DNA of 64,000 bases from contig NZ_PDKN01000006.1 of assembly GCF_004116335.1 (NCBI RefSeq), forward strand, positions 1 to 64,000, written 5' to 3'. Shown in pieces: positions 1 through 64,000 of this stretch. The notes under the pieces are model-generated. The model saw only the letters and a list, made by a program, of their open reading frames with translations. It was not told the origin of the DNA and made no database searches. Position 1 is the first letter of the stretch. Each line of letters begins with the position of its first letter. Source of the stretch: Candidatus Marinarcus aquaticus (GTDB taxonomy: Bacteria > Campylobacterota > Campylobacteria > Campylobacterales > Arcobacteraceae). The position numbers and the translations under genes are program-made.

Positions 1-116
1 TGCTGGTGGCTATAGAGAAGTGGAAATACCCAGCTCCATTCCGAACCTGGAAGTCAAGCACTTCATCGCTGATAATACTGCACCTTTCAGGTGTGGAAAC
101 GTAAGCCGCTGCCAGC
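1..116 (+). rRNA. rrf: 5S ribosomal RNA
   Basis: The first 116 bases match the bacterial 5S rRNA pattern. The outer stem pairs the opening tgctggtggc with the closing gccgctgccagc, and the conserved internal segments tccattccgaacctggaag and gtggaaacgtaagc are present. The gene begins at the window edge, so one or a few 5' bases may be missing. The 16S and 23S genes would lie upstream outside the window. A strong terminator follows at 174-220. Confidence 0.95.
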
Positions 117-173
117 TTTGAGTATTTGTGCTAAAAAAGATTTGCATCTTTTTCAGGGACAAATTTTATTTAC

Positions 174-220
174 AGGCTTAGTTTTAGACATCATCAGATG
201 TTTAACCCTAGGCCTTTTTT
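174..220 (+). terminator. rRNA operon terminator
   Basis: An extended hairpin pairs 174-181 (aggcttag) with 208-215 (ctaggcct) around an inner stem acatc/gatgt, and ends in a run of six T at 215-220. A weaker AT-rich hairpin (134-141 with 146-153) precedes it. Together they are expected to end rRNA transcription before the chemoreceptor gene. Confidence 0.8.
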
Positions 221-343
221 ATCTCTCTTTTCTTTCATTACAACATCAATTTTATTATTTTTAACATATATTAGTTATTTAAAAGTCACATCATATACAT
301 ATTCTAAAAATTATGAGACAATTCACCTGAGAAGCGTAAATAT

Positions 344-349
344 TATAAT
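344..349 (+). promoter_or_regulatory. -10 box for the PAS-PAS chemoreceptor gene
   Basis: TATAAT in an AT-rich tract 41 bases before the ATG at 390. There is no clear -35 box, as is usual for Campylobacterota sigma-70 promoters. Confidence 0.45.
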
Positions 350-389
350 ATAATAATTGTTTATAGAGACTATTTAGGAGAGTTCGTTT

Positions 390-1940
390 ATGAGTTGGTT
401 TAAAAAGAATAATCAGGAAGATGAAGCAAAATTACATGCATTAGATATGAATTATGCTGTGATTTCATTTTCAAACAGTGGTACGATATTAGATGCTAAT
501 CAAAATTTTGTTGAAGCTTTAGGATATGACAATAAAAGTGAATTTGTTGGTCAACATCATCGTATATTTTGCGATAAAACATATGTGAATACACAAGAGT
601 ATGAAGAGTTTTGGACTTCATTAAACAAAGGTCAGACAAATACATCTGAATTTCGTAGAATCCGTAAAGATGGTAAATCCATTTATATTCAAGCTTCGTA
701 TATTCCAATAAAAAACAGCAGTGGTAAAGTAATAAAAGTTGTGAAATTTGCACAAGATATTACTGAAAAGAAGTTAGAATCACTTGATTATGAAGGCCAA
801 CTTCAAGCGATCAGTAAATCTCAAGCAGTCATTGAATTTAATATGGATGGTACGATTATTACAGCCAATGATAATTTTTTAAATACCTTGCATTATGAAC
901 TTAAAGATGTGATGGGAAAACATCATCAAATTTTTTGTGAAAATACGTATGTCAATTCAAATGAGTACAAAGAGTTTTGGAAAAAATTAAATCGTGGTGA
1001 GTTTGATTCAGGAGAATATTTACGTTTAGGAAAAAATGGCGAGAGAGTTTGGATACAAGCAACGTATAATCCTATTTTTGATATTGACAATAAACCCTTT
1101 AAAGTTGTGAAATATGCAACGGATATTACAGAACGAAAAAACTTGATTTTTGATATTGATAAGAAAGTGCACACACTTACGCAATCATTGGATAATTTAT
1201 CAACGGCATCAACTTCAATGTCCAAAGGGGCAGAAGTAACCATGCATGGTTCTCAAGAAATCACTGTTTCAATTACGCAGATGAATGAAGCGGTTTCTGC
1301 ATTATCTGAAAAAATTGAAGCCATGGTGAGTTCTATTGGCAGTATTGCATCTGCTTCCTCACAAGGTGAAAAAGTAGCCAAAGAGGCTCAAGAACAATCA
1401 CAAATTACAACTGAAGCGATGACCAGATTGAATAATGAATCAGAAAAGATTGGTGATACCATTAATGTGATCACGCAAATTGCATTTCAAACCAATATTT
1501 TATCGCTGAATGCAGCGGTGGAAGCAGCCACAGCAGGTGAAGCTGGAAAAGGGTTTGCTGTGGTTGCACAAGAGGTTCGAAATCTTGCAACACGATCAGA
1601 TGAAGCAGCCAAACAGATCACAGCCGCAATTGAACTTATTCAATCATTGGTGAAAGATTCATTGGGTTCAATCAATAAAATTGACAGCACGATTGCAGAA
1701 ATTACAACCATGTCAGGACAAATTTCAAGTTCTATAGAGGAACAACAAAATATCTCGAATGATTTGGCCAGTACTGCATTGGAGACAAGTCAAGGGGTGA
1801 ATGAAATCACCAATACAATGAAAGATGTTTCAAACAGTGCTGAAGAGAGTGGGGTTCAATCTCGCGAGACAGCCACAGCAACAGAAACTTTGATTGAAGT
1901 CTCCTCTGAGCTTATTGAAATACTTAAAAAACTTAAATAA
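390..1940 (+). CDS. Soluble methyl-accepting chemotaxis protein with two PAS domains (BdlA-like layout)
   Basis: A 516-residue protein with two consecutive PAS domains (about residues 18-130 and 138-250) followed by an MCP signalling domain (about 260-516). The two PAS modules share the motif HHxIFC and similar ends ([24 protein letters not shown]), so they arose by duplication. The conserved chemoreceptor hairpin tip is recognisable at [17 protein letters not shown]. No transmembrane segment or signal peptide is visible, so it should sense an intracellular cue, perhaps redox or a bound ligand, and signal to CheA/CheW from the cytoplasm. The PAS-PAS-MCP order is that of Pseudomonas BdlA, a biofilm dispersal regulator; a shared role is inference. 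A good AGGAG site precedes the ATG. It stands alone between the rRNA terminator and a convergent gene. Confidence 0.9.
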
Positions 1941-1965
1941 ACTATTTGCCATTATGGCAAATAGT
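1941..1965. terminator. Hairpin between convergent genes
   Basis: Perfect 10-bp stem (1941-1950 with 1956-1965, loop attat) directly after the chemoreceptor stop and just before the end of the leftward CopD-like gene. The T-tail is poor on the plus strand, so it is a likely but weak bidirectional terminator. Confidence 0.5.
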
Positions 1966-1972
1966 TCATATC

Positions 1973-2431
1973 TTAAAAATAGTCAGCAATATTTATTGCA
2001 TACCAAATGATAAAAAAATTTAGAATAAAAATCAGCATCGATGAAATGCGTGAAATGATTTTCTCTTTTTGTGTGCGTTCTTGATTGTGCCTTTTTAAAG
2101 CAATAAACATGTGAACAATGGTTGCAATAATAACAATAACAACCAAAAAGAGTTTTTGATACAAAAGCATGCCCAAATCACTTTGTATAAATGCCTCATT
2201 GAATAAAACAGAAGAGATACCGTGTTGTGTAAGTAGTAAAAGTCCAGTAATGAGAAGTAATGTTATCCAGATAAGTTGGAAATAACCATAAAAAGGACCA
2301 ATGTGTGTATAAATGGTTTTTTGGATTTTTGGATCTTTAAAATATATTCCCATACCAAACAACAACATGCTGCCACCAACCCAAGTGGCAGCAGCGATGA
2401 TATGAATAAAAAGAAGTAAGTTAGTTGTCAT
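1973..2431 (-). CDS. CopD-like four-helix integral membrane protein
   Basis: A 152-residue hydrophobic protein with four predicted membrane helices. It starts MTTNLLLFIHIIAAATWVGG, a pattern typical of CopD-family and related small heme- or copper-linked membrane proteins, with the helix-1 His and the WxGG motif. A second helical His sits in IVHMFIAL. The family is linked to copper handling or heme-binding membrane redox roles, but no specific substrate can be read here. The start overlaps the end of the upstream cyclophilin gene by 11 bases, so the two are probably cotranscribed. The family assignment rests on pattern, not on a search. Confidence 0.6.
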   Translation of the reverse strand: MTTNLLLFIHIIAAATWVGGSMLLFGMGIYFKDPKIQKTIYTHIGPFYGYFQLIWITLLLITGLLLLTQHGISSVLFNEAFIQSDLGMLLYQKLFLVVIVIIATIVHMFIALKRHNQERTQKEKIISRISSMLIFILNFFIIWYAINIADYF

Positions 2432-2936
2432 CTCTTGTTTCTAAAATTTCAATAGAGACGATTTTGTCGTTTTGTGCAATGGCATCTAATGCAATAAAAC
2501 TCTCTTTGTCATCCTCTTCTATACCACCAAATACTGTGTGGTGACCATCTAAGTGTGGCGTTGGTACAAAACAGATAAAGAATTGGCTTCCACCTGTGTT
2601 TGGTCCTGCATGAGCCATAGAGAGGCTTCCTCTGTTATGCACTTGTTTGTCGGCATTGGTTTCACAAGCAATTGACCAACCTGGCCCACCCATACCTGTA
2701 CCATCTGGACATCCACCTTGTGCCATAAACCCAGCAATAACTCGGTGAAATTTTAAGCCATCATAAAAACCATCTTTTGCTAATGTTGCAAAGTTTGAAA
2801 CAGCAATGGGGGTTGACTCTGGAAAGAGTTTAATCCAAATGGTTCCATTTTCAGTTGTAATTTTTGCATATTGAAATCTATTGAGCTCTTCAGAGGGTAA
2901 GTTATACTCTTTTAACTCTTTTTTAAATCCAAACAT
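2421..2936 (-). CDS. Cyclophilin-type peptidyl-prolyl cis-trans isomerase
   Basis: A 171-residue single-domain cyclophilin that catalyses prolyl cis-trans isomerisation during protein folding. Diagnostic motifs are FHRVIAGFMAQGG (with the catalytic Arg), GPNTGGSQFFI and HLDGHHTVFGG. No signal peptide is present, so it is cytoplasmic. The length fits bacterial PpiB-type enzymes, with about 20 extra N-terminal residues. AAGGA lies at good spacing before the ATG. It is first in a two-gene leftward unit with the CopD-like protein, and lies downstream of ftsI on the same strand after an 84-base gap. Confidence 0.95.
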   Translation of the reverse strand: MFGFKKELKEYNLPSEELNRFQYAKITTENGTIWIKLFPESTPIAVSNFATLAKDGFYDGLKFHRVIAGFMAQGGCPDGTGMGGPGWSIACETNADKQVHNRGSLSMAHAGPNTGGSQFFICFVPTPHLDGHHTVFGGIEEDDKESFIALDAIAQNDKIVSIEILETRDDN

Positions 2937-3020
2937 TTTAATTCCTTTTGTATTTTCTTGGTGGAATTATACATATTTTCTATTAATACTTTTTTATAAT
3001 ACACCATTATATGTGATTTT

Positions 3021-4898
3021 TTATTGATGCTCATCAAGTTGGGGTTTGAGGTAATCGAGTTTAACTAAGCTTTCAATCACTTTTTTAAATACAGGAACCG
3101 CAGATTGAGAAGCGTATAAGTAGTACCAATATTTTCCACTGGCACTGGGGTTGACAACGGTTACACCAATAGTGTATTTGTGCTCTTTATCATTGGCAAA
3201 ACCAAAGAAAGAGGAGATATATTTTTTTTGATAACGTCCCTTATCGGCAATTTGTGCTGTTCCTGTTTTCCCACCAATTTCTAAGCCAGCTACAGCAGCA
3301 TTTTCTCCCGTACCTTCTTTCACCGTTTGAATGAGCATACGCTTAATGGTTTTAGCAGTTTTTTCAGAGATGACGCGTTTTGTAGGTTGAGGATTGAAAA
3401 AAAGTTTTTCATTATCTGATGTTAAAACATGTGAGACCAGTTTAGGAGTAGTCATGTTTCCTTGGTTGTTAAAGACACTGTAGGCTCTTATAGCTTGCAT
3501 GAAAGTAGAGGTCATCCCTTGACCATAAGAGACCGTGGCTTTAAAGACGTTGTCCTCTTGCTTATCTTCACCTGCTTTAAATTTGTAGACTTCAGGAATA
3601 TAGCCTGTTTTTTCATTGGTCAAATCAATCCCTGTTTTTTCAGTAAATCCAAAAGACTTCATGCCATCAGAAAACTCTTCTCCTGAGAGACGTTGCACGA
3701 GTTGTAAAATTCCAATGTTGCTTGAATAGACAATCACATCATCGAGTGTCAGATAATTTTTCGTAAAGCGGTGATCATCTTTAATCGAGTATCTCCCCAG
3801 TTTGTATCGCCCACGGGGGAACTCTCCTTTTGAGTTTTTGCTTCCTTTGTTAAAAGCAAAAAGAAGTTCATTCTTTTTTGCACGATCTTTATCCAAGACC
3901 ATCGCTAAGGCAACAGGTTTAATGATCGAACCTGGCTCAAATGCGTACTCAACAGCATTGACTTTTAAGTAAGGAATCTCCTCTTTTTTAATGTCTTCTG
4001 GATTGAATCGATTGGATGTGGCCAAGCTTAAAATTTTACCGGTGTCACTCTCCATAATCGATACCATAATCTCATCGGCAGTGAATTTTTCTTTATAATA
4101 ATCAAGTTGCATTTCAATGGTTTTTTGCAGTTTTAAAGGGATATTTAATACAATGGAAGCACCATCTTCTCTGTTTTTAATGATAGAATTTTTATTAAAA
4201 GAGATGTAAGAAAGCACATCACGTTCTCCTTTTAGAATGCCATCTTTTGAACTGTTTAAAATGGCATTGTAGCTGCTCTCTAAACCTTTTATCCCAGTTA
4301 CTCTTGTTTTCTCATTGTTGCTTTCATATTTTCTGATATATCCCACAACAGGTGTTAATGAGTTTTGGTATGAGTTGATACGTTTTTCACCACTTTCGAT
4401 GATATCTAAACCTTGAAGGATTTTATTGCCATTGATTTTGATGGCTTTAAAGACATCCAGTCGTCGAAGTTTATAGCTGAGCTCTTTAAGATTTTTTGCA
4501 GATCGTGAATCAATGTTATATGACAATACCAAACTGCCAGGGTGTTTTAAGGAGTCGTAAACCTTCTTTTTAATTTTGGCTTTTGGAATATCGCTGTAAA
4601 TAGAAAAGAGATTAATAAAGAGTTCTTTTTTATCTTCATTTAAAAATCGTGTATCAATAGAGGCCTTATAGAGCTTTTTAGATGAAGCGATTTTAAAATT
4701 ATCACTGCTGATAATATCGCCACGTACGGCCAACTCTTTTTTTGTGGTCTCCAATGAGGGTAGGCGTCGCTGTTTTTTAGTGGAGTTAAAGACTGAAATA
4801 ATGAGTAAAACAAGTAAAAAAATGAGAAAGAAAAAGAGAATGGCTATTTTTTTTGTTTTCGTGATATTTTCTAAATTATTTGTTTGATTTGAAGACAT
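3021..4898 (-). CDS. ftsI: Penicillin-binding protein, septal transpeptidase FtsI (PBP3 class B)
   Basis: A 625-residue class B PBP that cross-links septal peptidoglycan. It has one N-terminal membrane anchor (about residues 18-37), the RGDI motif of the pedestal domain near residue 59, and the transpeptidase triad: SIIK (active Ser about 322), SSN (about 391) and KTGT (about 543). FtsI is preferred over the elongation enzyme MrdA because the gene is divergent from, and only 29 bases away from, ftsW, its usual SEDS partner, with murG next. The start is weakly supported: only GGAT precedes the ATG. Confidence 0.88.
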   Translation of the reverse strand: MSSNQTNNLENITKTKKIAILFFFLIFLLVLLIISVFNSTKKQRRLPSLETTKKELAVRGDIISSDNFKIASSKKLYKASIDTRFLNEDKKELFINLFSIYSDIPKAKIKKKVYDSLKHPGSLVLSYNIDSRSAKNLKELSYKLRRLDVFKAIKINGNKILQGLDIIESGEKRINSYQNSLTPVVGYIRKYESNNEKTRVTGIKGLESSYNAILNSSKDGILKGERDVLSYISFNKNSIIKNREDGASIVLNIPLKLQKTIEMQLDYYKEKFTADEIMVSIMESDTGKILSLATSNRFNPEDIKKEEIPYLKVNAVEYAFEPGSIIKPVALAMVLDKDRAKKNELLFAFNKGSKNSKGEFPRGRYKLGRYSIKDDHRFTKNYLTLDDVIVYSSNIGILQLVQRLSGEEFSDGMKSFGFTEKTGIDLTNEKTGYIPEVYKFKAGEDKQEDNVFKATVSYGQGMTSTFMQAIRAYSVFNNQGNMTTPKLVSHVLTSDNEKLFFNPQPTKRVISEKTAKTIKRMLIQTVKEGTGENAAVAGLEIGGKTGTAQIADKGRYQKKYISSFFGFANDKEHKYTIGVTVVNPSASGKYWYYLYASQSAVPVFKKVIESLVKLDYLKPQLDEHQ

Positions 4899-4927
4899 AT
4901 TTATCCATAATATAATATAATAAGCAA

Positions 4928-6142
4928 ATGAATTCTACCAAAAAAAGTATTAAATCAAAAACAACCACGCTGTTACAACCCGATTACTATTTGTTTATAG
5001 CAGCTTCTATTTTAATCCTAATTAGCATACTTTTTTCTTATTCACTTTCTGTGTATACGGTAATTTATTTTGATTACAGCAATTTTCATTTTTTCTTGCG
5101 TCAAGCATTTGTGGGATTGCTCTCTATATTGATCATGTGGATCATGGCACAGTTTGACCCAACCAAATGGGTAAAGCCGATTAGTATGGCATTTTTCATA
5201 CTTTTTTTCTTAATTATGATTATCATGCCATTTCTGCCAAGTTCTTTAGTAACTGCTTCAGGTGGAGCAAATCGTTGGATACGACTGCCTGGTTTCTCTC
5301 TTTCTCCCGTAGAGTTTTTTAAAATAGGGTTTATCTATTTTTTAGCTTGGAGTTTTAACCGTCGTGTGTATGACCAACCTACAAAAATGAAGTGGAAAGA
5401 TGAGATGTTGCTCGTACTTCCATATTTTGGAGCATTTTTAGTGGTGGTATTCATTGTGGCATTTATGCAAAAAGATTTGGGGCAAGTGGTACTGATGGGG
5501 GCGATTTTATTTATTCTATTGATGTTTGCCAATCGAAGTATGAAGTTTTTCCTCTCTTTAGGGTTTGCAGGTATCATTGCTTTTGTGGGTTTGATTTTAG
5601 CAGCACCTCACAGAATTGTTCGAATACAAAGTTGGTGGAGTATGGTGCAAGACAGTATTTTATCCTTTTTACCCACCGCCATTGCCAATGAGTTACGTAT
5701 CAAAGAGTTTCCTGAACCATACCAAGTTTCGCATTCACTCAATGCCATTTACAATGGGGGGTTAAGTGGTACAGGTTTGGGGGAAGGTTCGATTAAATTG
5801 GGTTTTTTATCAGAAGTACACACGGACTTTGTATTAGCAGGTATCACGGAAGAGTTAGGTTTTATTGGGTTTGCTTTGATTGTTTCACTCATCGGTTTTG
5901 TGGTGTTTCGAATTTTACGTATCAGCAGACGTTGTACCAATCAAATTGATCATCTGTTTACCTTGGGAATAGGCTTAATGATTATATTTTCATTTTTAAT
6001 CAACTCATATGGAATATCGGGTATGATTCCAATTAAAGGGATTGCTGTACCCTTTTTAAGTTATGGGGGAAGTGCGCTATTAAGTGTATCCATAGCCGTG
6101 GGATTGGTGTTATCCATCAGTCGAACAGTGAATCTAAAATAA
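4928..6142 (+). CDS. ftsW: SEDS peptidoglycan glycosyltransferase FtsW
   Basis: A 404-residue SEDS protein with about ten membrane helices that polymerises lipid II at the division site together with FtsI. Family marks include FLRQAFVGLLSI, GGANRWI, the SLSPVEFFKIGF motif, the QKDLGQ loop with the putative catalytic Asp, EELGFIG and the C-terminal PIKGIAVPFLSYGGS. RodA has a very similar fold; the choice of FtsW rests on divergent ftsI and on murG starting 8 bases downstream. The SD is poor; the intergenic region shared with ftsI is only 29 bases of TA-rich sequence and must hold both promoters. Confidence 0.9.
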   Translation: MNSTKKSIKSKTTTLLQPDYYLFIAASILILISILFSYSLSVYTVIYFDYSNFHFFLRQAFVGLLSILIMWIMAQFDPTKWVKPISMAFFILFFLIMIIMPFLPSSLVTASGGANRWIRLPGFSLSPVEFFKIGFIYFLAWSFNRRVYDQPTKMKWKDEMLLVLPYFGAFLVVVFIVAFMQKDLGQVVLMGAILFILLMFANRSMKFFLSLGFAGIIAFVGLILAAPHRIVRIQSWWSMVQDSILSFLPTAIANELRIKEFPEPYQVSHSLNAIYNGGLSGTGLGEGSIKLGFLSEVHTDFVLAGITEELGFIGFALIVSLIGFVVFRILRISRRCTNQIDHLFTLGIGLMIIFSFLINSYGISGMIPIKGIAVPFLSYGGSALLSVSIAVGLVLSISRTVNLK

Positions 6143-6150
6143 GGGATTAC

Positions 6151-7182
6151 ATGAAAATAGATAATATTGTCATCACGGGTGGTGGAACAGGCGGACATTT
6201 AAAAGTAGCAGAAGCATTTATTAATGAACTGTATGAAAGAGGCTTGAAAGCGACTTATATTGGCTCAAAAAATGGGCAAGATAAAGAGTGGTTTGGTCCA
6301 CACAACCGAAAACTGAAAAAAGCCATCTTTTTAGATTCGTATGGTGTTGTGAACAAAGGATTTTTTGGGAAAATCAAATCTTTAATCAATATCATCAGAC
6401 TCTCTTTTGAATGTAACGACATGTTTGAAGATAAAAATATTAATAAGGTCATCTCAGTTGGAGGATATTCTGCTGCTCCTGCAACGTTTGCTGCCATTAT
6501 GACAAGCGGCTGTAAACTCTATATTCATGAACAAAACTCTAAAATGGGAAAACTCAATCAACTCACCTCTTTTTTTGCAACTGAGCTGTTCTCTTCATAT
6601 GATGCAAAATCAAAAGTTAAAGATTACCCAGTAGATAACAAATTCTTTGATAACGCTCGTGTTCGAAGTGCTACTCGAGCAGTGATCTTTTTAGGTGGTT
6701 CTCAAGGGGCAAAATCAATCAATAACTTTGCATTGAGTGTCGCTGAAAAACTTCATATTATGGGCATTAAAATCATTCATCAAACGGGACGAGCAGATTT
6801 TCAACGTATTAAAGAGAAGTATCAAAAACTGGGAATAGAAGCAGATGTTTTTGATTTTTGTATGGACATTGAAAATAAAATGAGTAAAGCTGATTTTGCA
6901 GTGAGTCGAGCAGGAGCCTCAACTTTATGGGAACTTGCAGCCAATGCCTTACCGACACTTTTTATTCCTTTCCCACATGCCGCACAAGATCATCAATACA
7001 CCAATGCTCTTTTTTTGGTTGAGAAAAATATGGCCTATATGAAACGTGAGAGTCAATTGAGTCAAGAGTATTTTTTTGAGTGCATCCAACAAGACAATTA
7101 TGAGATGTCAAAACGTTTGGTGAATTCTATTATGAGTGATTCTATTAAACTCATGCTTGATTGCATTTTAGAGGATCACTAA
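6151..7182 (+). CDS. murG: UDP-GlcNAc:lipid I N-acetylglucosaminyltransferase MurG
   Basis: A 343-residue GT28 glycosyltransferase that converts lipid I to lipid II on the inner face of the cytoplasmic membrane. The N-terminal glycine loop [10 protein letters not shown] contacts the lipid substrate. [10 protein letters not shown], the second glycine loop [10 protein letters not shown], and the UDP-GlcNAc pocket with [11 protein letters not shown] and AQDHQYTNA follow in order. It forms an operon with ftsW (8-base gap). Its 3' end overlaps the convergent uppP gene by 15 bases. Confidence 0.96.
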
Positions 7183-7932
7183 GAGCAACAAACCAAACAA
7201 AATTCTATAAATACCAAAGGCCACAAATGTAAAGTTCTCTAAAAACTTTAAAAAAAGTTTGATGGTCAAATACGCTACAATAAATGAAATGACAAATCCC
7301 ATTGCTAAAACCATTAGGTTTGTGTGTGTAAAGTCATTGTAGTGTTTCAGTAAATCATAGCCTGTGGTTGCACACATGACGGGGAAGGCTAAAAGAAATG
7401 AGAACTCTGCACTTGCTTTTCTTGTAAGTCCTACAAACATCGCTCCAAGAATGGTTGCACCTGCTCGGCTTGTTCCAGGGATGAGTGCGGCTATTTGAGC
7501 CAAACCAATCAAAAGTGCTTGTTTGTATGAAACATTTTCAACATCATCAATAAAATGCTCTTGCGGTTTATAGTAGCGTTCAGCAATTAAAAAGATGATT
7601 CCCCCAATAATAAACATCGTTGCAACCACTTCAACACTAAAGAGCATCTTGATTTGTGAAGAGAAAAGAAACCCAACTGCTCCAATTGGAATAAATGCAA
7701 GGATTAGTTTTTTCCACAATTCAATATGTTTTAGAGTGAATTTACTGGGATAGTTTAAAATAACAGCTAAAATAGCTGCAAATTGAATGATGACTTCAAA
7801 GGCTTTATTCACAGATGTTTGTTCGAGGTTTAAAAACTCGCTGGCAACGATTAAATGCCCCGTTGATGAAATAGGCAAAAATTCTGTGAAGCCTTCGATG
7901 ACTCCTAATATAATTGAATCAGATATGGTCAT
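7168..7932 (-). CDS. uppP: Undecaprenyl-diphosphatase UppP (BacA)
   Basis: A 254-residue polytopic membrane phosphatase that recycles undecaprenyl pyrophosphate to the monophosphate carrier used by MraY, and is a known bacitracin resistance determinant. The two catalytic motifs are clear: [15 protein letters not shown] near residue 14 and [10 protein letters not shown] in the second half. The start codon overlaps the mqnA stop (TAATG), so translation is probably coupled. The 3' end is antisense to the last 15 bases of murG, a carrier-pathway partner gene. Confidence 0.95.
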
Positions 7933-8591
7933 TATAATCCTCTTTTTTTAGTCAGTTGAAAAAATCGTTTGAGTGCACGTTTCTCTTTATAACCAATATC
8001 ATAGTCAATCATTTTTAAATACTCTAAAATATGTTGTTTCGATACACCTGAACGTTGTGAATAATGCTCTAGGATATACTGTGGGATTTTGATGAAACGT
8101 TTTTTAAATGGTTTCATTACTTTATATAACAGTTTTCCATGTTTGTTGTAACAAAGACGTGCAAAAACAAATGGAAGGTTATATTTGTCTTGCCACGCTT
8201 TGGCTAAGTCAATAAAACTCTCTTTATCATTTTCATGGTAAAACTTCAAGGCTTTATCTCCGATAATGACTTGACCTTCGAGGTTTAAAACCTTTGCTAA
8301 AGCATTGGAAGTATCACTTTGATAATCTTTTGTGTATTCCCCTGGTACAAGCAGTACAGAACGTACGTTGCTTCGTGCAATGATTCCTAAGTCTAAAGCT
8401 TTTTCAGTTCGTGAAGCAATCGATGAAATAAATGCAGAATGTACTTTTCTTTGTTTAAATCGTTTGTTAATGGCTGAAGGATACGATTTTTGATATTCGA
8501 TGATGGCTTTAAGCTGATTTGATTTTATACTCTTTTTTAAAAAAATATGAACGGGAAGAAGATTGATAAAATCGATTTTGGCAAAGTTCAT
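7932..8591 (-). CDS. mqnA: Chorismate dehydratase MqnA (futalosine menaquinone pathway)
   Basis: A 219-residue protein of the MqnA/MqnD periplasmic-binding-protein fold. MqnA dehydrates chorismate to 3-enolpyruvyl-benzoate, the first step of the futalosine route to menaquinone used by Campylobacterota. Recognisable family features are the N-terminal [10 protein letters not shown], the central AFISSIAS, the IIGDKAL segment and LPFVFARL near residue 150. It is at the short end for the family. MqnD shares the fold, but the IGD-AL and LPFVFA pattern favours MqnA. AGGAAT precedes the ATG. It is first in the mqnA-uppP unit. Confidence 0.8.
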
Positions 8592-8622
8592 TTATGATTC
8601 CTAAAACTAAAATTATTTTGGA

Positions 8623-8628
8623 TATAAT
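8623..8628 (+). promoter_or_regulatory. -10 box for moaD-moaE-hisJ
   Basis: GATATAATAG holds a consensus TATAAT 29 bases before moaD, in the short region divergent from mqnA. No clear -35 is seen. Confidence 0.5.
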
Positions 8629-8657
8629 AGTAAAAATTTAGTAAATAAGGGGTTAAA

Positions 8658-8879
8658 ATGGTTGAAGTAGAGTTTCTTGGACCGATTAATAAAGAAAAAT
8701 TAACATTGGATATTTCAAACCTCTCGCAATTAAGTGAACTGTTAAAAGAAGACAATGACGTCGTTGAATGGTTAGATAAATGTGCTGTTGCAGTGAATGA
8801 TACGCTGGTTTCATCTAAAGATATGAGTCTGAATGATGGAGATAAGATTTCACTTCTTCCTCCTGTATGCGGTGGATGA
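8658..8879 (+). CDS. moaD: Molybdopterin synthase small subunit MoaD
   Basis: A 73-residue ubiquitin-fold sulfur carrier. It ends in the required diglycine (LLPPVCGG), which is thiocarboxylated and donates sulfur to cyclic pyranopterin monophosphate in molybdenum cofactor synthesis. Length and the SLNDGDKISLLPP segment fit the family. TAAGGGG provides the ribosome site. It is immediately followed by moaE, its partner subunit. Confidence 0.92.
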   Translation: MVEVEFLGPINKEKLTLDISNLSQLSELLKEDNDVVEWLDKCAVAVNDTLVSSKDMSLNDGDKISLLPPVCGG

Positions 8880-8881
8880 GA

Positions 8882-9325
8882 ATGAACAAATTAGAACTTT
8901 TTGATGGAAGTCTACCTGTTGAAGAGATTACCAATGCTTGGTACAATGAATTTAAACTCTCTAATTATGGTGCTATTATTACTTTTGTAGGTGTGGTACG
9001 AGACGAAGATGGAATTGATGGTCTTTCATTTGATATCTATGAACCTATTTTAAATAACTGGTTTAATGCCTGGCAAGAGAAAGCCAATGCACAAAATGCC
9101 ATTGTGCTTATGGCTCACTCAAAAGGGGATGTATTGAATCATGAGAGCTCATACATTGCAGCAGTGTGTTCCCCAAAACGAAGAGTAGCACTTGAAATGA
9201 TTGATGAGTTTGTAGAAGATTTTAAACAAAGTGCGCCTATTTGGAAGTATGATATTATCAATGGAAAAAGAGAGTATGCACTTGATAGAAGTACAAAAAT
9301 AAATGGTGCAGGGATTTTAAACTGA
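8882..9325 (+). CDS. moaE: Molybdopterin synthase catalytic subunit MoaE
   Basis: A catalytic subunit of about 147 residues that dithiolates precursor Z with sulfur from MoaD. Family segments include AIITFVGVVRDEDG, HSKGDVLNHESSYIAAVCSPKRR and PIWKYDI with the conserved Lys. Three in-frame ATGs are possible at 8867, 8876 and 8882. 8882 gives the usual N-terminus (MNKLELFDG) and is preceded by GGATGA, while 8876 would give an ATGA overlap with moaD; 8867 lies inside moaD and is unlikely. The 3' end overlaps hisJ by one base (TGATG). Confidence 0.88.
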   Translation: MNKLELFDGSLPVEEITNAWYNEFKLSNYGAIITFVGVVRDEDGIDGLSFDIYEPILNNWFNAWQEKANAQNAIVLMAHSKGDVLNHESSYIAAVCSPKRRVALEMIDEFVEDFKQSAPIWKYDIINGKREYALDRSTKINGAGILN

Positions 9326-10107
9326 TGCGTGTTGATTTGCATAACCACACTCATTTTTGTAACCATGCCAATGGAAGTATGCAAGTGTATGTTGAAAAAG
9401 CAATTGAAAAAGGGATTGATGTTTTTGGTTTTTCTGAACATGCCCCAATGGATTTTGATCAACACTACCGATTGCCATTAGAGAAAAAAGCAGAGTATGA
9501 AACTGAAGTAAAACGACTTCAAGAGATGTTCTCAAATGATATTGAGATTTTATTGGCATATGAAGTTGATTTTATGCAAAACGTTCCAATGCTCGATGAA
9601 ATACTCAAAGCCAAAGTTGATTATCTGATTGGTTCGGTACACTTTTTAGATGGTTGGGGCTTTGATAATCCTGAGTTTATAGGAAGTTATGAAAACAGAG
9701 ATATTGATACCATTTGGCAAGAGTATTTTAATACCATTGAAGCAATGGCAAAAGCCAATCTCTTTGATATCGTAGGGCATTTAGATTTAATTAAAATATT
9801 TAAGTTCATGCCTAAAAAAGAGATTAAAAGTATTGCAAACGGTGCTCTTAAAGCCATAAAAAATGCCAATATGGTCGTAGAGATAAACCCTGCTGGTTTA
9901 CGAAAACCAATTGGGGAAACCTACCCTTCCAAAGAGCTTTTAGAAGCATGTTTTGAGCTGGATATTGCTATTACTTTTGGTTCAGATGCTCATGAAATTG
10001 CACAAGTAGGCTTTAAATATGAAGAGGCTAAAGCATTAGCCCAAGCTGTAGGATATACTAAAGCGATGCGGTTTAAAAACCGTGACAGAGAATTGTTTAT
10101 TTTTTAA
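9325..10107 (+). CDS. hisJ: PHP-family histidinol-phosphatase
   Basis: A 260-residue PHP-domain metal phosphatase that most likely dephosphorylates histidinol phosphate in histidine synthesis (HisJ/HisK type). Metal-binding motifs are visible in order: VDLHNHTHFC at the N-terminus, SEHAP, the Glu in AYEVDF, IGSVHFLDGW, VGHLDLIK and the terminal FGSDAHEI. The start overlaps the moaE stop (TGATG), so it is translationally coupled to a molybdenum cofactor pair with no obvious pathway link. Another PHP substrate is possible. Confidence 0.82.
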   Translation: MRVDLHNHTHFCNHANGSMQVYVEKAIEKGIDVFGFSEHAPMDFDQHYRLPLEKKAEYETEVKRLQEMFSNDIEILLAYEVDFMQNVPMLDEILKAKVDYLIGSVHFLDGWGFDNPEFIGSYENRDIDTIWQEYFNTIEAMAKANLFDIVGHLDLIKIFKFMPKKEIKSIANGALKAIKNANMVVEINPAGLRKPIGETYPSKELLEACFELDIAITFGSDAHEIAQVGFKYEEAKALAQAVGYTKAMRFKNRDRELFIF

Positions 10108-10147
10108 ACAGTTTAAATTTGAAACAAAAATAAAAATTCTGAAAAAC

Positions 10148-10164
10148 TGTATAAATTTTATACA
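10148..10164. promoter_or_regulatory. Perfect dyad upstream of glnA, possible operator
   Basis: tgtataaa and tttataca form a perfect 8-1-8 inverted repeat centred 40 bases before the glnA -10 box. No cognate regulator can be named; random AT-rich symmetry is possible. Confidence 0.35.
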
Positions 10165-10195
10165 TAATTTAGGAAATTCTTTATGTTTGTTTTGA

Positions 10196-10201
10196 TATAA
10201 T
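10196..10201 (+). promoter_or_regulatory. -10 box of glnA
   Basis: TTTGATATAATC contains a consensus TATAAT 31 bases before the ATG, preceded by periodic T-rich sequence. No sigma-54 GG-N10-GC element is seen. Confidence 0.55.
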
Positions 10202-10231
10202 CATCCAAACAACTTTATAGGAGATATTACC

Positions 10232-11659
10232 ATGGGTAAATTTGTTAACAATACTGAAGAATTTTTCAAATATTGTGAAGAAAACGAAGTAAAATTTGTA
10301 GATTTAAGATTTACAGATATGAAAGGTATGTGGCACCACTTGACTTATATGATGAGTGCTGTAAATGAAGAAAACTTAACAAATGGTATGCCATTTGACG
10401 GTTCTTCTGTAGATGCATGGCAACCAATTAATAAATCTGATATGATTTTAAAGCCAGATGTAGAGACTGCATTCTTAGATCCATTTACTGCTGATTCAAC
10501 CATTGTTGTATTTTGTGATGTTTATGACATCTACAAAGGTCAAATGTATGAGAAATGTCCACGATCTATTGCTAAAAAAGCATTACAACACTTATCTGAG
10601 TCTGGTGTGGGTGACGCTGCTTACTTTGGGCCAGAAAATGAATTCTTTATTTTTGATGATGTTAAAATTGTTGACTCAATCAATGAATCATACTACAGAG
10701 TTGATTCTGATGAGGGTGAATGGTCAGACAACACTGATTATGAAGTAGGAAATGTTGGACACAGACCTAGAACTAAAGGTGGTTATTTCCCAGTTCAACC
10801 AACAGATTCAATGGTTGACTTAAGAGCTGAAATGATGCAAGTATTGGAGCAAGTAGGTTTAGAAGTTGTTTTAGGACACCACGAAGTTGCTCAAGCACAA
10901 GGTGAAATTGGAGTAGTATTCTCAGACATCATTGGTGCAGCAGATAATGTTCAAAAATATAAATATGTTGTAAAAATGGTAGCTCACTTAAATGGTAAAA
11001 CAGCTACATTTATGCCAAAACCTTTATTTGGTGATAACGGAAACGGTATGCACGTACACCAATCAATCTGGAAAGAGGGTAAAAACTTATTCTACAAAGA
11101 GGGTGAGTATGGTAACCTTTCTGATACTGCTAGACACTATGTGGGTGGTATTTTCAAACACGCTAGAGCAGTTGCTGCGTTTACTAACCCTTCAACGAAC
11201 TCTTACAAAAGATTAATTCCAGGATTTGAAGCTCCTTCAATCTTAACGTACTCTTCTCAAAACAGATCGGCTTCTTGTCGAGTTCCTTATGGAGCGGGTG
11301 AAAAAGCAACAAGAATTGAGATGAGATTCCCAGATTCAACTTCTTGTCCATACTTAGCATTTGCTGCTATGATGATGGCGGGGCTTGATGGTATTGCTAA
11401 CAAAATTGAACCAATTGGTCCAATGGATGAAGATTTATTTGAAATGCCATTAGATGAAATCAGAGAGAGAAAAATCCCTCAAATGCCTCACACATTAAGA
11501 GGTTCATTAGAAGCACTTATCAGAGATAACGACTTCTTAAAACCAGTATTCACTCAAGATATGATTGATACTTACCAACACTACAAATTCGAAACTCAAG
11601 TTTGGCCAGACGAAGCTCGACCAACTGCATTCGAATTTAAATCAACTTACTCTTGCTAG
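10232..11659 (+). CDS. glnA: Glutamine synthetase type I
   Basis: A 475-residue GSI that forms glutamine from glutamate, ammonia and ATP. Conserved features include [11 protein letters not shown], the metal-site Glu in [41 protein letters not shown] and [20 protein letters not shown]. The segment aligned with the adenylylation site reads DLFEMPLDE: Phe403 replaces the target Tyr, so GlnE-type covalent control is not possible at this residue. Similar loss is known in Helicobacter GlnA. The gene is monocistronic, with its own TATAAT promoter, a GGAG site and a strong terminator. Codon use looks optimised, as expected for a highly expressed gene. Confidence 0.97.
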
Positions 11660-11680
11660 TCAGCTGATTATAATTTAAAA

Positions 11681-11710
11681 AGCCCACCTTATATAAGGTG
11701 GGCTTTTTTT
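11681..11710 (+). terminator. glnA intrinsic terminator
   Basis: Perfect 10-bp stem (agcccacctt at 11681-11690 with aaggtgggct at 11695-11704, loop atat) followed by a seven-base T run. The following 150 bases to 11860 hold no convincing gene. Confidence 0.95.
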
Positions 11711-11860
11711 ATATCTAAAATTTTGAACTTATGAAATATATCATCAGAAAATTTTAGAAAAAAAGTTATGTGTAGTATAAAATTAAAGTATCAATTAATA
11801 GGGTATTATAAATGGAATGAATTTATGGAAAGTCAAGAGTCCAAAGAGAGAAACTCTCTT

Positions 11861-13825
11861 TTAAAACTCCCGCGTAGAACCTAAATCTTTTTCAATTTTA
11901 AGTTCAGGCAGTTTGGATGTGTCTGTAAAATACTCTGTTTTACCATTGATGACACTTTTATGCACCCCTTCTGGTATCTCAAAATTCCGTTTGATTTCAG
12001 GGTGAATTTGTAAGTATTGTCGATAAAAATGCCCAAAGACTGTACCTGCACTTCGACCACCTGTTTCACTCTTTCTCATAGGTTTATTGTCATCATTTCC
12101 ATACCAAATAACAGTTTGAAGTGTTGGTGTGTATCCACAAAACCATGCATCCACGTTGCTATTTGTCGTACCGGTTTTACCTGCAATATCTAAACCTTTT
12201 ACTTTTGCAAGTTTCCCCGTACCTCTTTGCACGGTATCATGTAAAATTGAGGTGATTAAGTAGGCTTGTTCAGGTGGTTGTATATAATTCTCTTGAGGTT
12301 GGAAAACAATGGTTTGATTGTTTTTATTCACAATCGAACTGACAATATAGGGCTGTACTTGAATACCATTGTTTGAAAACATGGTATACGCACGACTGAG
12401 TTCAAATGGTGAAATAGAGAGACTCCCCAGTGTAATGGATAAATCCATGGGGACATCTTCAAAACCAAAAGCTCTGAGATTCTTATGCGCAATGTCAATA
12501 CCAATATCATTGACTAAGTTAATGGTGGCCAAGTTTCTGGAGTGCAACAGTGCTTCTCTAAGTGTAATGAGTCCTTTGTAGTTCTCTTCATAGTTTTTAG
12601 GTTGCCATTTTTTCTCTTCATCATCTTTGGTGTAACTGTAAGTACGAGAGATATCAATTAAGTTAGTTGCAGGTGAGTATCCCAAGTTCAATGCGGTTTG
12701 ATATAAAAAGGGTTTAATCGCCGATCCAGGCTGTCGTTTAGACTGAATCACACGGTTAAAGTTTGACTCTTTATAATTCACTCCACCCAATAACGTTAAG
12801 ATTTTTCCTGTTTTATTCTCTATGGTAATCAAGCCACCATTGAGAGTTGCAGTATGATCAACATACTCCTCTTCAGGAAGAGCTTCTGTTTTTTTGAAAT
12901 ACTCTTCTCGTTTTTTGATGTTGTCATAGCCATATTGTAACGATTTTCTGGCAATCTCTTGTGCTTTTAAATCAATCGTTAAATTGATTTTGTACCCACC
13001 ATATTTTACGTCAGGAATATCATTACTTAATACATTCAATGCATAATCAATCACATAAGGGGCTTTATTGAGTGTCAATGTTTCATCGTAAACAGCAGGG
13101 ACATAACTGATTGCTTCCATATGTTCACGGTCATTGATCCATCCCAAGGTTTTCAGACGGTTAACCACTTGGTTGGCTCGAACCAGTGCAAATTTGAGGT
13201 TTTTGGTTGGTGAGTAAAAACTTGGTGCTCTTGGAAGTCCAACTAAAATGGCAATCTCTTTTAAGTTAAGTTCAAACAACTCTTTTTTAAAGTAACCAAG
13301 AGAAGCCGTACGAATACCATAATAACCATGCCCAAAGTAGACTTGATTTAAGTATCGCTCTAAAATCTCCTCTTTTGAAAGAATCGTTTCAAGTCGAAGT
13401 GCGAGTAAGACCTCTTTGAGTTTTCGTGTGAACTTTTTCTCTCGTGTTAAAAGCATGTTTTTGATGAGTTGTTGAGTGAGCGTACTTGCTCCTTCAACCA
13501 GTTTTCGTGCTTTGATATCTTTTATGATGGCTCGTAAAATTGCATCGGTATTGACACCGTTATGTTCAAAAAATTGTGTATCTTCAATGGCAATAAGTGC
13601 CTCAATTACTTTGGGTGGAATGTCTTCATATTTCACATAAATACGGTGCTCTTTTTGAAAGATATTGGCAACAAGTTGTCCATCTTTATCAAAAAATTGT
13701 GTGGTGAGTTTGGGGTTATAATCCACAATTTGATTGATTTCAAATCGTATTTCAGAGTATAAATAGAGTAAAAATGCCAAAAGGGCTAAACCAATAACAG
13801 TAAAAAAACCAATAATATATTTCAT
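11861..13825 (-). CDS. Bifunctional penicillin-binding protein 1A (transglycosylase/transpeptidase)
   Basis: A class A PBP of about 654 residues that polymerises and cross-links peptidoglycan. It starts at the internal Met giving MKYIIGFFTV because TTTAGGA lies just upstream; the frame can be extended to 13888, but only by reading into the preceding ABC gene. One membrane anchor comes first, then a GT51 domain (FFEHNGVNTDAILRAI, GASTLTQQLIKN, GHGYYGIRTASLGYF), then the transpeptidase with SAIK (Ser about 368), SRN and KTGTT. It is last in a four-gene leftward run gpmI-receiver-ABC-PBP1A. A weak hairpin (11843-11861) overlaps its stop. Confidence 0.95.
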   Translation of the reverse strand: MKYIIGFFTVIGLALLAFLLYLYSEIRFEINQIVDYNPKLTTQFFDKDGQLVANIFQKEHRIYVKYEDIPPKVIEALIAIEDTQFFEHNGVNTDAILRAIIKDIKARKLVEGASTLTQQLIKNMLLTREKKFTRKLKEVLLALRLETILSKEEILERYLNQVYFGHGYYGIRTASLGYFKKELFELNLKEIAILVGLPRAPSFYSPTKNLKFALVRANQVVNRLKTLGWINDREHMEAISYVPAVYDETLTLNKAPYVIDYALNVLSNDIPDVKYGGYKINLTIDLKAQEIARKSLQYGYDNIKKREEYFKKTEALPEEEYVDHTATLNGGLITIENKTGKILTLLGGVNYKESNFNRVIQSKRQPGSAIKPFLYQTALNLGYSPATNLIDISRTYSYTKDDEEKKWQPKNYEENYKGLITLREALLHSRNLATINLVNDIGIDIAHKNLRAFGFEDVPMDLSITLGSLSISPFELSRAYTMFSNNGIQVQPYIVSSIVNKNNQTIVFQPQENYIQPPEQAYLITSILHDTVQRGTGKLAKVKGLDIAGKTGTTNSNVDAWFCGYTPTLQTVIWYGNDDNKPMRKSETGGRSAGTVFGHFYRQYLQIHPEIKRNFEIPEGVHKSVINGKTEYFTDTSKLPELKIEKDLGSTREF

Positions 13826-13829
13826 GTAG

Positions 13830-14525
13830 TTATGTCCTAAACGTTCGTGTGTTAAATCCAGATGAAATAAGGTGTTGTGTGTATTCATCTTTTGGATTAC
13901 TCAATACCTCTTGAGTAAGTCCCATTTCAACCACTTTTCCTTGATTAATAATAATGAGGTATTTGCAAATGTCAATTATAGAGTTTATATCATGTGTAAC
14001 AAATAAAACATATAAGTTCAGTTCTTTTTGTATTTTTTTAATCAGTTCTATAATGGTTTGCTTGCTGTTTGTATCCAGTGCGGTTGTGGGTTCATCTAAA
14101 AGCAACAACTTGGGATCATTGGTCAACGCAATGGCAATGACAACACGTTGAAGTTGTCCTCCACTGAGTTGTGAAGGAAAACGCTCCAACACCCAAGGTT
14201 CTAATCCTACCAATGAAAGCAACTCCAATTTGCGTTCTTGTGAGCAAAAAAATTGTTGTTTGATTTTTGTCATGGGTGAGAGTGAAGTGAAAGGGTTTTG
14301 TGGTACAAAACCCAAATTCTCTTTATGCAGATCAAAAGGAGCATCCATTTGTAGATGTGAAGTTAAACTTTTTGGAAGCAAGCCTAATAGTGCTTTGAGC
14401 GTAAGAGATTTCCCACTTCCACTTTGACCTATAAGTGCGGTTGCTTCTTTTATTTCAAAACTTATATCCACCAATTCAGTGGTTTCATGGACTATATGCA
14501 GTCGCTTAATCGAAAGTTTTGACAT
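13830..14525 (-). CDS. Orphan ABC transporter ATPase, oligopeptide/nickel (DppD/NikD) type
   Basis: A 231-residue nucleotide-binding subunit with Walker A GQSGSGKS, Q-loop VPQNPFTSLSP, signature LSGGQLQRV, Walker B LLLLDEPTTALD and the H-loop FVTHD. The NPFTSLSP segment and overall layout match the ATPases of peptide and nickel importers. No permease or binding protein is encoded nearby, so its partner must lie elsewhere or it has another role. It is shorter than DppD/OppD (about 320 residues), lacking the C-terminal oligopeptide extension. It lies 3 bases after the receiver gene and 4 bases before the PBP1A gene, consistent with one transcript. Confidence 0.85.
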   Translation of the reverse strand: MSKLSIKRLHIVHETTELVDISFEIKEATALIGQSGSGKSLTLKALLGLLPKSLTSHLQMDAPFDLHKENLGFVPQNPFTSLSPMTKIKQQFFCSQERKLELLSLVGLEPWVLERFPSQLSGGQLQRVVIAIALTNDPKLLLLDEPTTALDTNSKQTIIELIKKIQKELNLYVLFVTHDINSIIDICKYLIIINQGKVVEMGLTQEVLSNPKDEYTQHLISSGFNTRTFRT

Positions 14526-14528
14526 CTA

Positions 14529-14924
14529 CTATTTTGATAATCCTTGAATAGACTCATCAAGTTGTGTCACCAATTTAATAAAATTAATTGGTTTTTCAAA
14601 AATAGCAGAAACCTCTTTTTGTTCCTCTTCATTTAAGTCATCTTTGTATGCTGTAATCACAATGATAGGTACATCTTTGTCAATTTTACGAATCTCTTTG
14701 ACCAAAGCTTTACCGTCTAAGTTTGGCATTCGTAAATCCGTAATTACAACATCAGGTCGGTTTGATTTAAAACTTTCAAGCGCAATCTCTCCGTCACTTG
14801 CCAAAAGAATTTTTTTAACAAGCATTTGAAACGTTCTATCCATAATGTTAATAATATCTTCACCGTCTTCTGCTACGAGCAGAGTAATATTTCTTAAATC
14901 AGATTTGATTTTAGAAGTTTCCAT
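14529..14924 (-). CDS. Single-domain response regulator (CheY-like receiver)
   Basis: A 131-residue stand-alone receiver domain without an output domain. The acidic pocket is LLVAEDGED, the phosphoacceptor Asp lies in VVITDLRMPNLDG, the switch Thr in IIVITAY, and the conserved Lys in FEKPI. A histidine kinase partner is not adjacent. It lies between gpmI (8-base gap) and an ABC ATPase (3 bases), with AAGGAT before the ATG. A role in phosphorelay, or in motility as a CheY paralogue, is possible; the context does not decide. Confidence 0.93.
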   Translation of the reverse strand: METSKIKSDLRNITLLVAEDGEDIINIMDRTFQMLVKKILLASDGEIALESFKSNRPDVVITDLRMPNLDGKALVKEIRKIDKDVPIIVITAYKDDLNEEEQKEVSAIFEKPINFIKLVTQLDESIQGLSK

Positions 14925-14932
14925 ATTGATCC

Positions 14933-16408
14933 TTAAATTAGTGGGTTATCCATCTCTTGTGGGATTTGTAAGTTCATGAGCTTTAAAACCGTTGGCGCAA
15001 TATTATTTAAGCTGCCTGGTTTAACCTCTTGAACACCATCTGCTAAGATGAAACAGTAAACATCACCTACGGTGTGATTGGTTAATACTTTACCCTCTTC
15101 ACTTTTCATCATCTCACAGTTTCCGTGATCACTCGTAATGATTATATTGTACTGTAACTTTTTTGAGTCTTTTATTATACGACCCAATTGTTTATCAACT
15201 TCTTCGACAGCTTTAATACTGGCATCATAATTTCCAGTATGTCCAACCATGTCACCATTGGCAAAATTCACCACAATAAAGTCATAAGAATCTTCCATCG
15301 CTTTAAGTACAGCATCACCTACTGCTGGTGCAGACATCTCTGGTTGTAAGTCATATGTTGCCACATTAGGAGAAGGAATAAGTACACGCATCTCATTTTC
15401 TACGGGTTCTTCAACACCCCCATTAAAGAAGAACGTCACGTGTGCATACTTTTCTGTTTCAGCGGTGTGAAGTTGTTTTAAGCCTGCATTTGAAATGACT
15501 TCAGCCAGTGTATTTCGAGGTGTTTCTTTTGGAAACAAGATAGGTAAGGGCATGTTTTTATCATACTCTGTCATAGTTGCAAGGTGCAGTTCATCTGCAA
15601 ATCGTGGAAACTCACTGAAGTCTTTATTGGCTAAAACGTTTGAAATCTCTCTCATTCGGTCACTTCTGAAGTTACAAAAAATCACGCCATCGCCTTTGTG
15701 AAAACCATTGTACCCTTCAAATGCCGTTGGCACTAAGAATTCATCTAATACTTCTTCTTTATACGAATTGGCAATGTATGTTGTAACATCCTTAGAGGTC
15801 TTTGGTAAACCTAATGCCATCGCATCATGCCCTTTTTGAACTCTCTCCCATCGGTTATCTCTGTCCATAGTATAGTATCGCCCCGCAATGGTTGCAAGAT
15901 GAATACTTTCATCACAAATATCTAAGATTTGGTCAATGTATTGTTGTGCACAATTAGGAGCCACATCCCGACCATCGGTGATGGCATGAATATAGACATG
16001 TTTCCCTTTTGCTTGAGCGATTTTAGCCAAAGCAATGATGTGATTGATGTGTGAGTGCACACCACCATCACTTAATAATCCGATTAAATGAACATTATTT
16101 GAAGCATCAAGAGTTTGTTGAAGTACTTCATTGGTTTTAAGCGTATCATTTTTAATGGCTAAGTTGATTTTGACTAAATCTTGATACAGAATTCGCCCAC
16201 TTCCAATGGTCATGTGCCCCACTTCACTGTTTCCCATTTGTCCATTAGGAAGACCCACATTTTCTCCATAGGTATGTATAAGTGAATGGGGTACTTGTTC
16301 AAAAAGATAATCATAGGTTGGTTTTTTAGCATTGGCAAAAGCATTGTGTTTGATATTTTGGTTGTGGCCAATACCATCTGTGATAATTAAAACTGTTTTT
16401 TTCGTCAT
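14933..16408 (-). CDS. gpmI: 2,3-bisphosphoglycerate-independent phosphoglycerate mutase
   Basis: A 491-residue di-manganese mutase that interconverts 3- and 2-phosphoglycerate in glycolysis and gluconeogenesis. The N-terminal metal Asp lies in IITDGIG, the phosphoserine in GQMGNSEVGHMTIGSGR, and further metal ligands in NFANGDMVGHTG and ITSDHGNCE. Length is normal for the family. AAAGG precedes the ATG. It heads the leftward operon that ends with PBP1A and is divergent from mraY across 64 bases. Confidence 0.97.
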   Translation of the reverse strand: MTKKTVLIITDGIGHNQNIKHNAFANAKKPTYDYLFEQVPHSLIHTYGENVGLPNGQMGNSEVGHMTIGSGRILYQDLVKINLAIKNDTLKTNEVLQQTLDASNNVHLIGLLSDGGVHSHINHIIALAKIAQAKGKHVYIHAITDGRDVAPNCAQQYIDQILDICDESIHLATIAGRYYTMDRDNRWERVQKGHDAMALGLPKTSKDVTTYIANSYKEEVLDEFLVPTAFEGYNGFHKGDGVIFCNFRSDRMREISNVLANKDFSEFPRFADELHLATMTEYDKNMPLPILFPKETPRNTLAEVISNAGLKQLHTAETEKYAHVTFFFNGGVEEPVENEMRVLIPSPNVATYDLQPEMSAPAVGDAVLKAMEDSYDFIVVNFANGDMVGHTGNYDASIKAVEEVDKQLGRIIKDSKKLQYNIIITSDHGNCEMMKSEEGKVLTNHTVGDVYCFILADGVQEVKPGSLNNIAPTVLKLMNLQIPQEMDNPLI

Positions 16409-16472
16409 TTTAAACCTTTTAAAAACTTTAATAGTATATAATCCCTGATTATAACAAAAGGAAGGTTTAACT

Positions 16473-17534
16473 TTGTTTTATTGGTTCTATCGACATATGG
16501 ATATTAACATATTCCAATACATCTCAATCCGAGCAGGACTTGGCTTCTTCATCGCTTTTTTTCTTACTTTATATCTTATGCCAAAGTTTATAAAATGGGC
16601 CAAAACAAAGAAAGCTTCTCAACCAATTTATGATTTAGCACCACAATCACATCAAGAAAAAGCAGGTACCCCAACCATGGGTGGTTTGGTGTTTGTTTTT
16701 GCTTCTATTATCGCAACACTTCTTACAGCAAAACTCAATAACTTTTATGTTGCAACAGGTCTTTTTACCTTGGGAGCATTTTGTTTGATTGGAGTTAAAG
16801 ATGATATCTCTAAAATTACCAACAATAAAAACAATGCAGGTTTAAGTGCACGAATGAAACTCATTTTACAATTTATTGTGGCATTGGGTGCAGCGATTAC
16901 ATTGATAATCTACAGTCACTCTACAGAGTTGTATCTCCCTTTTTATAAATACCCAATAGCAGACATGGGCTTGGTTTCAATTGTCTTTTGGGTATTGGTC
17001 ATGGTGGCTGCTTCCAACGCAGTGAATGTAACGGATGGTTTAGATGGATTGGCAACCGTACCATCTATCATTGCATTTTTTACACTCTCAACGATTGTCT
17101 ATATTACAGGACATGCGATTATCAGTAACTATTTGCTTTTACCCAACATCAAACTTACAGGGGAACTTACTATTTTAGGAGCCTCTATTTGTGGTTCACT
17201 CATTGCCTTTTTATGGCACAACTGTCACCCTGCTGAAGTTTTTATGGGAGACAGTGGTTCTTTAGCTATTGGAGGAATTATGGGATACTTTGCCATTGTG
17301 TGTAAAAGTGAAGTTCTGTTAATCATCATTGGATTTATCTTTGTACTTGAAACGGTTTCAGTTATTTTGCAAGTGGGCTCTTATAAGTTACGACAAAAGA
17401 GAGTTTTTTTAATGGCGCCCATACATCACCACTTTGAACAAAAAGGGTGGAAAGAGAATAAAATCATTGTGCGATTTTGGATTATCTCATTTATGGCGAA
17501 CCTCATTGCACTGTTAAGCTTGAAAGTAAGATAA
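16473..17534 (+). CDS. mraY: Phospho-N-acetylmuramoyl-pentapeptide transferase MraY
   Basis: A 353-residue polytopic enzyme that transfers phospho-MurNAc-pentapeptide to undecaprenyl phosphate, giving lipid I. The start is TTG at 16473: AAGGAAGG lies seven bases upstream, and the N-terminus MFYWFY resembles relatives. The ATG at 16497 would be a poorer choice. Signature motifs are [31 protein letters not shown] and MAPIHHHFE. The stop overlaps the murD start (TAATG). Confidence 0.96.
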
Positions 17535-18688
17535 TGATAAGAGTATTAGGTAAGGGTAATACTGCCCAAGCTATACAAGAGACATTTGATGATGTTGTTT
17601 TATACGATGAGAGTGATTTTAACTCATACGATACAACATGTGAAGATATAACCGTAGTAAGCCCTGGAATTCCACCTTTTAATACAATGGTACAACAAGC
17701 AAAAAATATACAAAGCGACTATGACTTGTTTGCTGGTACCATGCCATTTTCTATTTGGATAAGTGGTACAAATGGAAAAACAACCACCACTCAAATGATG
17801 CAACACCTTCTTGAATGCAAAGGCAGTGTGTGTGGAGGAAATATTGGAACGGCCGTTTCAAAACTGGACAGGGATTCTAAAATTTGGATTTTAGAGACCT
17901 CTTCATTTACATTACACTATACACAAAAAGCGCGACCTAATATATATGTATTACTTCCTATTTCAGATGACCATGTTTCATGGCATGGATCATTTGAAGA
18001 GTATGAGAATGCAAAACTCAAAGCAATGGATCATATGAAAGAGGGAGAGGCTGCGATTATTCCTTTAAAATATAAAGACTACCCCACTGCAGCATATAAA
18101 ATTACGTATGAAAGTACAGAAGATTTAGCACAGATATTTGATATTGATGTATCAAAAATTAAATTTAATGAACCATTTTTGCTCGATGCCATGATGGCAT
18201 TGGGTGTGAGCAAGATTTTATTTGATGAGGTGGATTATGAAAAAATCAATGCCTTTAAAATTGATGCGCATAAAGTAGAGGTATTTAAAGACAGACAAAA
18301 CAGAGTCTGGATTGATGATTCTAAAGCCACGAATTTAGATGCAACGATTGCAGCACTTAAACCTTATGAACAACAAAGTGTTCATTTGATTTTAGGTGGA
18401 GATGATAAAGGGGCAAATTTGACCCCACTTTTTGAGTACTTAAAAGGAAAATCAATTACGGTGTATGCCATTGGAAGTAACACTGAAAAACTGACGCAAC
18501 TATCAACTCAATTTAACATAAAATTACATGCTTGTCATGTGATGAAAAAAGCGGTTGAATTGATGAATAAAAATCATGATTACAAATCGGTTGCAATGCT
18601 CTCTCCAGCGGCTGCTTCACTCGACCAGTATAGCTCGTACAAACAACGTGGAGACGAATTTAAAACACTGGTAAATACTTTAAGCTAG
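17534..18688 (+). CDS. murD: UDP-N-acetylmuramoylalanine-D-glutamate ligase MurD
   Basis: A 384-residue ATP-dependent Mur ligase adding D-Glu to UDP-MurNAc-Ala in the cytoplasm. The ATG at 17534 overlaps the mraY stop; the longer frame from 17477 would run into mraY. Visible motifs are the P-loop SGTNGKTTTTQ, ETSSFTL, DDHVSWHGS, DDSKATN (carbamoyl-Lys region and substrate binding), LGGDDKG and SPAAASLDQY. It is shorter than the E. coli enzyme (about 438) because of a reduced N-terminal domain, as often in Campylobacterota. Confidence 0.94.
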   Translation: MIRVLGKGNTAQAIQETFDDVVLYDESDFNSYDTTCEDITVVSPGIPPFNTMVQQAKNIQSDYDLFAGTMPFSIWISGTNGKTTTTQMMQHLLECKGSVCGGNIGTAVSKLDRDSKIWILETSSFTLHYTQKARPNIYVLLPISDDHVSWHGSFEEYENAKLKAMDHMKEGEAAIIPLKYKDYPTAAYKITYESTEDLAQIFDIDVSKIKFNEPFLLDAMMALGVSKILFDEVDYEKINAFKIDAHKVEVFKDRQNRVWIDDSKATNLDATIAALKPYEQQSVHLILGGDDKGANLTPLFEYLKGKSITVYAIGSNTEKLTQLSTQFNIKLHACHVMKKAVELMNKNHDYKSVAMLSPAAASLDQYSSYKQRGDEFKTLVNTLS

Positions 18689-18729
18689 AATTAATCAACA
18701 AGGTAATATAATTTCACTCCAAAATTGAT

Positions 18730-18805
18730 GGCTCGGTAGCTCAGTCGGTAGAGCAAAGGACTGAAAATCCTTGTGTCGGCAGTTCGATTCTGCCCCGCGC
18801 CACCA
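18730..18805 (+). tRNA. tRNA-Phe (GAA)
   Basis: 76-nt cloverleaf including an encoded CCA. The anticodon loop is ctGAAaa on a ggact/aatcc stem, with T-loop ttcgatt. The acceptor strands GGCTCGG and CCGCGCC leave a T4-C69 mismatch. First in a five-tRNA cluster leading to tuf. Confidence 0.95.
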
Positions 18806-18822
18806 TTAAGTTTTTGTTGGGT

Positions 18823-18899
18823 GCTGGTGTAGCTCAGTTGGCTAGAGCAGCTGATTTGTAATCAGCAGGTCGGGGGTTCAACTCCCTTCACCAGCTCCA
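18823..18899 (+). tRNA. tRNA-Thr (TGT)
   Basis: 77-nt cloverleaf with acceptor GCTGGTG/CACCAGC, anticodon loop ttTGTaa on a ctgat/atcag stem, and encoded CCA. Confidence 0.97.
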
Positions 18900-18964
18900 T
18901 TTTTAACTGTCGTGCGTAGTCTTTATAAAAGATCAGCGCTTGACCAGAACAATAATTTTTCAAC

Positions 18965-19049
18965 GGTGAGGTTGGAGAGTGGTCAAATCCAGGAGACTGT
19001 AAATCTCCCGCCTATGGCTTCGAAGGTTCAAATCCTTCTCTCACCACCA
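18965..19049 (+). tRNA. tRNA-Tyr (GTA)
   Basis: 85-nt class II tRNA with acceptor GGTGAGG/TCTCACC, anticodon loop ctGTAaa, a long variable arm around cccgcctatggctt, and encoded CCA. Confidence 0.96.
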
Positions 19050-19058
19050 CGTAATGTT

Positions 19059-19135
19059 GCGGGAGTAGCTCAGTTGGCTAGAGCCTCTGCCTTCCAAGCA
19101 GATTGTCGCGAGTTCGAGTCTCGTCTCCCGCTCCA
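19059..19135 (+). tRNA. tRNA-Gly (TCC)
   Basis: 77-nt cloverleaf with acceptor GCGGGAG/CTCCCGC, anticodon loop ctTCCaa, T-loop ttcgagt and encoded CCA. Confidence 0.97.
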
Positions 19136-19248
19136 TTATTTTTTTATTGATACTGGGAGCTGAGTTATAGACGCAAAAATTTATAACTCCATTTTCTACA
19201 AAATGTAAACTCCAAGTATAACTTTTAAATATGTTTAGTCCAGCGTAT

Positions 19249-19323
<75 letters not shown>

Positions 19324-19359
19324 TGATGTAATGGACATATTTAAATTTACAAACCAATC

Positions 19360-19400
19360 CCCTCTGAATAGATCAGCCTTAGGCTTATCTACTCAGAGGG
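19360..19400 (+). promoter_or_regulatory. Leader hairpin between tRNA-Thr and tuf
   Basis: ccctctga (19360-19367) pairs with tcagaggg (19393-19400), extended inward by tagat/atcta and capped by agcc/ggct. The stem lies 30 bases before the tuf ATG, with no T run after it, so it is more likely an RNA processing or stability element than a terminator. Confidence 0.55.
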
Positions 19401-19430
19401 CAATTTAATAAATCTTTTAAGGGGAATTTT

Positions 19431-20639
19431 ATGGCAAAAGAAAAATTCGAGCGAAGTAAACCGCACGTTAACATTGGTACAATTGGTCACGTTGACCACG
19501 GTAAAACGACTTTAACAGCTGCTATTACTATGTGTTTAGGGCTTAAAAACGGTCAAGCTACTATGGACTATGATCAAATTGATAACGCTCCAGAAGAGAG
19601 AGAAAGAGGAATTACTATTGCTACTTCTCACGTTGAGTATGAAACTGAAACTAGACACTACGCACACGTAGATTGTCCAGGTCACGCCGATTACGTTAAA
19701 AACATGATTACTGGTGCTGCACAAATGGATGGTGCTATCTTAGTTATTGCTGCTACAGATGGACCAATGGCTCAAACTAGAGAGCACATTCTATTATCTA
19801 AACAAGTAGGTGTTCCATACATCGTTGTATTCTTAAACAAAGAAGACCAACTTGATGAAGAAGATAAAGAAGAGATGTTAGAGTTAGTTGAAATGGAAGT
19901 AAGAGAATTACTTTCTGAGTATGACTTCCCAGGTGACGATACTCCAATCGTAGCTGGTTCTGCATTCCAAGCATTAGAAGAAGCTAAAGCTGGTAACGCT
20001 GGTGAGTGGTCTGAAAAAATCTACAACTTAATGGCAGAAGTAGATGCTTATATTCCAACTCCAGAAAGATCAACTGATAAAGATTACTTAATGCCTGTTG
20101 AAGATGTATTCTCAATTGCAGGTAGAGGTACAGTTGTAACTGGTGCTATTAACCAAGGTACTGTTAAATTAGGTGATACTATTGAAATCGTTGGATTAAG
20201 AGATACTCAAACTACTACAGTTACTGGTATTGAAATGTTCAGAAAAGAAATGGATTACGCTGAAGCTGGTGATAACGCTGGTATCTTATTAAGAGGTATT
20301 AAAAAAGAAGATGTTCAAAGAGGACAAGTTCTTGTTAAGCCAGGATCAATCACTCCACACACTAAATTTAAAGGTGAGGTATATATCCTTTCTAAAGAGG
20401 AAGGTGGACGACATACTCCATTCTTCTCAGGATACAGACCACAATTTTATGTAAGAACAACAGACGTAACTGGTTCTATTGAACTAGCTGAAGGTACTGA
20501 AATGGTAATGCCAGGTGATAACGTAGAAGTTACTGTTTCTTTAGTTGCTCCAATCGCTCTTGAAAAGGGAACTAAGTTCGCTATCAGAGAAGGTGGTAGA
20601 ACTGTTGGTGCGGGTGTTGTTGCTGAAATTATCGAGTAA
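19431..20639 (+). CDS. tuf: Elongation factor Tu
   Basis: A 402-residue translational GTPase that delivers aminoacyl-tRNA to the ribosome. G motifs: GHVDHGKT (P-loop), RGITI in switch [14 protein letters not shown] and GSAF, followed by the two beta-barrel domains. AAGGGG lies at good spacing before the ATG. The tRNA-tuf-rpmG-trnW-secE-nusG order is classical. Codon choice is strongly biased, as expected for one of the most abundant proteins. No second tuf copy is seen beside fusA in this window. Confidence 0.98.
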
Positions 20640-20648
20640 GGATAACTT

Positions 20649-20819
20649 ATGGGTAATGGCGTAAGCATCAAAATTGGACTTAAATGTGAGGAGTGTGGTG
20701 ATATTAACTACTCTACTTACAAAAACCCAAAAACTCACACTGAGAAAATGGCGATTAAAAAGTACAGTCCAAGATTAAGAAAACACACAATTCATAAAGA
20801 AGTTAAGTTAAAGTCGTAA
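20649..20819 (+). CDS. rpmG: 50S ribosomal protein L33
   Basis: A 56-residue L33 (start [18 protein letters not shown], end [12 protein letters not shown]) encoded 9 bases after tuf, with AAGGAT as ribosome site. The first zinc-ribbon pair CEEC is kept, but the place of the second pair reads [10 protein letters not shown], so two of four zinc ligands are absent. L33 binds 23S rRNA near the E site. The gene is too short to be found by length-filtered ORF calling. Confidence 0.95.
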
Positions 20820-20847
20820 GACTTTAACTTACTCTTTTTTTACAGCA

Positions 20848-20923
20848 AGGTCAGTAGCTCCAATGGTAGAGCGCCGGATTCCAAATCCGATGGCTGGGGG
20901 TTCGAGTCCCTCCTGGCCTGCCA
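20848..20923 (+). tRNA. tRNA-Trp (CCA)
   Basis: 76-nt cloverleaf with acceptor AGGTCAG/CTGGCCT, anticodon loop ttCCAaa on a cggat/atccg stem, and encoded CCA. It lies between rpmG and secE, the usual place in this phylum. Confidence 0.97.
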
Positions 20924-21003
20924 GTTAATTCTTTTTAATAAGGTTTTTAAAAACTTTATTAAAGAGAATTTTTTTATATAGCAAAAATAACTTGGAGTTA
21001 ACT

Positions 21004-21186
21004 GTGGATAAATTAAAAAACTATTATAGAAGTTGCAAAGAAGAATTATCAAAAGTAATTTTTCCTATCAAAGAACAAATCCGAAGTGCATATATTTCAG
21101 TATTTATCGTAGTGACTGTTATTTCGCTGTTTTTAGCATTGATTGATGCAATCATGTCAGTCAGTCTATCTTCAATCATTAATTAA
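21004..21186 (+). CDS. secE: Preprotein translocase subunit SecE
   Basis: A 60-residue single-span SecE that stabilises SecY in the inner membrane. GTG at 21004 is chosen because GGAG lies six bases upstream; the frame opens earlier at a TTG (20992), which would sit on top of that site. It starts MDKLKNYYRSCKEELSKVIFP, the conserved cytoplasmic amphipathic region, followed by one membrane helix. nusG begins 9 bases downstream. Confidence 0.93.
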   Translation: MDKLKNYYRSCKEELSKVIFPIKEQIRSAYISVFIVVTVISLFLALIDAIMSVSLSSIIN

Positions 21187-21195
21187 GGAATTTTT

Positions 21196-21723
21196 ATGGC
21201 ACATCAATGGTACGCAATTCAAACGCACTCAGGGAGTGAACTAACTGTAAAAAGAGCATTAGAAAAATTAGCTGATGAAATGGCTAATGACAGAATCTCT
21301 GAAGTGTTAGTGCCTACTGAAGATTTAATTGAGATTAAAAAAGGGAAAAAGACAATCGTTGAAAAACCATTGTACCCTGCGTATGCATTTGCTAAAATTG
21401 ATTTAGATACTGCATTATGGCATCGAATTCAATCTATGCCAAAAGTTGGACGATTTATTGGTGAGTCTAAAAAACCTACCCCATTGTCTAAAAAAGATAT
21501 TGATGCAATTTTAGACAAAGTAACCAACAGAGCAGCAGCGAAACCAAAAGTTTCATTTGATGAAGGTGAAATGGTACGAATCAAAGAGGGACCATTTGCT
21601 AACTTCAATGGTATTGTTGAAGACTTTGACATGGCTTCTGGTATTTTGAAACTGAATGTTTCAATCTTTGGGCGAAATACACCGGTTGAAATCTCTTATA
21701 CTCAAGTAGAAAGAGTCGTATAA
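21196..21723 (+). CDS. nusG: Transcription termination/antitermination factor NusG
   Basis: A 175-residue NusG that binds the beta-prime clamp of RNA polymerase and couples it to Rho or the ribosome. The N-terminal NGN domain starts WYAIQTHSGSE, and the C-terminal KOW motif reads EGEMVRIKEGPFANFNGIVEDF. It is cotranscribed with secE and followed by a long hairpin before rplK. Confidence 0.97.
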   Translation: MAHQWYAIQTHSGSELTVKRALEKLADEMANDRISEVLVPTEDLIEIKKGKKTIVEKPLYPAYAFAKIDLDTALWHRIQSMPKVGRFIGESKKPTPLSKKDIDAILDKVTNRAAAKPKVSFDEGEMVRIKEGPFANFNGIVEDFDMASGILKLNVSIFGRNTPVEISYTQVERVV

Positions 21724-21736
21724 TTTAAAGACATTT

Positions 21737-21793
21737 TTAGGCATTAGGCAAAGAAACTTCAGCTTCCTTTGAGTTTTTTTGCCTAATGTCTAA
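21737..21793 (+). promoter_or_regulatory. 22-bp inverted repeat between nusG and rplK
   Basis: 21737-21758 pairs with 21772-21793 over 22 positions with only a couple of G-U or mismatched pairs, around a 13-base loop. The stem is rich in ggca/tgcc. The T run lies inside the 3' arm and not after it. This fits an RNase III processing site or partial terminator that separates the secE-nusG and ribosomal protein mRNAs. Confidence 0.7.
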
Positions 21794-21824
21794 TCATTAA
21801 CAAAAGAATAGAAAAGGAAATAAG

Positions 21825-22250
21825 ATGGCTAAAAAAGTAGCTGGAATTTTAAAATTACAAATCCCTGCTGGTGCAGCAAATCCATCACCACCTGTTGGTC
21901 CTGCATTAGGTCAACGTGGTATTAACATCATGGAATTCTGTAAAGCGTTCAATGAAAAAACTAAAGATAAAGGTGGATTTACAATCCCTGTAGAGATCAC
22001 TGTATATCAAGATAAAAGTTTTACATTTGTACTAAAACAACCACCAATGACAGACTTAATTAAAAAGACTTCAGGTGTTAAAAAAGGTTCTGACAATCCA
22101 CTTAAAAATAAAGTTGGAAAGTTGACTAAAGATCAAGTTATGGAAATCGTTGATATAAAAATCGCTGATTTAAATACTGATGATAAAGAGCAAGCGGCTA
22201 AAATTGTTGCTGGTTCAGCTAGATCTATGGGAATTGACGTAGAGTTATAA
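21825..22250 (+). CDS. rplK: 50S ribosomal protein L11
   Basis: A 141-residue L11 with the N-terminal signature [33 protein letters not shown] shortened here to its key residues GPALGQRG, and the C-terminal rRNA-binding domain ending [13 protein letters not shown]. It forms the GTPase-associated centre with 23S rRNA and the L10-L12 stalk. AAAAGGAAAT precedes the ATG. Confidence 0.98.
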
Positions 22251-22341
22251 GACTCATGAGTCTCACCACAAGACTTAAAAGTGCGGTAGCAAAACGAAAG
22301 ACACAAAGTGCCTTTTAAAAAAATAAATTGCGGAGAATAAA
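22251..22341 (+). other. rplK-rplA intercistronic region
   Basis: 91 bases. It opens with the perfect 12-base palindrome gactcatgagtc and continues with a segment in which ttaaaag can pair with cttttaa. It ends with GCGGAGAA as the rplA ribosome site. It may carry translational control signals, but no known L1 mimic was recognised. Confidence 0.4.
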
Positions 22342-23043
22342 ATGGCAAAAGTTTCAAAAAGATATAAAGCATTATTAGAAAAAGTAGAAGCAGACAAACA
22401 ATACACTGTTGTTGACGCTTGTGCAAAAGTAAAAGAGTTAAGTTCAGCTAAATTTGACGAGTCTGTAGAGGTTGCATTAAACTTAAACATTGATCCTAGA
22501 CATGCAGACCAAATGATCAGAGGTGCTGTTGTATTACCACACGGTACAGGTAAAACTGTACGAGTAGCTGTTTTTGCAAAAGGTGCAAAAATGGACGAAG
22601 CAAAAGCTGCTGGAGCAGATATTGTTGGTAATGACGATTTAGCAGAAGAGATTCAAGCTGGAAACATCAACTTTGATGTATTAATTGCTACACCAGATTG
22701 CATGGGAATCGTTGGTAAAGTAGGACGAATCCTTGGGCCAAAAGGTTTAATGCCTAACCCTAAAACGGGTACAGTTACTATGGACGTAGCTAAAGCAGTT
22801 GACGATGCAAAAGGTGGTAAGGTTACATATAGAGTTGATAAAAAAGGTAACATGCAAGCAGGTATTGGTAAAGCATCATTTTCTGCTGAAGCAATCCAAG
22901 AAAACTTAAAAACTTTCCTTGCAGCTATCAACAAAGCTAAACCAGCTTCTGCAAAAGGTCGATATATTAAAAATGCAGCAGTTTCATTAACTATGTCTCC
23001 ATCTGTTAATATGGACGTATTAGAATTAATGGACATTAAATAA
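22342..23043 (+). CDS. rplA: 50S ribosomal protein L1
   Basis: A 233-residue L1 of the ribosomal stalk on the E-site side and a known translational autoregulator. Family segments: [24 protein letters not shown], the signature [30 protein letters not shown] (key residues [11 protein letters not shown]), and the terminal LTMSPS. GGAGAATAAA precedes the ATG. Confidence 0.98.
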
Positions 23044-23205
23044 GGTCTTCCTTATTTAATAGCATTCAATAGTCAAGACATGTTTTGTCTTGACGTTTGA
23101 GTGTTATTCAAAACACTGAATTAAAACTGAAGACAGCTGGTAAGAGACTCTCCTCGTCTCTTGTAAGACCCGCCGAAGTTGGATGTTTTGGAAGGAGGAA
23201 AAACT
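23044..23205 (+). promoter_or_regulatory. L10 leader: structured autoregulatory region before rplJ
   Basis: 162-base leader. A perfect 9-bp hairpin lies at 23072-23080/23086-23094. A second element, aagagac/gtctctt with flanking ggtaag and tgtaagaccc, resembles the stem with internal loops that binds the L10-L12 complex in other bacteria. AAGGAGGA follows at 23190. Position and shape fit the ribosomal L10 leader; homology was not computed. Confidence 0.6.
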
Positions 23206-23694
23206 ATGACTAAACAACAAAAAGCTGAAATCGTTGATTTTTTATCTTCTGAGTTCAAAGAGTCTCAAGCAATCGTTGTGTGTGATTATAAAGGTTTAAC
23301 TCACAAAGAGTTAGAAACTTTAAGAAAATCTGCACGAGAAAACGGAACAAAAGTTCAAGTTGCTAAAAATACTTTAGTAACTGTTGCTGTAAAAAATGCT
23401 GATTTAGGTGATGTACAATTATCTGGAACAAATATTTTCTTATGGTCAGAAGATCAAATTTCTGCTTGTAAAGTTGCAGATAAATTTGCAACAGAGAAAA
23501 AAGATAAATTCTCTATTAAATCAGGTATTGTTGAAGGTAAAATTGCTGACATTAATACAATTAATGCATTCGCTAAATTACCATCACGAGAAGAGCTTCT
23601 TGGTATGTTGGCTGCTACTTGGATGGCTCCACTTACAAACTTCACTATTGGGCTTGATGCTCTTAGAAGAAAAAAAGAAGAAGAGGCTGCGTAA
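23206..23694 (+). CDS. rplJ: 50S ribosomal protein L10
   Basis: A 162-residue L10 that anchors L7/L12 dimers on the GTPase-associated centre. Start ATG 23206 is directly after the strong AAGGAGGA; the earlier TTG at 23179 would begin inside the leader. Segments VVCDYKGLTHKEL, KVAKNTL and LPSREELLGML are typical. Expression is probably controlled by the leader above. Confidence 0.97.
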   Translation: MTKQQKAEIVDFLSSEFKESQAIVVCDYKGLTHKELETLRKSARENGTKVQVAKNTLVTVAVKNADLGDVQLSGTNIFLWSEDQISACKVADKFATEKKDKFSIKSGIVEGKIADINTINAFAKLPSREELLGMLAATWMAPLTNFTIGLDALRRKKEEEAA

Positions 23695-23748
23695 TTTAAC
23701 GCATTAATAAAACAATTATAATAAATAAAAAAAATTAAGGAAAATGAA

Positions 23749-24126
23749 ATGGCAATTTCTAAAGAAGACGTATTAGAATATATCTCTGGTCTATCTGTAT
23801 TAGAGTTATCTGAATTAGTAAAAGAATTCGAAGAAAAATTTGGTGTATCTGCACAACCTGTTGCAGTAGCAGGTGTTGCAGTTGCTGGTGGAGCTGCTGA
23901 AGCTGCTGAAGAAAAAACTGAATTCAACGTTGTTATCAAAGACGCAGGTGCTAAGAAAATCAACGTAATTAAAGAGATCAGAGGATTAACTGGTCTTGGA
24001 TTAAAAGAAGCAAAAGCAATGGCAGAAGAAGCTGGTGCAGTAGTTAAAGAAGGTGTTTCTAAAGAAGACGCTGAAGCTGCTAAAGCTGCATTAGAAGCTG
24101 CTGGAGCAGTTGTAGAATTAGTATAA
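23749..24126 (+). CDS. rplL: 50S ribosomal protein L7/L12
   Basis: A 125-residue stalk protein with an N-terminal dimerisation domain, an Ala/Gly-rich hinge (about residues 38-53) and a C-terminal factor-binding domain with [33 protein letters not shown] precedes the ATG. Codon bias is strong. It is followed by two hairpins before rpoB, a site where stalk and polymerase expression can be separated. Confidence 0.98.
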
Positions 24127-24150
24127 TTACTCACCGGTAATTATCCACTG

Positions 24151-24249
24151 TATACAAGGCCTTGTGCCTTGTATAAGACTAGCATCTTTGAAGGCTAAGG
24201 TTAGAGTTTGAAAGCCAAATTTTAACCCTATCCTTTAAGGATGCTTTTG
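24151..24249 (+). promoter_or_regulatory. rplL-rpoB attenuation or processing region
   Basis: A perfect 10-bp hairpin tatacaaggc/gccttgtata (24151-24160/24166-24175) is followed by a larger branched fold closed by agcatc (24181-24186) and gatgct (24240-24245), ending in TTTT. The second structure looks like a partial terminator that would lower rpoBC expression relative to rplL. Confidence 0.6.
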
Positions 24250-24267
24250 CGCTTTTAAAAAAAGTAA

Positions 24268-32977
<8,710 letters not shown>

Positions 32978-33003
32978 AACAGTGAAGCGAAAGCTTCACT
33001 GTT
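32978..33003 (+). terminator. Hairpin after rpoC
   Basis: Perfect 11-bp stem (32978-32988/32993-33003) with a GAAA tetraloop, starting at the base after the rpoC stop. There is no T run, so it may stabilise the 3' end or act as a weak terminator before the next gene 11 bases on. Confidence 0.65.
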
Positions 33004-33014
33004 AAGGCTTATCA

Positions 33015-33404
33015 ATGGATAATATACTCTTTTTGTTTTTTCTGTTTATTGCATTAGAGTTATTTGAAGTTAATTGGCAAAAATCAGACTCTTTATATGG
33101 AGTTCTTTATAACAACTATTTAATTTATAAAAAATCCCTTTTTACTTTTTTTATTTTCAATCCTACTTTTTTTTATGCACTCTTTTTATTGGTCTATTTA
33201 AATGTGGACTCCATGCTTTTAATTGCAATTGCCATCGTTAAATTCATCGACGTCTTTTTTAAAATTTCCATGATGAAAAAGTTAGACAATGGAGAAAAGA
33301 TGGAAAATATCATGCCTGTCAATGCAAAAATGGGCTTTATATTTCGATACATGAACGTATTAATCTATCCGATATCCTTTCTTTTTGCAGTCAACTACTT
33401 ATAA
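33015..33404 (+). CDS. Small integral membrane protein of unknown function
   Basis: A 129-residue protein with about four hydrophobic segments (residues 2-15, 40-60, 65-83, 110-128) and a charged central loop KKLDNGEKMENIMPVNAKM. No motif of a known family was recognised. The gene starts 11 bases after the rpoC hairpin and could be read through from the rpoBC transcript. AAGG lies 10 bases before the ATG. The long uninterrupted frame and membrane pattern support a real gene. Confidence 0.65.
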   Translation: MDNILFLFFLFIALELFEVNWQKSDSLYGVLYNNYLIYKKSLFTFFIFNPTFFYALFLLVYLNVDSMLLIAIAIVKFIDVFFKISMMKKLDNGEKMENIMPVNAKMGFIFRYMNVLIYPISFLFAVNYL

Positions 33405-33458
33405 TATTAATATTTATTATCAATAACAATTAAGTTACATTTCGTTATATTTTCATTT

Positions 33459-34166
33459 ATGAATACAAATGAATTGAATAACCTAATCCTAAATGCACCT
33501 TATCAAACCAAGTATGAAGCAATACTGGACGTTACTTCTAAAGATATTGTTGCCTATGAAGCACTGGCCAAATTTGGCATAAATCAAAATATTATTTCTA
33601 CAGAAAAAATATTTCAATATTTGCATCATAACAATGAACTCTTTTACTCTTTGGAGCAACGAAATAAAGCACATCAACTTGAACATGCACCTCAAAGTTA
33701 TCCTGTGTTTGTCAATTTTGATGCCGATATTGTTGTTAGTGATGAGCAAAAAAATCATTGGGAAATGTTTTTAAAAGAGCATCAAAAGAGTATTGTTGTT
33801 GAAATCACAGAAAATGGAAGTGATGATGAAAAAAGTGCCAATATCATGCGCAACTTCTCATCATGGTTAAAACAAAGAGAAATTAAAACAGCACTGGATG
33901 ATTTCGCTCAAGATGGTTCCATGTTCTCTTTTTTTATTATGAACAACTCTTCGTACATCAAAATTGACAAATCTTTCTTGCGTCAAATTGAGCGCAATGA
34001 AAACTACTTTTACTATTTAGAAGGGGTGATTAAAACCATTCAAGCCAATGGACAAAAGTCAATTGTTGAAGGGGTTGAGACCAAAGAGGATTATGAGACA
34101 GTTAAAAAACTGGGGTCAAACTACATGCAAGGCTATTATTTCTCGGATTTAACAAAGACGGTGTAA
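33459..34166 (+). CDS. Stand-alone EAL-domain protein (cyclic-di-GMP phosphodiesterase type)
   Basis: A 235-residue EAL domain without sensor or membrane parts. The family motifs can be followed: YEALAKF (EAL, but Lys replaces the usual Arg of EALxR), FVNFDAD (Asn), VEITENG (Glu), ALDDFAQDGS (DDF), IKIDKSF (Lys), VEGVE (Glu) and MQGYYFS. Most metal ligands of an active c-di-GMP phosphodiesterase are present, so hydrolysis is plausible; the altered EALxR leaves a binding-only role possible. It has its own short upstream region and no GGDEF partner nearby. Confidence 0.85.
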   Translation: MNTNELNNLILNAPYQTKYEAILDVTSKDIVAYEALAKFGINQNIISTEKIFQYLHHNNELFYSLEQRNKAHQLEHAPQSYPVFVNFDADIVVSDEQKNHWEMFLKEHQKSIVVEITENGSDDEKSANIMRNFSSWLKQREIKTALDDFAQDGSMFSFFIMNNSSYIKIDKSFLRQIERNENYFYYLEGVIKTIQANGQKSIVEGVETKEDYETVKKLGSNYMQGYYFSDLTKTV

Positions 34167-34222
34167 TGTTATACTCTTTTCATATTAACATGATATAATT
34201 TCAAAAAATCAAAAGGGACCGT

Positions 34223-34510
34223 ATGCAATATTTAGTAATCGCTTATGACTATGACAATGCATTAGATAAAAGAATGGAAGCTCGACCAGAGCATGTGAAA
34301 GCAACGCAAGCACTTATGAAAGAAGGAAAAATCATCTCTGCTTGTGCACTCATTGAAGATGAAAAAATGGTGGGCTCTTCTGTGGTTACAAACTTTGCCA
34401 GTGAAGAGGAGTTTGAAGCATGGTTGTCCAATGAACCATACGTGAAAGGAAAAGTTTGGGATATGGAGAATATTCAAATTGTAGAAGTGAAAGTGATGCC
34501 ACAAGCTTAG
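34223..34510 (+). CDS. YciI-family protein
   Basis: A 95-residue protein of the YciI (ferredoxin-like alpha-beta) family with YLVIAYDY at the start, RPEHVKATQALMKEGKIISACAL, EAWLSNEPYVKGKVW and a final strand NIQIVEVKVMP. The family His-Asp pair (RPEH and DY) is visible. Members act in varied small-molecule reactions; none can be assigned here. AAAAGGGA precedes the ATG. The 3' end overlaps the convergent gene by 4 bases. Confidence 0.85.
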   Translation: MQYLVIAYDYDNALDKRMEARPEHVKATQALMKEGKIISACALIEDEKMVGSSVVTNFASEEEFEAWLSNEPYVKGKVWDMENIQIVEVKVMPQA

Positions 34511-35145
34511 TCATAAAAAAGCTTAAGAAGAATCTCTTCTTGCGCTTTTTTACTGTAATTGAATTTAAACTCGGCCTCTTTTAAATAATAGATAAAATTC
34601 TCACTGTTAACCCCTTTAAAGGCTTTTAAAAAACTCTCAAAATAGTTCCAAAACTCATTGATATGTGAATGTTTGCTTTGCAGTTTTGCAATTTTGTTTA
34701 AAAACAGAAATTTCGCTAACTCTTCATCACTTTTGTCATAAGTGCGAAACTTATGCAGTGAGGGCAACATCAAGTTATAGATGTTGTTGTCATAGATAAA
34801 CGTTAGAAAATTTTGTGCGTTATAGATATTTTTATTTTTCATGTAGATATACTCATCATACTCAGAACTGTTTGATGTTTTTTGATACTGCTCATCTAAA
34901 TAATAAAGAATTTTGGTGCGCAGTTTTAAAAAGCGTTTTTGTACGGTGTTGTAGTGCACCTGCAGAGTTTTACTCGTTTGCAATGCTGTTTGATTATTCA
35001 CAAAAGCGTGAATGATTGCTTGATCTGTGTGCAGTCGTGAAAGTGAGAACTTACGACGGCAGTGTGCACATTTGACGTGGTGATGTTGAAGTGTGTAGAG
35101 GTGTTTGTGACCACAGAAAATGCAGGTTGTCATATTTGGTTCCAA
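34507..35145 (-). CDS. IS1595-type transposase-like protein, single copy, no visible IS ends
   Basis: A 212-residue protein with an N-terminal zinc ribbon (CIFCGHKH and CAHCRRKF), a helix-turn-helix ([20 protein letters not shown]), and a C-terminal part that follows the IS1595/ISXO2 pattern: [47 protein letters not shown] and [15 protein letters not shown]. No terminal inverted repeats or target duplication were found around it. It is divergent from the nickel importer, with about 80 bases between. It may be a domesticated transposase acting as a regulator, or a decayed insertion sequence. An internal ATG (35133, MTTCIFCG) is an alternative start. Confidence 0.65.
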
Positions 35146-35194
35146 AAATGTATAAGAAATATAAAAATTTATTTTACTGTAAAAAGCTTAAGAA

Positions 35195-35200
35195 TATAAT
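35195..35200 (+). promoter_or_regulatory. -10 box of the nickel importer operon
   Basis: AGAATATAATTT contains TATAAT 25 bases before the nikK ATG. No obvious NikR dyad was recognised around it. Confidence 0.5.
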
Positions 35201-35225
35201 TTGCCCACATTTACAAGGAGACAAA

Positions 35226-35942
35226 ATGAAAGCATTATTATTTGTATTATCAGTGATGATTGGTGCGCAAGCACACTTTTTAACTTTTTTACCCAACAAT
35301 GACAATATCCAAAAGATGAATCAATCAAAAGTTCAATTTGACATATCTTTTATTCATCCTTTTGAACAAACGGGTATGACCATGGAAAAACCAGAGCTTT
35401 TTTATAACAAAATAAAATTGCCATTAACTCAAACAAGTAAGTTTGACCATAAGTCATGGAAAGGTTCGTATGAGATTAAAACCCCAGGTGTGTATCAATT
35501 TTATGTGCAACCACAACCCTATTTTGAACCTGCAGAAGAGAAGTTTATTGTACATGTACCAAAATTGATTATCTCTTCATTTGGATTAGAAGATGGATGG
35601 GATGAACCCGTAGGACTTAAATATGAGATTGTTCCGATGACAAAACCATTTGGTTTGTATGCTGGAAACTTATTTCAAGGAAAAGTGTTGCATAATGGTA
35701 AACCAGCGAGCAATGTTGAAGTTGAAGTCGAACTTTATAATGAATTTGGACTTAAAGCACCTACTGATGCACACATTACACAAGTAGTGAAAACCGATGA
35801 AAATGGTGTTTTTAGTTTTACCATGAATCATAAAGGTTGGTGGGGTTTCGCAGCATTGATTGAAGAAGGAAGTTTGAAACACTCTGATGGAAAAGAGTAT
35901 CCAATTGAAAATGGCGCACTTATTTGGGTGAAAGCGTACTAA
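35226..35942 (+). CDS. nikK: DUF4198 periplasmic nickel transport accessory protein NikK
   Basis: A 238-residue exported protein of the DUF4198/NikK family. A signal peptide ([16 protein letters not shown]) is followed at once by HFLTFLP, so cleavage would leave an N-terminal His suited to metal binding. The C-terminal half carries a beta-sandwich repeat ([32 protein letters not shown]). AAGGAG supports the ATG at 35226; the frame is open from 35091, but that reading lacks a signal and covers the promoter. It is first in an operon encoding all NikKMLQO components. Confidence 0.85.
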
Positions 35943-35953
35943 AAGAGGTTTAA

Positions 35954-36547
35954 ATGCATATAGCAGATGGTGTTTTAACATTAGAAGCCACAGCAGCAGT
36001 AAGTGCTGTGAGCATCTATGTGTTATACAAAGCACTTAAAGAGATACCTGAAGAGAAAATTACACTCACAGCTGCGTGCAGTGCAATGTTTTTTTTGGCT
36101 TCATTTATACATATCCCTTTGGGAGTGACGCAAATACATCTTCTGCTTGTAGGCGTCATAGGTGTTTTAATAGGGAGAAGTGCTTTTTTAGCCATTGCGG
36201 TGGCACTCATTTTGCAAGCACTGTTATTGGGTTATGGTGGCATGGTTTCTGTCGGGGTGAATCTCTTTATTATGGCTGCACCGGCATGGATAGTTTACGA
36301 GCTGTACAGATGTGCTTGGATGCAGAATTTAAATCAAAAAATAAGATTTTTTTTAGTAGGATTTTTAGGAGCATTTTTCTCTACAGTTTTATTAACAGCA
36401 ATTTTATATTTTTCAAAAGAAGAGTATGAATGGGCGGCATACACCATATTCAGTGTCAATATTATTACCATGTTTATAGAAGGAATTATCAGCATGTTTT
36501 TATTGCTTTTTATTCAAAAAACATATTCGAATATATTAAAGGTTTAG
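35954..36547 (+). CDS. nikM: ECF nickel transporter substrate-binding subunit NikM (CbiM-like)
   Basis: A 197-residue S-component with about six membrane helices. It begins MHIADGVL, the CbiM/NikM signature in which the N-terminal Met-His inserts into the pocket and binds the metal. A second His-rich segment (FIHIPLGVTQIHLLLVG) near residue 55 supplies further ligands. Cobalt (CbiM) and nickel (NikM) forms are hard to separate by sequence alone; the DUF4198 neighbour, the NikL-type gene and the absence of cobalamin genes favour nickel. Confidence 0.88.
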   Translation: MHIADGVLTLEATAAVSAVSIYVLYKALKEIPEEKITLTAACSAMFFLASFIHIPLGVTQIHLLLVGVIGVLIGRSAFLAIAVALILQALLLGYGGMVSVGVNLFIMAAPAWIVYELYRCAWMQNLNQKIRFFLVGFLGAFFSTVLLTAILYFSKEEYEWAAYTIFSVNIITMFIEGIISMFLLLFIQKTYSNILKV

Positions 36548-36548
36548 A

Positions 36549-36962
36549 TTGAAGCGTATTGTTTTATTGTTATGCTTAGGTGTGAGTTTTGTTTGGGCAC
36601 ATAAAATTAATCTTTTTATCACTACTCAAAAACAAAATGTAGAAATATACTCTTATTTTGCCAATGCTGCACCATGTAAAAGGTGTGATTTGGTCATAAA
36701 ACACAACCAAACGGTGGTATTAAAAACCAAACTCAATGATGAAGGGAAATACAGTTTTAAATCACAGTATCCCAGTTTAGATATTCATGTCAGTACCATT
36801 GGAGGTCATGCTGCCCATCGAGCAGTCGTGGTGGATCATTTGACCAAAGAGAGTCTCAAAGAGCATCAAAAAAAAGAGCAAGAGAGCAATTATTTTAAAA
36901 TTATTTTAGCTTTGATCCTCATTGCTTTGGTTTTTATTTTATTAAAACGAGTGAAGAAGTGA
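36549..36962 (+). CDS. nikL: NikL-type membrane-anchored accessory protein
   Basis: A 137-residue protein with an N-terminal signal (LLLCLGVSFVWA) followed directly by HKINLF, then a small beta domain with CKRC and GGHAAHRA as candidate metal ligands, and a C-terminal membrane helix with a basic tail (LKRVKK). It corresponds in place, size and layout to NikL (the counterpart of CbiN). The start is TTG at 36549, one base after the nikM stop, with AAAGG upstream. Its GTGA overlap with nikQ supports coupled translation. Confidence 0.78.
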   Translation: MKRIVLLLCLGVSFVWAHKINLFITTQKQNVEIYSYFANAAPCKRCDLVIKHNQTVVLKTKLNDEGKYSFKSQYPSLDIHVSTIGGHAAHRAVVVDHLTKESLKEHQKKEQESNYFKIILALILIALVFILLKRVKK

Positions 36963-37600
36963 GCAAAGAGGGGTTTAATCTTATTATTGCATTGTTGTAC
37001 TCAGTAAGCATTGCTTTTTCTGAAGTAGAAATATATGTGTTTATCCCCTTGATTTTTTTAGCATTTGTGCATAAAGCGTATCTTCTGGCGATTTTTAAAC
37101 GACTGTTACTTTTGAATGTTTTTATTATCTTCTTAGTTCTTTTTGTTCTATTTCAAGACCATCAAGAGGCTTGGCAACTCTTTTTAAGAACCAATGCAAT
37201 ACTGCTTTTTAATCTTTTTTTGTTTTATCAATCCAAAGGGTATGATATTGTACGAGGCTGTTATGCTTTAAAGATGAACAAAAAGTTTGTGGCACTTTTT
37301 TATGTTACGATCTCTTTAATTGAGTATCTTTTCTGTGAATTGAAAAATGTAAAACAAACAATGAAAATGAGAGGTTTTAGTGCAACGACTTCCATGTTTA
37401 CCTATCAAACTTACGGCAATGTATTTGCACTGCTGTTTATTAAAGTGATTCGAAAAGCACAACACATACAAGAAAGCATGATAACACGTGGTTTTCATGG
37501 AGAGATTTATCTTCTACAAGCACAAAAACTTGTGATGTTAGATTATGCATTAGCACTGCTTGTTGCGATGATGATTTTATTAAAAGGGCTGGCCATATGA
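36959..37600 (+). CDS. nikQ: ECF transporter T-component NikQ (CbiQ-like)
   Basis: A 213-residue membrane coupling subunit with about five helices. The EcfT-type cytoplasmic coupling motif appears as MKMRGFS and MITRGFHGE (A-R-G-like helices that dock on the ATPase). The start is GTG overlapping the nikL stop (GTGA), and the stop overlaps the nikO start (ATGA). It is divergent in sequence, but identified by order and by these paired motifs. Confidence 0.82.
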   Translation: MSKEGFNLIIALLYSVSIAFSEVEIYVFIPLIFLAFVHKAYLLAIFKRLLLLNVFIIFLVLFVLFQDHQEAWQLFLRTNAILLFNLFLFYQSKGYDIVRGCYALKMNKKFVALFYVTISLIEYLFCELKNVKQTMKMRGFSATTSMFTYQTYGNVFALLFIKVIRKAQHIQESMITRGFHGEIYLLQAQKLVMLDYALALLVAMMILLKGLAI

Positions 37601-38247
37601 GTTGTTCATTAAATTTAAGAGAAGTGGGTTATAAAAGTGGTGAAAAAACGCTCTTCGCAGCCATTAATTTAAATGTGGGGCATGAAGAAAAGGTGGCCAT
37701 TGTTGGGGCTAATGGTTGTGGGAAAAGCACACTTCTTCGAATCATTGCAGGTGTACAAGAACCAAGTGAAGGATACTTAGAAATCTTTCATAATAAAATC
37801 ACTGACCTTAAGGCCTTTAAAATCTATCGAAATGATATTGGTTATTTGCCGCAAGATGTCACCAATCACTTTTTATGCCCTACGGTGATTGAAGACGTGA
37901 TGTTTTCCTTGCGAGCTCGAGGGGTAAACAGTGATGATGCAATGCAACAAGCCCATGAAGTCTTAGCGCAATTAGGCATTGAACACTTAAAAGAGCGTGT
38001 GATTTTTGAACTCAGTGGTGGAGAGCAAAAGATTGTGGCTTTAGCTGGACTTTTGGTCTTAGAACCTAAAATTTTGCTTTTGGATGAACCCACCAATGCT
38101 TTGGATGAAAAGAGTGAGAAACGCATTATTGAGATCCTCAATGGCATTAAAAAGTCAATGGTGATTGTCTCTCATCATAAAAGTTTTATCGAACAACTCA
38201 CCCCTACAATTTATAAACTTGAAAATAAAATTTTAGAACCGCTTTAA
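37597..38247 (+). CDS. nikO: ECF nickel transporter ATPase NikO
   Basis: A 216-residue ABC ATPase energising NikM/NikQ. Walker A GANGCGKST, Q-loop LPQDV, signature LSGGEQKIV, Walker B ILLLDEPTNALDE and the H-loop VSHH are all intact. The start overlaps nikQ by 4 bases (ATGA). It completes the five-gene importer; nickel would serve enzymes such as NiFe hydrogenase or urease encoded elsewhere. Confidence 0.92.
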   Translation: MSCSLNLREVGYKSGEKTLFAAINLNVGHEEKVAIVGANGCGKSTLLRIIAGVQEPSEGYLEIFHNKITDLKAFKIYRNDIGYLPQDVTNHFLCPTVIEDVMFSLRARGVNSDDAMQQAHEVLAQLGIEHLKERVIFELSGGEQKIVALAGLLVLEPKILLLDEPTNALDEKSEKRIIEILNGIKKSMVIVSHHKSFIEQLTPTIYKLENKILEPL

Positions 38248-38296
38248 TTGTTGAGTTTTTAGATATACTTCTAAAAATATTAAACAATGGAGAACC

Positions 38297-38782
38297 ATGA
38301 ATTTTAACGCACTTGACAACAGTGTCAAACAAGCTATGCATGAAGAGTTACTGCAATATGCTAACCAATTGGGTGGTATGAACTTTTTTTTACAACTCAT
38401 TGAAAGTATCAAAGCTGAAAAAGTCAATCCTCTTTTAAAACAAAGCAGCACGTTTCACTACCCTAAAGGGAAAATTACTTGGAATAAAATGATTTATAAA
38501 CCAACACTCACTGCTTTGTTTACCGCATTGAAAAAAGAAGATAAACAAGGGGATATGTTACAAGGAACAAATCCAAAAGAGTATAAAAAAATCATGAATA
38601 TGATGAAAACTTTGAAACCTTTAGAGATAAGTATCGAACCTGAAGAACTCGAACCTTTAAGCTTTTTAGTATTGGATACTTCGCAAGAGAAAAAAACAAA
38701 AATTTCATTTTTATTTAAAGTTATTTTCTTTTATAATATTGGCTTTGCAAAACAGGTTTTAACGTATAAAAAAGAGGCTTGA
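38297..38782 (+). CDS. Conserved-looking cytoplasmic protein of unknown function
   Basis: A 161-residue protein, mostly helical and basic (MNFNALDNSVKQAMHEELLQ at the N-terminus), with a middle segment WNKMIYKPTLTALFTAL and an acidic PLEISIEPEELEPLSF stretch. No family was recognised and no signal peptide or membrane helix is convincing. AATGGAGAACC precedes the ATG. It follows nikO by 49 bases and may be cotranscribed, but nothing links it to metal transport. Confidence 0.65.
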   Translation: MNFNALDNSVKQAMHEELLQYANQLGGMNFFLQLIESIKAEKVNPLLKQSSTFHYPKGKITWNKMIYKPTLTALFTALKKEDKQGDMLQGTNPKEYKKIMNMMKTLKPLEISIEPEELEPLSFLVLDTSQEKKTKISFLFKVIFFYNIGFAKQVLTYKKEA

Positions 38783-38824
38783 AGTCTTAAAGAAACTCTT
38801 TTGTGAAAGGTATTATAATAACGC

Positions 38825-39580
38825 ATGATAGAAATCCCAAAAATATTAGAACGAATCAAACTTGACCCTACAAAAGAGTACAAACCTAACTTAGAGACAC
38901 TGCGTCTTTTAGTTAAACACTACATTTTAAATGTACCCTATGAAAATCTTGATTTGGCTTTGAAAAAAGAGTTCAGTGTAAAGCTTGAAGATATCTACTC
39001 TAAGATTGTTTGCTCCAGCCGAGGAGGGATTTGTTATGAATCCAATACTTTGTTTGCATATGTGTTACAACAGTTGGGTTTTGATGTGATTATGATTTTA
39101 GCTAAAGTTGCTGATACGACCTATATTGGCTTTGATTATCCTCATTTAGCACTGTTAGTTACCTTGAACGATGATGAATACCTTGTGGATGTGGCCAATG
39201 GTCAAAATGTACGAGAACCCATGCCTTTACACGATGAGATGTTTATTGCCATTGCTGAGAACAATGAGTATAAAATAGAGCATCAAGAGGGGGTGTATAC
39301 TCTCTTAGTTAATCATCGACACAAAGGGTGGCTTCCACGTTACTTGTTTACCAAAGAGCCCAAATATGTCTCTGACTTTGCGTGTGTTTTTGAAGATGTG
39401 GATGATGAAATCTTCTCACAAGAGGAGATGATGTTAGTCACTCAAGCACTTGAAGATGGACGTATGACCTTGACGCATGAGATGTTGTGTGTTAAAAAAG
39501 AGGGTGAAAAAACGAGCTGGGAAGTGTGCAAAAATAATCGCCAAGAGGTTTTAGAAGAGTATTTTAATATTAAGATTTGA
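38825..39580 (+). CDS. Arylamine N-acetyltransferase
   Basis: A 251-residue NAT-family enzyme transferring acetyl from acetyl-CoA to arylamines or hydrazines. The catalytic triad is visible: Cys70 in RGGICYESN, His107 in DYPHLAL and Asp122 in YLVDVANG. N-terminal NVPYENLDL is also typical. Length is slightly under the usual 260-280. AAAGG lies upstream. Its natural substrate is unknown. The 3' end overlaps the convergent GNAT gene by 11 bases. Confidence 0.92.
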   Translation: MIEIPKILERIKLDPTKEYKPNLETLRLLVKHYILNVPYENLDLALKKEFSVKLEDIYSKIVCSSRGGICYESNTLFAYVLQQLGFDVIMILAKVADTTYIGFDYPHLALLVTLNDDEYLVDVANGQNVREPMPLHDEMFIAIAENNEYKIEHQEGVYTLLVNHRHKGWLPRYLFTKEPKYVSDFACVFEDVDDEIFSQEEMMLVTQALEDGRMTLTHEMLCVKKEGEKTSWEVCKNNRQEVLEEYFNIKI

Positions 39581-40208
39581 TACTCTCCACTCTTTCACAC
39601 AGTTGATCAAAATGAAAACGGTCTTGGAATTTTTCTAAAATCTCTTCATAAATATCCCAACGTTTCTCTTCTAACTCTTGACCATTGTTTTTTAGTTTTT
39701 CATAAATACCTAAAATGGCACTATCTCCAAGTTCAAACAACGAAGCATTTTTAACAATGTCTGGAATTTCATCAATGGTTTCTTTGGGCATTTTATAATC
39801 ACAATAGTATTGTCCCAGATCATTAATACCCCAATACTCTAAGCCCAATTTATTATAAAAACTTAAGGATGAGGAGACACAATACATTTTAAACCGTTCA
39901 ATATTTTGATCAGCTACTTTTTCAAAGAGATAAGCAAACAACATCTTAGCATAGCCTTTGTATCGGTGTGCCTTGGGCGTTAATAAGTTGTGAATGGTGA
40001 GATATTGGTTGTCTTTGGAAATATTGTAAAAAAGATAACAAACGTGTTCCTCTTCATCATCGACCAAACACAAAGGAGGGAATTTTGTCCAGCTAAAATA
40101 GTTGTCCCACCAATCCAAACAGTGCTTACTGAAGTTTAAACTGTCGTAGTCTTCAATGCTTTGTACGGATTCAAAAAATTCATCACGAGTGAGTTCAATT
40201 ATATGCAT
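39570..40208 (-). CDS. GNAT-family acetyltransferase-like protein
   Basis: A 212-residue protein with a GNAT core: the acetyl-CoA-binding segment reads HRYKGYAKMLFAYLFEKV (an R-x-x-G-x-A version of the A motif), preceded by the strand YLTIHNLLTPK and followed by FKMYCVSSSLSFYNKLGLEYWG. The C-terminal 60 residues are charged and helical. The substrate is not predictable. The gene is monocistronic and convergent with the NAT gene. Confidence 0.75.
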   Translation of the reverse strand: MHIIELTRDEFFESVQSIEDYDSLNFSKHCLDWWDNYFSWTKFPPLCLVDDEEEHVCYLFYNISKDNQYLTIHNLLTPKAHRYKGYAKMLFAYLFEKVADQNIERFKMYCVSSSLSFYNKLGLEYWGINDLGQYYCDYKMPKETIDEIPDIVKNASLFELGDSAILGIYEKLKNNGQELEEKRWDIYEEILEKFQDRFHFDQLCERVESIKS

Positions 40209-40290
40209 ATCTGACCTTAGAAAAAAGCCAAAATAGTGATAAAAAGACTTTTTAGAATTAATTACAGTGTAGTCTTTTTAAAGGGGATTG

Positions 40291-41268
40291 TCAAGCATTT
40301 AAGCTGATTTCACATACCACTTGAGCATGGTCACTTTGCAGTAAAGAACCATCTTTGTGCTTTTGCAGATGTTCATCAAGGATTTCATAATTTGTGATTT
40401 TAAATGTAGGCAACCACTCTTTGGTGATAAAAATATAATCAATGATATTGCCATACCCTTGATAGTAACTTGTAGGGGTGCGTTTGACTTCTTTTGCTTC
40501 AGGGTGAGGGTTATACTCTATTGGGGTATGAAGTGTGTAGGCATCTATAAGAAGTGATTCTTTTCTCTTTTCATCATAATATGCACTGTTTGTTAATGCT
40601 TCTAAGCAAATCGAGTATTGTTTGTCATTCATATCTCCCATTAATACAGTAGGAAGTGTCTGCTTTTTTATATCATAATATAAAGAGGTTACTTCACACA
40701 AACGTTGCCGTAAAGCGTTTGAATAGCGGTCTTTTAAAGCTGTTTTGGTTTGCTTTTTTTTAAAAGCCAAGCTGTCTTTTTCTTTAAACGTATACTCAAA
40801 TTCATTGAGACGGTTGGACTTTAAGTGGCACACATAAAGCCAAATATTTTGTTGATTGGGAAGTTCAATCAGTGCTTTGATAGGTTTGCGTGCAAAAACA
40901 GTTTTGGCTTTGTAGTTGTGCTCTTTGAGTGTGGGTTTGTGTACGGGGATTTCTTGAATATCTTTGATGGGATATTTACTGGCAAGTGCAACCACTGTGG
41001 AGGTAAAAATCGTCTCTTTTTCAACGGTGGGTTTATCGACTGTAACAAAATAGTTAAAGCCTGCATCTTTACATAAAGATTGAAGTTCATCAATAGAAAA
41101 AACCTCTTGAAAGCCTATGATATCACACTTCATACGTTTAATTTGTTGGCTAACCCACTCTTTTTTTTCTTGAAACTCTTCATTGGTGAATTGATCTTTT
41201 TTGATATACCATGAAAAAGGGGGCGCCACAAATTGAAAAAGATTAAAGGTACCAAAACGAAGTCTCAT
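40291..41268 (-). CDS. Endonuclease/exonuclease/phosphatase family protein
   Basis: A protein of about 325 residues with the EEP (DNase I-like) fold. Motifs in order are FGTFNLF (Asn), IGFQEVF (metal Glu), VCHLKSNR, VLMGDMNDK (Asp-x-Asn), IDYIFITKEW and SDHAQVVCEI (terminal Asp-His). The start at 41268 (MRLRFGTFN) is preferred; a longer frame to 41331 overlaps the preceding DUF234 gene. Substrates of this family range from DNA to phosphoinositides, and none is indicated. No signal peptide is seen, so it is probably cytoplasmic. Confidence 0.85.
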   Translation of the reverse strand: MRLRFGTFNLFQFVAPPFSWYIKKDQFTNEEFQEKKEWVSQQIKRMKCDIIGFQEVFSIDELQSLCKDAGFNYFVTVDKPTVEKETIFTSTVVALASKYPIKDIQEIPVHKPTLKEHNYKAKTVFARKPIKALIELPNQQNIWLYVCHLKSNRLNEFEYTFKEKDSLAFKKKQTKTALKDRYSNALRQRLCEVTSLYYDIKKQTLPTVLMGDMNDKQYSICLEALTNSAYYDEKRKESLLIDAYTLHTPIEYNPHPEAKEVKRTPTSYYQGYGNIIDYIFITKEWLPTFKITNYEILDEHLQKHKDGSLLQSDHAQVVCEISLNA

Positions 41269-41278
41269 TATGCATACT

Positions 41279-42232
41279 TTATGATAACAAGGCTTTAAGA
41301 CTTTTGGTGGTAAAGAGTTTGAGGTGTTCACCTTTTAGGCTTTTAAGTTCACTTGAAAAGCCTTTTTTTGCAAACAGTACAGTAATATCTGGTGTGAAAT
41401 CTAAATCCTCACATACTTCATGAAGTCGTGTGAGCTCTTTTTTACTCACTTTACTGTCTCGGTATTTACAACTTCCAATAACAATTCTTCCTGATTGTGT
41501 TTTGGCATACAAATCAAGTTCATACTCATCATCCCAGTATCGTTTGGTTTTTTTAATACTCTCTTGCGTAAAACAGTTTTTGATATAGGCATGACAGAGT
41601 TGTTCAAAAATCAAATCAGAGAACTCTTGCTCTCTGTTTTTAAATCGTTCGTAAAACTCACTGTAATCGCCCTCTTTAATCCCTTTAAAGAGTGGCGAGA
41701 TAAATGCAAACCAAAAACGTAAAAAAGGTGATACAAAAAGCACTTTCTCTGAAACGTTTTCATCATCAAATTGATTGGGATGCAATCGAACAGTGGTTTC
41801 AAGCGTAAGCAGTTTCATATCGCACAATTCATCTACGCAGTCAATACCTTCATTAAAAGAGACATTGGCTCGCTTAAATGCAGCATTAGTGCGTCGATCA
41901 CTTAAAGCACATGCACTTAAAATTGAGTGCAATAAAGCATCGCCATCGGTGAGTTTACTGATATCATTTCGTAGAAACTTATATTGGTTTAAAATGTGTG
42001 TTTCAATTAAAGTTGTGAGTGGTAAATTCATATCCAAAACAACATCGGTCCCTCCAAACACAGTGAAGTAAGCAATGGCTTGCTCCATATCTTTGGGTCT
42101 GTTTTGCTCGCAGAAAAGTTTGAATTGCTCTTCAATGGGAAGTGTATGAAATTTGATGATGTAGCCTTTATTTAAGTATTTGATATTATAGCATAGATAA
42201 GTTTTACGTTGAAGTTTGTTATACTTATGCAC
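41279..42232 (-). CDS. DUF234 protein lacking the usual ATPase domain
   Basis: Up to 317 residues corresponding to the C-terminal half of archaeal-type AAA ATPases with a DUF234 nuclease-like domain. A winged-helix-like part (about residues 60-170) is followed by FVSPFLRFWFAFISP and a PD-(D/E)xK-like core with YWDDEYELDLYAKT and IVIGSCKYRDS. The usual Glu before CK is replaced by Ser. No Walker motif is present anywhere. The start is uncertain: the ATG at 42232 leaves 11 bases to the divergent gene, and a TATAAT (about 42184-42189) lies inside the frame. It is cotranscribed with the EEP gene. Confidence 0.6.
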   Translation of the reverse strand: MHKYNKLQRKTYLCYNIKYLNKGYIIKFHTLPIEEQFKLFCEQNRPKDMEQAIAYFTVFGGTDVVLDMNLPLTTLIETHILNQYKFLRNDISKLTDGDALLHSILSACALSDRRTNAAFKRANVSFNEGIDCVDELCDMKLLTLETTVRLHPNQFDDENVSEKVLFVSPFLRFWFAFISPLFKGIKEGDYSEFYERFKNREQEFSDLIFEQLCHAYIKNCFTQESIKKTKRYWDDEYELDLYAKTQSGRIVIGSCKYRDSKVSKKELTRLHEVCEDLDFTPDITVLFAKKGFSSELKSLKGEHLKLFTTKSLKALLS

Positions 42233-42249
42233 TTAAAAAAGGAATGCAG

Positions 42250-43317
42250 GTGAATTTGGTTGGGTTTGATTATATCAATGAAAAGGAGAAACGCTTAGTA
42301 GAGCGCTTTTTGTACAGCTCTGAAGAGAAAAAGTATATTTTAGGCATCAATAAATACACCAAATCTATTGCAAAAGAAGTAGCCATTGATGGCATCATTG
42401 ATGATTTTACTCGAGTACAAAGTTCGCGTAAAAAAGAGATTCTACAAATAGAAGATGTACCCAAAGATGCTCTGATTCTTTCAACTGCAAGTGGCAGTCC
42501 TTTGGAAATTAAAAAGAGTCTGGATGCCTTGGGTTATGAAAATTTCAATTATCTCTCTTTATATAAATACGGCACTCTTCAACTTCCTGATCCCATGTTT
42601 ATGGCTGATTTTAAAGAGGATTTTCTAAATAATAAAGCTGAGTATGAAAAGAGTTATCATCTGCTCTTTGATGAAGAGTCAAAACGAATTTTTGAGAAGG
42701 TTTTGAATTTTAAAATCACCTATGACTTTAGATTTATGCAAGGCTTTACGAACAATCATGAAGCTCAATACTTTGATAAAGATATTATTCCTAATATCAA
42801 AAACATCCGTTTTGTGGATGGCGGTGCGTATGTAGGAGATACGCTTCAAGAGATTATCAAAAATTACCCTGATTATGAAAAGATATACTGTATTGAGCCC
42901 AATAACTTACACATCAATATCGCCAAAAGAGAGTTTGGAGAGTTAAAAAATATTGAGTTTATCAACTGTGGTTTGAGTGATACCACAACCACTGTTGAGC
43001 AATTTCAAGAAGCTCAAAACAACTGCGACCACAACTATCAAGCACTACAAACAGACACGTTGGATAATCTCATAAAAGACAGAGTTGATTACATCAAACT
43101 CGATATTGAAGGGGCAGAACAAGCAGCCTTAAAAGGAGCAAAGCAAACTATTTTAAAATCTCATCCCATCTTAGCTGTGTGTATCTATCATCAAGCACAA
43201 GATTGGTACAAAGTACCGCAGATTGTACTGGGGATACGAGCAGATTATGATGTATATTTAAGGCATTATATGGAGGGCATCTATGAAACCGTTCTTTACT
43301 TCCTTCCTAAAAAGTGA
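42250..43317 (+). CDS. FkbM-family SAM-dependent methyltransferase
   Basis: A protein of about 355 residues. The C-terminal part (residues 190-330) is a class I methyltransferase of FkbM type: the SAM loop is FVDGGAYVGDTL, followed by YCIEPNN, FINCGLSD and VDYIKLDIEGAEQAALKGA. The N-terminal 130 residues form a separate alpha-beta region with a Rossmann-like start (VNLVGFDYINEKEK, ALILSTASGSP). GTG 42250 has AAGGA at good spacing; ATG 42244 is adjacent to it and less likely. Such enzymes often methylate sugars of surface polysaccharides or glycans; the substrate here is unknown. Confidence 0.82.
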   Translation: MNLVGFDYINEKEKRLVERFLYSSEEKKYILGINKYTKSIAKEVAIDGIIDDFTRVQSSRKKEILQIEDVPKDALILSTASGSPLEIKKSLDALGYENFNYLSLYKYGTLQLPDPMFMADFKEDFLNNKAEYEKSYHLLFDEESKRIFEKVLNFKITYDFRFMQGFTNNHEAQYFDKDIIPNIKNIRFVDGGAYVGDTLQEIIKNYPDYEKIYCIEPNNLHINIAKREFGELKNIEFINCGLSDTTTTVEQFQEAQNNCDHNYQALQTDTLDNLIKDRVDYIKLDIEGAEQAALKGAKQTILKSHPILAVCIYHQAQDWYKVPQIVLGIRADYDVYLRHYMEGIYETVLYFLPKK

Positions 43318-43562
43318 GTTTTGAGCGAATCTTAGCGTCAGAAAAATAAATTTACTCAGTCACATACTTTTTGTATGCTCCTTCATCACTTTATTTTCCT
43401 TCCTTGAACTTCATCTAAACACTCACTTTTAATGTTTGTAATGAGATAAAATTGGGCTACGAATTGAAACAGCACCAAGCACTCAAAACAAATTTTCATC
43501 AAATGAGTTCTTTTTTTAGTCTGAAAAGACTATGATATAGACAGAAACAAAGTGCAGGAGAA
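43318..43562. other. Intergenic region with long imperfect inverted repeat
   Basis: Non-coding stretch. aaaagtgagt at the end of the methyltransferase gene can pair with actcactttt near 43423-43432, with inner pairing aaaataaa/tttatttt and an apical hairpin catac-ttttt-gtatg at about 43362-43376. It may be a terminator or a dispersed repeat; a genome search would tell. Confidence 0.4.
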
Positions 43563-43565
43563 GTG

Positions 43566-44075
43566 ATGATAAACAATATTGATGTGGTGTTTTTAGGCGA
43601 CTCTTTACTCGCACGTGCCAAATGGGAACAACTCTTTGTTTCAAAAAAAGTGATTAATCTTGGTGTGGATGGAAGTACCACCAAAGATATCATCTCTCGC
43701 ATGGATAAAGTGGTGGAGTTGCAACCTAAAAACGTGGTTTTACTCGTGGGAATCAATGATTTAAATCTCTATATGCCTCTTGATGAGGTGTTTGAAAACT
43801 ATAAAACCATTGTCGAAAAACTTGATAATCATGGATTTAATGTCATCATCATACAACTTTTGTATACGCAAATGAATGCACTCAATACAAAAGTAACCGT
43901 GTTTAACCAATTTATACAACACTATGTCAAAGAGCACCAAGGTTTAACTCTTTTGAATCTCAATGATATTTTGAGTGAACAAAAGATACTAAAAGAGTGT
44001 TTTACAACTGATGGACTTCATTTGAACACGCCAGCATATGAGGTTATGGCTAAACGTATCGAAAAGCTACTATAA
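43566..44075 (+). CDS. SGNH/GDSL-family hydrolase
   Basis: A protein of about 169 residues with the SGNH blocks: VVFLGDSLLARAKW (block I, nucleophile Ser), the block II glycine in NLGVDGSTT, VLLVGINDLN (block III) and DGLHLN (block V, Asp-x-x-His). It resembles lysophospholipase or acyl-esterase type members. No signal peptide is present, so it acts in the cytoplasm unless exported otherwise. ATG 43566 is chosen over GTG 43563 because AGGAG ends five bases before it. Confidence 0.88.
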   Translation: MINNIDVVFLGDSLLARAKWEQLFVSKKVINLGVDGSTTKDIISRMDKVVELQPKNVVLLVGINDLNLYMPLDEVFENYKTIVEKLDNHGFNVIIIQLLYTQMNALNTKVTVFNQFIQHYVKEHQGLTLLNLNDILSEQKILKECFTTDGLHLNTPAYEVMAKRIEKLL

Positions 44076-44115
44076 TCAGAAAAAGTTTTTAAAAAATCAC
44101 AAATTTATTATATTG

Positions 44116-44134
44116 TAAGAGTTCATTTATTACA
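44116..44134 (+). repeat. Duplicated upstream element, copy 1
   Basis: The 19-base segment taagagttcatttattaca is identical to 45671-45689. The surrounding 60 bases (aaatttat-atatt before, ttaaagga after) are also similar. Both copies lie just before lipoprotein genes and probably hold their promoter. Confidence 0.85.
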
Positions 44135-44162
44135 CTTTCATAATTATAATTAAAGGAAGAGA

Positions 44163-44765
44163 ATGAAAAAGAGTATGTACCTCGTCGTATCAATCTTTTT
44201 GGCACTGCTTTTTAGTGGATGTGCGGGAAGTTATATGGTCAAAGTTCCCAATAACGTGGTTCAACCATCACAAGAGAAAGCAACCATTGTATTTATGCGT
44301 TCGTCATTTGTATTAGCTGCCATTGGTGTAGAGGTATTTGAAGTTAATGATGGAAAACTGTCATTTGTAGGATATTTAGGAAATGGAAGCAAGATTGCGC
44401 ATCAAACAGAACCGGGAGAGAAAGTTTTTATGGCATTTGGCGGGGCGGCTGATTTTATGATTGCAAATGTTAAAGCAGGAAAGACGTACTACTCAATTGT
44501 ACGACCAAACTGGGGTACCGGTGGTTTTGCACCTACACCAATAAGAACCGATGGTACATCAAATTACAATACCGATATGTCTTCATTTAAAAATTGGGTT
44601 GAGAAAACCAAATTGTATACCACTAACCCACAAGAAGCACAAGAGTGGTTTGTAGAAAACAAAGAGAAGTATGTCAAAATATATGATTACTATTGGCCAA
44701 GATTTCAAACGAAAAATAATGCACAAATTGCAGAGAGAACATTGAACCCAGAAGATGGTCTATAA
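44163..44765 (+). CDS. Lipoprotein of unknown function
   Basis: A 200-residue protein with a type II signal peptide and lipobox (LLFSGC, Cys at about residue 20). The mature part has a beta-rich domain with TIVFMRSSFVLAAIGVEVFEV and KVFMAFGGAADFMIANVKAGKTYYSIV, reminiscent of DUF2846-type lipoproteins. It ends with an aromatic segment IYDYYWPRF. AAAGGAAGAGA precedes the ATG. It is first of three lipoprotein genes, and a duplicated upstream element links it to 45716-46528. Confidence 0.8.
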   Translation: MKKSMYLVVSIFLALLFSGCAGSYMVKVPNNVVQPSQEKATIVFMRSSFVLAAIGVEVFEVNDGKLSFVGYLGNGSKIAHQTEPGEKVFMAFGGAADFMIANVKAGKTYYSIVRPNWGTGGFAPTPIRTDGTSNYNTDMSSFKNWVEKTKLYTTNPQEAQEWFVENKEKYVKIYDYYWPRFQTKNNAQIAERTLNPEDGL

Positions 44766-44780
44766 CAGAGTTGTTTAAAC

Positions 44781-45605
44781 ATGAGTTGGATTAAATATGC
44801 ACTCTTAAGCAGTGTATTACTCTTTATTATAGGGTGTGCATCTGCTTCTGTGTACAATGTAAAAACAAAAACGTTTGAAGATGTCTCAACACTTTCAATG
44901 AAAAATGCTATTTTAAATGCAGGAGAGGAGTTGGGATGGATGATGAAAGAGGAATCCTCAAATAGAATCATAGGGCTAATGGCCATCAAAGATTACCAAG
45001 CTAAAATTGCTGTGGAGTATACGACTGATTCTTACAGTATTCAACTGCTTGAAGCAAAAAACATGAAGTATGATGCCCAAAAACAGATGATAAAAAGAGG
45101 CTATAACACATGGATTTTACAGCTTGAAAGCAAAATCGATGGATTGGTGAAACCTTTAAAAATGTCTGCGACACTCCAAAAAAAAGAGTTACAAGCACAC
45201 AAAGATAAAGAAAACCTTGCATCTTTGAAGAGTTCAGAATTAAAAAAACCTGGCAGTAAAGGTTTGGTTTTAGTAGGACAGTTTCATGGAAATCTTCATG
45301 AAATTTATGATGTGATGAATACTCCTATTCCCCAAGCACATACTTTGAAAGAGCTTGAACAAGCAATTTTAACTGCAGGTCGACAACATAATTGGATGAT
45401 GAAAAAACAAGAAGATGGATTTATTCTTGCCAAAAAAATCGTGCGCCATCACGTGGCAATCGTGCGTATTACCTACAGTCAAAAAGAGTACAGTATTACG
45501 TATATTACAAGTGAGAAATTGCACTATCAAACATACCATGTACACCAAAATTATAATATCTGGGTCAAAGAGCTTGAAACAGGTATAAACTTTAATTTAC
45601 AATAA
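44781..45605 (+). CDS. Lipoprotein with two internal repeats, paralogue 1
   Basis: A 274-residue lipoprotein (lipobox FIIGC, Cys about 19). Two homologous domains of about 95 residues are visible: the first runs from YNVKTKTFEDVSTL to LQLESKID, the second from IYDVMNTPIPQAHTL to VKELETGIN. Both contain A-I-L-x-A-G, W-M-M-K, a hydrophobic YSI strand and a Y-N-x-W-x-x-x-L-E end. A charged linker (KKKELQAHKDKENL) separates them. No known family was recognised. It lies 15 bases after the previous gene. Confidence 0.8.
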   Translation: MSWIKYALLSSVLLFIIGCASASVYNVKTKTFEDVSTLSMKNAILNAGEELGWMMKEESSNRIIGLMAIKDYQAKIAVEYTTDSYSIQLLEAKNMKYDAQKQMIKRGYNTWILQLESKIDGLVKPLKMSATLQKKELQAHKDKENLASLKSSELKKPGSKGLVLVGQFHGNLHEIYDVMNTPIPQAHTLKELEQAILTAGRQHNWMMKKQEDGFILAKKIVRHHVAIVRITYSQKEYSITYITSEKLHYQTYHVHQNYNIWVKELETGINFNLQ

Positions 45606-45614
45606 ACCACGTCA

Positions 45615-45643
45615 AAAGACTCATTATTGATAATGAGTCTTTT
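45615..45643 (+). terminator. Intrinsic terminator after lipoprotein paralogue 1
   Basis: 12-bp stem aaagactcatta/taatgagtcttt with loop ttga and a short T end, 9 bases after the stop. Confidence 0.75.
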
Positions 45644-45670
45644 ATAAAACAGTATAAATTTATCATATTC

Positions 45671-45689
45671 TAAGAGTTCATTTATTACA
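45671..45689 (+). repeat. Duplicated upstream element, copy 2
   Basis: Identical 19 bases to 44116-44134, placed 27 bases before the paralogue 2 start compared with 28 before the first lipoprotein gene. Confidence 0.85.
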
Positions 45690-45715
45690 TTTTGTAACTA
45701 TATTAAAGGACAAAC

Positions 45716-46528
45716 ATGAAAATCAAAACGTTAAATATCTTTGCAATAGCACTCTTTGCACTCATCATGATAGGGTGTGGTGGTCCTGTAAAACTCTATA
45801 ACGTTGAAAATAAAATTATTGAAGGTGCAAATAAAGAAGTTCTGAAACGTGCAATATTTGATGCAGGTTATTCTTTAGGATGGAATATGAGAGAAGAAAA
45901 TTCAAATACTATTATTGGTATATTAGTACGAAAAAAATTCAGTGCAACTGCTAATCCTCAATTTACTGGTTATTATGATGCAAAAATCTCTATAACATAT
46001 AATGAAAACTCATACAGCATTAAACTTTTAGAAGCGAACAACTTAGATTATAATCCTACAGAGGAAACCATACGAAGTGGCTATAATGGTTGGATTTTAA
46101 ACTTAGAGAATCAAATTGATGGTATTGCAACGCCATTAATGATGACAGAGAGTTTAAAGAAAAAAGAGCAAGAAGCACAAGCAGATAAAAAGAACAGTTC
46201 AACGACAGATAATGGCTTACGAAAGATTTACGATGTGATCAATGCACCCATTGCACAAGGGCACAGCATAGAAGAAATTGAAAAGGCAATTTTTATCTCA
46301 GGAAAACAGAATAATTGGTTAATGAAAAAGCAAAAAGAGGGTTTTATCTTAGCAAAAAAAGTGATACGAAAACATACCATGATAGTGCGAATTTCGTATG
46401 ATCAAGAGCATTACAGTATTACGTATATCAGCAGTGAGAATTTAAAATATCAAGGTTATTATATTCATAGAAACTACAATGTCTGGATTCAACAACTTGA
46501 ACAAGGTATTAATTTCAATTTAGAGTAA
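45716..46528 (+). CDS. Lipoprotein with two internal repeats, paralogue 2
   Basis: A 270-residue lipoprotein (lipobox LIMIGC) with the same two-domain plan as its upstream neighbour. Domain one runs from LYNVENKIIEGANKE to LNLENQID, domain two from IYDVINAPIAQGHSI to QQLEQGIN. Domain two is the better conserved between paralogues (EKAIF-SGKQNNWLMKKQ versus EQAIL-AGRQHNWMMKKQ; near-identical GFILAKKV/I). It has its own upstream element and AAAGGA. Its 3' end overlaps the convergent hydrolase gene by 9 bases. Function unknown; envelope localisation is expected. Confidence 0.82.
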   Translation: MKIKTLNIFAIALFALIMIGCGGPVKLYNVENKIIEGANKEVLKRAIFDAGYSLGWNMREENSNTIIGILVRKKFSATANPQFTGYYDAKISITYNENSYSIKLLEANNLDYNPTEETIRSGYNGWILNLENQIDGIATPLMMTESLKKKEQEAQADKKNSSTTDNGLRKIYDVINAPIAQGHSIEEIEKAIFISGKQNNWLMKKQKEGFILAKKVIRKHTMIVRISYDQEHYSITYISSENLKYQGYYIHRNYNVWIQQLEQGINFNLE

Positions 46529-47287
46529 ATTGGAGCACCACTTCTCTAGTTGTGTAACAAAATAAACAGGACACTCAATCATAGGGTAGTGTCCTGCTAC
46601 GGCACACTCAACTATCTCAACATCTTTATATCCTTTAAAGAGTTTTTGTACGTGTGTTGTGCTGAACACAGGAAAATCTTCTGCGCCTGTGAGGATTTTA
46701 ATAGGAACATCAATACCCTCTTGGGCTTCGTGTAAAAAATCGGTCTCTAAATACATCTTCATATAACCCACACGCGCGTCTAAAGTAGAAGAGCTGTATG
46801 CCATATCTATACGGTATTGCCTCCAAGTATCATTGTAGCGTTTACTGGCAGCTTCAACAATCTCTTCAATTTTGCTCTCGTTTTGTTGCATTTGTAAAAG
46901 CATGGTCTCTTTGGCATCTGGTTTCATTTTGATGCCAGCAGCAGAAATAGGGGTGATAAGATTGAGTTGAATGATACGTTTATCAAGAAGTGCTGCTTTT
47001 TGCGCAATCATGGTGGACATGGAGTGGGCTGTAAGGTAGACTTCTCTAAAACCTAAATGTGTAATAAGTGTTGAGATGTCTTTGGCAGCTTCATTGCAAC
47101 TGTACTCTCCTTGTATGGCTTTGGATTTTCCATAACCACGATGGTCTAGAAAAACATAGGTAAACTCTTGGGTATTTAAATAAGCAAAAGAGGGTTCATA
47201 GTTTCTACAATCACCCATGAGTTCATGTAAAACTAACATGATTCGTTTTCCCTGACCGATGATGGTGTGCCCAAGAATGGTACTCAT
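46520..47287 (-). CDS. Alpha/beta hydrolase
   Basis: A 255-residue alpha/beta-hydrolase fold protein. HELMGDCRNYEPSFAYL and DHRGYGKSKA are the oxyanion-hole side motifs, the nucleophile elbow is AHSMST (Ser), a late acid lies in TGAEDFPVFS, and the catalytic His in AGHYPMIECP. No signal peptide. It starts one base after the MFS gene ends, so the two form an operon. The substrate could be an ester or lactone related to what the transporter carries; this is inference. Confidence 0.87.
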   Translation of the reverse strand: MSTILGHTIIGQGKRIMLVLHELMGDCRNYEPSFAYLNTQEFTYVFLDHRGYGKSKAIQGEYSCNEAAKDISTLITHLGFREVYLTAHSMSTMIAQKAALLDKRIIQLNLITPISAAGIKMKPDAKETMLLQMQQNESKIEEIVEAASKRYNDTWRQYRIDMAYSSSTLDARVGYMKMYLETDFLHEAQEGIDVPIKILTGAEDFPVFSTTHVQKLFKGYKDVEIVECAVAGHYPMIECPVYFVTQLEKWCSNLL

Positions 47288-47288
47288 G

Positions 47289-48443
47289 TTATGCTTCTTT
47301 TGTGTGATATTGTTTTAAAAAAAGTGTACATAAAATCACCCCTATCAATGCCATAAAGGCTCCTACAAGTGAGGGGTACGCATAATTAAAATCAAAAAAC
47401 AGCGGGATACCTCCAAAAAAAGCACCCAAGGAGTTAGCGACATTAAATGCGGCTTGTAAAAATGCAGCTCCGAGCATCGCTGAGTGTTTGGCACTTTGAA
47501 GCATCACCATATTAATAGGTGCTCCAATAGAGACTGCAAGGGCACCACACACAAACGTCAACGCTACAGAGATGATTTTAAATTCAGATAAGAAGAAGAC
47601 GCACACCAAGGAAATCACCATGGCAATAAGAAGCGCAATGGCAACTTTGATGGGATTTTTTTTATCGGCTAAATAGCCTCCTAAAATATTTCCAACAACC
47701 ATACCTGCACCGGCAACCATCATTAAGTATGAGACACTGCTTGCTTCAAAACCAGAGACATGAATTAACAGAGGTGCAATATAACTGAACCATGCAAACA
47801 ACCCTCCAAAACCAATGGCGACAATCGTTAAAATGTGCCACGCTTTGATGGTTTTAAAAAACTCCAACTCCTCTTTAAACGTAACCGTGCGAAGTGCTTT
47901 TTGTTGAGGTAAATTTCTGAATAAAAACAAGATGGTGAGTATACCTAGGAGTGAAACAATACCAAATGCATAACGCCAGTGATAGTGGTGTCCAATGTAG
48001 GTCACTAAAGGCACCATCGCTAAATTGGCAATGGTCAGACCTGTGAACATGGTAGCGATGGCTTGGGCAGATTTACCCTCTTTGGCTAATTTTGCTGCCA
48101 CAACCGTACCCACACCAAAAAAGGCTCCATGCGGCAAACCACTTAAAAATCGTGCCATCATCAAAGTGGCGTAATCAGGTGCAATGGTCGATAAAAAGTT
48201 AAAAAGTGTAAAAATCACCATAAAGGCAATCAAGATATTTTTAGGGGGAAACTTAGCACTGAGTGCGACTAAAATAGGTGCGCCAATAACCACCCCAAAA
48301 GCATAGGCAGAAATAAGATGCCCTGCTACAGGAATGGTAATACCAATATCGTGTGCCACATCAGGAAGCAGACCCATAATCACAAATTCTGTGGTACCAA
48401 TGGCAAGGCCACCTAAGGCTAAAGGGAAAAGTTGTTTTCTCAT
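47289..48443 (-). CDS. MFS transporter, DHA1/AraJ type
   Basis: A 384-residue twelve-helix drug:H+ antiporter-type permease. The start LALGGLAIGTTEFVIMGLLP is the classical opening of the AraJ/YdhP/NepI group (Motif D1-like), with AKFPPKNILIAF as the loop 2-3 motif and GLPHGAFFGVG in helix 4. Substrates in this group are sugars, purines or drugs and cannot be read here. It is divergent from a sensor kinase; a TAGTAAA-N5-TTTACTA dyad lies in the shared upstream region. Confidence 0.9.
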   Translation of the reverse strand: MRKQLFPLALGGLAIGTTEFVIMGLLPDVAHDIGITIPVAGHLISAYAFGVVIGAPILVALSAKFPPKNILIAFMVIFTLFNFLSTIAPDYATLMMARFLSGLPHGAFFGVGTVVAAKLAKEGKSAQAIATMFTGLTIANLAMVPLVTYIGHHYHWRYAFGIVSLLGILTILFLFRNLPQQKALRTVTFKEELEFFKTIKAWHILTIVAIGFGGLFAWFSYIAPLLIHVSGFEASSVSYLMMVAGAGMVVGNILGGYLADKKNPIKVAIALLIAMVISLVCVFFLSEFKIISVALTFVCGALAVSIGAPINMVMLQSAKHSAMLGAAFLQAAFNVANSLGAFFGGIPLFFDFNYAYPSLVGAFMALIGVILCTLFLKQYHTKEA

Positions 48444-48476
48444 ATAAAGTTCTTTGTTAGTCTATTTTTGGAATTT

Positions 48477-48495
48477 TAGTAAAATAAGTTTACTA
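48477..48495. promoter_or_regulatory. Dyad in the divergent MFS/sensor kinase region
   Basis: tagtaaa (48477-48483) and tttacta (48489-48495) form a perfect 7-5-7 inverted repeat, 34 bases before the MFS start. It has the size of an operator for a dimeric repressor such as a MarR or HxlR member, but no regulator gene is adjacent. Confidence 0.4.
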
Positions 48496-48585
48496 CTAAC
48501 TTAAAGTACTGTATTGAAACACTAATACAAATGTGATTCAGATATGCTATACTTATCAGAGATACAATCTCCTAAGGAGAATGAG

Positions 48586-51348
48586 ATGTTGCGTTTTATA
48601 CTCTTTTTTTCTCTCTTATTAAACTTTCAACTCACCGCACAATCCCTACAAAAAAAGAGTGTTCAACTTCCTGATTATTTAACGCAAGAAGAGATTGCAT
48701 ATATCAAACAAAAAAGAGTTATCATTGCATCCAATGAGTATGACTATGAACCCATGGATTTTAATGTCAATGGAGTACCTGTCGGGTATTCGATTGACTT
48801 ACTCAATATTTTAGCTACCCAAGTGGGTCTGAAAGTGCAGTATAAAACGCAAATTTGGAGTGAACTTTTAGAGAGTTTGTATAATGGGCAAATTGATCTG
48901 ATGCACACCATTTATAAGACAAAAAAAAGAGAAGAGAGTCTCTCTTTTTCATCATCATATTTAACTGGACGTAACCATTTTGTTCAAAGAAAGAATGATT
49001 TTAAACTCACGAATTTAAAAGATCTTTCTGGTAAAAAAGTAGGGGTGACCAAAGGGTGGCTGGAGGTGGAGATTATCAGCAAAAATCCCAACATCACCAA
49101 AGTCTACTTCTCCGGATTAAAAGAGAAACTTGAAGCGCTCTCTGTAGGCAAAATTGATGCCATTATGAATGATGGGTTTATTGCAAATTATACGATTATA
49201 AAAAATGGATTTATGAACTTAAAAGTGGGCAAATTTGTTTTGGAACGCAGCAATTCTTCTCTGGATGATTACTATTTTGCAACACTGAAAAGTCAAGCCA
49301 TTTTAATCTCTATTTTAAATAAAGCCTATATGAATACCGATATTAATTTGTTGAATAAATTGCAACACAAATGGTTTGGCAACATGCTTGAAAAAGGGGA
49401 GTCGCTGTTTAACCTTGCAGAGTTGGAGTATCTCTCGGATGTGCGCTCAATCAATGCGTGTATTTTGGCCAATGTGATCCCTTTAAGTCATATTGAAAAT
49501 GGAAAACCGCAAGGCATTGTTGCTGATATTTTGTTTGAACTTCAAAAGATTATGGATGTACCTTTCTCATTTATTGAAGTCAATCATTACAGTAATACAC
49601 GACAACTTATTCAAGATAAAAAGTGCAATATTATACCTATTATGGAGTATGAGAAAAAAAGTTTGTCTGATAATCTGACATCACCTTATTTAGATATGTC
49701 GTATGTAGCAGTTGGAAAGAGTGATAAAAAGTTTTTCTCAGACTTAAGTGAGTTGAAAAATATCACAATATCGGTTGTTCAAGGTACACTTAAAAGTGAA
49801 GAGATTAAAAATAAGTACCCTTCTGTTGAAACAGTCACAGTGCAGAACACAGAAGAGGGATTGGCATTGGTTAACAGTAAAAAAGTCTACATGCACTTAG
49901 ATTTATACCCTGTTGCAAAATATTATATCTCTAAATATGAGGATGAAGAGTTTAAAATCATTGGACGATTGGAACAAACATTAAAACTCTCAATGGCAAC
50001 GCAAAAAGAGAACAGAGTCTTAGCCTCAGTGATTGAAAAGTCTTTGAATCAAATTTCTAAAACAAAAATCGATACTATCGTTAAAAAATGGACCGAAATT
50101 GAGGTTCGAAAAGTAGTCAATTATAAGTTGTTGTATCAAATAATTGCAGGGGCATTGGTGTTGATTGTTCTTGGTGTATGGCGTTACCGATTGCTTAAAA
50201 ATACAAACAGGGAAATCAAACTCATCAACAAAGAGTTGCAAGCTTCACAAGGTAAACTTTTACGACAGAAAGAGGAGTTTGAAGCAGTTTTTAAAGAGAG
50301 TAAAGATGGAATAGCCATTATCAGTAGAACGTTTCAATTCATCGATTGTAATATGGCGTATGAAAAAATGCTTGGTTTTTCAAAAGCCAAATTGCTTGAA
50401 ACAAACTTTTTAGATACCGTTATCAGTATGGATAAAGAAGAGATAAAAAGAGTAATTAAAGAGATAGAACCACACAAGTCAATTGACCTATTTGAAAAGG
50501 TTTGTTTGGGCAAAAATCAAAAAAGAGTATCGACCAACATGACATTTACGTTAATGCCCGATAAAAATAAAGTGCTTTTAGCCGTTAAAGATTTGACCTC
50601 TTTGAAACTTTTGGAGTCTCAATCAAAACTCGCTTCCATGGGAGAGATGATAGGAAACATTGCACACCAATGGCGACAACCTTTAAGTATCATTACCACA
50701 AGTGCAACGGGACTCTCTTTAAAAGCAGAGATGCAAGAACATGTAGAGAATCAAGAAATCATACACTTTTCAAATGAAGTTGTACAACAATGTCAATATC
50801 TTTCACGAACGATTGATGATTTTAAAGAGTTTATTAAAGATGATATGAAATCTGTACCTACAAGCGTAAAAGAGTCACTCCAAAGTGCTTTGAGCTTGAC
50901 GAAAGCTTCCATGAAAAGCAACTATATTGAAGTGGTTGAAACCCTTGAAGAGGATCTTATCATTGCAGGCAATAAAAATGAGTTGGGACAAGCCTTTATC
51001 AATATTTTAAACAATGCCAAAGATCAACTCAAAGAGATTGCGCAATCCAAACAAAAACGCTACATCTTTGTTTCAAGCAAAAAGTTAGATAAGGAGACAA
51101 TAGAGTTACGCATCATGGATAATGGTGGAGGAGTTAATGCTGAGGTTATTAACCGTATTTTTGAACCCTATTTTACAACCAAACATCAATCTGTTGGAAC
51201 AGGACTTGGGTTATCTCTGAGTGATAAAATAATACGTCAAAGATACAAAGGTTTGATTCAAGTCTATAATGAGACTTTTGAGTATGAGGGGAAAGAGTAT
51301 GTGGGTGCTTGTTTTGTGATACGCTTGTATGCACACAAGACAGTTTAA
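48586..51348 (+). CDS. Sensor histidine kinase with two periplasmic SBP3 domains and a PAS domain
   Basis: A protein of about 920 residues. After a signal/anchor (MLRFILFFSLLLNF) come two tandem family-3 solute-binding domains (about residues 30-270 and 275-510) with KKVGVTKGWLE and ITISVVQGTLKSEE as hinge strands. One membrane helix follows (about 522-540), then a PAS domain, a dimerisation domain with phospho-His in IAHQWRQPLS, and a HATPase with NELGQAFINILNNAKD (N box), IMDNGGG and GTGLGLSLS. Start ATG 48586 has AAGGAGAA upstream; the frame opens at 48544 without such a site. No response regulator is adjacent. It probably senses an amino-acid-like ligand. Confidence 0.92.
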   Translation: MLRFILFFSLLLNFQLTAQSLQKKSVQLPDYLTQEEIAYIKQKRVIIASNEYDYEPMDFNVNGVPVGYSIDLLNILATQVGLKVQYKTQIWSELLESLYNGQIDLMHTIYKTKKREESLSFSSSYLTGRNHFVQRKNDFKLTNLKDLSGKKVGVTKGWLEVEIISKNPNITKVYFSGLKEKLEALSVGKIDAIMNDGFIANYTIIKNGFMNLKVGKFVLERSNSSLDDYYFATLKSQAILISILNKAYMNTDINLLNKLQHKWFGNMLEKGESLFNLAELEYLSDVRSINACILANVIPLSHIENGKPQGIVADILFELQKIMDVPFSFIEVNHYSNTRQLIQDKKCNIIPIMEYEKKSLSDNLTSPYLDMSYVAVGKSDKKFFSDLSELKNITISVVQGTLKSEEIKNKYPSVETVTVQNTEEGLALVNSKKVYMHLDLYPVAKYYISKYEDEEFKIIGRLEQTLKLSMATQKENRVLASVIEKSLNQISKTKIDTIVKKWTEIEVRKVVNYKLLYQIIAGALVLIVLGVWRYRLLKNTNREIKLINKELQASQGKLLRQKEEFEAVFKESKDGIAIISRTFQFIDCNMAYEKMLGFSKAKLLETNFLDTVISMDKEEIKRVIKEIEPHKSIDLFEKVCLGKNQKRVSTNMTFTLMPDKNKVLLAVKDLTSLKLLESQSKLASMGEMIGNIAHQWRQPLSIITTSATGLSLKAEMQEHVENQEIIHFSNEVVQQCQYLSRTIDDFKEFIKDDMKSVPTSVKESLQSALSLTKASMKSNYIEVVETLEEDLIIAGNKNELGQAFINILNNAKDQLKEIAQSKQKRYIFVSSKKLDKETIELRIMDNGGGVNAEVINRIFEPYFTTKHQSVGTGLGLSLSDKIIRQRYKGLIQVYNETFEYEGKEYVGACFVIRLYAHKTV

Positions 51349-51350
51349 AA

Positions 51351-51383
51351 GAGCATCTTGCTGCTTCAAGCAGTAAGATGCTC
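51351..51383. terminator. Bidirectional terminator between convergent genes
   Basis: gagcatctt (51351-51359) pairs with aagatgctc (51375-51383), with an inner ctgctt-caag-cag extension. It lies between the kinase stop and the end of the leftward secreted-protein genes. Confidence 0.75.
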
Positions 51384-51390
51384 GTAGAAT

Positions 51391-51741
51391 TTACTCACAC
51401 GTTGAAACATGAAATCCATAACGGTTAAGCTCTTTAAAGATGTGGCACGTTGCTTTATCGTCTCCATCTAATGTAACCGTAATATGTTCAACATTGCGTT
51501 TTGCTTCGTGTAAATCATCTCGATAGTAAGTTTTTATAATATATCCTGGGATATAACCGCCTTGATGCCACCCTTTTGTGATGGTACATTTATTCTGTTT
51601 ATAGGCCTTATTGACCATAACCAACTCAGAGTTTTCAACATAGGTATTAAGGTCTGTATCCTCTGTCGTACACTCTGCCATTGAAGAAGTGGTTGCAAAA
51701 AGAGTGAATGCAACGAGTAGTTGAAACAGTTTGTTTTTCAT
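51391..51741 (-). CDS. Small secreted four-cysteine protein, paralogue B
   Basis: A 116-residue protein with signal peptide MKNKLFQLLVAFTLFATTSSMA and a mature part of about 94 residues containing four Cys (ECTTED, KCTITKGW, TCHIFKEL, STCE). Start ATG 51741 has AAAGGAGAAAAA upstream; an earlier ATG at 51765 overlaps the preceding gene. It is clearly paralogous to the upstream gene (TDLNTYVENSELV, CTITKGWHQGGYIPGYI). No known family was recognised. The four cysteines at matching places suggest two disulfides in the periplasm. Confidence 0.8.
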   Translation of the reverse strand: MKNKLFQLLVAFTLFATTSSMAECTTEDTDLNTYVENSELVMVNKAYKQNKCTITKGWHQGGYIPGYIIKTYYRDDLHEAKRNVEHITVTLDGDDKATCHIFKELNRYGFHVSTCE

Positions 51742-51754
51742 TTTTTCTCCTTTA

Positions 51755-52138
51755 TTAATGTCCACATGTTGTTAAATAGCGTTGAGCATTGCTATTTAAA
51801 GTTTGAAACACATGGCAAGTTAGATTTATATCATCAGCAATTCTGACTCTGACTGTAAGATGTGTTTCTGTATGAAATGCATCAGTTGGTATACCATATT
51901 CATTGAATATCCAACCAGGAAGCACTCCTCCTGGATGAAAATTTTGTGTAATGGTGCAATCATTGCTATTATATGCATTTCTAAGAAATGCTACTTCAGA
52001 GTTTTGTACAAAACTGTTGAGATCAGTTCTTTGTTGATTATCCAAATTTGGAATATTCACATTGCATGCTGCCATTGCTGAAGTGCCCAGTAGAGTTAAT
52101 GCACTTGTCATTAAAACTTGTAAAAGTCTTTTTTTCAT
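51755..52138 (-). CDS. Small secreted four-cysteine protein, paralogue A
   Basis: A 127-residue protein with signal peptide MKKRLLQVLMTSALTLLGTSAMA and four Cys (ACNVNI, DCTITQNF, TCHVFQTL, TTCGH) in the same order as its downstream neighbour. The central block TDLNSFVQNSEVAFLRNAY and CTITQNFHPGGVLPGWI are shared. AGGATAGAGA precedes the ATG. The two genes form a tandem pair 13 bases apart and diverged well beyond simple recent duplication. Function unknown; periplasmic or secreted. Confidence 0.8.
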   Translation of the reverse strand: MKKRLLQVLMTSALTLLGTSAMAACNVNIPNLDNQQRTDLNSFVQNSEVAFLRNAYNSNDCTITQNFHPGGVLPGWIFNEYGIPTDAFHTETHLTVRVRIADDINLTCHVFQTLNSNAQRYLTTCGH

Positions 52139-52200
52139 TCTCTATCCTTTGTGTTGATGTAGAATGAAAGTATATATGGGTAAAGTTTGTACAGAATTTG

Positions 52201-52485
52201 TTAAACAGAACTGTTTAAAAAGTTGGAAAGAAAATAGAAATATAGCAGAAAAATCCATCCTATAAATATAGCAGAATGTATGAGCATAAACTTCACTTTT
52301 TTGATTTTATGTCGAAAAAGCATCATGGCAAGGGTACTTCCTACAAAACCTCCTACAATAGAGAGCGTGTGCAGATTTTTTTCAGAAATACGTCGTTTAT
52401 CATGGATTGCTAGGTATTTATCGCAGCCATAAACTATAAAGCTAAGAAGGTTTAATGCAATTAATATCATAAGTGGTTCATTCAT
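52201..52485 (-). CDS. DUF1294-family membrane protein
   Basis: A protein of about 94 residues with the DUF1294 core NLLSFIVYGCDKYLAIHDKRRISEKNLHTLSIVGGFVG reduced here to its key elements YGCDK, RRISE and GGFVGS, followed by MLFRHKIKKVKF and a C-terminal membrane helix. Two or three helices are expected. Function of the family is unknown. Start ATG 52485 gives the usual length; ATG 52527 would add 14 residues and overlap the divergent promoter area. Confidence 0.8.
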   Translation of the reverse strand: MNEPLMILIALNLLSFIVYGCDKYLAIHDKRRISEKNLHTLSIVGGFVGSTLAMMLFRHKIKKVKFMLIHSAIFIGWIFLLYFYFLSNFLNSSV

Positions 52486-52544
52486 AAATTCAATTTTATA
52501 AGAAGTTTGATTAAGATATACTGTCAAAAAATTTAGGACAACAA

Positions 52545-52742
52545 ATGATTCGAGACCATCGAGAACGAGAAGATATTACCATTGGATTGGGTGTAAAAGT
52601 GGTACTGAAAAAAGACCAACGCACAGGCAAACTGACTTCTGGGAAAGTGAAAAAGCTTTTAACCAACAGTAAATACCACCCAAGAGGTATTAAGGTGATG
52701 CTTGAAGATGGTCAAGTCGGAAGAGTGCAAGAGTTTTTGTAG
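52545..52742 (+). CDS. YwbE-family (DUF2196) protein
   Basis: A 65-residue KOW-like small protein with the family pattern ITIGLGVKVVLKKDQRTGKLTSG, VKKLLTNSKYHPRGIKVMLEDG and VGRVQEFL (compare Bacillus YwbE). The role is unknown, though RNA or nucleic-acid binding is possible. TTAGGACAAC precedes the ATG. It is divergent from the DUF1294 gene across about 60 bases. Confidence 0.88.
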   Translation: MIRDHREREDITIGLGVKVVLKKDQRTGKLTSGKVKKLLTNSKYHPRGIKVMLEDGQVGRVQEFL

Positions 52743-52870
52743 CAAATCTCTACGTTATTGCTAAAATAGAAACAGTCATTTACTATCTGTAAACTCCTGC
52801 TTCTATTTTAACTGTTTGCCTTGAGCTTTATAACTAAAACTCTTGCTTGAGTTTAATACAAAGGAATGAA

Positions 52871-53317
52871 ATGAAACTTTACGTCGATGGCGATGCTTTT
52901 CCTAACTTACTTAAACCCATCCTTTTTCGAGCCATTGAAAAAAAAGGCTTAGAAACGCTTGTCTTTTCAAATAAGAGAATCAATATCGGGCAATCTTCAC
53001 TTATAGAGTATCGTTTGGTGGAACTGGGTGCAGATGAAGCAGATAACAAAATTGTTGATGAGGTGCAAGCAGGAGATTTGGTCATCACTGCGGATATTCC
53101 TTTAGCTGACAGAGTCATTGCTAAACAAGCACATGCACTTGACCACAGAGGGGTGATGTTTACGGTGGATAATATCAAGGAGAGACTTGCAGTAAGAGAT
53201 TTGATGCAAAATATTCGTGATATGGGGGAAATGACAAGAGGGCCTGCCCCATTTTCTCAAAAAGATAGCGCACTCTTTGCCAATGCACTCAATGCCTTTT
53301 TACAGAAATATCTTTAA
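52871..53317 (+). CDS. YaiI/YqxD-family (DUF188) protein
   Basis: A 148-residue PIN-like protein starting MKLYVDGDAFPNLLKPIL. GADEADNKIVDEV, LVITADIPLADRVI, VMFTVDNIKERLAVRDL and GPAPFSQKDSALFANALNAFL are all typical of DUF188. Conserved Asp residues match a PIN nuclease-like site, but activity is unproven. ATG 52871 has AAAGGAATG upstream; an earlier ATG (52847) lacks a site. A hairpin terminator follows at 53373-53397. Confidence 0.92.
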   Translation: MKLYVDGDAFPNLLKPILFRAIEKKGLETLVFSNKRINIGQSSLIEYRLVELGADEADNKIVDEVQAGDLVITADIPLADRVIAKQAHALDHRGVMFTVDNIKERLAVRDLMQNIRDMGEMTRGPAPFSQKDSALFANALNAFLQKYL

Positions 53318-53372
53318 AGGAATTCTCTTAACACATGCCAAACTACGTTTGGAATCTACGCGTGAAGTTTGC

Positions 53373-53397
53373 CTTTTGATATTAAATCAAAAGTTTT
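53373..53397 (+). terminator. Terminator of the DUF188 gene
   Basis: cttttgat/atcaaaag 8-bp stem (53373-53380/53386-53393) followed by TTTT, 56 bases after the stop. Confidence 0.65.
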
Positions 53398-53573
53398 CCC
53401 CTACTTCTGTGCTCACTTTCGTGAGTCACGCTTCTTTACTTTTTCCAACAATGAAATAAGTAAAACAAAAAATCAGTTTTTAGGGACTGATGTTCTTGTT
53501 GTTATTTCCATTTCAAATTATTGTCGAATATTTGTGTTTTGAATCTTAATTAAAAAACTAAAAGTGATATGTT

Positions 53574-53602
53574 TTGACACATATAATCTTAAAGATTATA
53601 TA
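53574..53602 (+). promoter_or_regulatory. SIR2-HerA promoter with overlapping perfect dyad
   Basis: TTGACA (53574-53579), 17-base spacer, TATATA (53597-53602): a near-consensus sigma-70 promoter, unusual in this AT-rich phylum where -35 boxes are weak. A perfect 10-1-10 inverted repeat, atataatctt-a-aagattatat (53581-53601), fills the spacer and -10, the ideal place for a repressor operator. The GTG start lies 67 bases downstream. Confidence 0.6.
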
Positions 53603-53668
53603 AAAAAAGAATATGTATTTATTTTGTGACCAATAAACGATACTATGATAAAAACATAAGGAAATATT

Positions 53669-54871
53669 GTGGAAGATAAAATATTTTTAAGTACAAAAAG
53701 TAAACTAGTTAAAATTAATAATGATGAATTAGAAATAAATGGAGTTTTATTAAAAGAAAAGTTAGGTGACGAAGTATTTGAATATAAATTGTCTGATACT
53801 ATGGATGAAAATACATTAACTAAAAAAGCTTTTGAAATATCCCAAAATTATTATATTAAATCTCTTGAAAAACTTGTATCAGCTGAAAAGTTATTAGTCC
53901 TTACAGGTGCTGGTAGTTCAAAAGATGATGAACTATTTGGTGGAAAACTTATGTGGGAACTATGGGATATTATTAGTACATTAGAAGTTGATAGCTTCAA
54001 TTTTGGTAGTTTTTTAGATAAATTAGAAATTCCCGAGAATATTAGAGATAGGTCGGATTTAGAAACAGTACTATCTAAAGCAAAACTATTTTTAGAATTT
54101 AAAGAAGATAGAGAGTTAGAAAATCAAGTAAAAATAATTGAAAAAACTATATTAGATAATTGTAGTTTCTCATTAATAGATAAATCAATACATTTAGAGT
54201 TTATAAAAAAATTGACAAGTCGTAAGACAAAACAATCACGCTTAAAAATATTCACCACTAATTATGATAAGGCATTTGAGGAAGCTGGTGCAGAAGGAGG
54301 GTATGTAATTATTGATGGTTTCTCTTTTACTCAACCAAGAAAATTTAGTGGTAAATATTTTGATTACGATATAGTCATCCGTGAAAATAGTCGTACTTCA
54401 TCGACTGAAAACTTTGCGAATAATGTATTTCATTTGTATAAACTTCATGGTTCTGTGAATTGGGAAAAGAAAAACAAGGATGTGATTCAAACTAGCAATC
54501 CTGATAAAGCTATGATGATTTATCCAAATAGTAATAAGTATGAATCTTCTTATGAACAACCATATTTTGAGATGATGAGTCGATTTCAATCAGAACTACG
54601 AAAAAGTGGTACAACTACTTTAATTACTGTTGGATTTAGTTTTGCGGATAAACATATTTTTACTATGATTAATGAAGCATTGAATCAAAATCCAAGTTTA
54701 AATTTAGTAATTATTGAACCATTTATAAAACCAGATTTAAATGAAAACTTTGAAAAGTTATTTGAATTATCAACGAAAACTAGTCAGGTACTTATTATTG
54801 GAGAATTTTTTAAAAATTTTGTATCCTATTTACCATCTAGTCAATATCTTAATTTTAATGGAGATAGTTAA
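53669..54871 (+). CDS. SIR2-domain defence effector of a SIR2-HerA system
   Basis: A 400-residue protein with a SIR2-like NAD-binding domain in the second part. Visible marks are LVLTGAGSS (Gly80-Ala81-Gly82), FTTNYDKAF (Asn198, Asp200), KLHGSVNW (catalytic His260) and VGFSFADKHI (about 321-330), the pattern of antiphage SIR2 NADases rather than deacetylases; no zinc-binding Cys cluster is present. The first 75 residues are a separate charged region. The start is GTG at 53669 with ATAAGGAAA upstream. The stop overlaps the herA start (TAATG). In characterised SIR2-HerA pairs the complex degrades NAD+ and/or DNA on infection; applying that here is inference. Confidence 0.9.
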   Translation: MEDKIFLSTKSKLVKINNDELEINGVLLKEKLGDEVFEYKLSDTMDENTLTKKAFEISQNYYIKSLEKLVSAEKLLVLTGAGSSKDDELFGGKLMWELWDIISTLEVDSFNFGSFLDKLEIPENIRDRSDLETVLSKAKLFLEFKEDRELENQVKIIEKTILDNCSFSLIDKSIHLEFIKKLTSRKTKQSRLKIFTTNYDKAFEEAGAEGGYVIIDGFSFTQPRKFSGKYFDYDIVIRENSRTSSTENFANNVFHLYKLHGSVNWEKKNKDVIQTSNPDKAMMIYPNSNKYESSYEQPYFEMMSRFQSELRKSGTTTLITVGFSFADKHIFTMINEALNQNPSLNLVIIEPFIKPDLNENFEKLFELSTKTSQVLIIGEFFKNFVSYLPSSQYLNFNGDS

Positions 54872-56553
54872 TGAACAAGCATATTTTTACAAATGAAAAG
54901 TTTGTAGGGTATATATCTAAAGTAACACCTAGTTTTTCAAATATTCATTTTCCAACTCCTAAATTGCTAAAAAAATTTTGGCATTATGACGATGAGTTGT
55001 CAGGAGGTATAGTAGGAAACTATATAGTTATAGAGGGTGAAAATTATGGTTTTTTAGGAAAACTTCAAGAAGTTTCCTTACCTGAAAAAGAACAAAACTT
55101 TTTAGGTGAACATGCTTTTTATGATTCTTCTTTTCATCCACAGGGTAAAGTGGAACTATTGTTATCATTTAATTATTATTCAACAAAAATTGATAAAGGA
55201 TTAGATAAGTATCCTGCAGTTGGTTCAAAAGTATATTTATGTTCAGCTGAATTAATTAAAACATTATTCGTTAATGATGTAGCAGAGAATAATGTGAGTT
55301 TTGATATTGCAAAACTAACTAATACTTTAGAAACAGACTTACCCTTAAACCCAAATCAATTATTTGGTAGACATTGTGCAGTCGTTGGAACTACGGGTGG
55401 AGGTAAGAGTTACACTATTTCAAGAATACTTGAAGAATTTTTACATTTAAATCAATCAAAAGCTATTCTAATAGATGCTACAGGAGAGTATGAAAGTTTT
55501 TACGAATTAGGTAATGTAAAGACTGTAAAATTTGGTGCAAATGATGAAGATACTTTTTTCCATTACTCAAGATTAAGAACTATGGATTTAATAGCACTTT
55601 TTAGACCAAGTGAAAATACTCAAAAACCTAAATTATTAGATGCAATTAAAAGTTTAAAGCTTGTAAAACAATTACAAGAAAATGAAGACTATGATTCGTC
55701 AATATATGAAAAAGAAAATCAATCTAAAATGGAATATTATAGTCATTTAGGTACTTATAGAACAGAGATAGAATCTGATAAGAGTGATTTTAATATAAGT
55801 AATTTGACACATCAAATTGGTTGTGAATGCATTAAACATGGTGATATAAATAATTTTGGGGGGAATGATGGTAGTGCAGTTGCAAATGTACGTTCCTTAA
55901 TTAGTAGAATTGAACATATACGAGGAAAGTTAGAATATCGTAATATTTTTGGTTTTAATAAACAATTAAACAACAATAATGAGTTTAATCAAGAGCTAGA
56001 AGATTTTTTAGACACAACCCAGACTGAAAAAACTTTATTTATAATCTGTTTAAAAGATGCTTCTTTTGAAAAAGGCTTAAGAGAAATTCTAACAAATGCA
56101 ATAGGTAACTATTTGCTCGATGAAGCAAGGCAATATAAGTTTAAAGAAAAGCCACTGGTACTATTTGTTGATGAAGCACATCAATTTCTTAAAAAGACAA
56201 TTACTGATGATTTTTTTCAAGACCTGGAATTAGATGCTTTTGATAAAATAGCAAAAGAGTGTAGAAAACATGGTTTATTTTTATGTATATCTACACAGAA
56301 TCCTCGAGATATACCTGTAGGAACATTAAGTCAAATGGGAACATTTATTGTTCATAGACTTATAAATGAAACGGATAGATTAGTTATAGAGAAAGCTTGT
56401 TCGGAAGGAAGTAGAAATTCACTTTCTTATTTACCAGCATTACAATCAGGTGAGGCACTTTTAATTAGTATTGAAATGCCAATGCCAATAATTGTTAAAA
56501 TTAAAGAGCCGACTATTAAACCTACTTCCTTAACCCCTAAGTTATTTTCTTGA
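54871..56553 (+). CDS. herA: HerA-type ATPase of a SIR2-HerA defence system
   Basis: A 560-residue HerA/FtsK-superfamily hexameric ATPase. The N-terminal HAS-barrel-like part (about 1-140) is followed by Walker A VGTTGGGKSYT (Lys179, Ser180) and ILIDATGEYESF, a helical insertion (about 230-390), Walker B LFVDEAHQF (Asp434, Glu435), and the C-terminal ISTQNPRDIPVG with sensor and Arg finger, then VHRLINETDR. It overlaps the SIR2 gene by one base, which indicates a two-component complex. No NurA nuclease is adjacent, so SIR2 takes the effector place. Codon use is more AT-rich than in the flanking ribosomal genes, consistent with transfer. Confidence 0.92.
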   Translation: MNKHIFTNEKFVGYISKVTPSFSNIHFPTPKLLKKFWHYDDELSGGIVGNYIVIEGENYGFLGKLQEVSLPEKEQNFLGEHAFYDSSFHPQGKVELLLSFNYYSTKIDKGLDKYPAVGSKVYLCSAELIKTLFVNDVAENNVSFDIAKLTNTLETDLPLNPNQLFGRHCAVVGTTGGGKSYTISRILEEFLHLNQSKAILIDATGEYESFYELGNVKTVKFGANDEDTFFHYSRLRTMDLIALFRPSENTQKPKLLDAIKSLKLVKQLQENEDYDSSIYEKENQSKMEYYSHLGTYRTEIESDKSDFNISNLTHQIGCECIKHGDINNFGGNDGSAVANVRSLISRIEHIRGKLEYRNIFGFNKQLNNNNEFNQELEDFLDTTQTEKTLFIICLKDASFEKGLREILTNAIGNYLLDEARQYKFKEKPLVLFVDEAHQFLKKTITDDFFQDLELDAFDKIAKECRKHGLFLCISTQNPRDIPVGTLSQMGTFIVHRLINETDRLVIEKACSEGSRNSLSYLPALQSGEALLISIEMPMPIIVKIKEPTIKPTSLTPKLFS

Positions 56554-56915
56554 AATCAACCCTTATGATAATGAATAGATTTTAAAATAAATAGAGGAAA
56601 AGAGAAAAATATTTGTAGGATTTTACTTGGTGTAAATGAGTACAGATATTTTTCTATTTGACGTGTAGTTATACCAAAAGATGTTTATTAGCATAAGGGT
56701 TAATTAAGGTGTAATTAAGTACAATCCATAACTTTTTTAGAAAACACTCAACGTTTCTCTAGAATGGTAGTATCGTTTTGATTATGCTCCACGCATATGT
56801 CAAAGTCCGCGAGAAGCATGAGCCGCTTTAAAGCTCAAACCAATAAATAGAGAATCTCAAAAGATTCAATCACGACATCGTAAAAGACTCTCTATAAATT
56901 TTACAAAGGGAAAAT
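56554..56915. other. Junction of the defence cassette and leader of the str operon
   Basis: 362 bases without a gene. The first part (to about 56700) is AT-rich and bounded by an inverted repeat, aacccttatg (56558-56567) and cataagggtt (56692-56701). The second part has a candidate -10 TATGCT (56783-56788, preceded by a TTTTGAT tract) and a leader with a gaatct-caaa-agattc hairpin (56852-56867), before AAAGGGAAAAT at the rpsL start. Confidence 0.55.
56783..56788 (+). promoter_or_regulatory. Candidate -10 of the str operon
   Basis: TTTTGATTATGCTCC contains TATGCT after a T tract, leaving a leader of about 120 bases before rpsL. The assignment is tentative. Confidence 0.35.
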
Positions 56916-57290
56916 ATGCCAACTATCAATCAATTGATTAGAAAAGAGCGAAAAAAGGTGATTAAAAAATCTAAATCACCAGCACTAGAAAAATGTCCAC
57001 AAAGACGAGGTGTATGTACAAGAGTATATACAACAACTCCTAAAAAACCTAACTCGGCTTTAAGAAAAGTTGCAAAAGTTAGATTAACAACGGGTTATGA
57101 AGTTATTTCATATATCGGTGGTGAGGGTCACAACTTACAAGAACACTCTATCGTATTAGTTAGAGGGGGAAGAGTTAAGGATTTACCTGGTGTTAAGTAT
57201 CACATCGTTCGAGGTGCTTTAGATACAGCTGGTGTTGCAAACAGAACGGTTGCAAGATCTAAATATGGTACTAAAAGACCTAAGAAATAA
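56916..57290 (+). CDS. rpsL: 30S ribosomal protein S12
   Basis: A 124-residue S12 at the decoding centre. The streptomycin-relevant segments read [17 protein letters not shown] (Lys in the wild-type place) and [11 protein letters not shown]. The start [15 protein letters not shown] is standard. It is first gene of the str operon, preceded directly by the accessory defence cassette. Confidence 0.98.
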
Positions 57291-57294
57291 GTAG

Positions 57295-57774
<480 letters not shown>

Positions 57775-57783
57775 GAATTACAC

Positions 57784-59892
57784 ATGGCTAGAAAAACACC
57801 ACTCAGTAAAGTTAGAAACATTGGTATTGCTGCACACATTGATGCGGGTAAAACTACAACAACAGAAAGAATTTTATTCTACACGGGTGTATCACACAAA
57901 ATCGGTGAGGTTCACGACGGTGCAGCTACAATGGACTGGATGGAGCAAGAGCAAGAGAGAGGTATTACAATTACTTCTGCTGCGACTACTTGTTTCTGGA
58001 AACACCCAAAGACTAATGACCAACTACAAATTAACATCATTGACACTCCAGGGCACGTTGACTTCACAATTGAAGTTGAGCGATCTATGAGGGTTCTTGA
58101 TGGTGCAGTTGCAGTATTCTGTTCAGTTGGTGGAGTTCAACCACAATCTGAAACAGTTTGGAGACAAGCGAACAAATATAGAGTACCAAGAATGATTTTC
58201 GTTAATAAAATGGACCGAACAGGTGCAGATTTTTATAACGTTGAAAAACAAGTTGCTGAAAGATTAGGAGCTAACCCAGTTCCTGTTCAATTACCAATTG
58301 GTGCTGAAGAGAACTTCCAAGGTATTGTTGATTTAGTACAAATGAAAGCTATTGTTTGGGACGAAGATGCAGCAATGGGTTCAAGCTACCATGTTGAAGA
58401 GATTCCAGCAGATATGATGGATAAAGCGACTGAATACCGAGAAAAAATGGTTGAAGCAGCAGCTGAGGCTTCTGAAGAGTTAATGGAAAAATACTTTGAA
58501 GAGGGTGACTTATCTGAAGATGAAATCATTGCAGGTCTTAAAAAACAGTGTTTAGCAATGGCTATTACACCAATGACTTGTGGTACAGCATTTAAAAACA
58601 AAGGTGTTCAAACTTTACTTGATGCAGTTGCACTTTACTTACCAGCTCCAACTGAGGTTGCTGATATTCGAGGTGAGACTCAAGATGGTGAAGCTGTTAT
58701 TGTTCCTTCTTCTGATGAAGGTGAAGTGGCAGCATTGGCATTTAAAATTATGACTGACCCATTTGTTGGACAGTTAACATTTACAAGAGTTTATAGAGGT
58801 GTATTACAATCTGGTACATACGTATATAACTCTACAAAAATGAAAAAAGAGAGAATCGGTCGATTACTTAAAATGCACTCAAACAACAGAGAAGAGATCA
58901 CAGAGTTATATGCTGGTGAAATCGGTGCAGTTGTTGGTCTTAAATCGACAATTACAGGGGATACTTTAGCTAGTGAAAAAGATCCAGTTATCTTAGAAAG
59001 AATGGAATTCCCTGAGCCAGTTATCTCTGTTGCAGTTGAGCCAAAAACAAAAGCTGACCAAGAGAAAATGGGTATTGCTTTAGGTAAATTAGCTGAAGAG
59101 GATCCTTCATTTAGAGTTGCAACAGACGAAGAATCTGGACAAACTATTATCTCAGGAATGGGTGAGTTACACCTTGAAATTCTAGTTGATAGAATGAAAA
59201 GAGAGTTCAAAGTTGAAGCTGAAGTTGGTGCTCCACAAGTTGCATACAGAGAAACCATTAAAAATGCTGTTAACCAAGAGTACAAATATGCGAAACAATC
59301 TGGTGGTAAAGGTCAATACGGTCATGTATACTTAAAAATCGAGCCATTAGAGTCTGGTAGCGAAGAAAACTTTATTTTCAACAACGAAATTAAAGGTGGG
59401 GTTGTACCAAAAGAGTATATTCCTGCAGTTGAAAAAGGTTGTGCAGAAGCTATGGCTGGTGGTATCCTTGCTGGTTACCCAATGGTTGATATCTCTGTTA
59501 CACTGTATGACGGTTCTTACCACGACGTGGATTCATCTGAAATGGCATTTAAATTGGCTGCTTCTATGGGATTCAAACAAGGGTGTAGAAGTGCTGCAGC
59601 AGACGCAGTTATCTTAGAGCCAATCATGAAAGTTGAAATCGAAACTCCAGAAGAGTACATGGGTGACGTTATTGGAGATTGTAACAAACGAAGAGGACAA
59701 GTTCAATCAATGGACGACAGAGCTGGTGTTAAATTAGTTACTGCAATGATTCCATTATCTGAAATGTTCGGTTACTCTACAGACTTAAGATCTATGTCTC
59801 AAGGTAGAGCAACATACTCTATGTTATTTGATTCATATTTAGAAGTTCCTAAAAACGTTTCTGAAGAAATCATCAAAAAGAGAAATGGTTAA
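57784..59892 (+). CDS. fusA: Elongation factor G
   Basis: A 702-residue translocase GTPase. It shows [15 protein letters not shown] (P-loop), [11 protein letters not shown] (switch I), DTPGHVDFT (G3), NKMDR (G4), and domain IV with [15 protein letters not shown] and the C-terminal [10 protein letters not shown]. All five EF-G domains are present. It is last in the str operon; tuf is not adjacent, being encoded 38 kb upstream in this window. A strong terminator follows. Confidence 0.98.
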
Positions 59893-59932
59893 TAGCGTAA
59901 AATAAAAGCCAATTTCTTGGCTTTTATCGCTA
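59893..59932 (+). terminator. fusA terminator
   Basis: 11-bp stem ataaaagccaa/ttggcttttat (59902-59912/59917-59927, loop tttc), with an outer tagcg/cgcta extension starting at the fusA stop. Confidence 0.8.
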
Positions 59933-59976
59933 TTAACGAGCTTTTCGATGTTCCTTTTAGGAACCGAAAAGGTCCG
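59931..59976 (+). repeat. Structured tandem repeat, copy 1
   Basis: Begins tattaacgagc. cttttcg (59941-59947) pairs with cgaaaag (59965-59971) and gttcc (59950-59954) with ggaac (59960-59964), separated by an AT bulge on the 5' side; ends gtccg. The core is repeated 124 bases later with a compensating loop change. An intrinsic terminator (59980-60043) follows directly, so it may be the 5' part of a short RNA. Confidence 0.75.
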
Positions 59977-59979
59977 GAA

Positions 59980-60043
59980 GGGCGTATGCTAACTTCACAG
60001 TTGGCGCGATAGAAAAGGGTGTGCGTTTAGCATGCCCTTTTTT
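59980..60043 (+). terminator. Terminator after repeat copy 1
   Basis: gggc-(gt)-atgctaa (59980-59992) pairs with ttagcatgccc (60027-60037), enclosing a 34-base loop and followed by six T (60038-60043). Confidence 0.7.
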
Positions 60044-60054
60044 AATGTTAAGTT

Positions 60055-60099
60055 TATTAACGAGCTTTTCGATGTTCTGGAAAGAACCGAAAAGGTCCG
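60055..60099 (+). repeat. Structured tandem repeat, copy 2
   Basis: Same order as copy 1: tattaacgagc, stem cttttcg (60065-60071)/cgaaaag (60088-60094), inner stem gttc/gaac (60074-60077/60084-60087), end gtccg. The stem bases are conserved, while the apical loop differs in sequence (tttta against tggaaa), as expected for a selected RNA or DNA hairpin. Confidence 0.75.
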
Positions 60100-60110
60100 T
60101 TCCTTAGAAA

Positions 60111-60138
60111 AAGCTCAGCCGAAAGGCTGGGCTTTTTT
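60111..60138 (+). terminator. Terminator after repeat copy 2
   Basis: 10-bp stem aagctcagcc/ggctgggctt with GAAA tetraloop and six T. Confidence 0.9.
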
Positions 60139-60383
60139 ACTTTAGAGTCAAGACAATTTCTTATGCTCTATGAACTTATTGTAGGTCATAAACTCTTCTT
60201 GGAACGGGACAATATAAGCTATCTTTTCAGATATATAAATCAATTCGTAAAGAAAATAATATTATAATATTAATATAAGTTATAAAATTATCAAAAATCA
60301 CCATTTAAAAACATGAGATATTTAGAGGTTGTTTATCTAAACTTAGTTAGAATAGCCCTAAATTATGAGAAGAAAGAAGAGAA
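60139..60383 (+). promoter_or_regulatory. Upstream region of the type I secretion operon
   Basis: AT-rich non-coding stretch with a candidate -10 TAGAAT (60348-60353) 30 bases before the start, and AAGAAGAGAA as a weak ribosome site. No other feature was recognised. Confidence 0.4.
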
Positions 60384-62330
60384 ATGCGAAAAAGTGTATT
60401 ATTGCTTTTATGTTTTGTAAGTTTGCACGCTACAACCATCAAAGAAGCAATCCAAAGCGCTTTAGTCAATAACCCAGAGATTCAATCCTTACAATCCAAT
60501 ATGAAGGCGTACAGGCTCTATGTCGATGAAGAACAAGGAAGTTATTTGCCTGTCATTTCACTGGATGCGTATTTAGAAGATAAGCAGACCATCAAAGAGT
60601 TTTATGACGGTCGAGATAAAACGGAATTGGATCAAAACGGTTATAATATTATGTTGATGCTTGACCAAACCATTTATGATGGAGGCTTAACCAATGCCAA
60701 AGTAAGTGAAGCAAAGTTCAATTATAACAAAACACGGATTGAAAATATTGCCAAAATTGAAGATGCAGTTTTTACGGTCACTGAGAGTTATTTGAACCTT
60801 GTAAAATATGAAGAGCTGGAACAATTGTCAAAAAATAACCTTGAAGTGCATGAAAACTACTTAACCATTGCACGAGACAGTGAAGCGGTCAGTGGTGAAG
60901 TGCTTGACAGGATTCAAGTGGAATCAAAACTGAGTTACGCACAATCTAAATATATTCAGATGAAAACCGACAAAGAGGGTGCAAAAAGTACCTTTGAAAA
61001 AATGACAGGACGAAAACCAGAAGGTTTTATTTGTAGACCCAATATTGATGCTTCAAAAGTGCCTGAATCTTTAAAAGAGAGCATCAATGCAAGCTTGAAA
61101 TTTAATTATGATATCTTGGCGCAAGTGGAAGCTTTGAATGCTCAACGAGAGGTTTTAAACCAAGAGAAGTCTCGATTTTTGCCGGTGCTTTCTGTGCAAT
61201 TGTCTGAAGAGATTGATAAAGAGTTGGAAGATGAGGGAATAAAATCAACAATCACCAGTGCAAAGTTAAAGTTGAGTTATACGCTTTTTAATGGTTTTAA
61301 AGATAAAGCGGTGTATGAGCGAGAGCGAATCTTCTTAAAAGAGTCGCAAGAGGTGTTAGATGATACGACCAATGCGGTTATTGAGCAGGTCAAGATTGCC
61401 TATAATACTTATGTGAATACACAAGAAAAAGTACAATACCTTAAAACCTATGTAGCAAAAAATAAAGAGATTCTTAAAATCTATAAAGAGCAGTTCTTGG
61501 GTGGAACACGAACCTTTATTGATATTTTAAATAATGAAGCAGAACTTTTCAGAGCCAAAACAGAACTCATAGAAGAGCAGTTTACAATGTACACGGCGTA
61601 TTACCAACTTATGATGCTCTCAAGTCGATTGAGTGATACGATTGTCGCTACACAAACACAAGAGTGTCAAAAAATTGAAGTGGACACTGAAGAGGCGCTT
61701 TCAATGGATCAATTAGGTTCAACAGAGAATGAATTGGAAGGGTTATTGCAAGAGAGTGTGGGGAATAAAGGCAGTGATGATCTTTCTGGTTTATTGCAAG
61801 AAAAACCTGAACCTGTTGTGAATGAAGAGGAGCAAAAAGAGCTTCAAATCAATGAGATGCTTGATAATTTAATGAATGAAATCTATGAAGGTAAAAAAGA
61901 GAAATCAACACTTCAACCTGAAGAGAATAAAGCCTTTAAAGAGCAAATGAAAGAGTTTAATATCGATTTGACCAATGATACATCTTTGTCAAGTACAATA
62001 TTGCGAAAGCATCGTGTATACTCACTTAAAGATGTGATTTCAAAGAAAAAAGGTGAATATTATACGATTATTTTAGCAACGGTTAATCCAAGTTTGAATT
62101 ATGAAAAATTCATCGAGGATAACAATATTAAACACAATGCCGTGGCGTATCGCTTTGGACAAAAAGATAAGTATGTTAAAATTATTTATGGAGCATATAA
62201 AACATATGAAGATGCTTTTGACTCATTGATAAAACTCGATACCAATCTTTTAGCCAATAAGCCTTATGTCGAGAGAGTAGATAAACACATCAGACTTTTT
62301 TATAAATACAGTAATGTGATTGAGGAATAA
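60384..62330 (+). CDS. TolC-family outer membrane secretion protein fused to a C-terminal SPOR-like domain
   Basis: A 648-residue protein with signal peptide MRKSVLLLLCFVSLHA, then a TolC/OEP body (about 18-425) of two repeated helical hairpin halves (IKEAIQSALVNNPEIQSL; LDQTIYDGGLTNAKVSEAKFN; LSYTLFNGFKDKAVYERE). After an acidic linker (about 430-540) comes a SPOR-like domain (about 555-645) with YYTIILATVNPS, VKIIYGAYKTYEDAFDSL and a final PYVERVDKHIRLFYKY. TolC proteins of LapE/AggA type pair with LapB exporters, and the next gene encodes one. The C-terminal extension is not part of E. coli TolC and could bind peptidoglycan or the adhesin. Confidence 0.9.
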   Translation: MRKSVLLLLCFVSLHATTIKEAIQSALVNNPEIQSLQSNMKAYRLYVDEEQGSYLPVISLDAYLEDKQTIKEFYDGRDKTELDQNGYNIMLMLDQTIYDGGLTNAKVSEAKFNYNKTRIENIAKIEDAVFTVTESYLNLVKYEELEQLSKNNLEVHENYLTIARDSEAVSGEVLDRIQVESKLSYAQSKYIQMKTDKEGAKSTFEKMTGRKPEGFICRPNIDASKVPESLKESINASLKFNYDILAQVEALNAQREVLNQEKSRFLPVLSVQLSEEIDKELEDEGIKSTITSAKLKLSYTLFNGFKDKAVYERERIFLKESQEVLDDTTNAVIEQVKIAYNTYVNTQEKVQYLKTYVAKNKEILKIYKEQFLGGTRTFIDILNNEAELFRAKTELIEEQFTMYTAYYQLMMLSSRLSDTIVATQTQECQKIEVDTEEALSMDQLGSTENELEGLLQESVGNKGSDDLSGLLQEKPEPVVNEEEQKELQINEMLDNLMNEIYEGKKEKSTLQPEENKAFKEQMKEFNIDLTNDTSLSSTILRKHRVYSLKDVISKKKGEYYTIILATVNPSLNYEKFIEDNNIKHNAVAYRFGQKDKYVKIIYGAYKTYEDAFDSLIKLDTNLLANKPYVERVDKHIRLFYKYSNVIEE

Positions 62331-62332
62331 CT

Positions 62333-64000
62333 GTGGAAACAACAAATAACGAAGAATTGAATAAAGAACTTGATAATATGGCTGATATCCGAAACACGGA
62401 TACTCTTTTAGAGTGTCTGCTGTTTCTTTCAAAATATCATGAACGTCCAGCTTCTGCTGAATCTTTAATTTCAGGACTTGCTGTATATAACACTGTAATG
62501 AATCCAAGAATGTTCACTCAATCGGCAAAAAGAATAGGCCTGATTACAAAAACAGTCAAACGTGATATTAAAGACATCTCTAAACTGGCATTGCCCTCTG
62601 TGATGATGTTGGGCAGCGATAAATCATGTGTGCTTCTTGATTTGGATTTAAAAAAGAATGAAGCGTTGGTGATGATGCCTGAAGTAAGTCTGGGTGAAAC
62701 CAAAATCAGTATTGATGAACTTGAAAAGTTATACAATGGATATTTATTGGTCATTAAACCTGCGTATAATTTTGATAACCGACTCTCACGTGAAATCTCT
62801 GTAAAACAGCCTAAAAAATGGTTCTGGGGAACCATGCGACGAAATAAACCTATTTATATCAAAGTAGCCATTGCTGCATTGGTCATTAACATGTTTATTT
62901 TAGCCACACCTCTTTTTACCATGAATGTATATGACCGAGTTTTACCTAATAATGCCTTGGATACACTGTGGGTATTGGCCATTGGTATTTTAGTGGTGAT
63001 GGTGTTTGACTTTATACTTAAACTTTTACGAGCTCATTTTATTGAAATTGCAGGAAAACGTGCAGATATTACAATGTCCAGTAAAATTTTCGACCAACTT
63101 TTGAACATACGACTGGACGCTAAACCCGCTTCAACAGGACAATTTGTAAGCCGATTACAAGGGTTTGAAAGTGTACGTGAGTTCTTTACCAGTGCCACGG
63201 TCGCAACGGTGGTAGATTTACCATTTATTGTGATTTTTATTGCCATTATCTTCTTTATTGGTGGCCCTATTGGGTACATCTCAATTTTTACGGTGTTTAT
63301 CGCATTTGCGTTCTCATATTATATGCAAAAACCCATCAAAGATACGGTGGCTAAATCTTCTAAAGAGGATCAAATCAAACAAACGACACTGACTGAAACG
63401 GTTGCAGGTTTGGAGATTATTAAAAGTGTTCGAGCACAAAATCGTATGCGAACACACTGGGAAAACTCGATTAATCAAACTTCATATTTTGGTAAAAAAG
63501 CACACTATCTGTCACAAGTGGTTACCTTTTTTACAGCCTTTATCTCTCAGTTTTCAAATATTGCAGTGGTAATTGTAGGCGTCTATTTAGCCAGTGAAGG
63601 GGAGATGACCATGGGTGCCATTATTGCATCTATGATGTTAAATGGTCGTGTTATTGCTCCTGTTTCACAAATTGTGGGAATGATCATACGTTTAGACAGA
63701 ACGATGTTATCATTAAATAATATTGATGAGATTATGAACATGCCAGTAGAGCGAAACGATGCACAACGATATTTAAGTCGACCAGACTTAAGTGGGGATA
63801 TTCAGTTTAAAGACATCACTTTTTCATATAAGGGGAAGAACTTTGATGTACTTAAAAACTTGAATATTACCATTAAAGAGGGTGAAAAAGTAGGAATTAT
63901 TGGAAAGATTGGTTCCGGAAAATCAACACTGTGGAAACTCTTGATGAACTTGTATGAACCAACACGAGGTTCGATTTTAATTGATAAAACCGATATTCGA
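62333..64000 (+). CDS. Type I secretion ABC exporter, LapB-like (partial, runs off the window)
   Basis: Open from GTG at 62333 to the window end (556 codons seen, no stop). The N-terminal 130 residues are a C39 peptidase-like domain without the catalytic Cys (SLLECLLFLSKYHERP is replaced by TLLECLLFLSKYHERPA; short form LLECLLFLSKY). A six-helix exporter domain follows with ATPLFTMNVYDRVLPNNALDTLWVLAIG (key MNVYDRVLP), then the nucleotide-binding domain with Walker A IIGKIGSGKST. This is the family that exports giant RTX adhesins and proteins. GTG starts two bases after the TolC stop; the signature and Walker B lie beyond the window. Confidence 0.93.
   Translation, partial: METTNNEELNKELDNMADIRNTDTLLECLLFLSKYHERPASAESLISGLAVYNTVMNPRMFTQSAKRIGLITKTVKRDIKDISKLALPSVMMLGSDKSCVLLDLDLKKNEALVMMPEVSLGETKISIDELEKLYNGYLLVIKPAYNFDNRLSREISVKQPKKWFWGTMRRNKPIYIKVAIAALVINMFILATPLFTMNVYDRVLPNNALDTLWVLAIGILVVMVFDFILKLLRAHFIEIAGKRADITMSSKIFDQLLNIRLDAKPASTGQFVSRLQGFESVREFFTSATVATVVDLPFIVIFIAIIFFIGGPIGYISIFTVFIAFAFSYYMQKPIKDTVAKSSKEDQIKQTTLTETVAGLEIIKSVRAQNRMRTHWENSINQTSYFGKKAHYLSQVVTFFTAFISQFSNIAVVIVGVYLASEGEMTMGAIIASMMLNGRVIAPVSQIVGMIIRLDRTMLSLNNIDEIMNMPVERNDAQRYLSRPDLSGDIQFKDITFSYKGKNFDVLKNLNITIKEGEKVGIIGKIGSGKSTLWKLLMNLYEPTRGSILIDKTDIR

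Follow-up and report, generated by a model that had tools for sequence, protein, structure and literature searches.

Two hairpin units behind fusA in Candidatus Marinarcus aquaticus, probably parts of a dispersed REP-like palindromic repeat

The two units and the element they belong to

The window analysed here, a stretch of 64,000 nt from the Candidatus Marinarcus aquaticus genome (contig NZ_PDKN01000006.1, positions 1-64,000), carries two similar hairpin-forming units downstream of fusA, the gene for elongation factor G (EF-G), raising the question of what kind of element they represent. A preliminary description of the sequence had offered three options, namely twin small RNAs, a tandem cis element, or a DNA hairpin repeat. 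The positions of the units (59931-59976, 46 nt, and 60055-60099, 45 nt) were confirmed, and the repeat described there was borne out: the units are identical over 23 and 16 bases at their two ends, and their alignment scores 35, compared with a maximum of 15 in 1000 shuffles, while the rest of the window outside this region gave no score above 15 for such a repeat. Both units fold alike, into a 7-bp stem, a 2-nt AT bulge and an inner stem of 4-5 bp, with a z-score of about −6 for the fold of the element plus its terminator. Behind each of them come a terminator-like hairpin and a T-run, and folding of 59931-60050 and 60055-60140 supports the intrinsic terminators that had been proposed at these places. 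The window also holds a 5S rRNA gene (2-117) and six tRNA genes (18730-20923), all of them ordinary.

The start of the first unit had to be revised: rather than beginning at 59931, this unit continues a stronger hairpin at 59889-59936, which includes the fusA stop codon. We denote this upstream hairpin H1 (fold z-score −7.7 for the segment 59890-59938, with a structure backed by compensatory changes) and the hairpin of the unit itself H2. Downstream of fusA in other Arcobacteraceae the parts follow in the same order, with H1 on the stop codon, ACGAG, H2 with its 2-nt bulge, and GTCYG, and this recurrence indicates that the window units are the H2 half of a two-hairpin element. Two covariance models were used for the element, R1 first and then R2. 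The features of the locus are as follows.

57784-59892, + strand: fusA (EF-G), from the open reading frame list; its stop codon, 59890-59892, lies inside the 5' arm of hairpin 1
59889-59978, + strand: complete element, copy 1 (H1, ACGAG, H2 and GTCCG); R2 match at 85.9 bits, E = 2.7e-14
59889-59936, + strand: hairpin H1; outer arms 59889-59896 and 59929-59936, inner stem 59903-59912 with 59917-59926
59937-59976, + strand: hairpin H2 of copy 1 (the first unit); stem 59941-59947 with 59965-59971
59948-59949, + strand: AT bulge of this H2, followed by its inner stem (59950-59954 with 59960-59964) and then GTCCG, from the fold
60013-60043, + strand: terminator-like hairpin and T-run after copy 1, from the fold of 59931-60050
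60042-60101, + strand: copy 2, an H1 remnant and a complete H2 (60055-60099); R2 match at 37 bits, E = 9.6e-4
60108-60138, + strand: terminator-like hairpin and T-run after copy 2, from the fold of 60055-60140

Copy 2 is a truncated duplicate of copy 1, missing most of H1. We found fusA in 95 of 101 Arcobacteraceae genomes and took the 3' ends of 60 of these 95 loci; by eye, 15 of the 60 carry the element, and all 15 copies are matched by R1 at E ≤ 0.05 and 14 of them by R2 at E ≤ 0.01. The unpaired motifs GTTAAG, ACGAG and GTCYG are conserved in the family, as is the 2-nt bulge. Some subfamilies may possess a third hairpin 3' of H2 (L170-L173, L178, L180, L113, L154 and L162), for example TACCGAAAGAGAG..GGGTTAA or GTGAACTAG..GTATC.

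The stems covary strongly in both hairpins. Five fusA copies aligned with MAFFT, without regard to structure, have 98.0% of 152 cells paired and both sides changed in 12 of 31 pairs, compared with at most 50.7% of cells paired when the partners are slid by 1-3 columns. A model-fitted alignment of 69 matches, which leans towards the structure, has 94.4% of 1727 cells paired and both sides changed in 29 of 30 pairs; its slid versions reach at most 48.9%. The covariance search recommended in the preliminary description has thus yielded homologues with covarying stems. The argument made there, that kept stems and differing loops point to selection on structure, gains support from these relatives but not from the window itself, since the outer stems of the two copies are identical and the pair alone shows identity, not covariation.

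No described structured RNA family matched in a search of Rfam 15 at curated and permissive thresholds, in keeping with the earlier statement that no known riboswitch could be recognised. The best permissive match, BTnc231, was rejected, as it scored 30.8 bits against a cut-off of 80.4; it covers 59986-60138, a segment made up of both terminators and copy 2.

Distribution and placement at gene ends

The possibility that the repeat is confined to the fusA site was rejected, as R2 found seven copies in this genome at E < 1e-3 (ten matches at E ≤ 1). Their hosts are fusA (two copies), groEL (assigned by reading its sequence end), the genes for glycyl-tRNA synthetase alpha, ribosomal protein S9 and a transport permease, and a gene whose protein has no Pfam match. 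The R2 searches covered samples of the family, the order and the phylum. They retrieved the element in 64 of the 101 Arcobacteraceae genomes (205 matches at E ≤ 0.01), in 79 of 248 genomes at the order level (E ≤ 1e-4), and in 23 of 200 genomes at the phylum level (E ≤ 1e-6), every one of these 23 from the order of the window. Many dispersed copies had been named in advance as the sign of a repeat family, and this is the pattern seen, both in the seven copies here and in the 64 family genomes. Genome-wide copy counts are lower bounds, since only 18-44 candidates per genome were scored. In named bacterial and archaeal genomes the exact H1 pattern occurs in seven stretches, all in the same phylum (their titles name Campylobacterales, Epsilonproteobacteria, Sulfurovum, Arcobacter and Nautiliaceae), and among viral contigs there were six pattern matches, none of them confirmed by the covariance model.

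Near-identical copies can be found at separate places in one genome (L135, L136), and tandem arrays also occur. Single copies exist elsewhere as well, including copies between rpsG and fusA (L106, L138), which indicates that the element itself is no terminator. The picture of tandem copies, each with a terminator of its own, therefore holds in the window but not in general.

The repeat family sits on gene ends in a nearly fixed orientation, with the stop codon in or beside H1. In 41 of 61 placements a same-strand upstream frame has its stop within 20 nt of the first base of the element, and in 23 of these 41 within 1 nt; the mirror arrangement was seen in 1 of the 61. For random positions the respective values are 4.6% and 9.8%. 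These 61 are the distinct placements with enough flank, orthologous sites included, after 16 short-flank placements were set aside. The identified host genes are mostly housekeeping genes: a Pfam run matched 19 of 20 host proteins, among them EF-P, S9, GroES, NusG, GMP synthase, MnmE, NuoH, ATP synthase c, YchF, ThiC, HypD, QueC and FabI, and the EF-G, S7 and GroEL hosts were recognised from their sequence. Presence at orthologous sites is sporadic (15 of 60 fusA 3' ends and 3 of 30 fabI loci).

A few copies lie off gene ends, two of them in a CRISPR-like array (L142) and some near rRNA-like genes (L129-L131, judged by sight). The two in the array (genome G007, L142:495-576 and L142:1094-1174) look identical, and each stands in place of part of a spacer and a repeat. 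The genome of L129, L130 and L131 (G097) has six near-identical copies, and the three that were inspected share flanks that by sight resemble an rRNA operon.

Filled and empty sites and the level of pairing

The gene fabI allows sites with and without the element to be compared. Among the 30 loci read out of 100, 27 are without it, and 20 of those 27 encode proteins ending in NGTDK; the three with the element (L189, L211 and L215), together with L116 from another search, all end in NGTDR. At the filled sites the host sequence GGTACAGAC or GGCACAGAC joins the CGTTAA of the element, and ACTGAT or ACAGAC appears again behind it, with 4 of 6 letters of this target repeat agreeing in three cases and 6 of 6 in one. 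The 5' arm of H1 matches the end of the gene in relatives that lack the element, and the 3' arm that pairs with it lies inside the element. Comparison of filled and empty fabI therefore suggests that the 5' arm of H1 is host sequence, that the element supplies the complementary 3' arm, and that about 6 bp of the target are repeated behind it. Visual inspection for terminal inverted repeats of the MITE type at fabI, a site where the element can be delimited on both sides, showed no matching ends.

With all 74 placements taken together, the target repeat reaches significance but is weak (mean best match 5.72 vs 5.34, sd 0.07), and tandem copies contribute to it. In a single genus of a different family, represented by L172, L173 and L177, the element is located within the 5' portion of a gene (starting MVEVGQKAPEF or similar), and the direct repeats on either side of it, about 60-72 bp long, take in the start codon. 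Long target duplications were rejected as a rule, being found only at these three loci, tandem copies and the CRISPR-like array aside.

We then considered whether the stems behave like paired DNA or paired RNA, using for the G-T, stop-codon and double-change counts the best 81 of the 97 rows of an alignment, A4 (77 distinct; the 16 dropped rows were weaker, some of them on the opposite strand of another copy). At the consensus pairs, 31 of the 2098 pairs formed are G-T (1.5%), compared with 57 of 660 (8.6%) in 55 terminators from 61 fusA 3' ends, and with 9 of 124 (7.3%) for the tRNAs of the window; by free folding the share is 2.9% in H1 and 3.4% in H2. In the inner stem of H1, G-T is no commoner than A-C (4 vs 5), as expected if DNA pairs or if copying renews the pairing; the outer stem of H1 has 9 vs 8, and in H2 G-T exceeds A-C (18 vs 4). 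The rarity of G-T pairs suggests that pairing is kept at the DNA level or renewed by copying. Copies differing at 1-4 pairs show 74 double changes vs 8 single changes to G-T and 15 to a mismatch, an excess that exchange between copies could equally yield. Together, the pairing data favour a DNA-level explanation, short of proof.

As for candidate enzymes, the Y1 transposase family is absent from this genome and was found in 30 of the 101 family genomes. The element is present in 27 of these 30, vs 37 of the 71 genomes without Y1 (odds ratio 8.3, p = 2.4e-4, uncorrected for kinship or genome size), and no copy lies near the eight Y1 loci searched. For reverse transcriptase as a driver we saw no association with the element over genomes (odds ratio 1.17).

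Known systems, origin and possible role

The element shares several traits with REPs and BIMEs, which PMC3733652 presents as short imperfect palindromes that are dispersed, often in tandem or grouped, and near gene ends; of the GTAG and CGTC superfamilies treated there, GTAG REPs are described as often contributing the stop codon to the gene beside them. As with REPs, the copies are dispersed palindromic repeats mostly outside genes, though they are few per genome. Unlike REP/BIME, the element has two unlike hairpins in fixed order, stands in nearly one orientation to genes, reaches only 205 matches in 64 genomes, and has one arm matched to host sequence. Inspection by eye revealed no constant foot tag of the REP kind (unpaired GTAG/CGTC, or TGTC, CCTC), the feet of H2 reading CGAG..GTCYG, TGAC..GGC, ACC..GGG or GGC..ACC.

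REPs at stop codons are also found in E. coli, where the original work is reportedly a paper in Mol Cell. PMC12306157 describes E. coli REPs that lie no more than 15 nt from a stop codon as a class that may lower translation; the element likewise places a hairpin directly behind the stop codon, and differs in that the stop codon often lies inside the outer stem. HRC-4, a motif named in an analysis of Arcobacter sp. L (PMC6429828), is likewise small, structured and from the same bacterial group, and may or may not be identical with the element. Our literature search of open-access papers recognised no other published Arcobacter or Campylobacterota repeat of such a kind.

The ends of IS200/IS605-type elements (Y1, HUH) are imperfect bulged hairpins read as single-stranded DNA with the help of short guide sequences, and these elements are not known to create a target repeat on insertion. 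The present element is similar in its imperfect hairpins with a bulge, and differs in its apparent target repeat and in the absence of a Y1 gene from this genome. In integrons, attC sites contain pairing RYYYAAC and GTTRRRY boxes next to gene cassettes; GTTAAG(T) of the element fits the latter box, and the former was not found by eye. Domain V of group II introns was rejected: its topology is similar to that of the complement of H2, but its AGC triad and GAAA loop are absent.

On balance, we lean towards the reading in which the units are H2 halves of a REP-like palindromic repeat with two hairpins, dispersed in Campylobacterota and probably once mobile, that is carried as a structured 3' tail of the fusA mRNA. 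Copies would arise by insertion of a small DNA element, mobile now or formerly, whose single strand folds into hairpins, and insertion would leave a short repeat of the target. The arms may be kept perfect either because a putative enzyme recognises the DNA hairpin or because they are corrected by copying templated on the hairpin. At fusA, one copy could have entered at the stop codon, ahead of the terminator of the operon, and a later duplication of H2 together with a terminator may have left the truncated copy 2. The family would thus have spread by insertion and been tolerated or favoured on stop codons; when transcribed, the outer stem of the fusA copy is predicted to compete with the terminating ribosome.

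Several observations speak against a mobile repeat. The 41-to-1 orientation need not be shown by a passive DNA repeat, and the identified genes are nearly all housekeeping; further, Y1 is absent here and no copy lies near the eight Y1 loci searched, the overall target repeat is weak, G-T exceeds A-C in H2, free folding puts G-T at 2.9-3.4%, and there are fewer copies per genome than is usual for a REP. What argues most for a role in the transcript is the near-absolute orientation, and such a role is central to an alternative that we regard as possible, if rather doubtful, namely a selected cis-acting 3'-UTR RNA element through which housekeeping mRNAs would be tuned in their translation termination, stability or 3' processing. 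Since H1 begins on the stop codon, the terminating ribosome would open the outer stem and have the inner hairpin at its edge, and H2 might act as a protein- or ligand-binding hairpin. Besides the same-strand stops and the housekeeping hosts, this alternative would account for the conserved unpaired motifs and bulge, and it accords with the lowered translation reported for E. coli REPs near the stop codon (PMC12306157); it fits poorly with the sporadic presence at fusA and fabI, with the copies away from gene ends (L142), and with the small number of G-T pairs.

It is highly unlikely, in our estimate, that the copies are recombination or attachment sites read as folded single-stranded DNA, whether attC-like or akin to the sites where integration takes place at the 3' end of a conserved gene. 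Copies do lie at the 3' ends of guaA, mnmE, rpsI and groEL, which we take to be integration sites of genomic islands, and the 60-72 bp direct repeats at L172, L173 and L177 would also agree with such sites; however, no island or cassette adjoins the copies read, the right end has no constant box, and there are two hairpins. Least probable of the readings weighed here is a pair of twin small RNAs, each transcribed separately downstream of fusA and ended by its own terminator. A terminator hairpin does follow each unit, but a promoter scan of the + strand over 59800-60500, covering part of the Campylobacterota promoter types, found no sigma-70-type site, so that the separate RNAs of 110 and 85 nt suggested earlier are unsupported; moreover, the fusA stop codon falls within H1 of the first unit, many unrelated genes carry homologues at their ends, and copy 2 is without most of H1. 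Among the three options offered at the outset, the dispersed repeat has thus gained ground and the twin small RNAs have lost it.

There is some chance, which we consider small, that this is a new kind of small mobile element, one that finds its target through base pairing: its variable arm of 7-8 nt would pair with the host sequence that directly precedes the point of insertion, around the stop codon, and some of the target would be repeated behind the element. The arm would then be a guide or a fresh imprint of the target, so that each copy records its entry site, and the matched arm makes such an insertion rule testable by sequence comparison. If the family is as it seems, unrelated housekeeping genes of the Campylobacterales (those for EF-G, ribosomal proteins, chaperonins and FabI) can share a hairpin pair on their stop codons, providing a compact test case for the spread of small palindromic repeats without an obvious transposase and for the effect of a stop-codon hairpin on expression.

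At three loci (L135, L136 and L165; genome G054) the copies sit inside a larger repeat; its halves, of the form GTCACTGCGAGG and GGATTGCTTC, presumably resemble REPs of the CGTC type.
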